A stretch of DNA of 64,000 nucleotides, from assembly GCA_026874595.1 (NCBI GenBank), contig CM049314.1, forward strand, positions 26,919,729 to 26,983,728, given 5' to 3'. The notes below the pieces were generated by a model. That model was given only the letters and a program-made list of their open reading frames with translations. It was not told the DNA's origin and did no database searches. Within the stretch, counting starts at the first letter, position 1; the number at the start of each line of letters is the position of its first letter. Of this stretch, positions 1-64,000 are shown piece after piece. Source of the stretch: Sipunculus nudus (lineage: Eukaryota > Annelida > Sipuncula > Golfingiida > Sipunculidae). Position numbers and translations under genes: made by a program.

Positions 1-505
1 ATGTAATGAGAGTTACAGAGTAGTTTAATTAGCTTCCACCTGACGGACTAGTTTTGGCATCAAGCATTAAAGCTGAAAACTCAAAGAGATTAACAGGCTG
101 CTGCCAAACTACTGTTGTTAATTGTACCGTTTTGGCAACTTCCTTTCTCCCATGGTGCTATAGATGGGTTCTTTTTTTTCTTCTTATCCTTCTTACTTAT
201 ATACAAACTGCTGATCTAAGATGTGGTCAGTTGTTTAAAAACTGATTAAATTTTCAGGCTCTGCTTGAAAACGAAATGATTCCATCATGAAATGCTAACG
301 ATAATTCAAAACGCAAAATCTACAATATTAAGATAACTTTACTGAGCTGCCGAAAATAATGTCCGAAATGCCAGCGCCATGTGGGCCGTTATGTCAATTA
401 TTAGTTGGTCGTCTTAAACCTACACTCACCAGGAACTGATATGCGACAGATTACATGACAAACGTAAAGTACGGTTAACTCGAGGACGAGAGAACAGTTA
501 CTTAC

Positions 506-3500
506 ATGGAAGTGGGAATCTGAACCATGGGGCGTCAACCACAGACTGGGTCTTCAGGTCTGTCCTTACCGCTCGTTTCCAGTTCTCGTCTCCTTCTAGA
601 GCGCCGCCTACCGTCAATAGGAAGCACAAGAACCAGACGAGTAAAACCGCAATAAGAAGCTGTCAAGAAAGAAAGAAAAAATATATCATGAATAATTTGT
701 TTCAGGACGAGCCTGCACAGAACGATATTTTTTTGTCTTCTGAAATTTTATCAAAGCTGTTAAAATACGGTGTCAAGTATGTATAAAAAAAGAAACAATG
801 CATAAGATGATCAATAATCTCATTGTGCGCATGCCTTTCAATACATTTTTATTGTAATCTCTACTTTGAGAGTGGTTCCAATTCTTTTTATGAAACTGTT
901 ATTTATAACCGTGACATGTTATTTAGTTACCAAGACTTAAATTCTTACCGGAAACAACCCAAACGGTCGTGTCCACATGATGCCACAGTTCCGCTTCCGG
1001 AAGTTAAAGGAGGGTGTCGGGACGCTGATCTCCGTCATGTATTGTCCGAGTATGCTGGCCAGGACAGTGGTTCTGTAATAAAACACCGATGTATTCCTGG
1101 CAATAGTTATAGAGAGCGACTTGGGCTGGAATATTTTCTATATCTCTTTAACTATTTTTATTTCAAGAATGTAGAATATGGTGGGTGCTTATACGTACGT
1201 AATAGCGATTGGCCAGCTGGATCCGGACATGTTGGCACCGATATTCGCTAGGGGCAGCCCCAGCATTGTAATGACGACAGCGACCACTAGGTGGCTTACG
1301 TACGGCAGGACTAGTCCAAGGATGCCGGAGTAACCGAGCACTATGTTGACTACAGCGGCACCTATTAGCGCTCCTTGTGCCTGATGGGTTACAGAGAAGA
1401 ACAAATATAACTCCTTCATGTTGTACCACTTGTTACTGATGTTCTTAAGCAGTTGGGTCAAAATAGATTAAACGCTATACAAAATAACAACACAAGTATA
1501 ATTTCTAACCTCATTCAGCTTGGGGCGCCACTGGTCTGTTGCATTGCATGTACTGTTAACACCAGCTGTAATGTTACCGTTTGGAACTGAAAATACATAT
1601 ATGGGATAAAAACCTTTTTTAAACTTTAAAAGTCTTAAATGGAAACAATACCACCGCATAATTCGCCTGTTGTAAGTCCAATGATGACTGACCTGATCTA
1701 ATTTATATTTTGCAGAGAATTATAAATAGTGAGTTTAATCGAAATCCATCAGATTTCTGGCCACACTGCCGCTAAATCTGATGACTTCTTATCTGAAAGG
1801 TTATGTATAGATTTTGAAGTGAATCGAAATTATTTGAGATATTTTATTGCCATATTAAGAGTGACTTTCATGAAAATCCACCAAATTGCTGGTAATTTAT
1901 TTTAGCGACCCCAAAGGTCAGCGGACGATCGGAATGATGGACATTGAGCCCGCAGAATGGACGGGCGCTGCCAATAACCATAATAGGACCTTTGTACAGA
2001 AAGGCGGTACGAACCAACTTTATTCGTTTATCGTATGGTTTAGTAACATTTAAAGAAAAGTATCCACAAACTCCTAAAAAGGGCTGCAGCATATACGTTG
2101 CCTTATATATCAATTAAAAAAAAACATACGCAGACTGCTAATCAACGTGGGATCTACAACTATTTCAGTAACCCTTATAAGTGGACATCCATATTAAGCC
2201 TCGATATGTGAGTCAGTTATTTCCAGAGCAATATTACAAAATGCGAGTTATTGCTGATGGATGCAGCCGTGTTTATGAAATATAAGTAAAATACTTATGA
2301 AAGAAAACTCGTATTAACTTGTATGTGTCTAATATCCAATTTCATCTGTACGCAGACGACACCCAGATTTACCTGGCCTTTTGTTTCAAAACTGATCCTT
2401 CTATTCACTCAGCTATGGCTTCAGTTCAGTTGTGTATCTCTGAAGTTGGTGAATAGATGGTGAGAAATAAACTGAACCTAGACAGAACTGGAAGTTAGTG
2501 AATAGTGGTGAGAAATAAACTGAAGGGAAACGGTGACAAGACGGAACTTTTGATCCTCACGGCTTCCAGGCTAAGACCCAGAGTAGAGCTCACTACTATA
2601 AACATTAGTGGTTGCTCTATCACAGCTAGTCCAGCCATGAGGAATCTTGGTAGCTGGTTCGACCAGGCAGCCACCATGGGGCAGCATGTACAGTTTGTGT
2701 AAAAATCCAGCTACTTCCATCTGCACAACATTGCTGCCATTAGACACATGCTCACCAGAGAAGCAACTGAAAAACACATGGACGCCTTTAATACATCTAG
2801 GCTTGACAACATTACCTCGCTCTTGATAAATATCCCGGCATCAGTTACGAACACGCTTCAGCGTGTGCTCAACACGGCAGCCAGTATTGTAGTAAGGCAA
2901 TATAACGAGATAGCATCTCAGACATCCTACAGCAACTCCACTGGCTGCCTGTGCCACAGAGAATAAGTTTCAAAGTGCTATGTCTCATACACGGATGTGT
3001 TTATGGTAGTGCTCCAAGCTTACTTGCTAAGCCTTTTACGGCCATACCAGCCATGACGTAGTTTACGCTCTAGTGACCAGCATCTTCTGTGTCAACCAGC
3101 TGTTCATACGAGGACTTTTTCGCTCTTTTTCAGTGACTGCGCCAGAATTATAGAGAGAGTTACCCCCAAAACACGCATGTGTGAGAATTATATGACAGTT
3201 TCAAAAGACAAAAAAATCTGTTTCGGGCTGCATTTTTTAAATTTATAGTTTTGCTCTTTATAAACATTACCTAGGCCTACATTTAGTTATATTTATAATG
3301 GGTACATCATCTTTCAGCTGCAATTTATAGCATATCCTACCATCATATTTTTAATTATTTATCTCGAACCAAATAGTTGTTATAGCTTTCTTTACTTTTT
3401 CTTAAATTCATATCATTATATGTTTTATCACACGCAACTTAGCAGCACATCCTAGTGACAGTACTCTACCACACGGAAGCGTTTATTATAATGTACAATG

Positions 3501-5410
3501 GTTTCATCCAGTTTGTACTATAATACATTTTCATTGAAACAGTGTTAAAGTAGCTCCCACTCTCCAGGTCAGATGTCGATTCTCATCTGTACCTGAAGAG
3601 TGAGAGTGACAGAAGGTAAGACCAAAAATTTGCACTTAGAGAGTGCAGACCTCCGCCAAGGCAGCTCATTAAACCCACATGATACTTAAAGAATACAGCG
3701 TTTTTCCACTAATATATCCTGGATCAAGACAGTGATCTGGATAAAACCCAACATTTAACCAATTATTCTTCGTATTCTTGCCGAGCTATCCTGAAAAGTT
3801 TATCAAAATCCATTCATAAATTTTGATCAAATCAGCCAACGGACAAACAAACAGATAGACAGACAAACCAACGCCGCCGAAAACCCAAGCCGCCTGGTAA
3901 CAGTTATTAGTTAAATACAGAGGCAGATCCAGGATTTGGGAGAGGGGAGGGTCCAATCCAGGAGGACTGAAAAGAATGACTTAAATAACGTCTTCTGGTC
4001 AAGAAGGGGGGGGGGGGGCCGCGCCTTATACATTTTTTTAACACCTATGAAAAAGTTGTTGCAGCTCAAAATTGGGGTAGTTGCGTACCCCTTGGACCCC
4101 TTCCCCGGATCCGTAACTTAAATTCAAGGTGTAGATTACACAAAAAGGCTTTAGCAGCGTGGATGTAAAAATGTGATAACATTACACATGAATAATTCCG
4201 CATGGATGCATCAATGGGTAAAGCACGTCTTAGCACTTTTTTTAGTAAGAAGTAGAATAGTCGTGCACACTAATGAGAGAATGGACAATTAAAATATTTA
4301 CCTGGACAGTCCCACTTGGAAATAGAAGACATGGCAATGAGCGGCAGGATATAGGAGGCCGATGTCCCTTGAACAATTGGAAGCCTAATAATAATAATAA
4401 TAACAATAATGACAATAATAATTATAATTATAATGTTAATTGTTTTATAATAACGATAAATGAAACTAAACATCCTAACCCAATTTTTTACTCCAGACAA
4501 ATATTTTGGGAACAATTAACAATATAATTATCGGAATGATAGAAATTTGTGCAGAATATTAGTGAAAAAAAAAACATTTTTTTACCTGTTCCCAAGCGTT
4601 GTCTGTAAAAGAGTGGCGAAGCCGGCAACCAACAAAATGGTACTGATCAACTGACCACGTGACAGAACGTCTCTCATACCCACGGCGTCGGCTATGACGG
4701 CAGCTGTAGCGATCTCGGATACCGACATGACGAGGAAATGCTTCAGGTTCAAAATATAAAAAAAAACATTCATTTTAAAAGATAAAACATAAAAAAATAA
4801 TATTAATTGGATTTCCTTTGTCAGTGAACATAGTAAATAAAAGGTGTTCTCAAGTTTCGATTTGTCATGTTTGCTGAAGCCATAACATGGGTTGAACCAT
4901 TTCGATGTTTTTTTCATTATTTTGGCATATCGGTATTCAACGCAGTGAGACACACCATGCTTTTACTGTTAAACCATATATTATATATAATATATCACCT
5001 CTCAGTGAGATCACCTCTCAGGCTTCCACACAATAATAATATCAAGTAATCCATGAACGTCAGCAACTTATACGTAAACTTTCCCATACAGACTACATAA
5101 TAAATCATTTAATATACCATTTATGTATGGATTATTCATAATCATGGACTTGCACTACCAGATCACACCCACATTAGTCGTCAATCATCATCAGCATTAA
5201 GCCGGTGAGCATTATGAACTTCAAAATATTAATGTGTCAGAGGACATGAACTAAACATAACTGGGACACTCATAACCTAGCATTATGGGTAAAATGACAA
5301 TGACACACTCGGAACCTGGGTCAACAGGGTACAAATTCAGAGTAGCGAATCACATATCCATCAATCGATACCATGCATTATGGTCATTTGTAATTGTTTA
5401 ACTAACATAA

Positions 5411-5464
<54 letters not shown>

Positions 5465-8400
5465 ATTCAGATAATATCGTGGGCTTAAAATTTCGTGTTT
5501 TTTTGTACAAAACGCATATCGTGGGGTATTTGAATTCGTGGAAAGACCATGAATATTATAGAAAATCTTGGTTATTAATATCTTAATGTGCGCAAGGAAG
5601 ATGAGAACATATGTACACAGACAGTACACCGGTACCTCGACTCAGATGCTTATCACACGGTGCGCCTGTACCGCGGTCAATTAGGTCAGTGTTGAGCAAA
5701 CAAGGTTCACCCGACCCTAACAAAGGAGTTAACCAGCCGTAACCGACACGTGCCGGACAATACATCGGCTGTTAGTTGTAACACACGATACATCACCTAT
5801 TAGTTATAACACCCGATCCCTCCACGTTCACAGAAAAGTTAACCCTCACTTGATCGGAGGAAAAATAAAACGGGACCGTCCACTTGAACGTTTTTACCTT
5901 TTTTAATCATGGCGGTAGTCACATGTGGCACCTGTAAATCTTAGACGGGGCCGTGGGACATACAAGAGACAAGACTCGTTCGGCATTCAACGTGTCAACT
6001 AAAAAAAAAAAAAAAGGAACAGAAATCGGCATAATGGGTCGACTAGACAGGAATTTTTCTCTTCTGAAAATTTGAGGGGCATAATTTGCATTTGTTTTCT
6101 GCGACACTTTCTTTTTAAAAATTTATGTACAACTATCGGCAATATTCGGAGGAAATACCGTCTATCATATTAATGGCTCATTTTTATGCACGCAACTGCA
6201 GTCGGCAATATTCGGAATAAGTTCTAATTACTTTCGCGTCCCCGCCGTAATGCAAATGAGCCAATAAGGAGCGTAAGTCTCGTTTTATCTCTATTGAAAG
6301 AAGGTTGAAAAAAGCCGTGCCTCGGTAGCTGTGGTTACGAACATTGGAACAAGTGTACCGTTCTTGTCGTGTCAGAACTACCGATTTGAGCGATAGAAAT
6401 GTGGCATTGTTCTTGAATATTTTACCCGAAACGTTGAAAAGAGGAAATGTGGGGATTTGTTTTCTAGTTTAAAGTAAAGTTTGATATTGTTTTATTGTGA
6501 ACATTTCAGGGGGCCGTGTTTGTGCGATATTGGGGGAAATAATGGAATTGACAACATAATATTTATAAATCACGTATTTTTTTTAGTATTACAGGAAATG
6601 CAATGCAGTACATTTATTATATGTATCAATGGCAATCATAAAATAGTAATAAACCATTGTTGTACCTTTATTAAAAAATTCAGCCAGCGATAATAACTAT
6701 ATATAGATGAAGTCGACCACCAGCTGCTGTTAAGGTAATTTCTGATCTTATGATTTTTTTATCGTGGGAATCATGAATTCGTGGATTAACTTTGTCCATG
6801 AAAACCACGAAAATAAAATCCAAACTAATATTTCTGAATCTACAGTATATATATATATATATATATGGGGCACTTGGGGAACATGTGAGAGGCTCTCATA
6901 AACTGTATCAAATGAGCGTGTTGCAAGATGGATGGTATTTGTGTTCCTGGCGGGCAGCAATACCACTCTCAGATCAAAGACGCCTCAGTTTTCAGTGGAT
7001 CCCGCCACCTCACCGTTACTGTCTTAAGCAATCAGTCAGCTAACATTAAACATCAAACATACCGTCTGTGGAGCCACAGATATTAGCCAGGTAAACCAAG
7101 TGCATAAAGGCGAGATGGAATTGTGTACGGATTCTACGGGCCTCGTCGGCAAGAACAGCATGGTTGAAAGGCAGGACATAATTAGTTTTTTTTTAAGGTT
7201 ATATAATTGGTTAGGGAATATAGGTAATGCCGTGGTTCCCTTGCCAAATTTTTCTTTACTTTAGTCGACCGCGACATCTCAGCAACGACCCGCCGAATGT
7301 TTTAATAATCGGAACGTTAATCATGCAGTTCCTATATGAGTAGTGATACAAGGTTTGAAAGGAAAGGGGGCGGGGGCGGCGGGTGACGTGATCAAGATCA
7401 TGCGTCCGTGTTTCCGCAGCTGATTATTTTGTCTTGGTGTCTTTAATATAGTGGGATCGGGTGAGAGGTTTGACCAATCTAGGCCAGATATAACCTATGC
7501 AACAACATAAATCACCTTTTTATAATCTAATTGTTTTTATTAGAATGTTCCAATTCTTTTATGCATCCGGACAGATGCGGATTCAGGATTTTATAAAAGG
7601 GGCTAAATATATAGTGAGGCTGCGAAGCGTCAGAGGCTAGGAGCAAAGTCGGGGGGGGGGGGGGTAAACTTTTAGAACATCTATCCTTCTATGGTGCAGT
7701 CTGGGGAAGTTTCCGAATTGTATTTCAGTATTAATCGCAATTTGTTCTAATAAAGATTTTTAGGTCGGAAAGGGTTCGGTCATCCTCTTAATCCGCCCCT
7801 ATGTTAGTCAGCATATCCATTAACAAACCACATAACCTGATACCAGGACAGACCTCTAAGTTTTTTTTAGCTTATATCACATACCTGTAGACCGAGAAGC
7901 ACGCCCAGGTACTAGGGAGGGGTGTCATCAATTGTATACAACATTAATTAGTGAATTATGGAACTGTCTCTCCGAGACAGAGTATTTAGAACTGGAACGA
8001 TTGCTTAGATTTTGCCTTAAAGTTTCTCAGGGTTTTCGTAAACGCACACGTTCGGTATGTGTAACCAGTATGCTCGGGTTTTTTAGTATGCGAGGATTTA
8101 TAGACATTTCTAAACTTTTATTCTTGCGCCGGTTATGTTGTTTACCAATAGGAAATCCATGTTAGACCATTTTCTTTGCAAGACTTTATCAAGTCAGTAT
8201 TTGCAAATGGTCAACAAGTAAGGGTTTTGCTAAGGACATTATTGATATCCTTAAGAAACACAACTTAATGTACACGTTAGAGCAGTTCCTCAGTTATGGA
8301 CTGTTTCCTGGAAAACAAGTCTGGAAAAAGGTTGTTATGCAAGCGATAGCGTCGAATGAACAACTAATTTTCGAAGAAAATGCTGCCGGGGATGCCAACC

Positions 8401-9520
8401 TTACAAATTCTAATAAAGTCATGCCGTTTTGTTGTATCAAACCATCTCCTTTGTGGAGAGCAGCCATGTACTTTCCGCGTTCCTTGTTCGTATTCATGTT
8501 TTTGGCTCGACTGCTAGTAGATCCATGCCTACGTTATACTGATAATGAACTTTGTATACAATGTGGCTGCATGGTCTCAGACAAAGTAGAACACTGTGTA
8601 TTTGACTGTAATGCCTTAAATGGCAAGAGACAAAAAATCTGGACCACGATGCGTTTGAACATGCAAGATTTTTTAATTGATTATTTAGTTTTAGATCGAT
8701 CTATTGATCGAGGCCGTGTTATAAAGCCCTATGCCAGATGAATTATTTCTTGGGGACGAGGAATATTTTACATTTATATGTATATATATGGGCTAAGTTC
8801 ATATATTTTTCAGTTCAAGTTACCTCATGAAGCATGCATGCTTGCTTGCATTTAGTGTCATTTAATACATATACCAACTGTTTAATTATGCTTTATTGGG
8901 TGCGCTGGAATATGTGCTAACATATGGCTGTCACTGTATATAAATTTATTATTATAACTATAATGAAGCGTGTTTCTAGATAATATTTTTATACAATTCT
9001 CAGTTCAATTCCTTTTGTTTAATTCCTTGTGTTACGTTTGGTAATTCTTTATCTTCTTATATGTCGCACTTTGTATCTTTGTATATTACTGAATTTTCTG
9101 CTTTTACGCATATATATATTGATTGTATATCTTCATCATTGGAGGAAATAAAGACTATCAATCAATCAATTAATAGCAATTTGTTCTATTAAAGATTTTT
9201 AGGTCGGAAACGGGTTCGGTCATCCTCTAAATCCGCCCCTATGTTAGTCAGCATACCCATTAACAAACCACACAACCTGATACCAGGAGAGACCTCTAAG
9301 TTTTTTTTTAGCTTATATCACATACCTGTAGACCGAGAAGCACGCCAAGGTACCAGGGAGGGGTGTCATCAATTGTATACAACATCTGTTCCGCGGTTAC
9401 CACGTCCGTATCTTTCAGCTGATCAGTCACCTCACCCATACTGCTCAGTTTCATCTCCCTGGTCTTGCGACCAGCGTCCATTTTCTCATCGCTCTGTCTT
9501 GTATCCGACGCGGCGGCCAT
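506..9520 (-). CDS. SLC23-like: SLC23-family nucleobase/ascorbate transporter SLC23-a (5' part, 3' exons off window)
   Basis: Polytopic plasma-membrane permease of the nucleobase-ascorbate transporter (NAT/SLC23) family; vertebrate members carry vitamin C or nucleobases with Na+. Exons read on the minus strand: 9520-9326, 4740-4586, 4384-4302, 1586-1510, 1380-1199, 1072-949, 659-506. All borders are GT/AG and the phases join into one frame. The start is the ATG at 9520, giving a hydrophilic N-terminus of about 45 residues. Then comes the family motif TIDDTPPWYLGVLLGLQ, joining across the first intron to HFLVMSV, which recreates the TM1 QH motif. Later exons give GMRDVLSRGQ, LLQTTLGNRLPIVQG, an extracellular loop ending in DQWRPKLNE, the TM block QGALIGAAVVN, and LLIAVLLVWFLCFLLTVGGA. 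The last visible exon ends in phase 1 at the position matching human SLC23A1 before CQWG; the TM8 signature and C-terminus lie left of the window. Intron 1 (4.6 kb) holds a LINE, a pseudo-exon and an inverted-repeat element. Family is secure; substrate is unknown. Confidence 0.9.
2337..3200 (+). mobile_element. Decayed LINE fragment (CR1/L2/jockey-type RT)
   Basis: The frame shows the RT catalytic motif LYADDTQIYL near 2345. It continues in stop-broken frames with KTELLILT, SITASPAMRNLG, a degenerate HLHNIAAIRH, TSRLDNITSLL and LQRVLNTAA, then remnants of the region after RT. These are standard landmarks of CR1/L2-like ORF2. Several stops, frameshifts and a local duplication of about 50 bp (around 2445-2525) show it is dead. 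It lies upstream of the 1510-1586 exon in an SLC23-a intron, antisense to the gene. Confidence 0.8.
3635..3900. repeat. Interspersed repeat with CCTCCGCCAAGG end
   Basis: Contains CCTCCGCCAAGG, an ATCAAAATCCATTCATAA block and a run of CAGACAGA-type words. These are shared loosely with copies near 39.9, 44.6 and 59.4 kb and resemble RTE-type 3' ends seen in many invertebrates. Non-coding. Confidence 0.45.
3920..4118. mobile_element. G-rich MITE-like element, copy 1
   Basis: Starts with a GCAGATCCAGGATTT-type end, has a central run of G at about 4007-4018, and ends CCCCGGATCCGTAACT. Its ends and its GGTCCAA block match the copies at 16.8 and 28.2 kb. Confidence 0.6.
5414..5458. repeat. (TA)n microsatellite
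   Basis: Uninterrupted TA dinucleotide tract abutting the inverted-repeat element; it gives spurious IYIYIY reading frames on both strands. Confidence 0.95.
5459..6845. mobile_element. Candidate inverted-repeat element inserted in a (TA)n tract
   Basis: The left end ACTGTAGATTCAGA (5459 on) recurs as its reverse complement at the right end (about 6831-6844). Both ends are bounded on the outside by (TA)n. The inverted similarity continues inward for roughly 60-100 bp, with TTTCGTG and GAATTCGTGG-type blocks on both arms. No transposase-like ORF lies between, so it looks like a non-autonomous element, or two inverted copies of a smaller repeat. Confidence 0.5.
7730..7944. repeat. Left copy of a roughly 215-bp target-site duplication
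   Basis: Nearly identical to 9169-9385, with roughly ten scattered differences. It spans about 155 bp of intron, the splice donor and 60 bp of coding exon. The two copies directly bracket the LINE, with nothing else between. Confidence 0.85.
7885..7944 (-). pseudogene. Dead duplicate of the 3' part of the first SLC23-a coding exon
   Basis: Matches 9326-9385 over 60 bp, including the GT donor, but the Trp codon of DDTPPWYL has become TAG. It begins abruptly at the ATG of MLYTIDD, exactly where the LINE insertion starts. It is the left copy of the target duplication flanking the LINE, so it has no upstream exon part and is presumably spliced out within intron 1. Confidence 0.85.
7945..9168 (+). 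mobile_element. 5'-truncated non-LTR retrotransposon (LINE) 3' end
   Basis: Only the end of the RT-containing ORF and the 3' UTR remain, antisense to the host gene. Two overlapping reading frames (7945-8165 and 8268-8741) carry the end of ORF2, including FLRRLCCLPIG and a C-terminal CIQCGCMV...EHCVFDC arrangement. That C-x2-C...H-x4-C pattern is the zinc-knuckle-like C-terminal motif of many LINE ORF2 proteins. A frameshift lies between the two frames. About 430 bp of 3' UTR follows, ending in an (ATCA)n tail at 9156-9168. The clade cannot be fixed without the RT core. Confidence 0.75.
9169..9385. repeat. Right copy of a roughly 215-bp target-site duplication
   Basis: This copy is continuous with the 5' half of the SLC23-a coding exon (9386-9520) and keeps an open frame and functional-looking donor. 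It is therefore the copy used by the gene. Confidence 0.85.
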
Positions 9521-10550
9521 TTTCGTTTGACTGGGTTTATTACACCCCGTTTATCCTGACAGTTAAGACGATGCTTCGCCGGTAGTGTTTGGTCTCGTGT
9601 GTAGATTTTTTTCACAAAAAGGTCCTTTATGTCCGTTATCACAAGTATCTGAGTACTTGACCCATTTTCTCGTCTCTGTTAAGAATGTTTTACACACAGG
9701 GTGGCCTTGAGAGCAATTGTGTTGTAGAGATCCTATGAAACAAATTGACAACGTACGTTGTTATATGCATTCGCGCCCATCGTGCGATCAATTAATTCAA
9801 ATGAAGTTAAACCAATTTACCTTTGTACTTTCAGGATATAGGGTTATACCCGATGAAATACGTTACTGTAATCGAGAGGGGTACTTCTTGTGACGGGCTC
9901 AATATGTGACACCAGTCATCCGCTGTGCCAACATTAACGTGGCTGAGGTTCCAATGTCAGTACGTGAGTGGAAACATGAGAGTTTTGTATGATGAAATGA
10001 GACCTCCCTGAGCATAGTAAAATATGGCAGATAATAAGCTAGCGTGTCGAGATGACTCGAATTAGAACGGCATGGTGACGGACTTAAAACCAAGCTATCC
10101 ACTTGTCTTTTTAGGAGAATATATGTGATTGTTAGCTCACTCTGCGTAGGTTCTTAATAACTCCCTTTGATGAAGTTTATCTAAAAGCTGCTAGTAAACC
10201 ACGGTACATGGGTTCTTGCTTACATACAGAAAGCATCTCACTGAACGGCGTTGCTTTACATAGGGGTGCTAGACGGAGGGACGGACGGACAGACAGACAT
10301 CGGCGACCTAGGGTACAAGCTCATCAGGCATTTGGCCGGATAAGCTGAATATAACACAAAAAAAAAACAATTTGATATACCCGGTTAGCCAAATGATATT
10401 AAAACAAAACAACAAACCTATATTACAATAAGATGTACAGTCATACTAACGTAAATAATAATAAGCTTGTGTGAAAAAAAAGAAATAAAATTACCGTAAC
10501 CAGTACCGTAGCCTCTTTAGGGGAAAGGGGGGGGGGGGATGTCGAAGCAT

Positions 10551-10603
<53 letters not shown>

Positions 10604-10938
10604 AAACAAAACAAAAAAAAAATGTTGGCAGTATTTGCAAGAAATGTTCAATTTGACTGCTGCAATTATGGTCCGTGGTTAGAGCTTAATACAGTTAATT
10701 AGACAAATACCACAGAAATGCTAATTTATAGCAAGTATTAAAAAAAAATCAGTTCCCCATCCCACACCCTCCCCCTGAGGCTACGCCCCTACGCCCCCTC
10801 TGGCAAAACATTTACGCCCCCCTTCCCCTTTTAGAGTTTGCTCAGGCTGCGGCCCTGGTAACTGAAACATGATGCCGTCCAATCAACAACAAAGAAACCG
10901 ACAAAGATGAGGAGACAGGCGAGATCATCCTTACCTGG
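9521..10938. other. 5' flank of SLC23-a, no recognised gene
   Basis: Lies upstream of the SLC23-a start codon and must hold its 5' UTR and promoter; no TATA box or CpG-rich block could be picked out. Short cysteine-containing ORFs at 9563-9751 are not convincing. A GACGGACGGACAGACAGAC-type repeat sits near 10270-10300 and a (TA)n tract at 10553-10599. Confidence 0.5.
10553..10599. repeat. (TA)n microsatellite
   Basis: Uninterrupted TA tract. Confidence 0.95.
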
Positions 10939-11441
10939 GAAAAAATATTCAGTTTTCTCCTCAACAGGTATCAGTTTATCAAGTGGTATGAAAAAGAATT
11001 GAAATGCTTAGCAGCATCATGGACAGCAATTTACCTCGTTCTGTGGGCGTTTTTCTCTATGCACGGCCTGGTTTGCTGTGGTCATGACCGCCTCTCCCCC
11101 GGGTATGTCGGTTCTTGTAAGGGCCATGTACCCTCTGATAACATACAGCCCTGTAACTACCCGGCAATGCTGATAATTGATGATAAATGTACTTTCTGTG
11201 CTATGCGCTCGGCACCTGTGCTTGTACATACGTCTGTGTGCAGTAGCGTGCAAGTGACAGGCTACTGCTTCACTGACTCTACAGGTCCATCAAACTACCC
11301 AACAGTCAAAGAGCGCAGAACTCCGCCAAGGGAAAAAATGCCAAAATAATCCGCACCGGCTGATCCGCTTACATTGGACCCGAAATAGTACGCAGTATTT
11401 CCAGCAGATGTCAGCATTATTGGGAGGCCATTCTGAATTCC
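10939..11441 (-). other. Three weak exon-like segments, unidentified
   Basis: On the minus strand, three open stretches each end at a good donor: about 11441-11372 after an ACAG acceptor (GIQNGLPIMLTSAGNTAYYF, then GTAAGC), about 11125-11025 (TRTDIPGGEAVMTTANQAVH..., then GTAAAT), and about 10990-10939 (LDKLIPVEEKTEYFFP, then GTAAGG). I recognise no family, and an acceptor for the middle segment is ambiguous. They could be exons of an unknown gene or chance. The plus-strand ORF at 10999-11349 has a signal-like N-terminus but overlaps them. Confidence 0.25.
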
Positions 11442-11929
11442 TGTGATGATTTGCAGTTGTACAATCATACAATATATCCACATATTAACCTATTGAACGC
11501 ATCCTCTCATTAAAACTCACCACTCATTGAACGTTTAACTTTTAAACACATTAAACTAAATCCACCCATAACTGTTTTATCTACTCTGTACAGAGAGGCA
11601 GAAAAACAGCAAGACAGACAGAAAACAGACCAGTGGCGGATCCGGAGCCTCCCCCCCCCCCCCCCGCCCCTTTGAGCTGTAACATATCTCATTTGATCTA
11701 TTTCTTTTCCAATTATTAATTTTCGGAATTAATTTTCATATTTTAGATACATGTTTTTGTTAACTAGCAATTTAATTATAAGTTTATCCATATGTTATCA
11801 CATTCTAGTTCATAAGTTGAGGATATTAATGAACAATCCTGTGATTAAGAAAGCATCTTATTGTTTTTATACTGAGGTAGGGAGTCTTTCGATTATTGCA
11901 CCATATCCCCCTCCCCCCCTTTCGCCTGT

Positions 11930-12075
11930 GAGTGAGGCAAGGCCTTCCCTTAAGCCTACAGAGGTTAGCTTTGACTTGGCCGACCATAAAAACCTCACGG
12001 CTCCTCGGCTAATACTCAAATAAACTCATGGTCTGTGCTCTGTCAAGCAAGGTGCGCTGCCAAGACCACAGAAGC
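11930..12075 (-). mobile_element. Degraded tRNA-derived SINE fragment (family of 55.8-56.1 kb)
   Basis: Shares blocks such as TTAAGCCTACAGAG, GCCGACCATAAAAACCTCAC and CACAGAAGCC, in the same order and orientation as the fuller copy at 55765-56052. Confidence 0.55.
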
Positions 12076-12584
12076 CTGTAAAATGCAAAGTTCAACATGC
12101 GACCTGAACGTCTCAATTATATTACCACGAGGATTACATTTAAACGATGATATTTTGCGAGTTATGAACGCTGATGCGCATTTTCGCCATACAGATATCA
12201 ACATGTTACTAACAAATCAAATGTTTGGACTTTCCAGTTATTGTTAAAATTTTGAAGAAATATGAATATTATAGTCCGCCAAACGTGAACCAAAACCCAG
12301 TGAAGTATTATTTTTTTCTCAATGTGGGAGGGGGAAACACCACCCCATTACCAACCCCCGTGCACCAGTAATTATTTTTTTCCCGAATGAACATAGCTAA
12401 AGATTTTTTTCCTATAGGTGACATAAAAAAATCATAGGCTGATAAAATATAAAAAGTAATAGTAAATATATATATATGCATATATATACAAATTATATAT
12501 ATATATTAATATATATGGGTAAAATTATATATATATATAAATATATATATTTTGATCAAGCTAACATTTTGCAAGCAGAGTCGA

Positions 12585-12800
12585 GCCACGAAACTCGGCT
12601 TACTACTAAAGCCAACCGTGTTTTGTCAAAGCCAGCCGCATTTGTGTGGCTATCACGGTTCCGGGTTCTAGATCCGCAACATGCCTATATGAGAGTTGGG
12701 TTTAGTGTAGTCCTTCTGGTTACTTCCACCTCAAAAGGTTACGAAACACCACCAGCTGTGTCATGGAAAATGCCTGGAGTAAGTTATTATACAGGGGCGT
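12585..12800 (+). mobile_element. Degraded tRNA-derived SINE, second family
   Basis: Aligns by eye with 51199-51415: GGTTCCGGGTTCTAGATCC (decayed B box), ATGAGAGTT, TCTGGTTACTTCCACCTC, CATGGAAAATGCCT and a GTTATTATA end occur in the same order. Confidence 0.55.
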
Positions 12801-13061
12801 CAATACAGACTTACACAATAGACAATATACACTTATTAGAAGGGGGATGATTAATGTATAATAACCCCAAAGCAATCAAGAGAATAATATTTATACATTG
12901 AACATAAAAATTATTGATAATTAGAATCGCATATTTTGGTTCCTCTGAAGAGCTTACTATGAATAATTTTATTTATATATTTAAACTTAGTTTAGAATAA
13001 ACTTTTACTTAGTTTAGAATTAAACTATAATATTTACACATTTGGAAATGTGTCACACACA

Positions 13062-13067
<6 letters not shown>

Positions 13068-13103
<36 letters not shown>
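13068..13103. repeat. (TA)n microsatellite
   Basis: Uninterrupted TA tract. Confidence 0.95.
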
Positions 13104-13106
<3 letters not shown>

Positions 13107-13285
13107 TGTGTTTATGTCTATAAAATGAGTATTCCCCCAAACCATAAAGATCAAATCACGCCACTACTATAATAACAATATGTACAATAAATCTCAACTG
13201 AATGCAGTTCAACACCTGACAGAGAACAGCAGATTAAGATAAGAATAAGTATAGTTTAAGAATGCTCGACTGGTTAATCATATAG

Positions 13286-13354
13286 GGACAGAACATGGAT
13301 ACACAGAAAAGTCCCAAAAGTAAATTGACTTTTCTGTGCATTCATGCTCTATCT
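13286..13354. other. Short hairpin of microRNA-precursor size
   Basis: Left arm GAACATGGATACACAGAAAA pairs with right arm TTTTCTGTGCATTCATGCTC around a loop of about 12 nt. The stem is about 27 bp with few mismatches, including an unbroken 11-bp run. Transcription is unknown and it may be a tiny MITE. Confidence 0.35.
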
Positions 13355-14115
13355 ATTTTTAAGAATGATGTCATTTTAAATCTCAATGTTGTATCTTCAA
13401 TAGCATATTTTTAATTTAAATATCCCAGTTTATTATCACTACATTTTTATAGAATAAATATGATATCCCTTGGAAATCCTACTAATATAACTTAGATTCA
13501 ACTAACACCATGCAGTTACGTAAACGCAGTCTCGAAAAGGTTTTCAAACTGCTCGTTTGGAATATGAATGTTTCAATTGTCCACTCTAGTTTGTTTGTCA
13601 CTATTAAAGAAAGGAAATACTGTCACTTGAAGTATAACCCGTTTTTCAAGCTGTTGTTGTTTGATGTCGTGTGACACTATATTTTGTAAAAGCCGTTACA
13701 CGAACAAAATAATAATTTTCTATCAAACGATTTAAAAAGGTCCATGTGAACATATAATAATCATTATAGTTTGCCAGAAGTATCTAGTTCATTCTTGATG
13801 AAAGTCAGTTTTAATTTAAAATTTTTTTTGTAGTTTCTATGAAACTCAGTTATTAACTTATTCTGTGCCTGTGACCTTTAAATGGCTTCATACAGTGATT
13901 AGTTCTCCGCTTATATTTAAAGTTTGATTTTACACCCGTGTCCTTTTTGATAAGAGGATGCATGGGGTTCCATGTTTATATGTGGGATGTTTATCAAATA
14001 TATATGTGTGTGTGTGTGGTGCACACGTCTCACAAAATTATGACCACAATCTATTATACCATTTATAAATAATACATTCTATTAAAAAGAACTAATTGTT
14101 GATTACTTTCATACA

Positions 14116-14185
14116 GTGGCGGATCTAGGATTTTGTTTCACAGGGGGTCAAACAAATGTCACAACCCCCAGTACCCCCCCCCCGG
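14116..14185. repeat. G/C-run repeat fragment (same end as G-rich MITE)
   Basis: Begins CAGTGGCGGATCTAGGATTT and includes a run of C; only one terminus of the family is visible. Confidence 0.4.
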
Positions 14186-15069
14186 CATAACATTAGACAG
14201 GCCTACTACGATATTGGGTTTCCGTTGGTTTTCTTAATAGAAAGAATGGTTGAGGTTGTAGGGGATATGGTTAGGAAGAGGATCTATGTCATATTATTTA
14301 ATTCAAAGGGATGTTTGAAAGTTGCAAGGTAGCCGAAATAAATGAGGAAAGCTAGTGGGAGGGGGTCGGGGGTGGCATTGTTCCACCTCTGGATCCATCT
14401 ATGTAATATAATAATCTATGCATATAATGAAGTAAAATGTTTTCTCTTAAATGGCTTCAAATTAGGATGGAAATATAATAAATGTTTACCCTGCTCACAC
14501 AATGATTATACCCTCGTTCCGGATATCTATTGTTTTAACCGATGCTTTGCATAGCAAGATTATCCGGGTTCAAAACCAGGGCTGTTATCAGATCAATGAT
14601 CAATGCGTGGTAGCTCGCATCAGTCTGATGTTTGGCCCTGTGCTATTCCTGCATGGTGAGGAAAACCAGAAAATCTTGCTGAACAGAGGAGCGGTTAAAA
14701 CGAGCAGGAACTTGACTGACTGCAGTGTATAACGGCATGAAAAAAGTATTGTGAACATGGAGCTTATTCCGTTATATGCATTCTGTTGATGAAACAACGG
14801 ATATTTTACAAATCTCTTCGCTGTGCTTTAATGCTGAAGGAGCTAACTTCACAGCAACGGATCATCCGAGACACTAACATTTGTTGGAACCACACTATGC
14901 AGTTGATTCAAATTATATATCGTGGCCCTTCATAGATGTTATGTGTTTTCGACATATACTGCATAACAGCAAACGGCATGTAGGGTAACGTGTTTATTGT
15001 ACAATCTATCCATTGGCCTTTTTCTCAGAACTTGATGGTTATTCTAGCAAAACCAAGAAATAATGGTCT

Positions 15070-15440
15070 CAACTGAGGTAGGGTAAACGCAATAGCACGT
15101 GGGTTTGTTATGGGCATGACAGATTACATTCAAAGCAGAGACTGGGCCCTGATGTGATTGGCTCTTGCAAAGTGTGACGTCACAGGCAACATCTAGAAAC
15201 GACTTAAATCTAACAATAAATGTTGATTTTATTCTTCTTTGAAAATTTTGGGCTGACAGTGTCTGAAATACTAAGCTTTTGATGAGATCTAGAATGTTTA
15301 GTCCCAGGAGATTTCCTTGTGTGTCACGTTACTGCCTAGTTGACAGTGCTCATAGATGTGCCAATAGATTTTGAAAAAATCACACAACCTCATGTTTTAT
15401 TTGTGGGGAAAATAGATAGAAAAACATGTTTCGTCAAGGA
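15070..15440 (+). repeat. Interspersed repeat, copy 1 (inverted relative to 48.6-49.0 kb)
   Basis: Matches the reverse complement of 48597-48957 over most of its length, with blocks GGGTTTGTTATG, ACTGGGCCCTGATGTGA and GTGTGACGTCACAGGCAA. No ORF. Confidence 0.7.
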
Positions 15441-16815
15441 ACTGGGTTCATTGTATGTAAGATGTATATTTATATTTTTTTCATAGGCAATTGTGTTATA
15501 TAATTATATAATGGGACTTGGAATACGTTTGCTTGATCTAAAGTCCAAGGAGTTACCACTCGCACATTAAATACGGTCATAAACAAAGTGGATCGAAGGC
15601 TTCAATTCTAGGAGGACAAACACATTAGACCCGTTATATTTACGCAGCAAATTCGTTACGATCTCCCGGGTCTCACTTCCGGCTATCAAATCCAAATTGT
15701 GGCCGACACCGGGGTTTACTGGCTTCGTTTGATTTTACGAAAGTTACCAATATTTGTTATCTTAGCGCCCCACTGGGTACCCTGAGAGCCCCTTTCACCT
15801 TAATGTTCAATTTAGGTTGATCAAACAGGCGTGATTAAACAAGTGTCATTATACCTAACCCTGCTTACTTCCGAATATTGAATGACCTTTGAAGCTGACT
15901 AGAGTAATGTTTAGGAAGATTGTTACAAGTAAGACAAAAAGGATGGATGGCAGGTCAGACAGGGCGAGTGACTCAAACATGAATAAGGCTATGTTAATAG
16001 ATACACCCCTGCCCCTCTCTCTCAGGTCGGCAGACAAAATCAAGTAGTCCACTGTCAATGTCGCTCAGCTGAATATGAAAACATATATTTTTCTAAGACA
16101 GGTTTACCCAAACCTGTATGTATATGAAATCTGTCCAGACAATACGGTTACGATTTATGCCATGATGAAAACGTTGATAGCAAAGTAGAAAATTAAAACT
16201 TAAAACTTGCAGATGTAAGGTCAACGTCACCTAACTCTGGAGTTCAAAAGGACCTTACCTTACAGGGTAATAAGATTTCTAAGTTTAAATATCAATTTGT
16301 GTTCCGGCCATTAATGGGCCGACGATCAGACGGACAAAGGCCAATCGCTGTAATAGCTCAGAGGACGTTCAGTTTCAAGCGTATAACACACACTTATCCA
16401 TGTATGTATATACAATAGGCTTATCAGGGTGATACCATAATTTATTTGTTTTCTTGAACATGCACTGTGAAACCAATAATACACAACAATTATCCTGGAT
16501 TATCCTGTAAACTTACCCACCGATCCCCTGACTAAGCTAGCGCGTGCACGGTGGAGCACCAGTGTAACAGAAGACCTCACAAGCGAGGACATCATTCATG
16601 CCAACTGATCAACCCTGGGATCGGCCAGAAGACCCCATGCACACAGCTAGTCATAAACAGTGTCGATTATATACATTATATTTTTTAGAGTAACAGAATA
16701 GCACTGATATTCAAAACGTTACAATATATGCAGATAAATCGACCGTAATCTTAAGCCGATGAAGACACACATATCTTTAGGTTTAGATGCAGATATAAAT
16801 ACCAAACTTTTTCTG

Positions 16816-17030
16816 GGGCGGATCCAAGGTTTAGGAGAAGGAGGGGTCCAAACCAGGCGGATTTTTTTTATAAAGGTCACCAGCACGAGAAAAAAGGGGG
16901 ACCGGGGGGGGGGGTCCAGGCTGGGGGGGGGGGGGTGTCCAGGCTGCAAAATTGGTGGAAAGCCCATTAAAATGTTGCGGCGGTTGAAAAAGGGGGGGGG
17001 GGGGAGTCCGGAGCCCTTGGACCCACGTGT
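16816..17030. mobile_element. G-rich MITE-like element, copy 2
   Basis: Starts GGCGGATCCAAGGTTTAGG and contains four runs of at least eight G interleaved with GTCCAGGCTG words. Shares AAAATTGGTGGAAAGCCC/AAAATGTTGCGGCGG-type blocks with 28229-28432. The G runs could form quadruplexes. Confidence 0.6.
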
Positions 17031-17231
17031 GTATTGCATATCATCAGCTGTCGCAATAAAAAAAAAATATATATATTTATATCTATGCGTAGAATCCTAG
17101 CCTCTCTCCTGCTTAGATGAAGACAGATTTGAGTTCTAATTTGAGTTGCATATTCCAGATTCTCATAGTGAATCAGAGGGACATGTCACAACTGATCCTA
17201 TATTCCGCATGTGCGTTTCACGGCAAAATGG

Positions 17232-18483
17232 TCAAACTATCACTGAACGTTCACACAAAGTATGATACATATAATGACAAGCCCGGTCCCGCCATGGATT
17301 ACCAGCTCCTTTAACAAGCCGTGCACATTTAATACCAGGAGTATCAGGCTCAAAGGGGGCCCAAGCAGTATACGTCATCGGCAAACCGGAAGTGACCCAT
17401 TCCCACGCAGTGCCGTTATAATATGCGGAAGTCCATGCATCTATAAAAAAAGACACATCTGGTTAATTTAAGGTACGGCTTGATTGAAGGCAAAATGGCA
17501 AGTAATGTGGATCACCTTTATGTATTTTTATTCAAATGTTAAGCCGCCTATTCACAGGAATTAAAGCCAAAACACACTGGCGGCAGGCGTGCGGCACGCG
17601 GGCGGCCACGCGGCGAATTTCTGCGATCGCTCCCAGAGCGATTTTTGCCGCTTGCCGCCCGCGTGCCGCGAGCTGATTTCATGTGAATATATATTGTCTG
17701 TTGAAAATCAAGTAAAATACATTTGATTTACACCTTTTTTTATTGTATACTTGCATATATTGTAAAGTATATAAGTAAATAAAACATATATAACAGCTAT
17801 ATAAGTTAGACATTTGCAGGTTTATATATATATATTTTCTTTGATATATAAATTACAAGCATATACTGGTAGATATCCTTATAGAAACGTATTGTTTTAT
17901 ATGTAATAAATCATAATCATTGTCCACCGAGTGATATCTTTGCCATTTTATGAAATATACGCTATACAGGGGTATATTTCTTACACAAACATATAAAATA
18001 CCACAAAAAAAAATCTAAATTTTTCACAGCTATTCTTCAAAATTTGCCGTGTGCCGCCCGCGCCAGTCTGTTTTGAAAATGCCGCATGGACGCTTTCCGC
18101 CCGCTTGTTGCACACGTGCGGCCCGCGTCAGTGTGTTTTTGCCTTTATGGTATTGCTTTCTTAGATCTCCCAGTGTTCTTAGTCCCGCACAACCAGCCCT
18201 TGTACTTATTTGACCAAATAGTGTTCCTATTGTGTAAACTGCATTTGGTGAAACGGTTTCTTCGAACTAGTTTTTATCATTATTTTTATTGGTATTATTA
18301 TTATTATTATTATTTTCATGGTAATTATTGTTATTATCATTATATTATTACATATTATATAGTTATGATAAAAATATTAATATTCAATATCATATGTTGA
18401 CGATCGGGGTGTGAACGCTTGTGTTCCATTATTTATGGCAATTTAAAGCATATATATAGATATATAAAAAGGCAAAACGTTAG

Positions 18484-18548
<65 letters not shown>

Positions 18549-21500
18549 TATTTATTTAAATGTTCAGTTATACATTAACGCGTGCTTTCATGCATTTGCA
18601 AACTTCAGATGTGATCTTTCAACGGTTGATGCAGTTATGTAATTATGCGTTGACGCACTCAGCCATGGTCAGGAGGAAATGTACGGGGATCAGGAACACA
18701 ATACACTAAATCAATACAATTTCACAGTATAACAACAGTACAACAGCAAATCAATACAGGTATATAAATATAGTGTACAGTGCTGGGATACCCCCACTGT
18801 CACTGCGACAACAAGTCCTTTATGACGTACAACCCAGATGAACAGTTCACATAAATCAGTACACATCAGGGTTCACACATGGGCCTGCCCGGCTCGGCCA
18901 GGCGAGAAAGCCCCAGACTAGCATGACGCTGTGTTTACACGTGGACCGCACCCGGCCAGCTAGAACAAGGAACGCTGTAGTAAAGCAACGCAAGGGCTTG
19001 AGCAAAACACGAATCAGAATGTCAACAGCGCACAATAAAAGAGACATATGCAACAGCGTATATATCCTGCAGTCAATTTAAGTGCTAACTATCTGGATGT
19101 ATGCCTGTTTGTCAAGTATCTGCAATACTGTCTGTGTATTTAATTGGCTATCTGATTAAATTGTTAAAGCCTGTTTTCCTACCAACTTACCTAGCGGCCT
19201 AGTTATTTAAGTGTCCTGTTTATTTACGTATCTATCTGGCTGCCTGTCTGTCGTTGATAGATGTCAAGATGTCAAAATGATTCCTATCAACTTACCTTTG
19301 ACCAAGATCGCTGAAAGAAACGTCTGTAGGTGTGTTTGCTCCTCCGGTGACTCGACGCTGACTAGCCCCGCACCCTCCTGGACACAATCTTCTTTAGCAT
19401 CTGACCAGCTGACATTTTTAGTTAACAGCTTATAGCAAGAGGGATAGAACTGACCGTTGGATTTCGGTAAGCCGAAGGGCGAGCAGAAACTAAAAGCATT
19501 ACTGGATGCTGCAATATAAATTTTTATGCGAAAAGGTTATGCTGAAAAAAATAAATAAATTTAGAAAAGATAATAATTATTCAATGTATTATTAATGTAA
19601 ACAATGTGGTTGAAAACATAACAAACATCTCCCATAACAGGTGGAGCGCGATTTGTATCTGCCCAGTCTCACGGAACCTAATATCATCAGATCACGTATG
19701 AATGATGAACATAAATTTTGTAATGGAGATAAAAAAAAATCAGATTCTGTATCACTAGGCAGCGGTAAATGTATAGGGGAATTAATAAAGAAGTCAGTTT
19801 TTTTATAACAAATAATTATAATTTAATCTTAAATCAATCCAAACATTACAATACACTAAATCAATACAATTTCACAGTATAACAACAGTACAACAGCAAA
19901 TCAATACAGGTATAAATGAAGTGTACTGTACCTGGCTACAACCACTGTCACAGCGACAACAATTCCTTTAAAACGTACAAACCATATGAACAGTTCACAT
20001 AAATCTTCTCATAGAATAACAGTCCAGTACATTTACAAATTCAATACTTTGTAATCCAAAAATGAAGTTCTTGTTATAATTCCGAAAGCAAACTGAAGAC
20101 TATAAAATAAGAATTTAGAAAAAAATCTATAACTGCCGCACTTATCGGAAAAGGTCCAAAACTGGCTTTAATTGCTTCTGTGTCCGCTGGAATATTTCTC
20201 TTCTCTTCCCGGCTCTAAAACACAACCCCTTATTTATAACTTCTCACCTCCAGCCGAGAACTTTCCATTTCTGGAACAATTCAAAGAACCTAATAGTACA
20301 CACGTTACAGGAAACATCTAGAACAACGAATGCTGTGTTTCTACATATCAGGATTCACAAGTGGGCATGCCCGGCTCGGCCAGGAGAGAAAGCCCCAGAC
20401 AACATGAACGCTGTGTTTACACGTGGGCCGCTCCCGGCCAGCTAGAACAAGGAACGCTGTAGTATGGCAACGCCATGGCCTGAGCCAAACACGAATCAGA
20501 ATGTCAACAACGCACAAGAAAAGAGACATGTCAACAGCTCACAATGAAACAAACATCAGTAACACTCCCCCCCCCCTGTAAGAAAAAAAGAAAGTTTTCC
20601 CGGAAATCTTTCTTTTTGCGATCACAATCACTAACTCTTTAAAATGTCTCAAGAACATCTTATTTACAACATCACATAAACATGTCGTTTACAACATTTC
20701 ATAAACATATCGATAAGCAATCAGCAAGGACATTGTCTTTCCCTTTAATGTGTCTGATCTCAAGGTTGTTATCCTGTAAAAACAAACTCCACCTCAACAA
20801 TCTTTGATTTTTACACTTCAACTTGTTCATGAATGTGAGGGGATTGTGATCACTGAAGACAATGATTGGCTTGACTGATGAATGAACATAAACTTCAAAA
20901 TGTTGCAATGCCAAAATCAAAGCCAAACATTCCTTTTCAATAGTGGAGTAGTTTTTCTGGTTTGCATTAAACTTTCTTGAAAAATAACAAATTGGATGAT
21001 CTATGCCATTACTGCTTACTTGTAACAACACAGCACCAGCACCAGTATCACTAGCATCTAAAGCAAACTTAGTCAAAGGTTCAGCTACAGCAGCAAAATT
21101 TGGACAAAACTTCCTTTAATGTCCAACCATACCAAGAAAACGCATAAATTGCATTTTGTTTTCTGGTCTAGTAAATGCAGAAAAAGCACATATTTTAGCA
21201 TCAACTGGTTTTAATTGACCCTGCCCTACAATATGACACCAAAAATGGTACTTGTGCATGACAAACTCATATTTTACTTAGTTGATGGTCAGACGTGCTT
21301 CGCTGAGTTTTTCGAAGAAGTCACAAAGAATTTGCAGATGTTTCTCCCAGGTGTCGCTGTACACGATGAGGTCATCAATGCGTCGCAGCCTTGAATTTCT
21401 TTAACAACCATATGGATGAGCCGCTGGAACGTGGCTGGCGAGTTATTCATGCCAAACGGCATAACTTTATACTGGCATAGTCCTTGCGGCGTCACAAATG

Positions 21501-24500
21501 CGGACACTTCTTTCGCTCGTTCTGTCAGCGGTGCTTGCCAGAATCCTTTTAGCAAGTCAAACTTGGAGACATATCGGGAGCTACCGACTCTATCAATACA
21601 ATAATCGATCCTCGGAATCGGGAACGTTTCAGTCTTGGTGACAGAGTTCAGTTTTCGATAATGTGTGCACATACGGTAACTTCCATCAGGTTTTGGCACA
21701 AGAATACATGGTGAACTCAAGTTACTGGTACTAGGTTCAATAAAATCATTGTCCAGCAAATATTGAATCTCATCCTGTAGATACTTTTGCTTTTTTTCTG
21801 GATTCAGTCTATAAAGATGCTACTTGACTACGCTTTCCTCGTCAACATCAACGTCATTGCACAATATGTTAGTTCGCTTTGGAATGTCACTTAACAAATG
21901 TTCATAATTCCGCAGCAGGTTCTTGAGGTCTTGTTGTTTTGCGGTAAGTTGTGAGAGTTTGGGATCCAGGTTGTTAAGCACATCTGGTTTTGTTAGTGGT
22001 CCTGTTCCAGACTGAAAGTCTACATCACACTTACAATCAGTATCTACTTTAACTGGGTCAGGGTCAGTTTTTTCACAATTAACAGCAGTAATATTATGTA
22101 CAAGATCTGATGGCCTATTTCTGTCATAATATGGTTTCAACATGTTAACATGGCAGAGTTGTTTCTTCTTATGCCTATCTTGTGTTAACAGTATGTAATT
22201 TAAATCACTGACTTTCTTGTCAACAATGTAAGGACCTAAATACCTAGCTTGCAAAGGTCTGCCAGGGCCAGGTAGTAAGGCAAGGACCTATTCACCAGGC
22301 TCAAACTCCCTACTTATAGTGTGCTTGTCATACTTTGTTTTCATTTTACTTTGTGCAGATTTAGGATTTGACTTTGCAATCTCACAAGCATTGTGTAGTT
22401 CAGTGCGAAAGTCTGAGACATACTGCAATAAACTAAGAGAATCAGGATTTTCTTATAAGAGTTTATCTTTTAGCAGTTTTAATGGACCGCGAACAGAGTG
22501 TCCAAAAACTAGTTCAAACGGAATGAAACCCAAGGACTCTTAAAATGATTCTATGACAGCAAACAGCAACAGGTTGATTCGTTCCTCCCAGTCTTTCTAT
22601 GTGTCATAACAATAAGTCCTAATCATATTTTATAATGTCTGGTGAAAACGCTCGAGGGCGCCCTGACTTTAAGGATGGTATGGCGAAGAGCTGTACTGTT
22701 TTATACCTAGCTCAAGCATAACTTGCTGGAATAAGCCAGAAATTAAATTAGACCCTTAGTCAGACTGGACGGATTTTGGTGATCCGAAAGTTGTAGAAAG
22801 TTTTATTTATACCTAAATGGCCAGATAAAGGAGCCTCATGTGCCATGCTTAGAATTTCATTGCGATATATTTGGCATTACTATTAGATGTTTGATAGCCC
22901 ACTCAACATCAACGCATACATCAGGTGGTCACATAAGCACTCCATTTATAACATAGAAACAAACTTGGTTCTGTGACAGTTCATCTATCGAAACTGCCCT
23001 GGGAAACAAACGAGTCACTCGTGACTCCCAGAGTGTTATTATTTGGACCATTAATCTCATGTGTGTTTTTCTTGGCCATAGATCTAGTTACAGCACATGA
23101 AGGATACAAACCAGGAATTTCCTGACTTTCAGGATCAGTGTCCTTATCAAGTGACGGCTTTTCTGTCACTATTGGTACAGACTGTACTTTGTCATCTGCA
23201 ACATTATTGCCTAGTAGCAACTGAATTCCCTTAAAAGGTAAAGTAATTCTTATGCCCACAGTAATGTTCCCAGAAATCAAATCTGACTTTAAATGTATAC
23301 TGTGAAACGGAACTGAAGTGTGCTTGTCTGAAAACACACCATTAACAAGTGCATGTGCACGGGTAAAGGACCTATTAGAAAATGGCAAAGTGTTTGCTAA
23401 CAAGAGAGTTTGGCCTGAACCGTTGTCCCTCAAAATTCGAATAGGTTAAGAATCTGAAAATCACTTGAAAGTAATACAAAACCATCATGTATGAATGGCT
23501 CAATTAACTCCATTTCAGAGCCAGGAGAGGAATCTACAACCTCAATTTCATAAAACAAAGAACTGACACTGATAGTGTCAGTCATAATCTCTTTTTCAGA
23601 GACATTAAAGGAATCTACATCCTTTTTACCATCAAACTCCTCATTGGAGTAAACAGAGGAATTTTCCTCAGCACAAACAAACTTCTGTTTGTCATAAGAG
23701 GACCTGGCCTCATTTGAAATACTCTCCTAAGTGTCTTAAAAGGACTTAGCCTTATTTAAAGGATACTCCTCGCCGGAGTCTTGAAAGGACCTAGCCTTAT
23801 TAAGTTCCTGGCAGGGATCAACTGAGGTTTTTACCCCGCGAGTTACGGATTCCTCTTTAGATTCAGACGGCACGTTGGTCTCATCAATCTCTTTTTTAAA
23901 GGAGTTGTTCCCCATTATTTACATGAAAAGAGTTTGTCTCTTGTACTATACTTTGCATAGATTTTGAAACAAAACCAGAAGGTTTACCCTTTGGTTTATT
24001 TGCAAGTTTACAGAAGTCAGATCTAGATGATCTTCCTTTCTGCAGTAATTACAGATTTTCTTCGAAAAGTACTGGCCTTGGTTGGATTCAGACACAGTGG
24101 ACGTGGACTGAGGTGTAGCAATGGACTTTGCTGAACTATCAGGACTACTAGTACTGCGTGACTGCGCTTTAAACTTCTTTTGACGATACTGATTTACATT
24201 CTTGTTTGTGAATGACTGGTTTGATTGCTAGTAAAGGACAATTGGTGTGTTAATGAATAATCATAAGCTAATTGAGCAGCAATGTCAAGTGTTTCAGGAC
24301 TTTTCTCATCCAGAAACGTTTTAACAACTGCGTTAATGCAGCGCTAAAATTCTTGAAACAAGATCAACTGGCCTAAATTGTCATAATCTTTTATTACATT
24401 TTTAGAACTACACCAGCGCTGTTGGTCTGTTGTTTGGCTTTTTCCAATTTCTGTATTCCTGGCGGTAAGCCTCCGGAACTAACTCATAACCTTGTAGGAT

Positions 24501-27500
24501 TAACAGTTTAACCTGGTCATAGTCAGCAGCGGCTTCTACTGAAAGCTCTGTATAAATTTACCTGGCTTTGCCTGTTATTACACTTTGTAATAGCATAGTC
24601 CAATTTTCCCTAGGCCATTTTAAAGTTTTAGCTACTTTCTCAAAGTGTAAGAAATATTTATCAATCTCATTTTCTTGAAAAGGTGGGAAAAGTCTAATGT
24701 GTTTTGTAACATCAAAACTGTGAGTTGGGGCAGCATTTAGACCTTTTCCTAATTTTAATCTTTCTAACTCCAGTCTGTCTCTTTCTATTTCTTTTTTTAA
24801 GTCTTTCTTTTTCTATTTCTTTTTAAGTCTTTCTCTTTCTATTTCTTTTTCTAGTCTTTCTCTTTATAACCTTTCATGTTCTTCCCTCTCTTTTAATGTT
24901 AGCTCATGTTGCATTTCCAACTTTTTTAATTCTAATTGCGTACCAAGGCTGTCATTTCTATTATACATTTCCACTTCACTCTCTTCAATTAAACCTTTGC
25001 TAACTAGATCTTGCATGATTTTAGCAATGATTTCAGGCTTTCTCAAAGCTTTTTTCACACTTAGCCCTAAGTGTTGTCCCCGACGCAACAACTGTTCCTT
25101 TGTCAATTGTTCAAATTGATCAGGGTCGGGATCGTCAACAAATGTCTCAGATTTGAGATGTTAAAACAATAACAAAGTAACACTGAGATAAATCTTGTAA
25201 ACAATGTAATGTAAACAATGTGTAATCTTGTAAACAACGTGTAATCTTGTAAACAATATATTGTTAAGAATGTATCTAGGTCCAGGCCTAATAAATTTTC
25301 AAAACTATTGAACATCCCGGACGAGCTCGCAATTTTATGTTTCGGAGCCTAATATCAACAGATCACGTATGCGTGATGAACATAAAATTTGTAATGGAGA
25401 TAAATCAGATTCTGTAACACTAGGCAGCGTGGAATGTATAGGGTAATGAATAAAGAAGTCAGTGTTTTTTGTTAACAAATAATTATAATTTATTCTTAAA
25501 TCAATCCAAACATTACAATACACTAAATCAATACAATTTCACAGTATAGCAACAGTTCAACAGCAAATCAGTATAAGTATATAAATAAAGTGTACTGAAC
25601 CTGGATACCACCACTGTCACAGCGACAACAATTCCTTTAAAACGTACATTCCAGATGAACAGTTCATATAAATCTTCCCAGAGAATAACAGTCCAGTTCA
25701 TTCACAAAATCAATCCTTTGTTCCTTTGGGACAATCCAAAGAACCCAATAGTACACACGTTACAGCAAACATCTAGAACAACGAATGCTGTGTTTCTACA
25801 TATCAGGGTTCACATGTGGGCCTGCTCGGCTCGGTCAGGCGAGAAAGCCCCAGACTAGCATAACCATTGTGTTTACACGTTGGCCGCACCCGGCCAACTA
25901 GAACAAGGAACCATGTAGCATAGCGACGCCAGAGCTTTAGACAAACACGAATCAGAATGTCAACAGTGCTCAATAAAAGAGACATGTCAACAGCCTACAA
26001 TGAAACAGACATCTGTAACACTAGTGTTACTTAATACTTATATCAGTTCACGAAGTTTATAACTGATTGAGAATGAACTGAATGAAGCTATCAAGCATGA
26101 CTGATTTATTTGACTCAATTTCACCCCTGTATCTTAAATAAGACACAAATATATGAATGAAATATTGAAATCCAGCAACGTCATAAAATTTATCAGACTG
26201 ACACAAACTAATTAGACTGACTGTATGAAATATATGGTGAATCCTTATGCCTGATGTGATGTGTATCAGTAATGTTCCAGTAATGCCTCATGGAACCTTT
26301 TGCGCTGATTATTCGTGTTCTATGGTTATCAACTACCATTTAAACTAACTTAATTTCCTCCGCCAGTAGGATATGCTTTCATCCCCATTCGGGTGTGTTT
26401 GTGTGTGTGTTTGCATGTTTGTACACAACAAAAATCACCAATGATAAACGGAATCAAATGAAAGTGACAGAGCATGGGTATGAGTCAATGAAGAATCAGT
26501 TAAAGTTTGGTGTCAATCCGGAAAAAAGATCCGGATACAGGAATGTCAAGGAATATTCACAATGAACAGTCACTTATGCACGTATTGGCTGAAAAAGTGA
26601 GAGGCTTGCACTCATTTGAATGCAGATTTCTATTTTTATAAAGTGATCACTACTCTGGTATAACTTGCACGAAGTGCAATACAAAGAGAAACTAAGGAGA
26701 AGGGCCCACTTTGTGTGCGTTGTATTATCTAAAGTGAAATCTTAGCAAACGTGGGGCTATGACGTGCAGCATTTAAAGTTAGCCGGCGTGACCATTTACC
26801 CGGTGTTATATTTAGAGTGAGCCATACGAGGTGTAACACGAAGAATAAAATTAACAGGTACATACAAAGTTGCAACTTAAAAATGGTTTAACAAGAAGGT
26901 GACCTTTAACCGGTTGTTACCTTGTACTTAATGATATCAGGTGTGACATAAATTGGAGTGTAATATCTTAAAATACTTTCTGGGTATAACCTTGCATAAA
27001 GTGTAATTTGTAAAGTCTTTACAAGGCATTACTTTGTAGAAGGTGTGATACATCAATACTGATGTGATTATATCTCAGATCCACATTTGCACTTAACATT
27101 TTAAGTGATTACTTCCCAGTTGTTACTTTCTACATGATTGGGTATTCTGTGACATATAAAGATTAGTTTACCAGTTGTTACCTAGATCAAGTATCATATA
27201 TTAATTTATATTACAGATATAACTTTACAGGAAGTGTATGAATCAAATGTAGTATTTACAATGGGTTACTCGCTACATAGTATAATACTCTAAAGACCAT
27301 GTGATTACCTCCGCAGAAGTAACTTGTTGTGACAGTTTATGTGATTACCTCCAAGGTGTAACTTAGTTCGTAGTGTGATGCAATATGTGATTACTTCCAA
27401 AGTGTAACGTTGTGCGTAGTGTGGATTATTACTTTACAGGTGTAACTTTTTAGGTATTGTGATATTATGTTACATTTTCATGATTACCTACCCGAAGAAA

Positions 27501-28942
27501 TCTTATAAGTGGTGTAATCTTGGTTGGCGCTTAGTTCCGCTGGTGGCCGTACAACCTCGCAGGTGCCATCGTCTTGATAATTGACGGCGCTACATGCAGG
27601 GTCGGATGTACACACTGCCAGGCAAGGCAAAGCGGTATCCCCCGAGTCAGATGGACCCCGGGTATACACTATCCCCTTTGGATTTAAAGGCAAAACTTTC
27701 ATATGTTGCACGATCTCAAAATAACGCTGCTTTGGGGATATAGCTGTGATAGCTGGAAATAAAAATAGCAAATGTAAAATTATACACATGTAATAAGAGT
27801 TCCTTACTCTTTAGTACTCAACCGTATATTCATTTTATTCGTTGCTTTATCCATATTTACAGTTTAAGTATAATGTTAAAAACAAAATGATTTGATATAA
27901 AATGATATAATACCGAATCTCTCTAGATCAGAATGATATGATTTATTCAATAATGGTACTGTTATCATCATATTTATTGACAGGCTAATTCTCAGAGAGG
28001 ACGTATATGGTTCCAGATTAATACCTTTACAATATCCGTCGAAAGTTTCTATTTAAAAATAAATGCGGGTAGCACGGTAAATAAACTCAAAAGGAATGTA
28101 AGAAATGCACAAAAAAACTAATGAATTATAATGCAATGAACAATTATGGCATTTTATATTCTGATAGCGTTAGCTTTGCGTTAGGCAACAGTCCTCGAGT
28201 GCAATTTTTTTTTTAATCTTACAAGGGTGGATCCAGGTTTTAGGAAGTGTGTGTGTGTGGGGGGGGGGGGTCCAACCAAAGAGGACTAAGGAAAACTCTA
28301 AATAAAGTCCCCAAGTCCGGAAAAGGGGCTGGATCAAGGTAGCAAAATTCTGTCTGAAACCCTTTAAAAAGGTAGCGGCGGATGTAAAAGGGGGTCCGGC
28401 CCCCCTGGATCTCCTCCTGGATCCGCTACTGATCTTACAAAACTATATGAACGACAATTCTCCAATTGACATCCAACAGTTAACCTGGATGTAATTTACC
28501 TTCCATTTACCTTCTGATATTTCTTTAAGTCATCAGATATCTTTGATTTTTCGATCAATAATATACGCTATATCATGTATGCTACTTCTATCTACTTCTA
28601 TATTGTACAGATGTATGTAGCCGGACGGACCTCCTTGAAATGGTTATCCTGCTGAAATATAATGTTATAAATAAATAAAAGGAACAATACAGATCAAAAG
28701 AAGAATCTATAGTTCTGATATTTAAATATTTGAAAAGAAAAAAAAAAGCTATGATGTAGCCTCCGAAATAAAGAAGTTTACAAAATTAAATTACATAAAA
28801 CGTACTAAAATATGTAACATATATAGTTGTGTATACCTAAACATTTCCATGAAATAAAACTATATTATAAATTATTGGACTAAAAGAATGACAAACCCGA
28901 GAATAAGAGGAGACAGCATGCAACGTAGATGAACATCTTCAT
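17232..28942 (-). CDS. Lectin A: secreted PAN/apple-like plus C-type lectin domain protein
   Basis: Four exons: 28942-28897, 27752-27492, 19508-19296, 17440-17232. All introns are phase 1 with GT/AG borders and give 242 residues. Exon 1 encodes a signal peptide starting MKMFIYVACCLLLFS. Exon 2 encodes a PAN/apple-like module (ISPKQRYFEIVQHM, PCLAVCTSDPACSAVNY, GTCEVVRPPAEL). Exons 3-4 make one long-form CTLD: an N-terminal Cys hairpin (FCSPFG...SCYKLL), WSDAKEDC, ESPEEQTHLQTF, then DAWTSAYYNGTAWEW, EPDTPG and NPWRDRACHYMYHTLCE. The usual WND calcium-binding triplet reads WRD, and EPN/QPD is replaced by EPD, so calcium-dependent sugar binding is uncertain. Such proteins are usually extracellular recognition molecules (inference). 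Intron 2 carries the Gypsy-type element and an LTR fragment. The PAN exon donor abuts a minisatellite. All frames are open. Confidence 0.85.
17562..18148. mobile_element. Foldback/MITE-like element with GC-rich ends
   Basis: Left end GCCAAAACACACTGGCGGC and right end (inverted) GGCAAAAACACACTGACGC form terminal inverted repeats. The left end also contains a nested perfect palindrome, GCGGCACGCGGGCGGC paired with GCCGCCCGCGTGCCGC. The core of about 370 bp is very AT-rich. No ORF. A target duplication is not clear. It lies in intron 3 of lectin A. Confidence 0.65.
18484..18545. repeat. (CA)n(TA)n compound microsatellite
   Basis: A CA tract passes directly into a TA tract. Confidence 0.95.
18700..19059 (-). 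mobile_element. Partial LTR of the 19.7-26.0 kb element
   Basis: Matches the LTRs at 19667-20564 and 25339-26020 from ACAATACACTAAATCAATAC to the GAGACAT-CAACAGC end. It lacks both LTR termini and part of the middle. It lies downstream of the lectin A exon at 19296-19508, so it is separate from the main element. Confidence 0.75.
19667..20564 (-). repeat. 3' LTR
   Basis: Right edge fixed by TGTTAC (minus) directly after the polypurine tract. Left edge inferred from where it stops matching the other LTR. About 215 bp around 20040-20270 are absent from the 5' LTR. Confidence 0.75.
20565..20580 (-). other. Polypurine tract (plus-strand primer) of the LTR element
   Basis: On the minus strand reads ACAGGGGGGGGGGAG immediately before the TG of the 3' LTR, the expected site. 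Confidence 0.7.
20699..21076 (-). pseudogene. Retrotransposon RNase H domain
   Basis: Gypsy-type RNase H: FALDASDTGAGAVLLQ, PICYFSRKFNANQKNYSTIE, ECLALILALQHFEVY, IVFSDHNPLTFMN, RLLRWSLFLQ and IRHIKGKDNVLADCLS. About 35 residues usually found between RT and RNase H are missing, and the frame is separate from RT. Confidence 0.85.
21289..21759 (-). pseudogene. Retrotransposon reverse transcriptase domain
   Basis: Contains CILVPKPDGSYRMCTHYRKL, FPIPRIDYCIDRVG, SKFDLLKGFWQAPL and MPFGMNNSPATFQRLI, typical of Ty3/Gypsy RT. A frameshift near 21395 moves the catalytic segment (RIDDLIVYSDTWEKHLQI) into another frame. Confidence 0.85.
21820..22980 (-). pseudogene. Retrotransposon integrase (deleted core) with C-terminal GPY-like module
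   Basis: From the right: the zinc-finger side (AHEAPLSGHLGINKT near 22810), then a jump to SPKSVQSD-GSNLISGLFQ (second catalytic Asp) and SQGALERFHQTL (catalytic Glu), then LGFIPFELVFGHSVRGPLKL. The C-terminal module follows: LQARYLGPYIVDKKVSDLNY and HVNMLKPYYDR. The core segment with the first catalytic Asp is deleted and in-frame stops are present. It lies upstream of RT on the coding strand. Confidence 0.8.
22981..23433 (-). pseudogene. Retrotransposon protease region
   Basis: Begins near RDNGSGQTLLLANTLPF, an aspartic-protease-like start in which the usual D-T/S-G reads DNG. Then HSIHLKSDLISGNITVGI and PFKGIQLLLGNNVA, a flap/core-like segment seen in Gmr1-type elements. Confidence 0.6.
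24864..25106 (-). pseudogene. Retrotransposon gag N-terminal fragment
   Basis: MTKEQLLRRGQHLGLSVKKA followed by a charged coiled-coil (LEMQHELTLKEREEHERL). Further left, a decayed CCHC-like knuckle (ICNYCRKEDH) is visible near 24040-24065. The low-complexity pyrimidine block at 24770-24870 encodes the coiled-coil continuation. Confidence 0.6.
25339..26020 (-). repeat. 5' LTR
   Basis: Runs from TGTTACAGATG (minus, at 26020) to a CCGAAACA end at 25339. The following TAAAATTGCGAGCTCGTCC could hold the primer-binding site, but the tRNA was not identified. Confidence 0.75.
26640..27490. repeat. Degenerate minisatellite against the lectin A PAN-exon donor
   Basis: Units of about 40-55 bp with the plus-strand core GTGATTACCTCC...AGTGTAACTTGT...TAGTGTGAT recur. 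They are best preserved at 27297-27490 and increasingly decayed to the left. The last unit merges with the splice donor of the exon ending at 27492. Confidence 0.6.
28229..28432. mobile_element. G-rich MITE-like element, copy 3
   Basis: Starts GGTGGATCCAGGTTTTAGG and ends CCTGGATCCGCTACT, a visible terminal inverted repeat, with a run of 12 G at 28259-28270. It shares its internal order with copies 1 and 2. It lies in intron 1 of lectin A. Confidence 0.7.
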
Positions 28943-31900
28943 AGCGCAATGGTCCTATGATTGAAAGTCTTCAGATGATTCGTTGTGGCTGCGTGATGTT
29001 TGTCTTGTTGCTATGGTACCGGGAACGCCTCTAAACGACCTGCTACCTAAACTTTGCTTGCAAAGGGTGCTGTTTTTGTTTACATGGTATTGCCTTATAT
29101 CAATGACCCATTCATTTAGCTTGATGGAGTCAGGGATACATATATAACTGCTCACAACCAGAAAATTTACCGAGTACATTGTGAACAAATAGAATCGACC
29201 CTTGCAATAGCTTACGCTTTTACATTGTTTACTTTGTTATAGAATAGACAAACATTATATTAACTGCTAGTCTGGAGTACGTAATAAAATAGGCCTGCGG
29301 CTAAGGTTTTACCTTATACATGTATATGTATATATGGAGTACCTAGAGGAAGAAGCTAAGATTGATTCCAGTGATCAATGTAACCGTCACATTGTCTAGC
29401 TGTGAATGCCTAAGGCGAAAAAACATTAAAGTTTCTCTAACCAGACTTTCCTGTTTGAACACAAAGCAACACCAGATTTTTCCATCTAGAGCCTATACGC
29501 AAGTGACCAGCATAAATAAACCAAAATCAAGGTAAATTTCTCATATTTTTGTGTCCGATTTTTGCGTGTTGGACTCCTGATCATGGGAACACAGGTTTGA
29601 ATCCTGAGTGAGACGACCTCAGATGGCATTCTAGATATGCGCAGTATGAATGTGTTACTTTTGTGTATATGCAGCTTGGAATGGGACACATTATATTATC
29701 TTGGGGTGATTCCATATATGCGTATCCACGGAGAACTATTCCTATATACATCTGCGCATACAACCCGTTTCGATCGCTCACCGCAGCGATTGAAAACACA
29801 TATGCATGTAAATGACGGCGAAATTCCACACTTTGATGTCAGTGATATGAAATCCCACAAGTATATCCCAAAATTTCTGCCTAATCATACGTATAAAAGG
29901 AATCATTGGCGTTCGTTTTCCAGCTGTATTATCAAACTTAATGCATTTTCATACGGGCAGCTGCAAATATATGGGACTCTACCTTCCTTGTATTCATTAA
30001 TATATTACATGTATTTTTATTTATAAAGTGTATAACTCCAGTGACATTCAGTGCAATACTCGTTAGGTAAATATAAGCAAACAAGGGGAGATGGTATTTT
30101 TTACGTTCCAAAGAAAGACCGGATTTCAACACGGGGTGTGTAACAGCGTTACAGCATTACATGTAAGTAAAATTCAGTGTATTAATCCGTCGCAAGGAGG
30201 TATGAGTACAACAGAGGCAAGTCCGCCACATGTTCTGACTCTTCCGCCAGAGGTCACTGCTACTCATAACGAACCTGTGCATGTCACGGAAACACCTCGG
30301 GCAAAGGACCTTCGCAAAGGACCTCATTAGGAAATATTTCGCCGAGGTGTTTTAAACTGCATTGTTGAAGAAAACATTATAACTATAGAGGGTGAATCCA
30401 CAGCATTTATTCAAAATATAATCGAAATAAAGCATTTGATTGTTCTTTGTCATATTTTGCCAAACTTTTCGATCTGTTTTGCGATGTAGTGTCCTTTTAG
30501 GCGGCATCGTAAATTAAAACAGAAACTCATGTGCGTGGTAGTTTGATGATATAACGTAATGATTCTAGGATTGTTAAAGATGTATTGAAATTGCCCATAC
30601 CCGAAATCACTTCAGATTTCATGAAATTCCGATCATAAATGCGTGAGTTGTGAACAACTTTTATTTAAAGTTTTTGGCCTCAATGTCTTTTCTATTTTTT
30701 TTGGGGGGGGGGGGGGGGGGCTCAATTTTATCTGACCCTGCATATAAGGAATATGATAATCACTTTAATCTACCCATGTAATTTACAAAACGCTACATTG
30801 TATAAAATAACTCTTATTACCTACTTTCACTGTAACACATTGGCGAATGCAGGATTTGCTTTTTCTTTAAACTTCATGCTGTATCTCTATATACAGAATC
30901 ATTACATGTGCAAATATACGAAGGCCATAGGGTCGAATGACGTACAAGGCGCTCCTCACGCAGCGGTTATACACTGCAGTCGTACCAGGTCTAGTTTTGT
31001 TTTAACTGCTGCTTTGTGTAGCATGATTCTCTCGGTTACACCACCAGGTGGGGCACATAGCGAACACATCAGAACAGTGTAATTAGTGGTATTGCATTGG
31101 GCATCCAGCTCTGAATTTTGAACATGCAAAAACCGCTCTCTTGAGTTGGGTGCACAATGCGATGTGAATGAGAGCATTGGTTCGAGGAGCGTATAAGTAC
31201 GACGGAACAGGTTGTTCACTCTAATGAGGCAAACTTGGTGTTTTCAAAAGTACCCACGGATTGTGTACAAAGAGAAACGCGTCGGCGCACAATATGAGCA
31301 CAGGGAAAACATTGGTTTTAACTCTTATTTGACCGCTGACTCAGCTCCATGCATGTCCGCCATTTTGAGGAATTTCATGACCAGAATCGCGAGAGCAAGT
31401 TGATAAATACAAAATATGTCTTTCCCGTGTTCATACTATGCCGCCCCCGAATTCTTTGACACACGGTTAGGTCCGTGTCGCACACCGTCTCTATAAAAGC
31501 CCGATGAAATCAACGATTTTCCTGGTTAGTCCATTAAGAGTATTTTTGGAGTTATACGTACCCGGCTGCCTATGGTCGGATAACCATGCTAAGTAATTTG
31601 CATGAAATGTCGGGCCAATATGAGATTTTTATAATTACTGACGCCTCTTCCCAATTTATATGTTCTAAGGACAATTAATTTTTGTGTGATATGCACCTGG
31701 TGTTATGACAGATTGTAAATAAAAAAAATTATGAGTGCAGAATATTTAAAATAATTTTTTAAATGCTTAATTTTCATGAAATGATATACTTATCTCCGAT
31801 GATGATCTTACCATGTTTACTATAAAAATATATGTTTGTGTGTGGGTGTAGACATAATTACTAACCATTCATGCAAAACGCATGGCCAATGCATGTTTGC

Positions 31901-34900
31901 GAAAATAATGTACATTTAAACCTCTTCATACCTTCAGGCAGATTTACAGGGAAATTAGCTGGATAAATAAAGTAGTGAATAATAAAGGAGAGTGTACAAT
32001 TCACTGAAACCAAACAGTTCAGTATATATATTTAACCACTTGTTTTCTTATAATAATTCTTCTGTATACCCAATAGGTCTTAATACTCTTTCCGGATATC
32101 TCCTTTCAGCATCCCCCTCAAACGTGCGGCCGTATTGTATATTTTACCAAAAGATCAAAACATCGATTACTTGGCCCGAGGCCTTTACAAAGACCATTAA
32201 CATTTCGCAAGTAGAAATCTACCGGAAAAAAAACTGATGACAAGTTTGATCCAAAATAATGGTGCTTATAAAATCATTAGTGTATGTATTCATCACAGGA
32301 AGACTTAGACTTTTCAGGCAATCATTCTGTTCAACACCTGAAGTCTTCATGCATGTATTCAGTTTAAACACGAAATATTCGATGGAATGAGTACATTTGT
32401 AGAAAAAAAAATCACTTAACTCCATGGCTCTTGATAGGTCAGAATTGCCAAGAATAAAAGGTGTAAGAATATATGATTTCTATTCGCAACATGAAGAAAT
32501 CCAATACTTGACAGGGTCTCCTGCAGTTTTTCTTTTTACCAGTGGAGTAGGGTATGGATCTTAAGAGAAATAACGCCAAATAATTTTGGACTGCTTTATA
32601 AAAATAAAATAACAGATAAAATATATCATTCTCACCGTATCTCAGCAAAGGGAGTTGTTATATTAAATGTGTATCAATTTGTTTGCATGTAGTAGCAAGG
32701 GGTTCTTCCATTCTGAAGAGGCGGGAGTATGTGGACCTAGATGCAATGGTTTTGGGCAAAAAATAAGAGAAAACTAATATTATGGATTCACTGAGACACT
32801 TTATTAATGCTAAAATTATCTTTAACACGGAAAATAGAAAAGAACTCATTACCTGTTGTAATATAAAGCTTATCAGAATTTATTACAGTGAAAGGAGGGA
32901 AGCTGCATCTGACAATTCACTGACCAACAGGTAACAGAGTGTCCATGCAGTCACTGGGTTGCCTTTTGTATTAATAGAAAGAATGTCTGAAACAGTATGA
33001 GATTGATACCGAAATGGTTAGCCAGAAGATTAAGTAAATAGGTCCCTTGTGATGTTCATGGTAATTGATCGATGTAATTTAGGAATATAAATTAGGTTCG
33101 CTAAAGGGAGAGCACTTGGCCTCTGTCCCCTCCACTTATGTATTACGATTCATATAAAACTTTTTCTAAGTTCCTTTTTAATCAATTATGAATTTATAGG
33201 TCTGCACATTGAGGTGAAAGCTTGATTATTATTTACACATCTTATGTCACTGCAGTCATTTAAGATCCGCTACTTCTTGTGGCAAGGTTCTAAACAACAG
33301 GGCTGCACAGGACAAACAGTTGTAATCAAACCAAAGCGTGGGATTGAACTGTTTATCCAGTTTCAGATATTAAACCCTAAACGCCCCGCTCTCGTTGATG
33401 TGAATCTTGTTCCTTAGCCAGCCCTGGTGGTGAGACCCGGAGAATCTTTCTTTACAAAGCAGCTGAAAAAAGGAAGATCTGGAACGACTATACAGTGAAT
33501 AACCTCTGCGTGAGAAGTTTAACGAGTAGAGTGAATTATGCGTGCATTCCATTATATGCGTGCAGCTGATGCCACAACAGATATTTATGCCCATCTTAAT
33601 TGTACAGACATTGTACTATCACGCAGAAGGAGCAAACCTCACAACTCGTGCTGTATGTCACGGTTCAACTCAGCCAGTAACAGTAGCTGGAACCATACCA
33701 TGCAGTTGATCAAAAGGATATAACAAGACCATTTGAGCCATCAATATTTTTTTGTTCTTCATTGCCAACACGGGCTTTTTCTCGACGCAGGCTTTATGTG
33801 GATTTGGCGCATTTATGTTTATTAGCAAACTGCTTGCAGACTAATGTGCCCATTGAACAATCAATCAATAGAGCTCTATCTCAGAACTTTCCTACTAGAC
33901 CAGGAAATAGTGCTCTTATTACCACCCACACACATGAATGGACATGTATGTAAATAAATCGACCGTTTCGTCACTGGGAGCGCAAAGACATCAGATTTAT
34001 TTACGCAACAGCATTAGTGTTGTAATTCACTTCCGGCTTTTAAATCCAACGGGAATGGTTTTGTTTCATGCACGTACATACTGTTAAAGCCACCGTGGTT
34101 GACTACTATTCTTTAATTATCCGACATTATTCATATATTTAATCTTGCCGCCTTACTAAGAAACCTGAGACCCCATTTCACCTGGATGATAAAATTAAGT
34201 TGACCAAACAGGCGTCTTTAATCAGGTGTCATAAGAACTCACACTGTGTGCTTCCCTGTATTGAGCAACCTTTGTAGCAATAAAATAGAAAAGCTGAAAA
34301 AAAAAAATAGTTTCATGGAAGCCGAAATTGATTGGTGGTAGTAAGGCAGGGCGCATGACTCAAACACGAACAAACTTATATATATATGCACCCCTTCCTC
34401 TTTTTTCAGAATTTAAAGACTACGACGGGCCACAGCTCATAAATATTGGTCATCGTGGCCTAATATGGAGCTTACAAGCAGCGTTTATCCATACCTGTCA
34501 GAACCTTTGCACAACCCATATGGTTAGAATTTTAAAGCTCGCTGAATATAGGTCAAAGTAATCGAATTCTGAATTTCCGAAGGATCCTACAGTGTATTAA
34601 GATTGAGATTTCTAGGCTTAATTGCAAATCGAATTTCGTTAATGGGACCGACTACCTAAACGGAAAAGGCCCATATACTAACTCCTACGACGTTCAGTTT
34701 CAACCGGTTCAGTTTCAATCACAAACACACACACCTACACACCTGTACGTATATGTGAATACAATAAAAAATGACTTGAAAATGCACATCAAGATTATGG
34801 AGTCATTTATTATTGAATATAAATAAAGCAAGGGTAAGCTTAATTGAATGAAGACATTGTACCCTACGGAGGTAAGATGTAGATATAAAATTGCATTTTT

Positions 34901-35039
34901 TATCCATCGAATGCGAAAAAAAAGGTTTTCTTTTTATATATTCTTTTTTTCTATAATTTATTTATTTATAAGGCCTTCCATAGCTGATCACAAATTCCGC
35001 ACGTGTGTGAGAGCCGGTAGTGCACCTCCAAAATACTCA
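28943..35039. other. Gene-free stretch between lectin A and lectin B
   Basis: No exon with credible homology. Bases 28970-29110 resemble the 5' flank of lectin B (36990-37100), sharing GTTGCTAT-GT-CCGGGAACGCC and TAAACGA words, so this is probably the lectin A promoter. A long G run lies at 30703-30720. Segments at 33540-34760 match the lectin A downstream region. The 129-codon ORF at 29637-30026 shows no domain or splice context. Confidence 0.5.
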
Positions 35040-36958
35040 GATTATCACTGACCTTCAACACAAAGCATGATACATTTAATTACAAGGTCGGTCCCGCCAT
35101 GGGTTACCAGTAAATCTAGAAATCCGTGCGCATTTAATACCTGGAGTATTTGGCTCAGAGGGAGCCAAAAAAAAAAGTATACGTCATCGGCAAACCGGAA
35201 GTGACCCATTCCCACGCAGTGCGTTATAATATGCGCAAGTCAGCGATGCTGCAAACGATAAAAAAGACACATGATACTAACCTACATGTATGCGTCCATT
35301 ACTTTTTGGGCAAGCAATTGTACATCTTCCTGGAAGCAAATGTAGCATATGCGTTCAAGGTTAATCTAAAGTACGCATACATTAAAGTGTTTTCAGCAAA
35401 TAATTATGCCAATGGTAGCATAGGTAGCATACGCGTTTTCCATGGCTCGTTAGTTGGTTTCTTTATTATCAACTTCATGCGAAAACTAATCGACAGATTT
35501 TGATGAATTATTTCAAACAAAATATATTAACAGAGAGCAAATGTAGCACATGCTTTTTTAATACATCACATAAAATATCCGTTAGAGCGGCAATGCCCCT
35601 CAGATAGACTCAGGTGTCCGGGTTTTCTAAGTCTCGCACAACATGCTCCTATAATGATTTATCTAAGTATCTATCATTGTTAGCTGTTTAAATATCTATC
35701 TAACTAACATTTTTATTTATCTTAATCATGAACTTACCGTTGGCCAGAATAGCTGAAAGAAATGTATTTAGGTGTGTTTTTTCGGCCGGTGACTCGACGC
35801 TGACCAGGCCAGCCACCACCTGGGTACAAACTTCTTTAGTCTGGAACCAGGTGACATTTTTTGACAGCGGCTTATAGCAAGAGGGGTAAAATGACCATTC
35901 AATTTCGGCAATCCGAAAAGCGAGTAGAAACTTAATCCTTCAGTTGTGGCTGTAAAGTGAAATTTAAAACGGAAAAGCTAAAATGATAGAAATTATTCAA
36001 TGCTTCAGCTATGTTCGCACCGTGGATAAAAGTATACAAAGGAATGTATTTTAATTAAATTATGTCTATATACACAATTATTAATTTGGAGATTTTTTTT
36101 CATCAGGAGCATACAATACCACCAGGTCAATGCTATTGTTTTAGGATTAAAGGCTTACTTTAACCTACGACAGAATGATCGGGTGGCCGTTTCTATAACC
36201 AGCGAGGCTGATGAGGTTGTTTCACAACGTTTTAAATTAGAACATTCCTATTGTTAGTTTGTATGTATAGTGTGATATTTTGTGAAATTTAAAATGATTA
36301 CGTACCCAATGTAATCCTATAAGTGGTGTGTTCTGGGTCTGCGCTCAGTTCCGCTGGTGCCCGTACGACCCACAGGATGCGTCGTGTTATAGCTGATGGC
36401 GCTACACGCTGGGTCGGATGTACAAATAGCCAGCAAGTCAAAGCTGTGTTTCCTGAGCCCGAAGCACCCCGGATTTAAAGGTGCACCTTTCATATGTTGC
36501 ACGATGTCGAAATAACGCTGTTTAGGGGATACAGCTGAGATTTCTGAAACAACAATAGCTGTGTGTTTAAGTATTTAAAGCTTTATTTGGGTAAGATAAC
36601 CAAGTAAGCAAAGGCCACTCTGAAGAAACATTAAGAATACGATGCAGTCATCACCGAAATGTCGTACATATAAGTTCATTATGATTCAAGTAATTTTCAA
36701 TACCAATATCTATTATATTCACATGGCGATGAAAGATGATGCTTAAAATGAAATAAAAAAAATTCTTGCTAGAACTAAATAAATATGTAACATTTCAATA
36801 TTTTTGTTGAAAATAAATATATTACCATCTTTCTAAGACACATAATAACACAATAATAATAATAAATATAATTCATAATTTTGATTTAATGAAATAATTT
36901 TTAGTCCTGCCTACAAATCGGTCAATAAGAGAAGACAGCATGCAATGTAGATAAACAT
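35040..36958 (-). pseudogene. Lectin B: broken paralogue of lectin A
   Basis: The same four-exon plan is recognisable: signal exon at 36958 (MFIYIACCLLLL), PAN exon 36543-36306 (SPKQRYFDIVQHM, ICTSDPACSAI), CTLD exon 35949-35738 and CTLD exon 35248-about 35040. Damage: the signal-exon donor reads AT where lectin A has GT; the PAN exon shifts frame after CSAISYN; the first CTLD exon is 212 bp against 213 in A and C, shifting frame before the SCYK position; the second CTLD exon carries frame-breaking changes and an A/T run. The first hairpin Cys is also lost (FYSLFG). Exon sequence stays close to lectin A, so inactivation may be fairly recent. It has only one unit of the repeat that is amplified beside the PAN exon of A. 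Confidence 0.8.
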
Positions 36959-37117
36959 CTTCTTGTCAAAATGGTCCAAAAACTGAAAGTCTGTAGGAAC
37001 ACCCTATGGCAGCACCATGTTAGCTTGTTGCTATAGTGCCGGGAACGCCACTAAACGATCTTTCACTAAACCTAAAAAGTGTGCTTTTATGTTTTTATTG
37101 TATAACCTCGGTGCCCC

Positions 37118-37284
37118 TTCACAAAAATCTATACACTGTAAAAACTAGGCATTTGAAAATTAAATGCCCAAAAGGCATGACTTTAAAAATACTTTAGGTG
37201 TTTAAATATTTAATGCATGTTTAATTTTTACATCTAGGCATTTAATTATGTCAAACGTCTTCAGTTATGTTAAAAAACACAGTG

Positions 37285-37331
<47 letters not shown>

Positions 37332-37349
37332 ATTATATAAGTAGAAGGG

Positions 37350-37385
<36 letters not shown>

Positions 37386-38547
37386 ATAAGTAGTAGGGGT
37401 ATATATATAATATATTTATATATATATATGTGTGTGTGTGTGTACCACTTGTTAATAATCTTAAAGTTCACATATTTTCTACATTTTTTCTGTTTAAAAT
37501 CACTGACTTTTTCAATATAAAAAAAATACTAGTTTAAATGTTTTAAATTTAAATCGATATTTCTCAGTCATTTATGTTTCATTTTTCATTATATGGAGTT
37601 GCGTGTTCTGAAAGTTTTTTTATGTCCTACCAATATTTGATGGGACATTTTTATATGTTAAATTGAAAAAAAACTTATTATACCTTTTAATTTCATACCT
37701 TTTAGAGTTAACGCCACAAATAAAAAGCACCTGTGGATTTTCTGGGGATTTTGGAATCGGGTCATGTAAAAGTCAGAGCTCCTAAATGATCCTTCATCAC
37801 CGGATCGCGGAGGCGTGAGCACAGTGGTAACGACCTCTGATGGAGATGATCAGAATAACAAACTGCAGGTTGACCTGGCCCCACACCTACCGGGAAATCC
37901 TGATGTAGCAAACATTGAGAAAGGAGGTGGTTGAATTTAATCTTTTTGGAGCGTTTTCCCTCCCCCAAATATTGCTTTCTATCACTGCTGTGGCGTACCT
38001 GTAATTTTATGATACATGCGGACAAAACGATACACATAACCAAATGACTTGTGTTTAGGTGCATGATGACTTTAGTGGTACGTCACATAAGGAATCAGTG
38101 GAAGTCCATAACAGGAGTACGGATGAGAACGTACGTGTTTGTATGTGTGTGCATGTTGTGTGATAATGATGTATTCTAATATAGAGGATACAACAAAAAA
38201 TCAAGACTCATACATTTATCAATCAAATGGCAAAAAAATATACGGTTTTCTCCTTGGAAATTTATTAAGCAGCAGCCAGTCTCTTTCCGTTTCCGGTACT
38301 CACCTGTCCCTCTAGAGTTTATAAGAAATTGCATAATACGACAGTTGCCTAATCAGAATCTCTGTTCTCGGCCACCGGCAATACAATATGCAAATTGAAC
38401 AAGGCAACACACGGAACAAGAATAGGTTTTGTTACAAATCGTTATGCTGCGCACGTCTCTACGACAACAAGCTAAAAGCACTATAAGCTATCACGTGACT
38501 CACATGTAGAACTTTAACCATTGCCGCTGTCCAGCCACTGCGGGAAG
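37118..38547. promoter_or_regulatory. Divergent intergenic region between lectin B and lectin C
   Basis: The two genes are head-to-head with start codons about 1.6 kb apart, so this interval must hold the lectin C promoter and part of the former B promoter. It contains (TA)n tracts at 37290-37420. Segment 37918-38243 is duplicated at 47430-47755. No specific factor sites can be named. Confidence 0.45.
37290..37430. repeat. (TA)n microsatellite cluster
   Basis: Three TA tracts separated by short GTAGAAGGG/GTAGTAGGGG spacers. Confidence 0.9.
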
Positions 38548-41500
38548 ATGAACATCTATAGGACGTTCTGGCTCTTCCTTTTGCCAGGTAGGCCGTTCGT
38601 TAATAAGGTGATTGATAAATGTTCACCATTTCATGGCAGTTATTATAGTTGACTAAAATGACAATACATTTCCACCTTTACAACATTTTTATATATTTGT
38701 TTTTCATCAAATTAGATTGATACGAAACAAGGATCATTAGGATTTGATATTGTGCTTGTTAAGTAGTTAATACATTTAACTTCCATATAATGACATGTTA
38801 CATGATATTAATTCTGGTGTAGAATGAAGATTTATCAATTTTTCATACGTAAAAATATACGTGATCCTGTAAATAATTATAAAATGAACCTTTGCACTGC
38901 TAGACATTTGCACTTGTATCATGTGTATACTCCAGACATACAACTTATGTTTTCTTCCACCATCCGTATGTGGAGTTTTGCTCCGTCATAATATTTTATA
39001 AGAGTAAGAAGGATTTTTTTTCAGCACAAAGGTTCCTGCCTGACTTTAAAATAATGGATTACCTGTCTCTGCATCTTGGAAGAACAAAGCAATTTATTAT
39101 CATGTACCAAAGTTATCTGGAGAATAAAAGCGGGCATGGTCATTGTGGGAGAAAACAGTAATTCTGAAAAAGTTATATAACAAAAAATAACCTTCAGGAG
39201 TGGTCCTTCTCTTTTGCCTTTTCATGCCATAATGGGATTGCTTCGTACAATATAAACTTTAATACAGGATATACGATATTGTATGCTATTTTTGTCGATG
39301 TACATGTATCTGTTTCCTTGTATAGAACATAACTCGACGCTATTGTTCTCTGCAATACGCTTGTACAATGTTTCATGCAATACCAATAAACTATAAACAA
39401 GGTTTAAACTTGAATTATTGATTTATCATAATTAATTGCAAAATGCGTTTCAATTAAAAAAAAGACAATTATAACTAAATTGTTTTAAATTATGCGGTTG
39501 CTTTTGTTTCCAGCAGTGTCAGCTTTGTCTCATACACAGCGGCATTATGAGATCATACAACAAATGAGAGCTGTCCCTTTAGACCCAGGGAGAACTCTGT
39601 ATACCAAGGGTGCGGTCTTGTTTTGCTTGGCGATGTGTAACTCCGACCCGGCATGCAGCGCCGTCAACTATAAAAACGACGGCTCCTGTGAGGTTGTACG
39701 GCCACCAGCGGAACTGAGCGCTGACCCAGATTACGCTATTTACAAAGTTTCACCTGGTAAGTAGAGTCATTTGAGAATTACACCTCGATTACCGTAAAAA
39801 CTTCTGAGTAATTAGTGGAGGAAAATTACAGTATTGACAAATTACACAATTATATCGGTGCAATGATAACACCTGGTAAGTCACCAAGAATAAGATTTCC
39901 AATTGTAAATAGTGACAAATACTAGAAATCTGCAGTCTACAGAATACAAGCCTCCGCCAAGTGGAGTTCCTTATTGTGGGATGCGCGAAAAATCGTGTTC
40001 GCATTCATTTATTCGCCCCATATTCTTAGGTTCATTCGTGCATAAGTGACTGCACATTTGTGAATATTCCTTGGTGACGTTCCTTAATCTGGATCATGTG
40101 CCTGATCCACACCAATACCTAACCGATTCTTCATTGGATATTCCCGAAATGCCCATAAGATTTCATTAGATTCTGTCCATAATTGCGTGAGTAGCGCTTT
40201 GAAATGAAACACACACGAACTCACACACACACGAACGAGGATGGACGCATACCTTCCTCTTTTTTTAAGGAGGTAACCGCCTCTATTTTGTAATGCTGAC
40301 TTATCTAATTTTTAACCCAAGTATGTACATCTGCAGAGATTCGGTTTGGGACTACTTGACAGGGCGGTAGAACTCGCTTCCTTTCATTTTTTTTTTAAAT
40401 TTTGTATCATGCTGTCACCCAGGTCCGGTGTCTACTGTACCTGTAGGTCCTGGTTGAAATCATCCCCCAAAGACGCACGCGTATGTGAGTGGACGCATAC
40501 CTTCCCGGCGGAGGCAAAACATGCTTCATTTGTCAAGTTACACCTTTTATATTATATATGGAAGCAGTGCAGCGCATTTTGAACAACTCCAAGGAGAGCC
40601 TTATTTTTCATCTATCGACTTTAAATTCTGGTGTGCTTATTATAAAATACAAACTAAAATATTCGGGAAATTCAGCTGATAATTTTATCAATTTTGTATA
40701 AGGGTTCATCCCCTGTTGTCTTATATTTCCTTAGAACTCCGTCCTAACAAGTTTTTTTTTTAAATATTTGTTTAATTATTTCCCATTTTATAATGTAAAT
40801 ATGAGAAAACCTGCTTATATATTCATAATTATAACAGCGATAACAAACAAATTTCATTACTTATATATTGTTCTGATTATAAATAAGTGCGTCTTATGCT
40901 TACGTCCACGCTTAAACGTACCTGAAGCATTGATATCGTCTTATTGTACTTGTATAACCATTTATATTGCAGCGTGCATTGTCGGATTTAGTTACTTTTG
41001 GCCCCAAGGGATGCTGAATTCCTCGGGTCACGCTTATCCTTCTTGCTATAAGCTGCTGATCACAAGGGTCACGTGGTTCCAGGCAGGTAAACTGTGTGGC
41101 GACGAGGGGGCAGATCTGGCCAGCGTCGAGTCACCGGGGGAGCAGACTCACCTACGGACGTTTCTTCCCGCGATCCTAACTGGAGGTAGGTTGATTAGAA
41201 AGATAAATAGCTAGCGAGGCAGATACACAGACAATCAGCCAGTCACACGTGTATTTGTCGTGGTTGGCTTTAAAATCGCCAGGTTTAATATTCGCGATGT
41301 TTCGCGAGTGTCATTTTCTCGATTACCATAAAGTTACTTACAGAATGTACATAACTATTATTATATCAATTACCAAATATGAAAGAAAAATCTTAACAAT
41401 TGCACAAAGAGCTAAGAGAACACTGAACACGTGGAATAATAACAACAATCAGAAGAAGAATAAGAATAAGAATAATAACTAGCAATTACCTGTGCTACGC

Positions 41501-44500
41501 ACGGACATGGGCGAACACGACAATCCGTACAGTGGTATCGGAAATCCGGAGATCGGAAAAATCACAAATCGCTTACGCTTTAAATATGTTGATTCATTAT
41601 ATGTATGGTGTTATGGATAACAATCTTTAAGAACAGCGTACAATCGCACATGGTCGCCCCAAGCCAGTGCCTAACATGTGGTCGGGGTCTTTGACAAATA
41701 GTCATCTACACATGTACCATGTGACATGAGAAATTGTTGAAAAATATCACATATATATACAAAAGAAACCGTCTATGGAATAGACCTTGGAAGAAAATGC
41801 AAAAATACCAGTTTTATTTGTGAAAATAGTAACAATGATGGCCATGACTTGTACGCGTTAAGCGTACATACTGAATGAAAGAATGAAAAGTCTTTAAAAC
41901 AAATTGTATTACATAAACATAATTTAAAATGAGACGGCACATGCATTTAAAGGAAACAAATACCAGCACAAACGTATTAAATTTACATTTTAACAAGGTT
42001 TTTTTTACATTTATTACTGCAGTAATGAAAAAAAATCTCGATTTTCCAAACATTTTAAGTCAATATTATGTGTTTACAACTCCGGTTGTGCCACTTCACA
42101 CATGTACAATACATACTGTACCAACCGCGACGTGAATTTGGTTAACATTTTCTTTACATATGTTACATAGTAGGCCTAAATGTGTTGGTGGATATTTGTC
42201 AAGGACTTCAATCGCATGCAAGGCCCTAGCTGAACTTCGAGCAACCGTGTGCGACTGTATAACCTTCACAGCCTGCGACCCGGTAGATGTGCACTCAAGC
42301 ATTTCAGGTCACAGAAAGGCCTGCAAAATAATTCTTTTAAAGATCCCCCTTTTGAGAAAGGATCATCGATGGGGATTATTTCGGACCATAGATAGGGCCC
42401 CCGGAGTAAATCTCTGTCCCGCCATCACACACTCTATGGCCATTTTGTTACCGGACCCGACACATAAAGAAAAGAGGCGCCCGCGGGGGAGCAAATATTA
42501 AAATGATTAATTATGCACGTAATACGCACATATTGCAAATAAAAGTGGGTGGAATCTCTTCGGACAAACCAGAGCATGTGTATGTCGAACATCATGGCAA
42601 TCCGTCCGATGGTATCAGAAAAGATACGGAAAATCACAAAAATCGCCTTACGATATTAATATATAGATAATAATAATAATATATTATTATTATTTATTAT
42701 TATTATCATTATAATATTTGCTGCAACTGTTTATTGATAATAACATGTGTATACTAATGTCTCAATGTAAATAGCCAAAACAGCGTCACTTCCTCTTGTT
42801 TGGACATTTGTAAATGCGATGTCTTTGATTACAAAAAAATGGCGGTCTAGCATCATAATAAAGATAAGTATTTTTGCGATAATGTACCTGACTTAATAAT
42901 GATAAACATCTGAAGTTAACTTAGTAAAACCTTTGCTTCTATGTCAGAACAATTTAGAATTGATAAGTGGCCTGTTATACCTTAAGTGTAAATAAATACC
43001 AAATACCAGATTCTCCCTTTTTCTGGCACACAGAAGTTAAGAACTGAGTCCAGCAAACTTATTTTATCAGATGTTAAGTATCGAATAATTATCAGTGATG
43101 TAAATGCATTTACTGGAATAGGCACTTAAAGATAGAACAATTTATTATATATCTGATCTCAGCCAAAACAAAACCAAATGATTAAAGTGCTATTAAGAAC
43201 CTCGTCATATTGAAGCGTTGTCTAGATTATATTAACTACCACCCATAATATTATTGGAAACTAATTTGTTATAGGGCTGTACTGATCCCAAACAGACAAA
43301 TCTCCTAGAAAGTCCTCGATGACCTATTTATACTCGATGGCGTGGCATCTGATTATGTAAAAAGGGCCTCACTCTCGTTTCAAATTAACGGTTACATACT
43401 TTAAATGAAAATAAGTTTTATGACTCACAAACATGTTAAACGGGTCAGCTCTAATCCTATGAACAAAAGGTAAAACTCCCAAACATGTCTGAGATATGTT
43501 TGAAACATATTAACCTTTTTTACTTTGTTAACAGGCGTGATATTTTCACATTTCTGCTTCATATTTACATTTAAACTTTCCGTTAAAATGAAGTTTAATC
43601 AGCTGCTGCAGATAAGCAGAATTCACTATTTAAAAGCAGAAAAAAAGATCACCTGTAGATCATCTAATATCTATTAATATCTACGGTATTTTCAACTGAT
43701 CAACAGTCGGCTTAATGATTTGTAAAACGAATATCGCTGATAAAGGTCTGAAACTGAAAGGTATATTTTCTATAACCTTAGGTTTACACGAATAATCCTA
43801 CTCTATATATGTATACTCAATTTTATGTACATGTAAATTTACCTGAGATTGAAACCCATGAATATTTAAAATATTGTGACATTTTGAATATTCCAAACAC
43901 GAAAAACAGTTTCCATAGGATAAAGAATATTATCTGATGGAACCGATTCATGTCTAGACGGTTCTTATAACGACTTTTGTCAGTGTCTGATCAGCTGAGA
44001 GACGATTTTTCTGAGCGTAAAACGTCAGTGACTTGGGACGGCCACGTTGATACCTCTCTAACGCACTTGGGAGTGTATATCGTAATAACCGGAGGACTGG
44101 TATTCCGGCGATGGGCTGGGGTCAAGAAACAGACTAGGACGATACATACGCGAAGCGAGAGTGGTACTGAATATTGTTTTGCCGGGGTATATTCAGGTAT
44201 TTAGTGCTGGATGAATCAAGGAGACATCTGCTGTGAAAGATATTTCTTTACAGATCTGTCATTGCTCTCGAGATTTTTAGGGGCGCGCGCAGTGTGCAGT
44301 GTACATAGAAAAGTAAATTAGTCGAAGTGATTTTGTTTGATAATGTGGAATCTTGTGATTTTCGATACATATGCGAGGAACTTCTCTCTATAGTGTATAT
44401 TTAATATATTTTATTGCTTTGTTGAGTCATTTTTTGAGTGTATGTGTGAGTTTCAGCCGGTTTGGTTTACCGTTTATAAGAACCTGGACGTCCATTTCCT

Positions 44501-45126
44501 CGGGGGTGTAACATCAGCTTTCTAGGAATAAGATACAATAAGAGACATAAACAACGAGAAAATCACACAGAGAGCGATATTCCAAGCAATGGCAGCTCAT
44601 TATCCCCTTATGCCTTTGTCCGAATGCAGGATTTTTCCTTCAGAAAATTCCTAGATCCTGATGGATTGATAACTTTTTTTATTAATGTTGCTAAAAGACA
44701 AACAAACAAACGAACAAACAGACAAGCAAACAAAAGCCGACAAAAACATAACCTCCTTAGTGTAGGTAATTAGTTTCGTCATAAAAAAGTCTGTGTGTTG
44801 TATTGATATCTGGAACCTTGTACAACTCTTAAAAAAATACATGCATATAACCACTTATTATAGTTATTTACTTTATCTGCAGTTCTTTTAATTACCTTTT
44901 TTCATGTTAATTGACAGACGCGTGGATTTCCGGATATACGAACGGCACTACATGGGAATGGACCACTTCATCCCACCCAATGACGTATACTCATTGGGCA
45001 CCGTCCGAGCCGAGCACTCCTGGTATTGCTTGTGCACGGATCACAAAAGAAACTGGTAACCCATGGCGAGACCGACTTTGTGATAAGACGTATAACGCTC
45101 TGTGCGAACGTCCGGTGATAGTCTAA
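38548..45126 (+). CDS. Lectin C: secreted PAN/apple-like plus C-type lectin domain protein
   Basis: Four exons, 38548-38587, 39514-39756, 40973-41185 and 44918-45126, all phase-1 introns with AG/GT borders, give 234 residues. The start ATG at 38548 opens a signal peptide, MNIYRTFWLFLLPAVSA. The PAN-like module includes LSHTQRHYEIIQQM, FCLAMCNSDPACSAVNY and GSCEVVRPPAEL. The CTLD has an N-terminal Cys then SCYKLL, TWFQAGKLC, ASVESPGEQTHLRTF, DAWISGYTNGTTWEW, TYTHWAPSEPSTPG and NPWRDRLCDKTYNALCE. The EPN/QPD calcium loop reads EPS and WND reads WRD, so classical calcium-dependent sugar binding is doubtful. Exon 3 (213 bp) and exon 4 (209 bp) match lectin A in length exactly; the PAN exon is 18 bp shorter. 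Transcribed away from A and B. No disabling changes. Confidence 0.87.
39920..40255. repeat. Interspersed repeat (CCTCCGCC-type), copy in lectin C intron 2
   Basis: Shares order and wording with 59393-59693: CAAG-CTCCGCC, TTATTCGGCCCATATTCT-like, TTCGTGCATAA, TCCCGAAATGC, CGTCCATAATTGCG-like blocks and a CA-rich end. Confidence 0.6.
40269..40455 (-). mobile_element. SINE 3' part (family of 55.8 kb)
   Basis: Matches 55765-55880 from GGAGGTAACCGCCTC through TGACTTATCTAAT and AAATTTTGTATCATG-TGTCACC. The tRNA-like head is missing. Confidence 0.6.
44600..44770. repeat. Interspersed repeat end with AACATAACCTCCTTAG
   Basis: Contains GACAAACAAACAAACG-type words followed by ACATAACCTCCTTAGTGTAGG, like the 3' ends of RTE-type repeats. 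It lies in lectin C intron 3. Confidence 0.4.
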
Positions 45127-45488
45127 TACTGTTGCCCTGGTGATAGGGTCAGATTTTATGGAAAATTAGATAATGCAATGACAAAAAGACTTGTTTATTA
45201 ATCCCCATCTTTTACTAAGCATATAAGGTATACGTTTCTCACATGGAGCGTATTGGCCTTTGTTCTAACTATAAAATCTGCTAGCATCACAGGGTCATGC
45301 AAAGCGACCATGCAAGTCAGGTTGCATGCGACTTTTCAAATAAGGCAAAGAACTGGTTCATTCTCATGAGCATAGTAACATCACCTTCCTGGATCCCGAG
45401 CAAACAAAAAAAAAAAAAAAGTTTGACATTCTGAGATAGAGCGAAGGCGTGACCTTCGACCAGGAGGCGGGGCATGTGGGCCAAATTA

Positions 45489-45650
45489 GTTATAGGCTAA
45501 TGAAATTTAATGCAGGCCGTGAGGTTGGCGAGGCTGTTGGCTTGGCTTTGTGTCAATCATGGCACTGCTTGCCTAACGGCTCGCGTGCCATAGATGGCAC
45601 AAGCCTCGCAAACCTCACGGCTTGTATTACATTTCATTGGGCTATAAACC
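45489..45650. mobile_element. Near-complete palindromic foldback element
   Basis: The left arm (45489-45535, core CAGGCCGTGAGGTTGGCGAGGC) is the imperfect reverse complement of 45602-45650 (GCCTCGCAAACCTCACGGCTTG). Pairing continues inward (ATGGCAC with GTGCCAT), leaving a small apex near 45568-45590. The 101-codon ORF over it is an artefact of the palindrome. Confidence 0.65.
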
Positions 45651-47429
45651 ATTACATGAACTATACAATGATCTCTCATGGGAATGTAATAATGTCTGCC
45701 TATGAACCAATTGAAACAATTTCCTTTAGTCTGTATAAAGAAGAAATAAACTAGTACCCGAGGCGATAAGAGGCATGAAAGAAAACATAAACAAAGCGTC
45801 CTACACTACTTTCATAAATCACGAATGCGATCGACAAAGAATGAATCTCGCATATCTGTGATCCGTTATCAGTTCATCTGCCTGTATTTAGTAAGTTTTC
45901 ACGTATGCGCAATGCCGTGGCTTCGATTGGTAAAACGACTCTCGAGATTATATTCATCAACAAAAAAATACTAAAATAAAGCAAAAAGAAAAATTGAAAG
46001 ATTGGGTTCTCAGGTAATTTTTCCATGAATCAGTATACAGGGCGATTTTCTTTAGCCTTCTATTTAATGGTTCCATAAAAATGTCATAGGCCCTTATGAT
46101 CAGGAAAAAGCAAGATAAAAACACTCCATAACAAAGGAAATCTGATCAAAATTGTATTATTCTATCATTTTGAAAGAAATGTCCAAGCGGCTTCACCTCA
46201 AAAGGGTTAAGATTATATTGTAAATCCAAAACAAAAGTGTTGAAGCCCGGGGGGGGGGGGTAAAATTGACGCGCGCGGTACCTGAGAATCCTACGTGTTT
46301 GCCTAATGTATAGAACAATTGAAACAGAGACGCACTGAGTCTGTAAGTCGTGGTGATTTCGCTACGAAACATACATGTATATCCAGCTAAAATAAAGCGA
46401 TACAGGAAGATAATACAAATTGTAACAAGGGACCAAGTACCTTTTGCAACATTAATTGTTCGAATCTCTATATTACAAACAATTGGAATGTTTGGCAGCC
46501 AATAAATATTTAGGATGAAATGATTCTTAACTGTTTTAGAGCGACTGTATTAAGTACTACATATAATGTCATTATGCCATGAATTTTAGTAACGCCTAAT
46601 AAATATACTTTATTCAAACACATATCCGATATGCCTTTTATAGACAGATCAGTGTCAAATGAGAAGTTAATGTGTGTATGTGTGTGTGTGGCATCTGTAA
46701 TTTTTGCCATTTCCTATTGCCAGAGGTGACGCACATTTCAGCGGTTATGGGCATTTCCTGTATTACGCTGGAACATAATAGTGATTAAATGGTCAATCCC
46801 AGAAGAAGATGGGGATAAGATAGGAAATGGCACTACAGAAAGTTTTAAATGCGGGTACGAATTTAACGTTATATAACCTAACATGCTGACGTGTAGCTAT
46901 TAATAAGCTGAATATAAAGAGAAAAAAAAAACATTTGTTTGTGATGCATGTAATTTAACCCTATCATGTCCCCATTCTATAGAAATAAACGAGTTATATT
47001 ATTAGTATTCCACAGCAGAAATTGCTTGTACGTATCATCAGGAGTAAGCCTAAAGAGAACAGGTCAATCTTATGTAGCTTATTATATGCCTGATCCGGCA
47101 TACATGCTTATAAGGTGTAATATGGAGCTTAATGGCATAATGGCATAATGGACTTGTGACCAGCAGAAGTCCCAGCTAAGGTCTTAACCACAAGGGTGCG
47201 CTCTCTCGACCCAGGAGCAAATGGGTACTGGTCACAGGCGGCATGCAAATGTTGAACGAATAACCTTCTATCGCCTGATATGGCCGCTTTTTTGTCTGCT
47301 CCCCACGAAGCCGAGAAAAGCTACAAGAATGAACAGGCTAAAAAAAAGAGGCAAAGTGTAAAGTCGGATGAGACTGACATCGTCAGTGATATCAAACTAT
47401 AAATCGCACCTTTATCTTTAATTAAGTGG

Positions 47430-47755
47430 GAAAGGAGGAGGTTATATTTATTCTTTATGGAGCGTTTTCCCTCCAACAATATGGCATTTCGTTACTGATT
47501 TGGTGTCCCTGTACGTATACTGCATGGATGAAAAAAAAACACATATCCAATGGACTTGTGTTTAAGTACATCATGACTTTAAAGGCACGTCATATAAGGA
47601 ATCGATGGTAGTCAGTATCAGGAGTTCGCATAAGACGTACGTGTCTGCGTGTGTGTGCACGTTGTGCATTAAATGGCATCTTTTGATATAATGAATACAT
47701 ACAAAATATCAAGGCTCTCACATTTCTTATTCAGGCGGGCATGAAAACATATATA
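47430..47755 (+). repeat. Orphan copy of the lectin C upstream region
   Basis: Aligns collinearly with 37918-38243: GAAAGGAGG, TGGAGCGTTTTCCCTCC, GGACTTGTGTTTAAG (GACTTGTGTTTAGG in C), CATATAAGGAATC and ACGTACGTGT words. No signal exon or lectin exon follows downstream in the expected distance. Confidence 0.75.
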
Positions 47756-48596
47756 GAAATTTAACCACTACCAATTACCCTTGGTACTGGCAATATTTGT
47801 TACGTGTTGAAAACAAAAAACAAATCCGCTTGATCTAAAAGCCTCAAGTGAAAGAAGACCCCTTTGATTATTACACAAATAATGAAATAATGTCTTTGTT
47901 CGAGCTCAGGCGGAGACTACGATTCAGTTAATCACACTTACATTCACGACGTGCTAATGGCGATATGTAATCGTTCAGTCAGAGTATTATGTGACTACAT
48001 GGGGTTATGAAGAGACATACATAAATATATATATATATATATATATGCAATAGACACGACAGCCCGCCGAAATGTAGGCTGAGCTCATATAAACCAGGGG
48101 TTTTTGCAAACTTTTACTTACAGGGGCCTTATGAAATCCCTTATAGGCCAGAGCCCGAATCTTATTAAAAAGGCTCTATAAAAAAAAAAAGTTCCTAAAG
48201 AAATTCAAGAATTATTCATTTTTAATATATCAAGGCAGATGTGAATCTGCTGGTAATCATCCTATCTTGATAATATCCTTGTATGAGAAAGTTTGTTCAA
48301 ACTATGAATGAAACAAAGAATACACACTTTATTCTGGCAACCGTTTCCAAATTACCTGATTACTCTGTATCTGCATATACACGAACCTCTGCCTCAAAGT
48401 ATTGACTGCTTGTTGATTAAATAATTACAGCGGCAGATCAGTTGAGGATGCTTCAATTTTATTCCTTATAAGATTCCTGATAAGATTCCTTATGAAACTG
48501 ACCTGTACCTGACCTCCAACAGGTGAAGCAAACGTAATCCAAATATCCTTTTATTATCATTTAACACAATTTTCTGTATAAATTTTAAATAAAATG

Positions 48597-48957
48597 AACA
48601 AATTCATCGAAATTCTCTTTATTTATAAAAATATGAAATTGTGCTATTTGTCAAAAAAATATTCGCACATCTACGAGCCATGTCAACCAGGCAGTGACAT
48701 CACAAACAGGGAGATCCCTGGTGACTTAAAATTCTATACCCCATCAAATGCTTAGTAATTCCAGCACTGTCAGCAACAAATTTAAGGGAAGAAAAACAAA
48801 TGTACTGCTAGATCTAAGTCATTTCTAAATTTTGCCTGTGACGTCACACATTGCACCAGCCATTCACATCAGGGCCCAGTATCTGCTCTGGATGAGATCT
48901 ACCATGCACATAACAAACCCATGTGCTATTACGCTTACCTCACCTTCAAAGGCTTCA
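48597..48957 (-). repeat. Interspersed repeat, copy 2
   Basis: Reverse-complement partner of 15070-15440; shares the TGACGTCAC core and the GGGCCC block. Confidence 0.7.
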
Positions 48958-49318
48958 TTGTAAGTGAGAATGTTTTGGACCGCACAAATTAACATATTAC
49001 CTAAGCACGCGGTGCTTTTGCGGTCAAACGAGGAAAAGAAAATTAGACCTCGTGCAACTCATTTCAACCAGTCTTAAAATGTGTCAGATAAAAAAATCAG
49101 GTCATAATCTACATACATACAACTTTGAATATAAAAGAATGCTTAGCTCTAATTATAGCTGAGCTATAGCGATAACCAGGCCATCAGTCCGTTAGCAGGG
49201 CACAAATCCTAAATGTAAGACCTAGAAACTTCAAACTATACATCCTGGGAGGTCCTTAAAATGTCCCATGGAAACCCTGAATTATGTCACTGCAACCTGC
49301 GAACTTAAGATTATCATG

Positions 49319-49830
49319 ACCCCATGAATATTTGAAGTACTGCATATTTTTCTCTTTAAAATTTACATACCAGTCGTTTTATGATATATTTTTGGATGAG
49401 TTCGAAACTGATGACCTTGACCATGATCTTTAAGGCCCAATCTGTGGAATTTTGGGATATAATTACCCCATCATTTTAAAGTACTGCATTTTTTTCTATT
49501 CAAAATGACACACCAGTTGTTTTTGCCATTCTCTTGGAGGAGGTGGAAACTGGTAACCTTAACCTCAAATCTGCAGAATTCTAGCTAAACATTTTCAGAT
49601 GATTATTACTGCATATTATTTTTTAAGTTTGATGCACAAGTTGTTAATGCAATACTCTTTGCTATAGTCAACAACAGGTCACATGACAATTGATAGTCAA
49701 TGTCATATCTGCTGAAATCTAGAGCAAAAATAATGAAGATAAGTCAATGTAAAATTGTTGAGAACCTCGTAACTTTAAAAGTATTGCATAATTAATCTCC
49801 CAAATGTTTAAAGTAATTTTACATGTAGCA
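49319..49830. repeat. Diverged direct repeats of about 146 bp
   Basis: ACCCCAT...TTTGAAGTACTGCATATTTTT recurs with shift of about 146 bp as ACCCCAT...TTTAAAGTACTGCATTTTTTT. Two more decayed units follow, ending near TTAAAAGTATTGCATAATT. Confidence 0.5.
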
Positions 49831-51198
49831 ACCAAATATTCAGAGATGTTTAAACACTTTACGTCATTGACTTTTTTATCTAAAAGGTCAAATCAACCGA
49901 ATTACGCTTCGTCTTGAGCAATATGTTGGACGTATTGCGTATGTGTCCCTATACTTTTGTCTTATTCCTCTCATTTACAACCTTTATAGACCGGTCATTT
50001 GCAGCCTAAGTGTTTACATATATTAGCCTCAGTAGATCCAGTTGTTTCAAACCGAATAATCAGAAACTTTGCTCTTCGTAAAATCAATATAGACCAGTCA
50101 TAATTGGATTCCGTCTTCATATATGTGTGACCCAACACTTTTGTAAGAACGCCCTCGACTTTAGTGTCAGAAGGTGAAAGGAATAGATCATATCTGAACT
50201 CAATTTGGGTTTCAGATAATAAAATTCCTTATGTGAATGAAAGCCTATGTCATGCAAGTCAGCTGCGCATCCTGACCCACGTGTCACTTGTTTATTCATT
50301 CAGTTTTTGTCTATTTTTATTGCTGATGTAATGTGTTGTAATGTTTTATAAAGTATTCAATTATCATTAATATACGTGCCAGTTTGAAACCTGTAATTCC
50401 CATACATTAAGGATCGGTTTTTATTTAAGATATGTTAAATCAATATCCTACAGCAGTTACTGGGTCTGACCCACCTTGAATTGGGCGACCCAATATCGGA
50501 TGTCGTGTATGGGGCCAGACGCATCTGGGTCAGCTCGGAAGATGGCGCGCAACATATTTTTTAAATATATATACATATTCATATGAAGATACAGCAAGTC
50601 ATATAGATGACAATCTTCGCCTAGTGGGTTGAGAGCGGCAGTTATACACAAGAGTCACGTGATAGCGTAGTGTTTAACTGGTCACAGAGAGGTACGTAGC
50701 TTAATGATTTGATACAAAAACACTCCTCGATCCGTATGTTGCCTTGTTTACTTTCTGTATTCTTGTATAATGTCAGTGAATTTGTCAGTGAATGTCAGTG
50801 GGAAACGAAATAACCATCTTTTGTGTTTTACTGATTTGTAAAACGTTGAATCTAACTGTTACACGCTACAGGAGGATTAAGTGTATTTTATATTGTATTT
50901 TTTTTATAATTCTGATTATATATTTTCAAGATTTGGAGGGGATTTGGATGTAATAATTTGAATCAAGCACAGGCCGAAAACATAGTCCTAATTACAATAT
51001 ATTAAACATTATAGCAACTGAGGCGCCTGCGCCCCCTCTGTTTAGGCCTTAAATCTGGGGAATAGAATAAAACATATTCGCATAATGTCTCTCACCATTT
51101 TTTTCTTCACAATTGGCTCGCAGGCAATAGCTAAATTTAAATCTTCAAGCATTCACACACACTTGTTTACTTGACAAGGTTCCACGTTTCTATTTAGT

Positions 51199-51415
51199 AT
51201 CGGCTGTACAGGCGAAGGGTAAAACGCTGGGCTCTTTTTACTGGCGACCCGGGTTCGATCCCTGGCGTGGCTATGAGAGTTTGTTGTAATAACCCGTGGT
51301 CTCTTCCGGGTCCTCTGGTTTCCTCCACCTCTGCAGACAACCGAACGTCACCACCTGAGCCATGGAGAGTGCCTCGCATTAGTTATTATAACTAGTTGTA
51401 CATATGTAAAATAAG
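51199..51415 (+). mobile_element. tRNA-derived SINE with conserved central domain
   Basis: Pol III B box in GGGTTCGATCCCTGG. Then GCGTGGCTATGAGAG and a central segment (CTCTGGTTTCCTCCACC) typical of long-lived SINE superfamilies with conserved cores. It ends near GTTATTATAACTAG. The A box is weak. Confidence 0.7.
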
Positions 51416-51475
51416 TTTAATTTTTATATCCGCCTGTACAGCTTACTCCGAATAGCTCTCTCCTTCTCTCTCACT

Positions 51476-51493
51476 CCACACACACACACACAC

Positions 51494-51528
<35 letters not shown>
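51476..51528. repeat. (CA)n microsatellite
   Basis: CA repeats with one CCCT interruption. Confidence 0.95.
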
Positions 51529-51532
<4 letters not shown>

Positions 51533-53264
51533 TGTAACAGGGACTCCTTCCACAGGGTGTTGTGTTTGGCTGTTACGGGTTCATTTCAGGAACAACTGTT
51601 CTGGAAAATGCACTGCCTTTATTCTGCAAATAAGGTTGCGTGCCACGTCACTTTTATAACATATATACAGTTCAAGGTAGAAAACACTTATCCACAATAC
51701 ACAAAATAAGACAATATTTATCCAAATACAAGATTTCGCACATAAGAAGGTTTCAATAACTTAATGTGTAGGTCTACCGAGTTACAAGTATATATGAATC
51801 GACACTAATGACACTGGCATTCTCATATACGAAACCGTAAAGACATACAAAAATCTAATTTCGCTTCAGATCAGAAAGAATGACAATTATTACTACCAAC
51901 GGTTCATTTACAGATTGTATCTCAAGCGTACAATATACAAGATTTAAAACATTTAGGAATAATCTAAATATACAGTATATGAAGCCTGGAAAGTCTATGA
52001 CTTCACTTATTAAGCAATAAAAATGTTAAACATGCCTGCAAATAAGTGTGGGTCCAGCAGGTAAGAGAAATGCCTTCCAAGTGGCCAACTTGGCGGGAAA
52101 AACACACCAGCTATTGTTATTAAAATTTGTACAGGATACGGGTTTTATAAATTAAAGCTTACAGAAATACCCCCCCCCCCCCCCCGGCCCGGAACCACAC
52201 TTAAATATATAATTGGGTCTCTCGTAACACGTGGTACCCAAAAAGAATAAGATTTAGAGAAGCAGTCCTTAATATATATATATATAACTTTAGAAATTAA
52301 CTATCAAAGAACAATGAAAAACGTCAAACCATAATATTACAATTTCATTAAGGAAATATACAGGTGGAACAACGATTTTAAAGAATAATTTAGTCTATTA
52401 CAACTTTAAAATTCTGAAAAAAATTTAAAAAAAGCCGATGGATGAAAGTTTATTCTGTGTATCAAAATCATGAAATGGTAGATTTTAATAGTTCCCCGTA
52501 TTGTCAGTCATTCTAATCGTAATACAATTTGCCTAACTGGTCAAAATGGCAGGGGCATTACGCATTTCTGATAATAATTAACCTATACGCAACAGTAAAA
52601 AGTATGATGTCACAATAATTGTGAAGATTTTACACATTTTTGATAGTACTCTGTACCCCTTATTTGATATATACACTAAAGAAAACAGTCCCAAATGATT
52701 AAATATATTTGATATAATATTTACTCGAAACGAAAAGAACTTGTAGAACAAAAGTCTGAATATTTAGTATCAGAAACCGTCAACGCTTCTTCTTATAAGT
52801 GTAAATTTTGATAAGAGTAAGGGCTCGAGTACTTCTTCAGGGCTTGGACTTTGACAGGTTATGACTAGAGCAATCAGGCCAAATCCATTTGGAGTGTAAT
52901 AGAAAGAAAATCTGTCACATTATCTAAAGACTTTTATACATGTGTGTAATACTTAAAACATAAAAAAAGACCATCTATATCAAGCCAAAGTTTTGCTTCA
53001 GGAGCCACATGTAATTAAATAATGATTAAAATTTATTCGTAAATTAACATTAAAATTGATATTGTGTAATATCTTATTTCCATTTAAAATCAAGTATGGA
53101 GACTTGTATTGAACTCGGACTTGGACTTCTTCTCAAAAAGACTCAGACAGGTAAATTTGGACTAAAACCTCAAGGACTCGGCATGGACGCGGACTTGCAT
53201 ACAGATTCCGTTGGTGTGGACCTAAAGACATCACTGTTATTTATGTATCCTTCATAAATCAGTT

Positions 53265-54924
53265 TCATTGTGTGGTTTCCTTCTCACCAAAAGATGAGTT
53301 CGACTTCTTTGGTTCTTTGAACGTTGGACAGCAGGGTATAAACCTGGGGAAGCCTAGCTTCCTTAGAAAGCCCATACCAACTGGGAACTGATAGGTGGAA
53401 AGGTCTTCATTGAGGAGTTCTGTCGCAGCCTTGTTCTTGACTTGCCGGTCAGGATCTGCAATTTGTAATACCTTCAACTTCTATATCGTAAAAAAAACTA
53501 TAAAAAACATTCACTATATAAGAGCATATTTAACTTTCAATTGAGCAAACTCTGAGGGGTTATATAAATGTTATATAAATGAGGAACATATCCGTAACAT
53601 GTTAAATGTAATCAATGATAATCAGTTATTAATTTATTGCATGAGAATATCCTAGGCCATGTTAATTAATGATGGTAATTAACAGTAGAAGACACGGATT
53701 TTCGGAATACACTAGGTTATGATGTTTCAGGTCTGCTCAAACCAGAATAAATACCTGTTTGAAAAAAAAACATTTATTGATTTAATGTATGCCGCTTTAA
53801 TCTGGCTGTCCAGCAAAAATAAAATTGATGTATTGTGTTATACATTATCTGTTTCTTCAAAGTGTTAAATCAAAATGATGCATATTTTAAACTTCTAAAT
53901 CGTTCAACGATTGAATAATATTTACCGTAAATCACGATTATCTTATTCAAAGGTACGCCGTTATTTTAAAACTCCTGATATGTCTAACTACTACAAACAA
54001 AATAAGAGAGAACTATAAAGAAAATAAATAAGGCTCTTAGTGAATTTATCTGAGCAGAAAATTGTTCGTGTAAGTGTAGCTTTATTATTTTTACAATTGG
54101 AGGAGTATGTCATCAATTAAACATTTTAATTGTTAAGCCTTGTTGAGCCTTTGAAATGGTTTATATTTAGCTGTGTTCAACATCAGACACAAAATAGACA
54201 ACATTTTGATATTTATCCTTGCTCACCGTATATTGTATTGTCCAGAAATATACAGAGCAGTCCCCCAACAAGCATTGTAGACCTCAGCAGGACAGTGAAA
54301 ACCTGATCGACTCCGTCATAACCTACAAAACCATCAGGTACTATTAAAAAATGCAGAACAAATGTCATATAAAAATACACAGTAAGCATTCAAAGGACTT
54401 TTTACGTAAAGGGAAACAATCACAGAATACTGTTACTTCTTCCGCCGTTGTCGTCCACCACATTCCTAATAAATACTCACTTTTATTTATTTTTTACATG
54501 TCACTAATGAGTGCAAACGGACTGAAGCGCGAGTTCAAATACATTGATGTTTATTGTTTGGTGAGTGTTAGTCAATCAACGTTTGTTCGCACGTCTTTAA
54601 GTACGCAATATCAGAAAAAATAGCGTTTTGGACGAATACATTATTTTTTCCTATACTCATTCTTTGGCAGTCGTATGCCTCGCCGGTACGAGAGAATTAA
54701 AAAAAGTGTACTCGATACTGCATACTTTCATTAGCTGCAGGAAGTCTTACAAATGTACCTTAACATACATTTTAAATGTTTTTCGCTCTTTTTAATTCAT
54801 ATTTTTATTTCTCCTGGCAGCATTACTGAACACCACATAAATTATGTTCGACAAATAATTAGTATTAACATTTTTTTTAATTTAGAAATTAACATTTTCC
54901 GTTTTCTATGTAAACGAGCCATAG

Positions 54925-54982
<58 letters not shown>

Positions 54983-57900
54983 TATACCTGTCGATATAGC
55001 ATCAGGATGAGCTGCTATCCACTGCGGGACTGAGAGTCCTATAGTCACACATATTCCAAGGATATACAAGTTCCGTGTCCGGGACAGGTTCACGAACTGT
55101 AATTCTGACAGGCCTGCTGCGATAAGAAAGCCTGGAACAATAATAATAAATACCCGTCAATATTTGATAATTCATTGATTCCATCCCCATTTATATGCAT
55201 AACGTTTTATCTTTCTGTCTGTCAAACATATCATCAAAGACTTTAAATCATACACGTAAAAATTGAAAATATATAAAACAATATCTTTTATTAATATGAG
55301 TAAGGTTTTTCTCACCCATGAGGTAAAGGAATATTCCGCCTATGATTGGTTGAGGTATCCCAGCAAATAAAGCACCTATCTTGGTAATCAAACCAAATAA
55401 AACCATCCATAAACCGGCAAACTGTACGATACGTCGGCTCCCCATCTGAAATAAAAGAAAAGATGTTTGTCACTGCCGAGCGTTAACTGGGAGAGTTCAA
55501 GTTGATTATATGTCCTTGGAAATAAAGTCAAGGTACAAAAATAAATGTTATGTGCAAACATGTCATAAAATAATATATTTCTGGGGGGGGGGGAGAGTAG
55601 ATTTTGGAAATTACGCTCAAACACAGAAGGAAGAAATTGAATAAAAGAGAAAAAGAAACTATTTTCTGGTCGATTCTGAGCAGCACATAAAATATGTGTA
55701 GGTTCTGCACAAAGGCGACCTGAGAAAAAAAGGTCATCCCAACAAATGTATATTTTTTTTGTGTGGAGGTAACCGCCTCCATTTTTTAATAATGACTTAT
55801 CTAATTCTTAACCCAACTGCAGAGTTTGCATTTCGGTCTGGAATTTTTTAAAATTTTGTATCATGGTGTCACCAAGACTCAGTCCTGAGTGAGCGAAACA
55901 CGGCTCTGGGGCAGAGCCTTCACATTAAGCCTGTAGAGCGCTCATCTTGGGTGGGAGCCGACCATGAAAAACCTCACCGCCTTGGCTGAGATTCGAACCC
56001 ACGATCTCCCGGCTTTAAATCCTGCGCTCTGCCCCTGAGCCACAGAAGCCGGTATCCCAAATGTAACAAATGTTGGGCTAAATATTTGTACAGAAATTGA
56101 CTAATCAACACCTTTAAACTTAAAATTCTTTAGACGGGTTGCAGGTTTTATGTAATAAAATCCATCGGTGTGTAACTGAATGAACTTTGAACAAACAGTT
56201 GCTAACTTAATTCACGTGACGATTGGAAGGTGCACAATAGTTACAATATTAGGTATTTTATTGACAGCCTGAGAATTATACACATATTTACCTGCAAATT
56301 AAAGAACAAACACCTATGAACCTTACATTCTTGAGAAGGGGTGAATTGTTATGTAACACTAGTAAGACTTTCTTTTAATGGTTAAAGCTGATTGGTCGGA
56401 AAGTGATCGGCGTGTCACTGAATGATCTTTGGACAAAAAGGTGCCTGATAAACATTCACAAGATGTTTAACGGTTTATTTAACGGTTATTTCTATTTTAT
56501 GGTTCACAGCATCCATGAAAAAAACTTTGTTTGGCGTTGAACACTGGAGATGAATCAAACAATACTGGTACGTAGTCTGTTCCCATAAATATCTGTTTTT
56601 CGTATAACGTACAATTACACTTACCCATGAAGGTGTTATATTACATTTTTAATTACACCATTCATTTTTAATTTTTATGTATAAGTAGACAACGTCTTTC
56701 TTTTATGATTGACATATTAATTACTCATTGGAATGCATTTAAATATGACACTGCTGTACTCTTGAGATAATTTGCGCTCTAACAGCTTAGACTTCTTTTC
56801 ACAATACACGATCAGAATTGCGATAATCGTGCAAATTAGTTTATGGTCATTTCGGTCTTCGTTATTACACTTACTCTGGTTAATGCGATGACGCCGATGT
56901 TAATACTGTACGACGTTGTACCGATTCCACAACCCCAAATGCCACAGAGAAGGTTTCCGAATCCCTCAGTGCCGATGCCTATAATAGTTAGAGAATATTC
57001 TCAGTGACGATGTTTATAAAAGTTTGAGACTATTCTCAGTGCCGGTGCCTATAACAGAGACTATGCTCAGTGTCGGTGCCTATAAAAGAGACTATGCTCA
57101 GTGCCGGTGTCTATAAGAGTTCGAGATTATTCTCAGTGCCGATGTCTATAATAATTAGAAATTATTCTCAGTGCTGGTGCCTATAACCGTTAGAGAGTAT
57201 TCTCAGTGCCGGTGCCTTAAACAGAAAGAGATGATTGTCAGTGCCAATGCCTATAAAAGAGATTATTCTCAGTGCAGGTGCCTATAACAGTAAGAGATTA
57301 TTCCCAGTGCCGTTGCCTAAAACAGGGATTATTCTCAGTGCTGATGCCTATAATTGTTTGAGATTATTCTCAGTGCTGATGCCTATAATTCTTTGAGATT
57401 ATTCTCAGTGCCGATGCCCATAACTGTTACAGAATATTTTCAGAGCCGATATTGAAATATTTAAAGAATAATTTAAGTGCTGATGACTGAACAGTTGAAA
57501 AATAAATATCCTCAAAGCAGATATCTAAATGTGCATGACACCTGCTGCCATGTAGGAAGCACTCGAGTATATTTGTAACGGTTTTAGAAATGATAAAGGA
57601 TAAGATTCCCTGATAACTCAGAAGTAATAAATCAGAAGTAGCTGCATTTAAACACGACTTTTATCAAAAGCCTGAGAAATATACACAAATAATCACCTGA
57701 AAAACTCTAAAATGTAAATCGTAATGAGTTTTGGTCTAATTTGCTAAGAAAACATGGCAGGATGGGTTTCAACATAGCCGTCTTTTTCGATTTCAGTTTA
57801 TCATTTCTGTTTCATTGTAGGTGTGGATAACTTACTATGACTACATTTCAGAAAGAGTAACTTAAATATAGAATATATGGCTACGCTCTGGAAAAACTAA

Positions 57901-58905
57901 TTAAATATCAATACTGTGTTTACCTCTGTTCATAGCATGTACTGGGGGCTTCGGAGCTCCTGACAAGCGGGCGCATGCGTAGTAGTCCCCTATACTCTCA
58001 AATGTACTGGCGAAAGTTCCAGAGAGCATCCCTAAAACACCCGACGCTGTGAGAACCGGTGTTCCCCACTGAACTGAAAAAAAAAAAACATGAATATATG
58101 CTTATCAGCATAATTATTTGCCCATGATCAGTAACACCTAAGAAATTCCAGAGTTCAACTAGAAAGCATCAAAAGTAAGTTCTGTCCATTAAAACAGAGA
58201 CCCGTGCATTGCACTTTAAGTTATTCTTCGCATATACTGATGAATGGGTGAATGAGTCGGGAATGCCTTGCCTTGAAATGGCAAAAAATTCTTTAAACAA
58301 GAACCTACTTTAGGGAAACAGTTAAAATTAAAACATTTTGGAGAAGGTTAATCTGTTTTTACCAAACACTCCCAAAATTCACCCATAATTAGAAAAAAAA
58401 AGTTGCCAACGGACAAATCACGGGCAAAACACATTACTTCCATAACCTGGCGAAGGCCAAATAACAGTAGCGCAGAGTGGATGGACACTCCCTCCCTCAT
58501 ATCGATACACCATAGGGTACATGCCAGCTTAAACGTACACTCGTGGGGCCTCACTTTTAAAATGGCTCAAATCTGACCTTCATAAACCAAAGGTTGTCTC
58601 TTGGAGCTTTTATAAAATATAGGCCAGCGAACGTGGATATCACCGCACACAGGCTGCTTGCTTTGTTTATATCAACATGTTTATAATATGTCTGGGCCGG
58701 CCAAAATAATCAAAACCAATTTAACTAGGCTAGTGACAGCATGTCAGATAAGCCAGAGCTTCGCAAATGGCGTTTTGCAACAAGTGACCTTTCTACCTCC
58801 GATTATACATCCAACCTACCATCTTAGGTTACATGTTTTTCCCGTTTGTCATTATTGCTGTGTTTACAAACATTTTGTTGATAAACATGTTCATACATCC
58901 TTCCT

Positions 58906-58969
<64 letters not shown>

Positions 58970-59708
58970 ATATACACACATTTATGGAACAATAAGATAT
59001 TTTAACATCTGTAAAGGTTTACAAATAAAATACATATTTTAACCCCCCCCCCTCGAAGATAAAATGACGCCACTGTAAATGTCAAGTAACATTATAAAAG
59101 GTATAAGTTTGCCCTTTGTTACAAGTTGATAATACACAAAATGCAAAGTTATGATAGGAACCAAGACAAGAGTCTAATACTCACAGGGAAGAGGGAAGCT
59201 GACCCATGACGATTTGGCCAGAGCCTCTTTCCCTCTGTCGGTCCGCACTGATGTCTTCCACGTCTTGTCTCCCTCTAACGCTCCGGCTGCCGTCAACACG
59301 GCACACAGTACCCACATAATTAACAGCGCTATCAGGGCCTGCAAGGGAAAGGAATAGCCGCCATACAGTGTTTACACAAGGTTAAAATGAAGATAACAAC
59401 ACGAAATCGGGATTCAAAGGAGTACAAGTCTCCGCCTTATGGACATTCACTTATTCGGCCCATATTCTCAACTATTTCGTGCATAAATGACGGAACATTT
59501 GTGACTTTTCCTTGATGACGTTCTTGAATGTGGGATAGGTGCACTATACATACCAGAATCTAATCGTTCGTTCCCGAAATGCTTCATTAAGATTCCGTTC
59601 ATGACTGCGCGAGTTATTTTGTGACAAACACATACATAGACACAAACACACACACCCCAACAGGAATAAACTATACCCTCGTGACGGAGGCAGGCAATAA
59701 TGAAAGTG

Positions 59709-59786
<78 letters not shown>

Positions 59787-60546
59787 CCTAAACAAAGACT
59801 AAGAAAAATATCAACTATCTGAAAATTTATGAAAAAAAATAAAATATCTTAGAAAAACTCCGCTGATGGCATTCCAGGCTAATGTCTACACTCGGGATAG
59901 AAACAAGAAATCGTCCTGAAAATACTGAAAAATAACATCCATCTAAATGATAGATGGCTCCTTATTTGGTTTTACATTATTTTTGGTATATCATTTAAAT
60001 CGCTATTGCCGTGTATTCTTAGTACACACATTATTTCTTATTTTCTTTAAACTGACACAACATTTTTTTTAAAGATCTATTTATAGAACTTCGTTTATAT
60101 CCAGATGAAAGAAACCGTTGAAACGAAGCGCATTGATTGATCAAAGTGCCAATTTAAATCAATCTATCCATACATACAGACCTGTGTGCATTGGAAAAAT
60201 TATGAGCTCCAAACATTGCTGATTTGTGCAATAAAAAGCTGCACATGACACAGGTCGCAATTACACACTGATGATGCTTAATGTTTAATAATTACCGGGT
60301 ATATCCCGAACAGAGCTGTCCGTTTAACTTCACACCTTCTCTTTTCTAGTGAGAACGCCGGTACGGGCACTTGGATTCTGTTCAAATACTGTCCGCAGAG
60401 ACTTGTCACAACTATAGTCCTGTAAAGGTGCAACTTGTCCTATATATAACGCGTCTTAGGTATATTTTTGTTCCATGTGAAAAAAAAAATATATATATAT
60501 ATCATTCATAACAAAGATATCAGTAATCAGAAAGACCCATGCTCGA

Positions 60547-60591
<45 letters not shown>

Positions 60592-61214
60592 CAAATGAAC
60601 TGAAGTCAATTTTTGAATGTCATTGTACTTTTGTCCATGGTATGCTTTACCTTTATCTTTTAAATGAAAATTCAGGTTTAGCATGAATTATACTAACAAC
60701 TATGAGCTTATGTTGTGAATTCATTTCGGCGGAAATTAAAGTGGACAAAAAGTGAATACACACGCTATCCCTATTGGCCAGCATTGTCCCGCCAGTTGTG
60801 CCCCGAGATGGGTCAGTGGAAGCCCGAGCAGGGTGATGACGATAGCAACCGTTAGAGGGCGCACGTATGGCAAAATCAGCCCCAACAAGCCGGAGTAACC
60901 AATAAACATGTTGACGATTGACGCTCCTATCAGAGCACCTTGAGCCTATAGTAATAATAATTATAAAATAATGAGAATAATAATAGCAATAATAATAATA
61001 ATAAGGAGAAGAAGGAGAGGGTATTTGTGGTCGTACCTAATCACAAGTGATTACAAACAAGCTTATTTAGTACATTTTGCAAATGTCTCCTCCAGTATAG
61101 AAAAAAAACTCTTCCTTGTATCATGGCCTGATTGGAATAAATAAATCCACTTCCACATTTGATATTTCATGTACACATTCAAACAAAGGTAAATATAATA
61201 TTATTAATTACTGC

Positions 61215-61245
<31 letters not shown>

Positions 61246-61997
61246 ATTATTATTGTTATTTCTCAAAATAGTAATTTCTCAAAATAGTAATAAAGATAAT
61301 AATAATAAGAAGAATTTTTTAACATTAGAGAGTAAGTAATATTATAATATAAGTAATCATTGGAATCTTCTACTACAATATTCCTTGCCCTGTGTGATTG
61401 CTTTGAAAGTTGGATTCTTCAGAGATTGATTACGTTAAATTTTCCATATGACCTTAAGAAGGCTTTTAGAAGGAGGACTAAATTAACCGGGGTCTAAACC
61501 GCACTTTAGCTAAATAAATAACGGATTTTATGGGGCATCTATTAAAAAAATATATACTATTTAAACCTGATTTTGAAGGAGTATATTTCAGAGCGGCTCC
61601 ATCATGGCATTACCTCTGACATTTTCAATCTCCATAGCTGATCCTCGTCACAGACCGGGTTAATCGTAACATTGCTTGGTATTGTTGTGGCGGGGTCGGC
61701 CTCTGTCACGTTTCCACCATACCCAGAACCTTATACAAACATAGGTAGGCCTCAATATACAGCACAGCAGAGTATTATGAAACCCGTTTCAAATAAAGTG
61801 AAACTGATACTATTGTAAGAATACATTAATATGTCTAAAAGTGTTAATAACGGCAAGTAACGGAATGTTTCAATATACATATTGAATATCTCCATATAAT
61901 TTCATGAATAATGTTCCATTACTCCGGATGTAACATTATAATATTATCGTTTAATCCAATAAGCTTCATAGTTATACAACATTCAAACACAGTGTTT

Positions 61998-62052
<55 letters not shown>

Positions 62053-62657
62053 TAAAAATCACATAGAGTTAGTTTTGTTCTCAGAAACACGATGAGATAT
62101 CTATTTACCCACCTGTAGAGAATATGTCACCAGAGCAGTCCCATTTAGACAGAGACGATAAAGCAATGAGTGGCATGAAATATGATCCCGAGGAGCCTTG
62201 TACGATTGGTAGCCTAGAATGTTTCGGATGACGATATAAAACATAAGTAAGTTTCGAATCGTTGGTTAAAGTAAAAACTCCACTTTCGACACTCAAATCA
62301 CGGTAAACGTGATATAAACAACAGTTTACTAATGATGCTTTCTGTTCTGTTAGGATAATGGAGAATTTGAACATTGAAAGCTATAGCCAAACCTTCTTTT
62401 TTATGGTTTTAGATTTATAGTATTATCATGATATGATAACATCGTGGAAATTTGAAAAGGAACGTATAGTATGCAAGTGAACGCGCCATCTGACGGACAT
62501 ACCTGCTTCCAAATGTCGTTTGCAGCAATGTTGCCACGGCAGCCACCATTAGAATGGTACTGAGAAGCTGACCGCGTATTATGATGTCTCTCATACCCAA
62601 GGTCTCTGCAATTATTGTTGCCGCCGCCACTTGTGAGACAAACATAATGATGAAATG
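53265..62657 (-). CDS. SLC23-like: SLC23-family nucleobase/ascorbate transporter SLC23-b (5' exon off window)
   Basis: Twelve exons on the minus strand: 62657-62503, 62213-62113, 61729-61614, 60945-60764, 60419-60296, 59338-59185, 58073-57924, 56978-56875, 55445-55316, 55131-54988, 54322-54227, 53455-53265 (stop). They join in one open frame of about 548 residues. Landmarks: [15 protein letters not shown] (TM1), [50 protein letters not shown], the essential TM block [24 protein letters not shown], and the NAT signature [10 protein letters not shown] (N-x-G-x4-T-R) running into MGSRRIVQ across an intron. The C-terminus is a cytosolic tail after [21 protein letters not shown] predicted 12-14 TM secondary transporter in the plasma membrane; substrate (ascorbate, urate or nucleobase) cannot be told. 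The exon with TIDDTPPWYL must lie right of 64 kb. No disabling change seen. Confidence 0.93.
54929..54977. repeat. (TA)n microsatellite next to an SLC23-b splice donor
   Basis: The tract ends about 10 bp from the donor of the exon ending at 54988, so the intron effectively begins with a TA repeat. Confidence 0.9.
55765..56052 (-). mobile_element. tRNA-derived SINE, fullest copy
   Basis: On the minus strand a tRNA-like head carries an A box (TGGCTCAGGGGCAGAGC) and B box (GGTTCGAATC) about 35 bp apart. A body of about 200 bp ends in GGAGGCGGTTACCTCC. Partial copies lie near 12.0 and 40.3 kb. It is in an SLC23-b intron. Confidence 0.8.
56965..57500. repeat. Minisatellite built from an SLC23-b exon acceptor
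   Basis: About 15 units of 31-35 bp with plus-strand consensus TCAGTGCCGATGCCTATAA then AGTTAGAGATTATTC. The first unit overlaps the functional acceptor and first 14 bases of the exon 56978-56875. Units decay toward 57500. Confidence 0.9.
58911..58975. repeat. (TA)n microsatellite
   Basis: TA tract with one phase break. Confidence 0.95.
59393..59693. repeat. Interspersed repeat (CCTCCGCC-type) in an SLC23-b intron
   Basis: Collinear with 39920-40255, ending in CGTGACGGAGGCAGGC followed by a (TA)n tract at 59710-59782. Confidence 0.6.
59710..59782. repeat. (TA)n microsatellite
   Basis: TA tract with one phase break. Confidence 0.95.
60547..60590. repeat. (TA)n microsatellite
   Basis: TA tract in an SLC23-b intron. 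Confidence 0.9.
61999..62050. repeat. (TA)n microsatellite
   Basis: TA tract about 60 bp from the donor of the exon 62213-62113. Confidence 0.95.
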
Positions 62658-62689
62658 CTGAAAAAAGAGACAATCATATTTCCATATAT

Positions 62690-62890
62690 AAATAAGAGCC
62701 CTGCGAGGGCCTGAATCTGCCCCGAAGAGGCCCGCAACCCACCCCGCCACGGGCCTGCTTTTCTATAATTTTACGGGACGGGGCGGTCCAAATTTCTTTT
62801 ACTGTGGGGCTGGGCCGGTTGGGGTTAAAGACTGAGAAGTGCGGAGCGTGGCGGGGCGGGGCAGGGCGGGGCAGGGCGAGCTGTTTAAAT
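62690..62890. repeat. G/C-rich repeat block
   Basis: Contains GGGGCGGGGCAGGGCGGGGC-type words in an AT-rich setting, plus GCGGGTT words that reappear at 63920-64000 (GCGGGTTAAATGCGG and GTGCGGGGTGGGTGCGG). It may be the end of a larger element cut by the window edge. Confidence 0.4.
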
Positions 62891-63029
62891 TCTTTTGCGG
62901 GTTCTGTGAGCCGAAAAGTTGTTAATTGCAATGTATTTATCCAATTGTTCCTAGTGTTAATAGACTGTTATACATAATCACATTTCTTTGTGTAAGTTTG
63001 CATGAATGTGACCATGTGTATATAATATG

Positions 63030-63064
<35 letters not shown>

Positions 63065-64000
63065 TGATTACATTTACTTGAATGTAAAACATTGCAGGTG
63101 TGTTTATGTTCCTTTGGTTATTCCATTTTTAGAATTACTATATTGTAATGGTGGTGTATAAATTCACTGAGTTTTGAGACAGATTAAAAAAATGCAGGGA
63201 CCTTGTGCCAGTCAGATTATTGTACAGATGTACCTGGCAGTAGTGTTGTTTATTTAGGCTGTTCAGCACTGTAGGCCTAAACTTGTAGAGAGTCTGAGAT
63301 ATTACATAAAACGGCTGAGTACCAGGATTATACCTGTGATCTTGTATTAGTGACTGCATGGGGTGCATCTGGCTCTGTCACCAGATGGATATAGCTTAAC
63401 ATAACCCACAAGACTTAAGTGCGCTATAACCATGGATGAGTCAAAGAGCACCGGATAGTTAAGAAGACTGCATTTGCATAGCAGAATGAGATACAGAGCA
63501 TCGCGCTCATCATATATGTATTCTTGTGTACACAACCATGACATAGAGCTGACTCCCTTTGCAGTTCCATAGCCTTCCTCCTTCAACTAATTAGCTAATC
63601 TGAATATGTTGAATTTTTAATTACTTTAAATATTTTAAAGAGACGCAAAGGCAATCTTTGATCAGAGTGTCCCAGTTACTGACATTTCTATATATATATA
63701 TGGCAGTAAATGTATTTTGGGAAGTCCTAATTCATTAAAATAAAAAAAATGGTAATTCTATGACACTGTCCTTATCAGTGAAAAAAATGGGAAAAGTCAT
63801 ACAATCAGCAAAACATGGTAACCCACTCTACTCACAAAAAATGGTCATCCATTAAAAATATATGAAAATAAATCATATTTTTTAGTTTGCTATCTTTTTG
63901 GTTGTCGCTTATGTTTTTTTGCGGGTTAAATGCGGACTGATTTTTAAGTAAAATGCGGGGACGTTGCGTGCTGAGAAGTTAATGTGCGGGGTGGGTGCGG
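62891..64000. other. Intron or 5' region of SLC23-b, no exon seen
   Basis: The expected first coding exon (matching TIDDTPPWYLGVLLGLQ) was searched for on the minus strand and not found. It holds a (TA)n tract at 63034-63060 and G-rich words at the right edge. Confidence 0.5.

What the first reader, a model, noticed from the sequence alone, without database searches (positions are those of the whole stretch)
7730..9520. LINE insertion inside a coding exon was neutralised by its own roughly 215-bp target duplication
A 1.2-kb 5'-truncated LINE is bracketed by copies of about 215 bp holding 60 bp of SLC23-a exon, the splice donor and about 155 bp of intron. The 5' junction falls inside the coding exon, at the ATG of MLYTIDD, and the 3' junction inside the intron. 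The right copy still joins the exon 5' half and is open; the left copy has a TAG at the Trp of PPWYL. Target-primed insertion with an unusually long stagger would both hit the exon and rebuild it, so the gene survived. Duplications this long are far above the usual few to tens of bp for LINEs.
Basis: partly seen in the sequence, partly recalled or inferred. Interest (0 to 1): 0.82.

Follow-up and report, generated by a model that had tools for sequence, protein, structure and literature searches.

The report
LINE family making kilobase-long target duplications
A jumping gene in this genome often doubles an unusually long piece of neighbouring DNA when it lands, from tens of bases up to about 5.5 kilobases; in the window this doubled the end of a transporter exon, and at another site it appears to have doubled a complete receptor-like gene.

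Summary
Window 7730-7944 and 9169-9385 are direct copies (207 matches, 8 substitutions, 2 gaps) meeting both ends of a 5'-truncated LINE (7945-9168); they hold 60 bp of SLC23 coding exon, its donor and about 155 bp of intron. It is not a one-off. Of 11 copies at >=93% over the shared 1.2 kb (full length about 6.1 kb; endonuclease + reverse transcriptase), six have long direct repeats meeting both ends (offsets -3 to +6 bp): 195, 217, 1158, 1240, 1433 and about 5515 bp. Two have short ones (24-28 and about 4-8 bp); three have none found. Three further short, young fragments also lack long ones (6 of 14 in all). Repeat age tracks LINE age (rho 0.89, n=6), so duplication and insertion look like one event. 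An unrelated LINE in the same genome shows 0 of 5 long (p 0.09: suggestive only). The 5.5-kb repeat carries a 387-codon receptor-like ORF, open in both copies. The length range resembles human L1 in nucleotide-excision-repair-deficient cells, where a distant second nick is proposed. No empty site was seen.

The parts
7730..7944 (.). Left copy of the target-site duplication: intron, donor and 60 bp of SLC23 exon (minus strand), with TAG at the Trp codon
7945..7950 (+). Six extra bases (TAATTA) between duplication and LINE homology
   Evidence: sibling homology starts at 7951
7951..9168 (+). 5'-truncated LINE: end of ORF2 (two frames, broken), 3' UTR, (AATC)n tail; tail/duplication border ambiguous by a few bases
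9169..9385 (.). Right copy of the target-site duplication: intron, donor and the intact exon end
9326..9550 (-). SLC23 coding exon in its present form (open frame 9308-9550; presumed first coding exon, ATG of MAAASDTRQ inside; 5' limit not determined)
4585..4962 (-). Open frame holding the presumed next SLC23 coding piece (HFLVMSVSE...LGNR); exon borders inferred by eye

Best explanation
The LINE was laid down by target-primed reverse transcription by an apurinic-endonuclease LINE. The first nick primed cDNA synthesis at the 3' junction. The second-strand nick, which sets the length of the target-site duplication, is poorly tied to the first in this family and often falls hundreds to thousands of bases away; filling in then leaves the whole stretch between the nicks on both sides. 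In the window this doubled about 217 bp of SLC23 exon, donor and intron; at C9:7.85 Mb it doubled about 5.5 kb with a receptor-like gene. Shown: repeats meet both LINE ends, recur at independent sites, and have ages that track the LINE's. Inferred: that a distant nick on the same chromatid rather than joining to a sister chromatid sets the length, and that the cause lies in the element rather than the host.
For: Six of the 11 near-identical copies have direct repeats of 195-5515 bp meeting both LINE ends, with sibling-homology start and repeat end -3 to +6 bp apart. They lie at unrelated sites on contigs C1, C5, C9 and C13. Private LINE change against repeat divergence: rho 0.886, reached by 12 of 720 permutations. 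L011: 1240 of 1240 bases identical, and its LINE identical to two siblings over the compared 1.2 kb. ORF2 of L012 has Exo_endo_phos and RVT_1. Human L1 in NER-deficient cells shows the same length range (PMC5223499, passages). An unrelated LINE in this genome: 0 of 5 long.
Against: Five of 11 copies lack long repeats (L010, L014 short; L009, L012, L016 none found), as do three short young fragments (L023, L025, L028). The control is small (Fisher p 0.093 for 6/11, 0.128 for 6/14 against 0/5) and its flanks were limited. Kilobases between two nicks must be unwound, which simple nicking does not explain. No empty site was seen: the L011 query did not complete. L017's repeats are more diverged than twice its LINE's private change (p 0.08).
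Confidence: 0.75

Rival explanations
1. Sister-chromatid bridging: the free end of the LINE cDNA joins a break further along on the sister chromatid, giving a LINE flanked by a tandem duplication.
For: Proposed for a 22.6-Mb tandem duplication with an L1 at its junction in a tumour (PMC7058536, passages). It gives the same final structure and needs no unwinding of kilobases.
Against: The longest repeat found is about 5.5 kb, and 24-217 bp ones occur in the same family; bridging has no evident reason for such short distances. But flanks searched were mostly 3-6 kb, so longer ones could escape for copies other than L009, L012 and L016.
Confidence: 0.2
2. Pre-existing tandem duplications into whose junctions the LINE later inserted.
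For: The window junctions share ATTAAT, so a short duplication at a tandem junction can be written down. Tandem repeats do lie at L013.
Against: It needs exact junction hits at six sites, and repeats older than the LINE; ages track instead. L011's repeats are identical.
Confidence: 0.03
3. Assembly artefact: two haplotypes, with and without the LINE, laid in tandem.
For: L018's repeats differ by 2.18% with 19 gaps, as alleles might; no reads were available.
Against: No N in the window or the examined stretches. Repeats of ~200 bp at 4-5% divergence are hard to explain so, nor is the graded age or the fit at both ends. L018's divergence fits one event (p 0.23).
Confidence: 0.04
4. A host-wide trait: second-strand cutting is loose for every LINE of this organism, as in NER-deficient human cells.
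For: The same length range arises in human cells from a host repair defect (PMC5223499).
Against: Control LINE: exact 10-13 bp duplications in 2 of 5 copies, 0 of 5 long; the difference is not significant.
Confidence: 0.2

Closest known systems
Human L1 insertions in NER-deficient (XPA, XPC, XPD) cells, PMC5223499 (abstract and passages)
   Same: APE-type LINE; duplications from a few bp to over 5 kb in one population of insertions (text: 5 bp to 5.3 kb, median 1495 bp; its tables list up to 6765); some insertions with deletions
   Different: Engineered L1 in repair-deficient cultured cells; here natural germ-line copies of another LINE, some old enough to have diverged
5'-truncated L1 in HeLa cells with extremely long duplications (Gilbert et al., as described in PMC2912911, passages)
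   Same: Long duplications, short ones and deletions mixed among truncated copies
   Different: Full-length L1 there had 10-17 bp; here full-length L015 has 1158 bp. Long ones were at most 10% in HeLa (PMC5223499)
Tumour L1 with tandem duplication, PMC7058536 (passages)
   Same: One LINE at the junction of a tandem duplication
   Different: Megabase scale, somatic
Rotifer R9 rDNA element ('exceptionally long target site duplication': title seen in the reference list of PMC2861651; its length of 126 bp is recalled)
   Same: Natural LINE with a long duplication
   Different: One rDNA site and a fixed length (recalled); here scattered sites and variable length

Membership tests
APE-type LINE (non-LTR retrotransposon) | ORF2 with apurinic-type endonuclease and reverse transcriptase | tested here: met
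   L012 ORF2, 1167 codons: PF03372 E 2.9e-8, PF00078 E 1.5e-23
APE-type LINE (non-LTR retrotransposon) | Variable 5' truncation with a common 3' end | tested here: met
   5' ends differ among the copies, common (AATC)n end; L012 and L015 share a 5' end
APE-type LINE (non-LTR retrotransposon) | Target-site duplication of usual length (tens of bp at most) | tested here: not met
   Met by 2 of 11 copies; 6 of 11 are 195 bp or longer, 3 have none found. This is a usual, not a defining, feature
A named LINE clade (CR1, L2, Jockey, Tx1 ...) | Placement in a reverse-transcriptase tree with reference elements | not testable with these tools
   No reference LINE set; only 27% identity over 486 columns to the local control LINE
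NER-deficiency-type long duplications | Broad length spread from tens of bp to kilobases | tested here: met
   about 4-8 to about 5515 bp
NER-deficiency-type long duplications | Host nucleotide excision repair defect | not tested
   No repair gene was looked for; the control LINE speaks weakly against a host-wide cause
R9-like rDNA LINE | One specific target and one duplication length (recalled) | tested here: not met
   Eleven copies on contigs C1, C5, C9, C11, C13 and C16 with differing flanks and lengths

The most novel reading that the evidence does not exclude
A natural LINE lineage whose integration has lost tight control of the second-strand cut, so that its ordinary germ-line insertions often duplicate hundreds to thousands of flanking bases and act as a generator of tandem exon and whole-gene duplications; surveys that look only for duplications of tens of bp would score such insertions as lacking one.
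Probability: 0.55. Interest if true: 0.85.

Novelty: new variant of a known kind. Interest (0 to 1): 0.72.

Why it matters
How a LINE's second-strand cut is placed is an unsettled step of retrotransposition. A natural family that records many second cuts, in a genome where another LINE makes 10-13 bp duplications, would let one ask whether element or host sets the distance. It also offers a direct route from one LINE insertion to a tandem gene duplication, with an open receptor-like ORF on each side. Two surveys seen in passages searched only 5-30 bp (PMC2912911) or 10-49 bp (PMC13295347), so they could not have seen such cases.

Tried and rejected
Considered and set aside: pre-existing tandem duplication and assembly artefact (see rivals). 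I first suspected that L018's repeats (2.18% apart) were allelic and older than their LINE; against the LINE's private substitutions they fit one event (p 0.23), so I dropped that. L023 has an identical 313-bp repeat pair around its LINE fragment that does not meet the LINE ends and lies among other local repeats; not counted. Control L042 has an 82% pair (757-1329, 3568-4144) whose left copy ends 1 bp from the LINE while the right one starts 238 bp beyond it; with an exact 11-13 bp match at the junctions I read it as a short duplication in an older repeat. L013 was first measured as 1445 bp; sibling homology puts the last 12 bp of the left copy in the LINE, giving 1433 bp with 3 mismatches.

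Not reached: LINE clade; species; empty site at L011; a Pfam-wide survey of LINEs (PF00078 search unanswered). The genome search answered 'busy'. Literature searches answered: (nothing found). In the listings I saw no natural LINE family with kilobase duplications; listings are capped and the library holds open-licence papers only. Seven papers were seen in passages, none in full.
Full report
THE OBSERVATION. Window 7730-7944 and 9169-9385 are direct copies: 207 matches, 8 substitutions, 2 single-base gaps, similarity stopping at both ends. Between them lies 7945-9168, the last ~1.2 kb of a LINE on the plus strand ending in (AATC)n. With a low-complexity filter no other direct-repeat pair of >=100 bp, >=90% identity and >=500 bp apart exists in the window. 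On the minus strand the right copy holds the last 60 bp of a coding exon (MLYTIDDTPPWYLGVLLGLQ), its donor and about 155 bp of intron, in one open frame with MAAASDTRQ...AEQ upstream. The left copy keeps the donor but has TAG for Trp and lacks the exon's 5' part. Further coding pieces lie at lower coordinates (frames 4585-4962 and 4273-4515), and three pieces joined match the permease family PF00860, E 1.3e-13.

OTHER COPIES. The window is G000:C9:26919729-26983728 of a 1.43-Gb assembly. Searches with the 1.9-kb region and with the last 427 bp gave ten other copies at 93-95% over the shared part, then older, shorter or fragmentary matches (40 of 95 and 40 of 64 candidates scored, so counts are lower bounds). 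I fetched 20 places with 10 kb each: those ten and ten of the lesser ones; the remaining matches were not examined. Seven were extended. L015 and L012 share a 5' end and are 6.1 kb long. L012 has an open 1167-codon ORF2 with Exo_endo_phos and RVT_1; its upstream frame has a stop, that of L015 is open for 720 codons while L015's ORF2 is broken.

LENGTHS. For the 11 copies: window 215/217 bp; L017 195; L015 1158; L011 1240; L013 1433; L018 5515 left and 5681 right; L010 24-28; L014 about 4-8 (ambiguous); L009, L012, L016 none found. For the last three, genome searches with 600-800 bases of the 3' side found no near-identical second copy. The L012 query began about 44 bp, and the L016 query about 2.9 kb, beyond the LINE; in L016 the nearer stretch is mostly a 64-bp satellite whose unit does not occur in the 5.4 kb upstream, and self-comparison with 5.4 kb of 5' flank found no repeat. 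In the six long cases, sibling homology starts -3 to +6 bp from the end of the repeat; for L013 the border itself was set by that homology. A further insertion inside the L018 LINE, made of a short LINE tail plus about 585 bp matching that LINE's own 3' flank, has a 112-bp identical duplication; it is not among the 11. Of the ten lesser copies (L019-L028), L022 has a 43-bp, 79% repeat meeting both ends; L025 may have about 29 bp by eye; for the others I found none meeting the ends. Three of these ten (L023 98%, L025 96%, L028 95% to L012 over 126-300 bp) may be as young as the 11; counting them, 6 of 14 are long.

ONE EVENT. If a repeat pair arises with its LINE, its divergence should be about twice the LINE's private change. 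Over the last 1.2 kb, private change / repeat divergence is: window 2.65/3.72, L011 0/0, L013 0.25/0.21, L015 0.17/0.60, L017 1.08/4.62, L018 0.66/2.18 percent. Rank correlation 0.886, reached by 12 of 720 permutations. Tests of the two-fold ratio gave p 0.23 (L018), 0.08 (L017) and 0.47 (window). L011 is the clearest: 1240 of 1240 bases identical and a LINE identical to two siblings over the compared part.

A WHOLE GENE DOUBLED. The L018 repeat holds a 387-codon stop-to-stop frame (381 codons from its first Met), open in both copies, with 11 differences in 1161 bases (8 amino-acid changing, 3 silent). It resembles a rhodopsin-type receptor (PF00001, E 3.8e-4, 20.5 bits, below Pfam's cut-off of 30.5). 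Of 13 matches in the genome only these two are near-identical over the whole; nine are 67-84%, and two are ~100-bp pieces at 93-96% inside the same two repeats. I read this as a tandem gene duplication made by one LINE insertion; expression is unknown.

CONTROL. L011 lies in another LINE, here called Jk (jockey-like by recall; 27% identity over 486 columns), with 2746 candidates in the genome, 40 scored. Five have their 5' end inside the fetched stretch: L042 (11-13 bp) and L045 (10-12 bp) with exact duplications at the junctions; L044 with an ambiguous one of a few bp; L043 with an 11-bp match off the 5' junction; L046 none. None is long. Flanks were about 1.2 kb on the 3' side and 1.3-2.9 kb on the 5' side, so very long ones could be missed in the last three. 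Fisher 6/11 against 0/5: p 0.093; 6/14 against 0/5: 0.128. Against the statement that L1 duplications over 100 bp never exceeded 10% in HeLa (PMC5223499), the binomial p is 0.0003 for 6 of 11 and 0.0015 for 6 of 14; this sets a germ-line sample against cell culture.

MECHANISM. In NER-deficient human cells L1 duplications ran from 5 bp to 5.3 kb with a median of 1495 bp, against 14 bp after complementation; the authors propose a more random, distant second nick (PMC5223499, abstract and passages). Tumour work offers the sister-chromatid version (PMC7058536, passages). I hold the distant nick likelier because 24-217 bp and kilobase repeats occur in one family, but I cannot exclude the other. 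That the element rather than the host is the cause rests on the small control and is the weakest link.

The priming nick sits at the 3' junction, 7729/7730, in the intron. A duplication always leaves one uninterrupted copy next to each flank; seen from the gene, LINE plus a spare copy of about 215 bp were added to the intron. No rescue is needed.

NOVELTY. Long duplications by LINEs are known as rare events in cell culture, in repair-deficient cells, in tumours, and with a fixed length in a rotifer rDNA element (title only). PMC1291365 (passages) even says that L1 duplications can reach several hundred nucleotides. A natural family in which about half of the young copies have them, up to 5.5 kb and with a gene inside, did not appear in the search listings named under Tried and rejected. 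I call it a new variant of a known kind.

Junction offsets corrected to -3 to +6; the three short young fragments are now counted in a second tally; odds of the best explanation and of the novel case lowered slightly for that reason and because the control is not significant.

Noticed in passing
L018 4561-5444 (C9:7853660-7854543): A 660-bp insertion inside the LINE itself: a LINE tail of under 100 bp plus about 585 bp matching that LINE's own 3' flank, with a 112-bp identical duplication; looks like a 3' transduction back into its source or a sibling.
   Followed up: partly
G000 C12:1700152-1786830: Eight pieces of this LINE at about 12.3-kb spacing, apparently a tandem array that contains a LINE fragment.
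   Followed up: no
L016 7179-9622: A 64-bp satellite begins at the LINE's 3' end; its unit does not occur in the 5.4 kb upstream.
   Followed up: partly
L020 1-4785: A ~58-bp tandem array upstream of an older relative resembles positions 2389-2463 of the LINE copy L012, as if the array grew from a piece of the LINE.
   Followed up: no
L023 4022-4334 and 6372-6684: Identical 313-bp direct repeats about 2 kb apart around, but not touching, a short LINE copy, among other local repeats.
   Followed up: partly
window 21292-21819, minus strand: A reverse-transcriptase fragment (PF00078, E 5.2e-20), probably from another retroelement.
   Followed up: no
L011 3520-4323 (LINE orientation): About 275-bp tandem repeats just upstream of the duplication, in the control LINE Jk; perhaps 5' monomers.
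   Followed up: no
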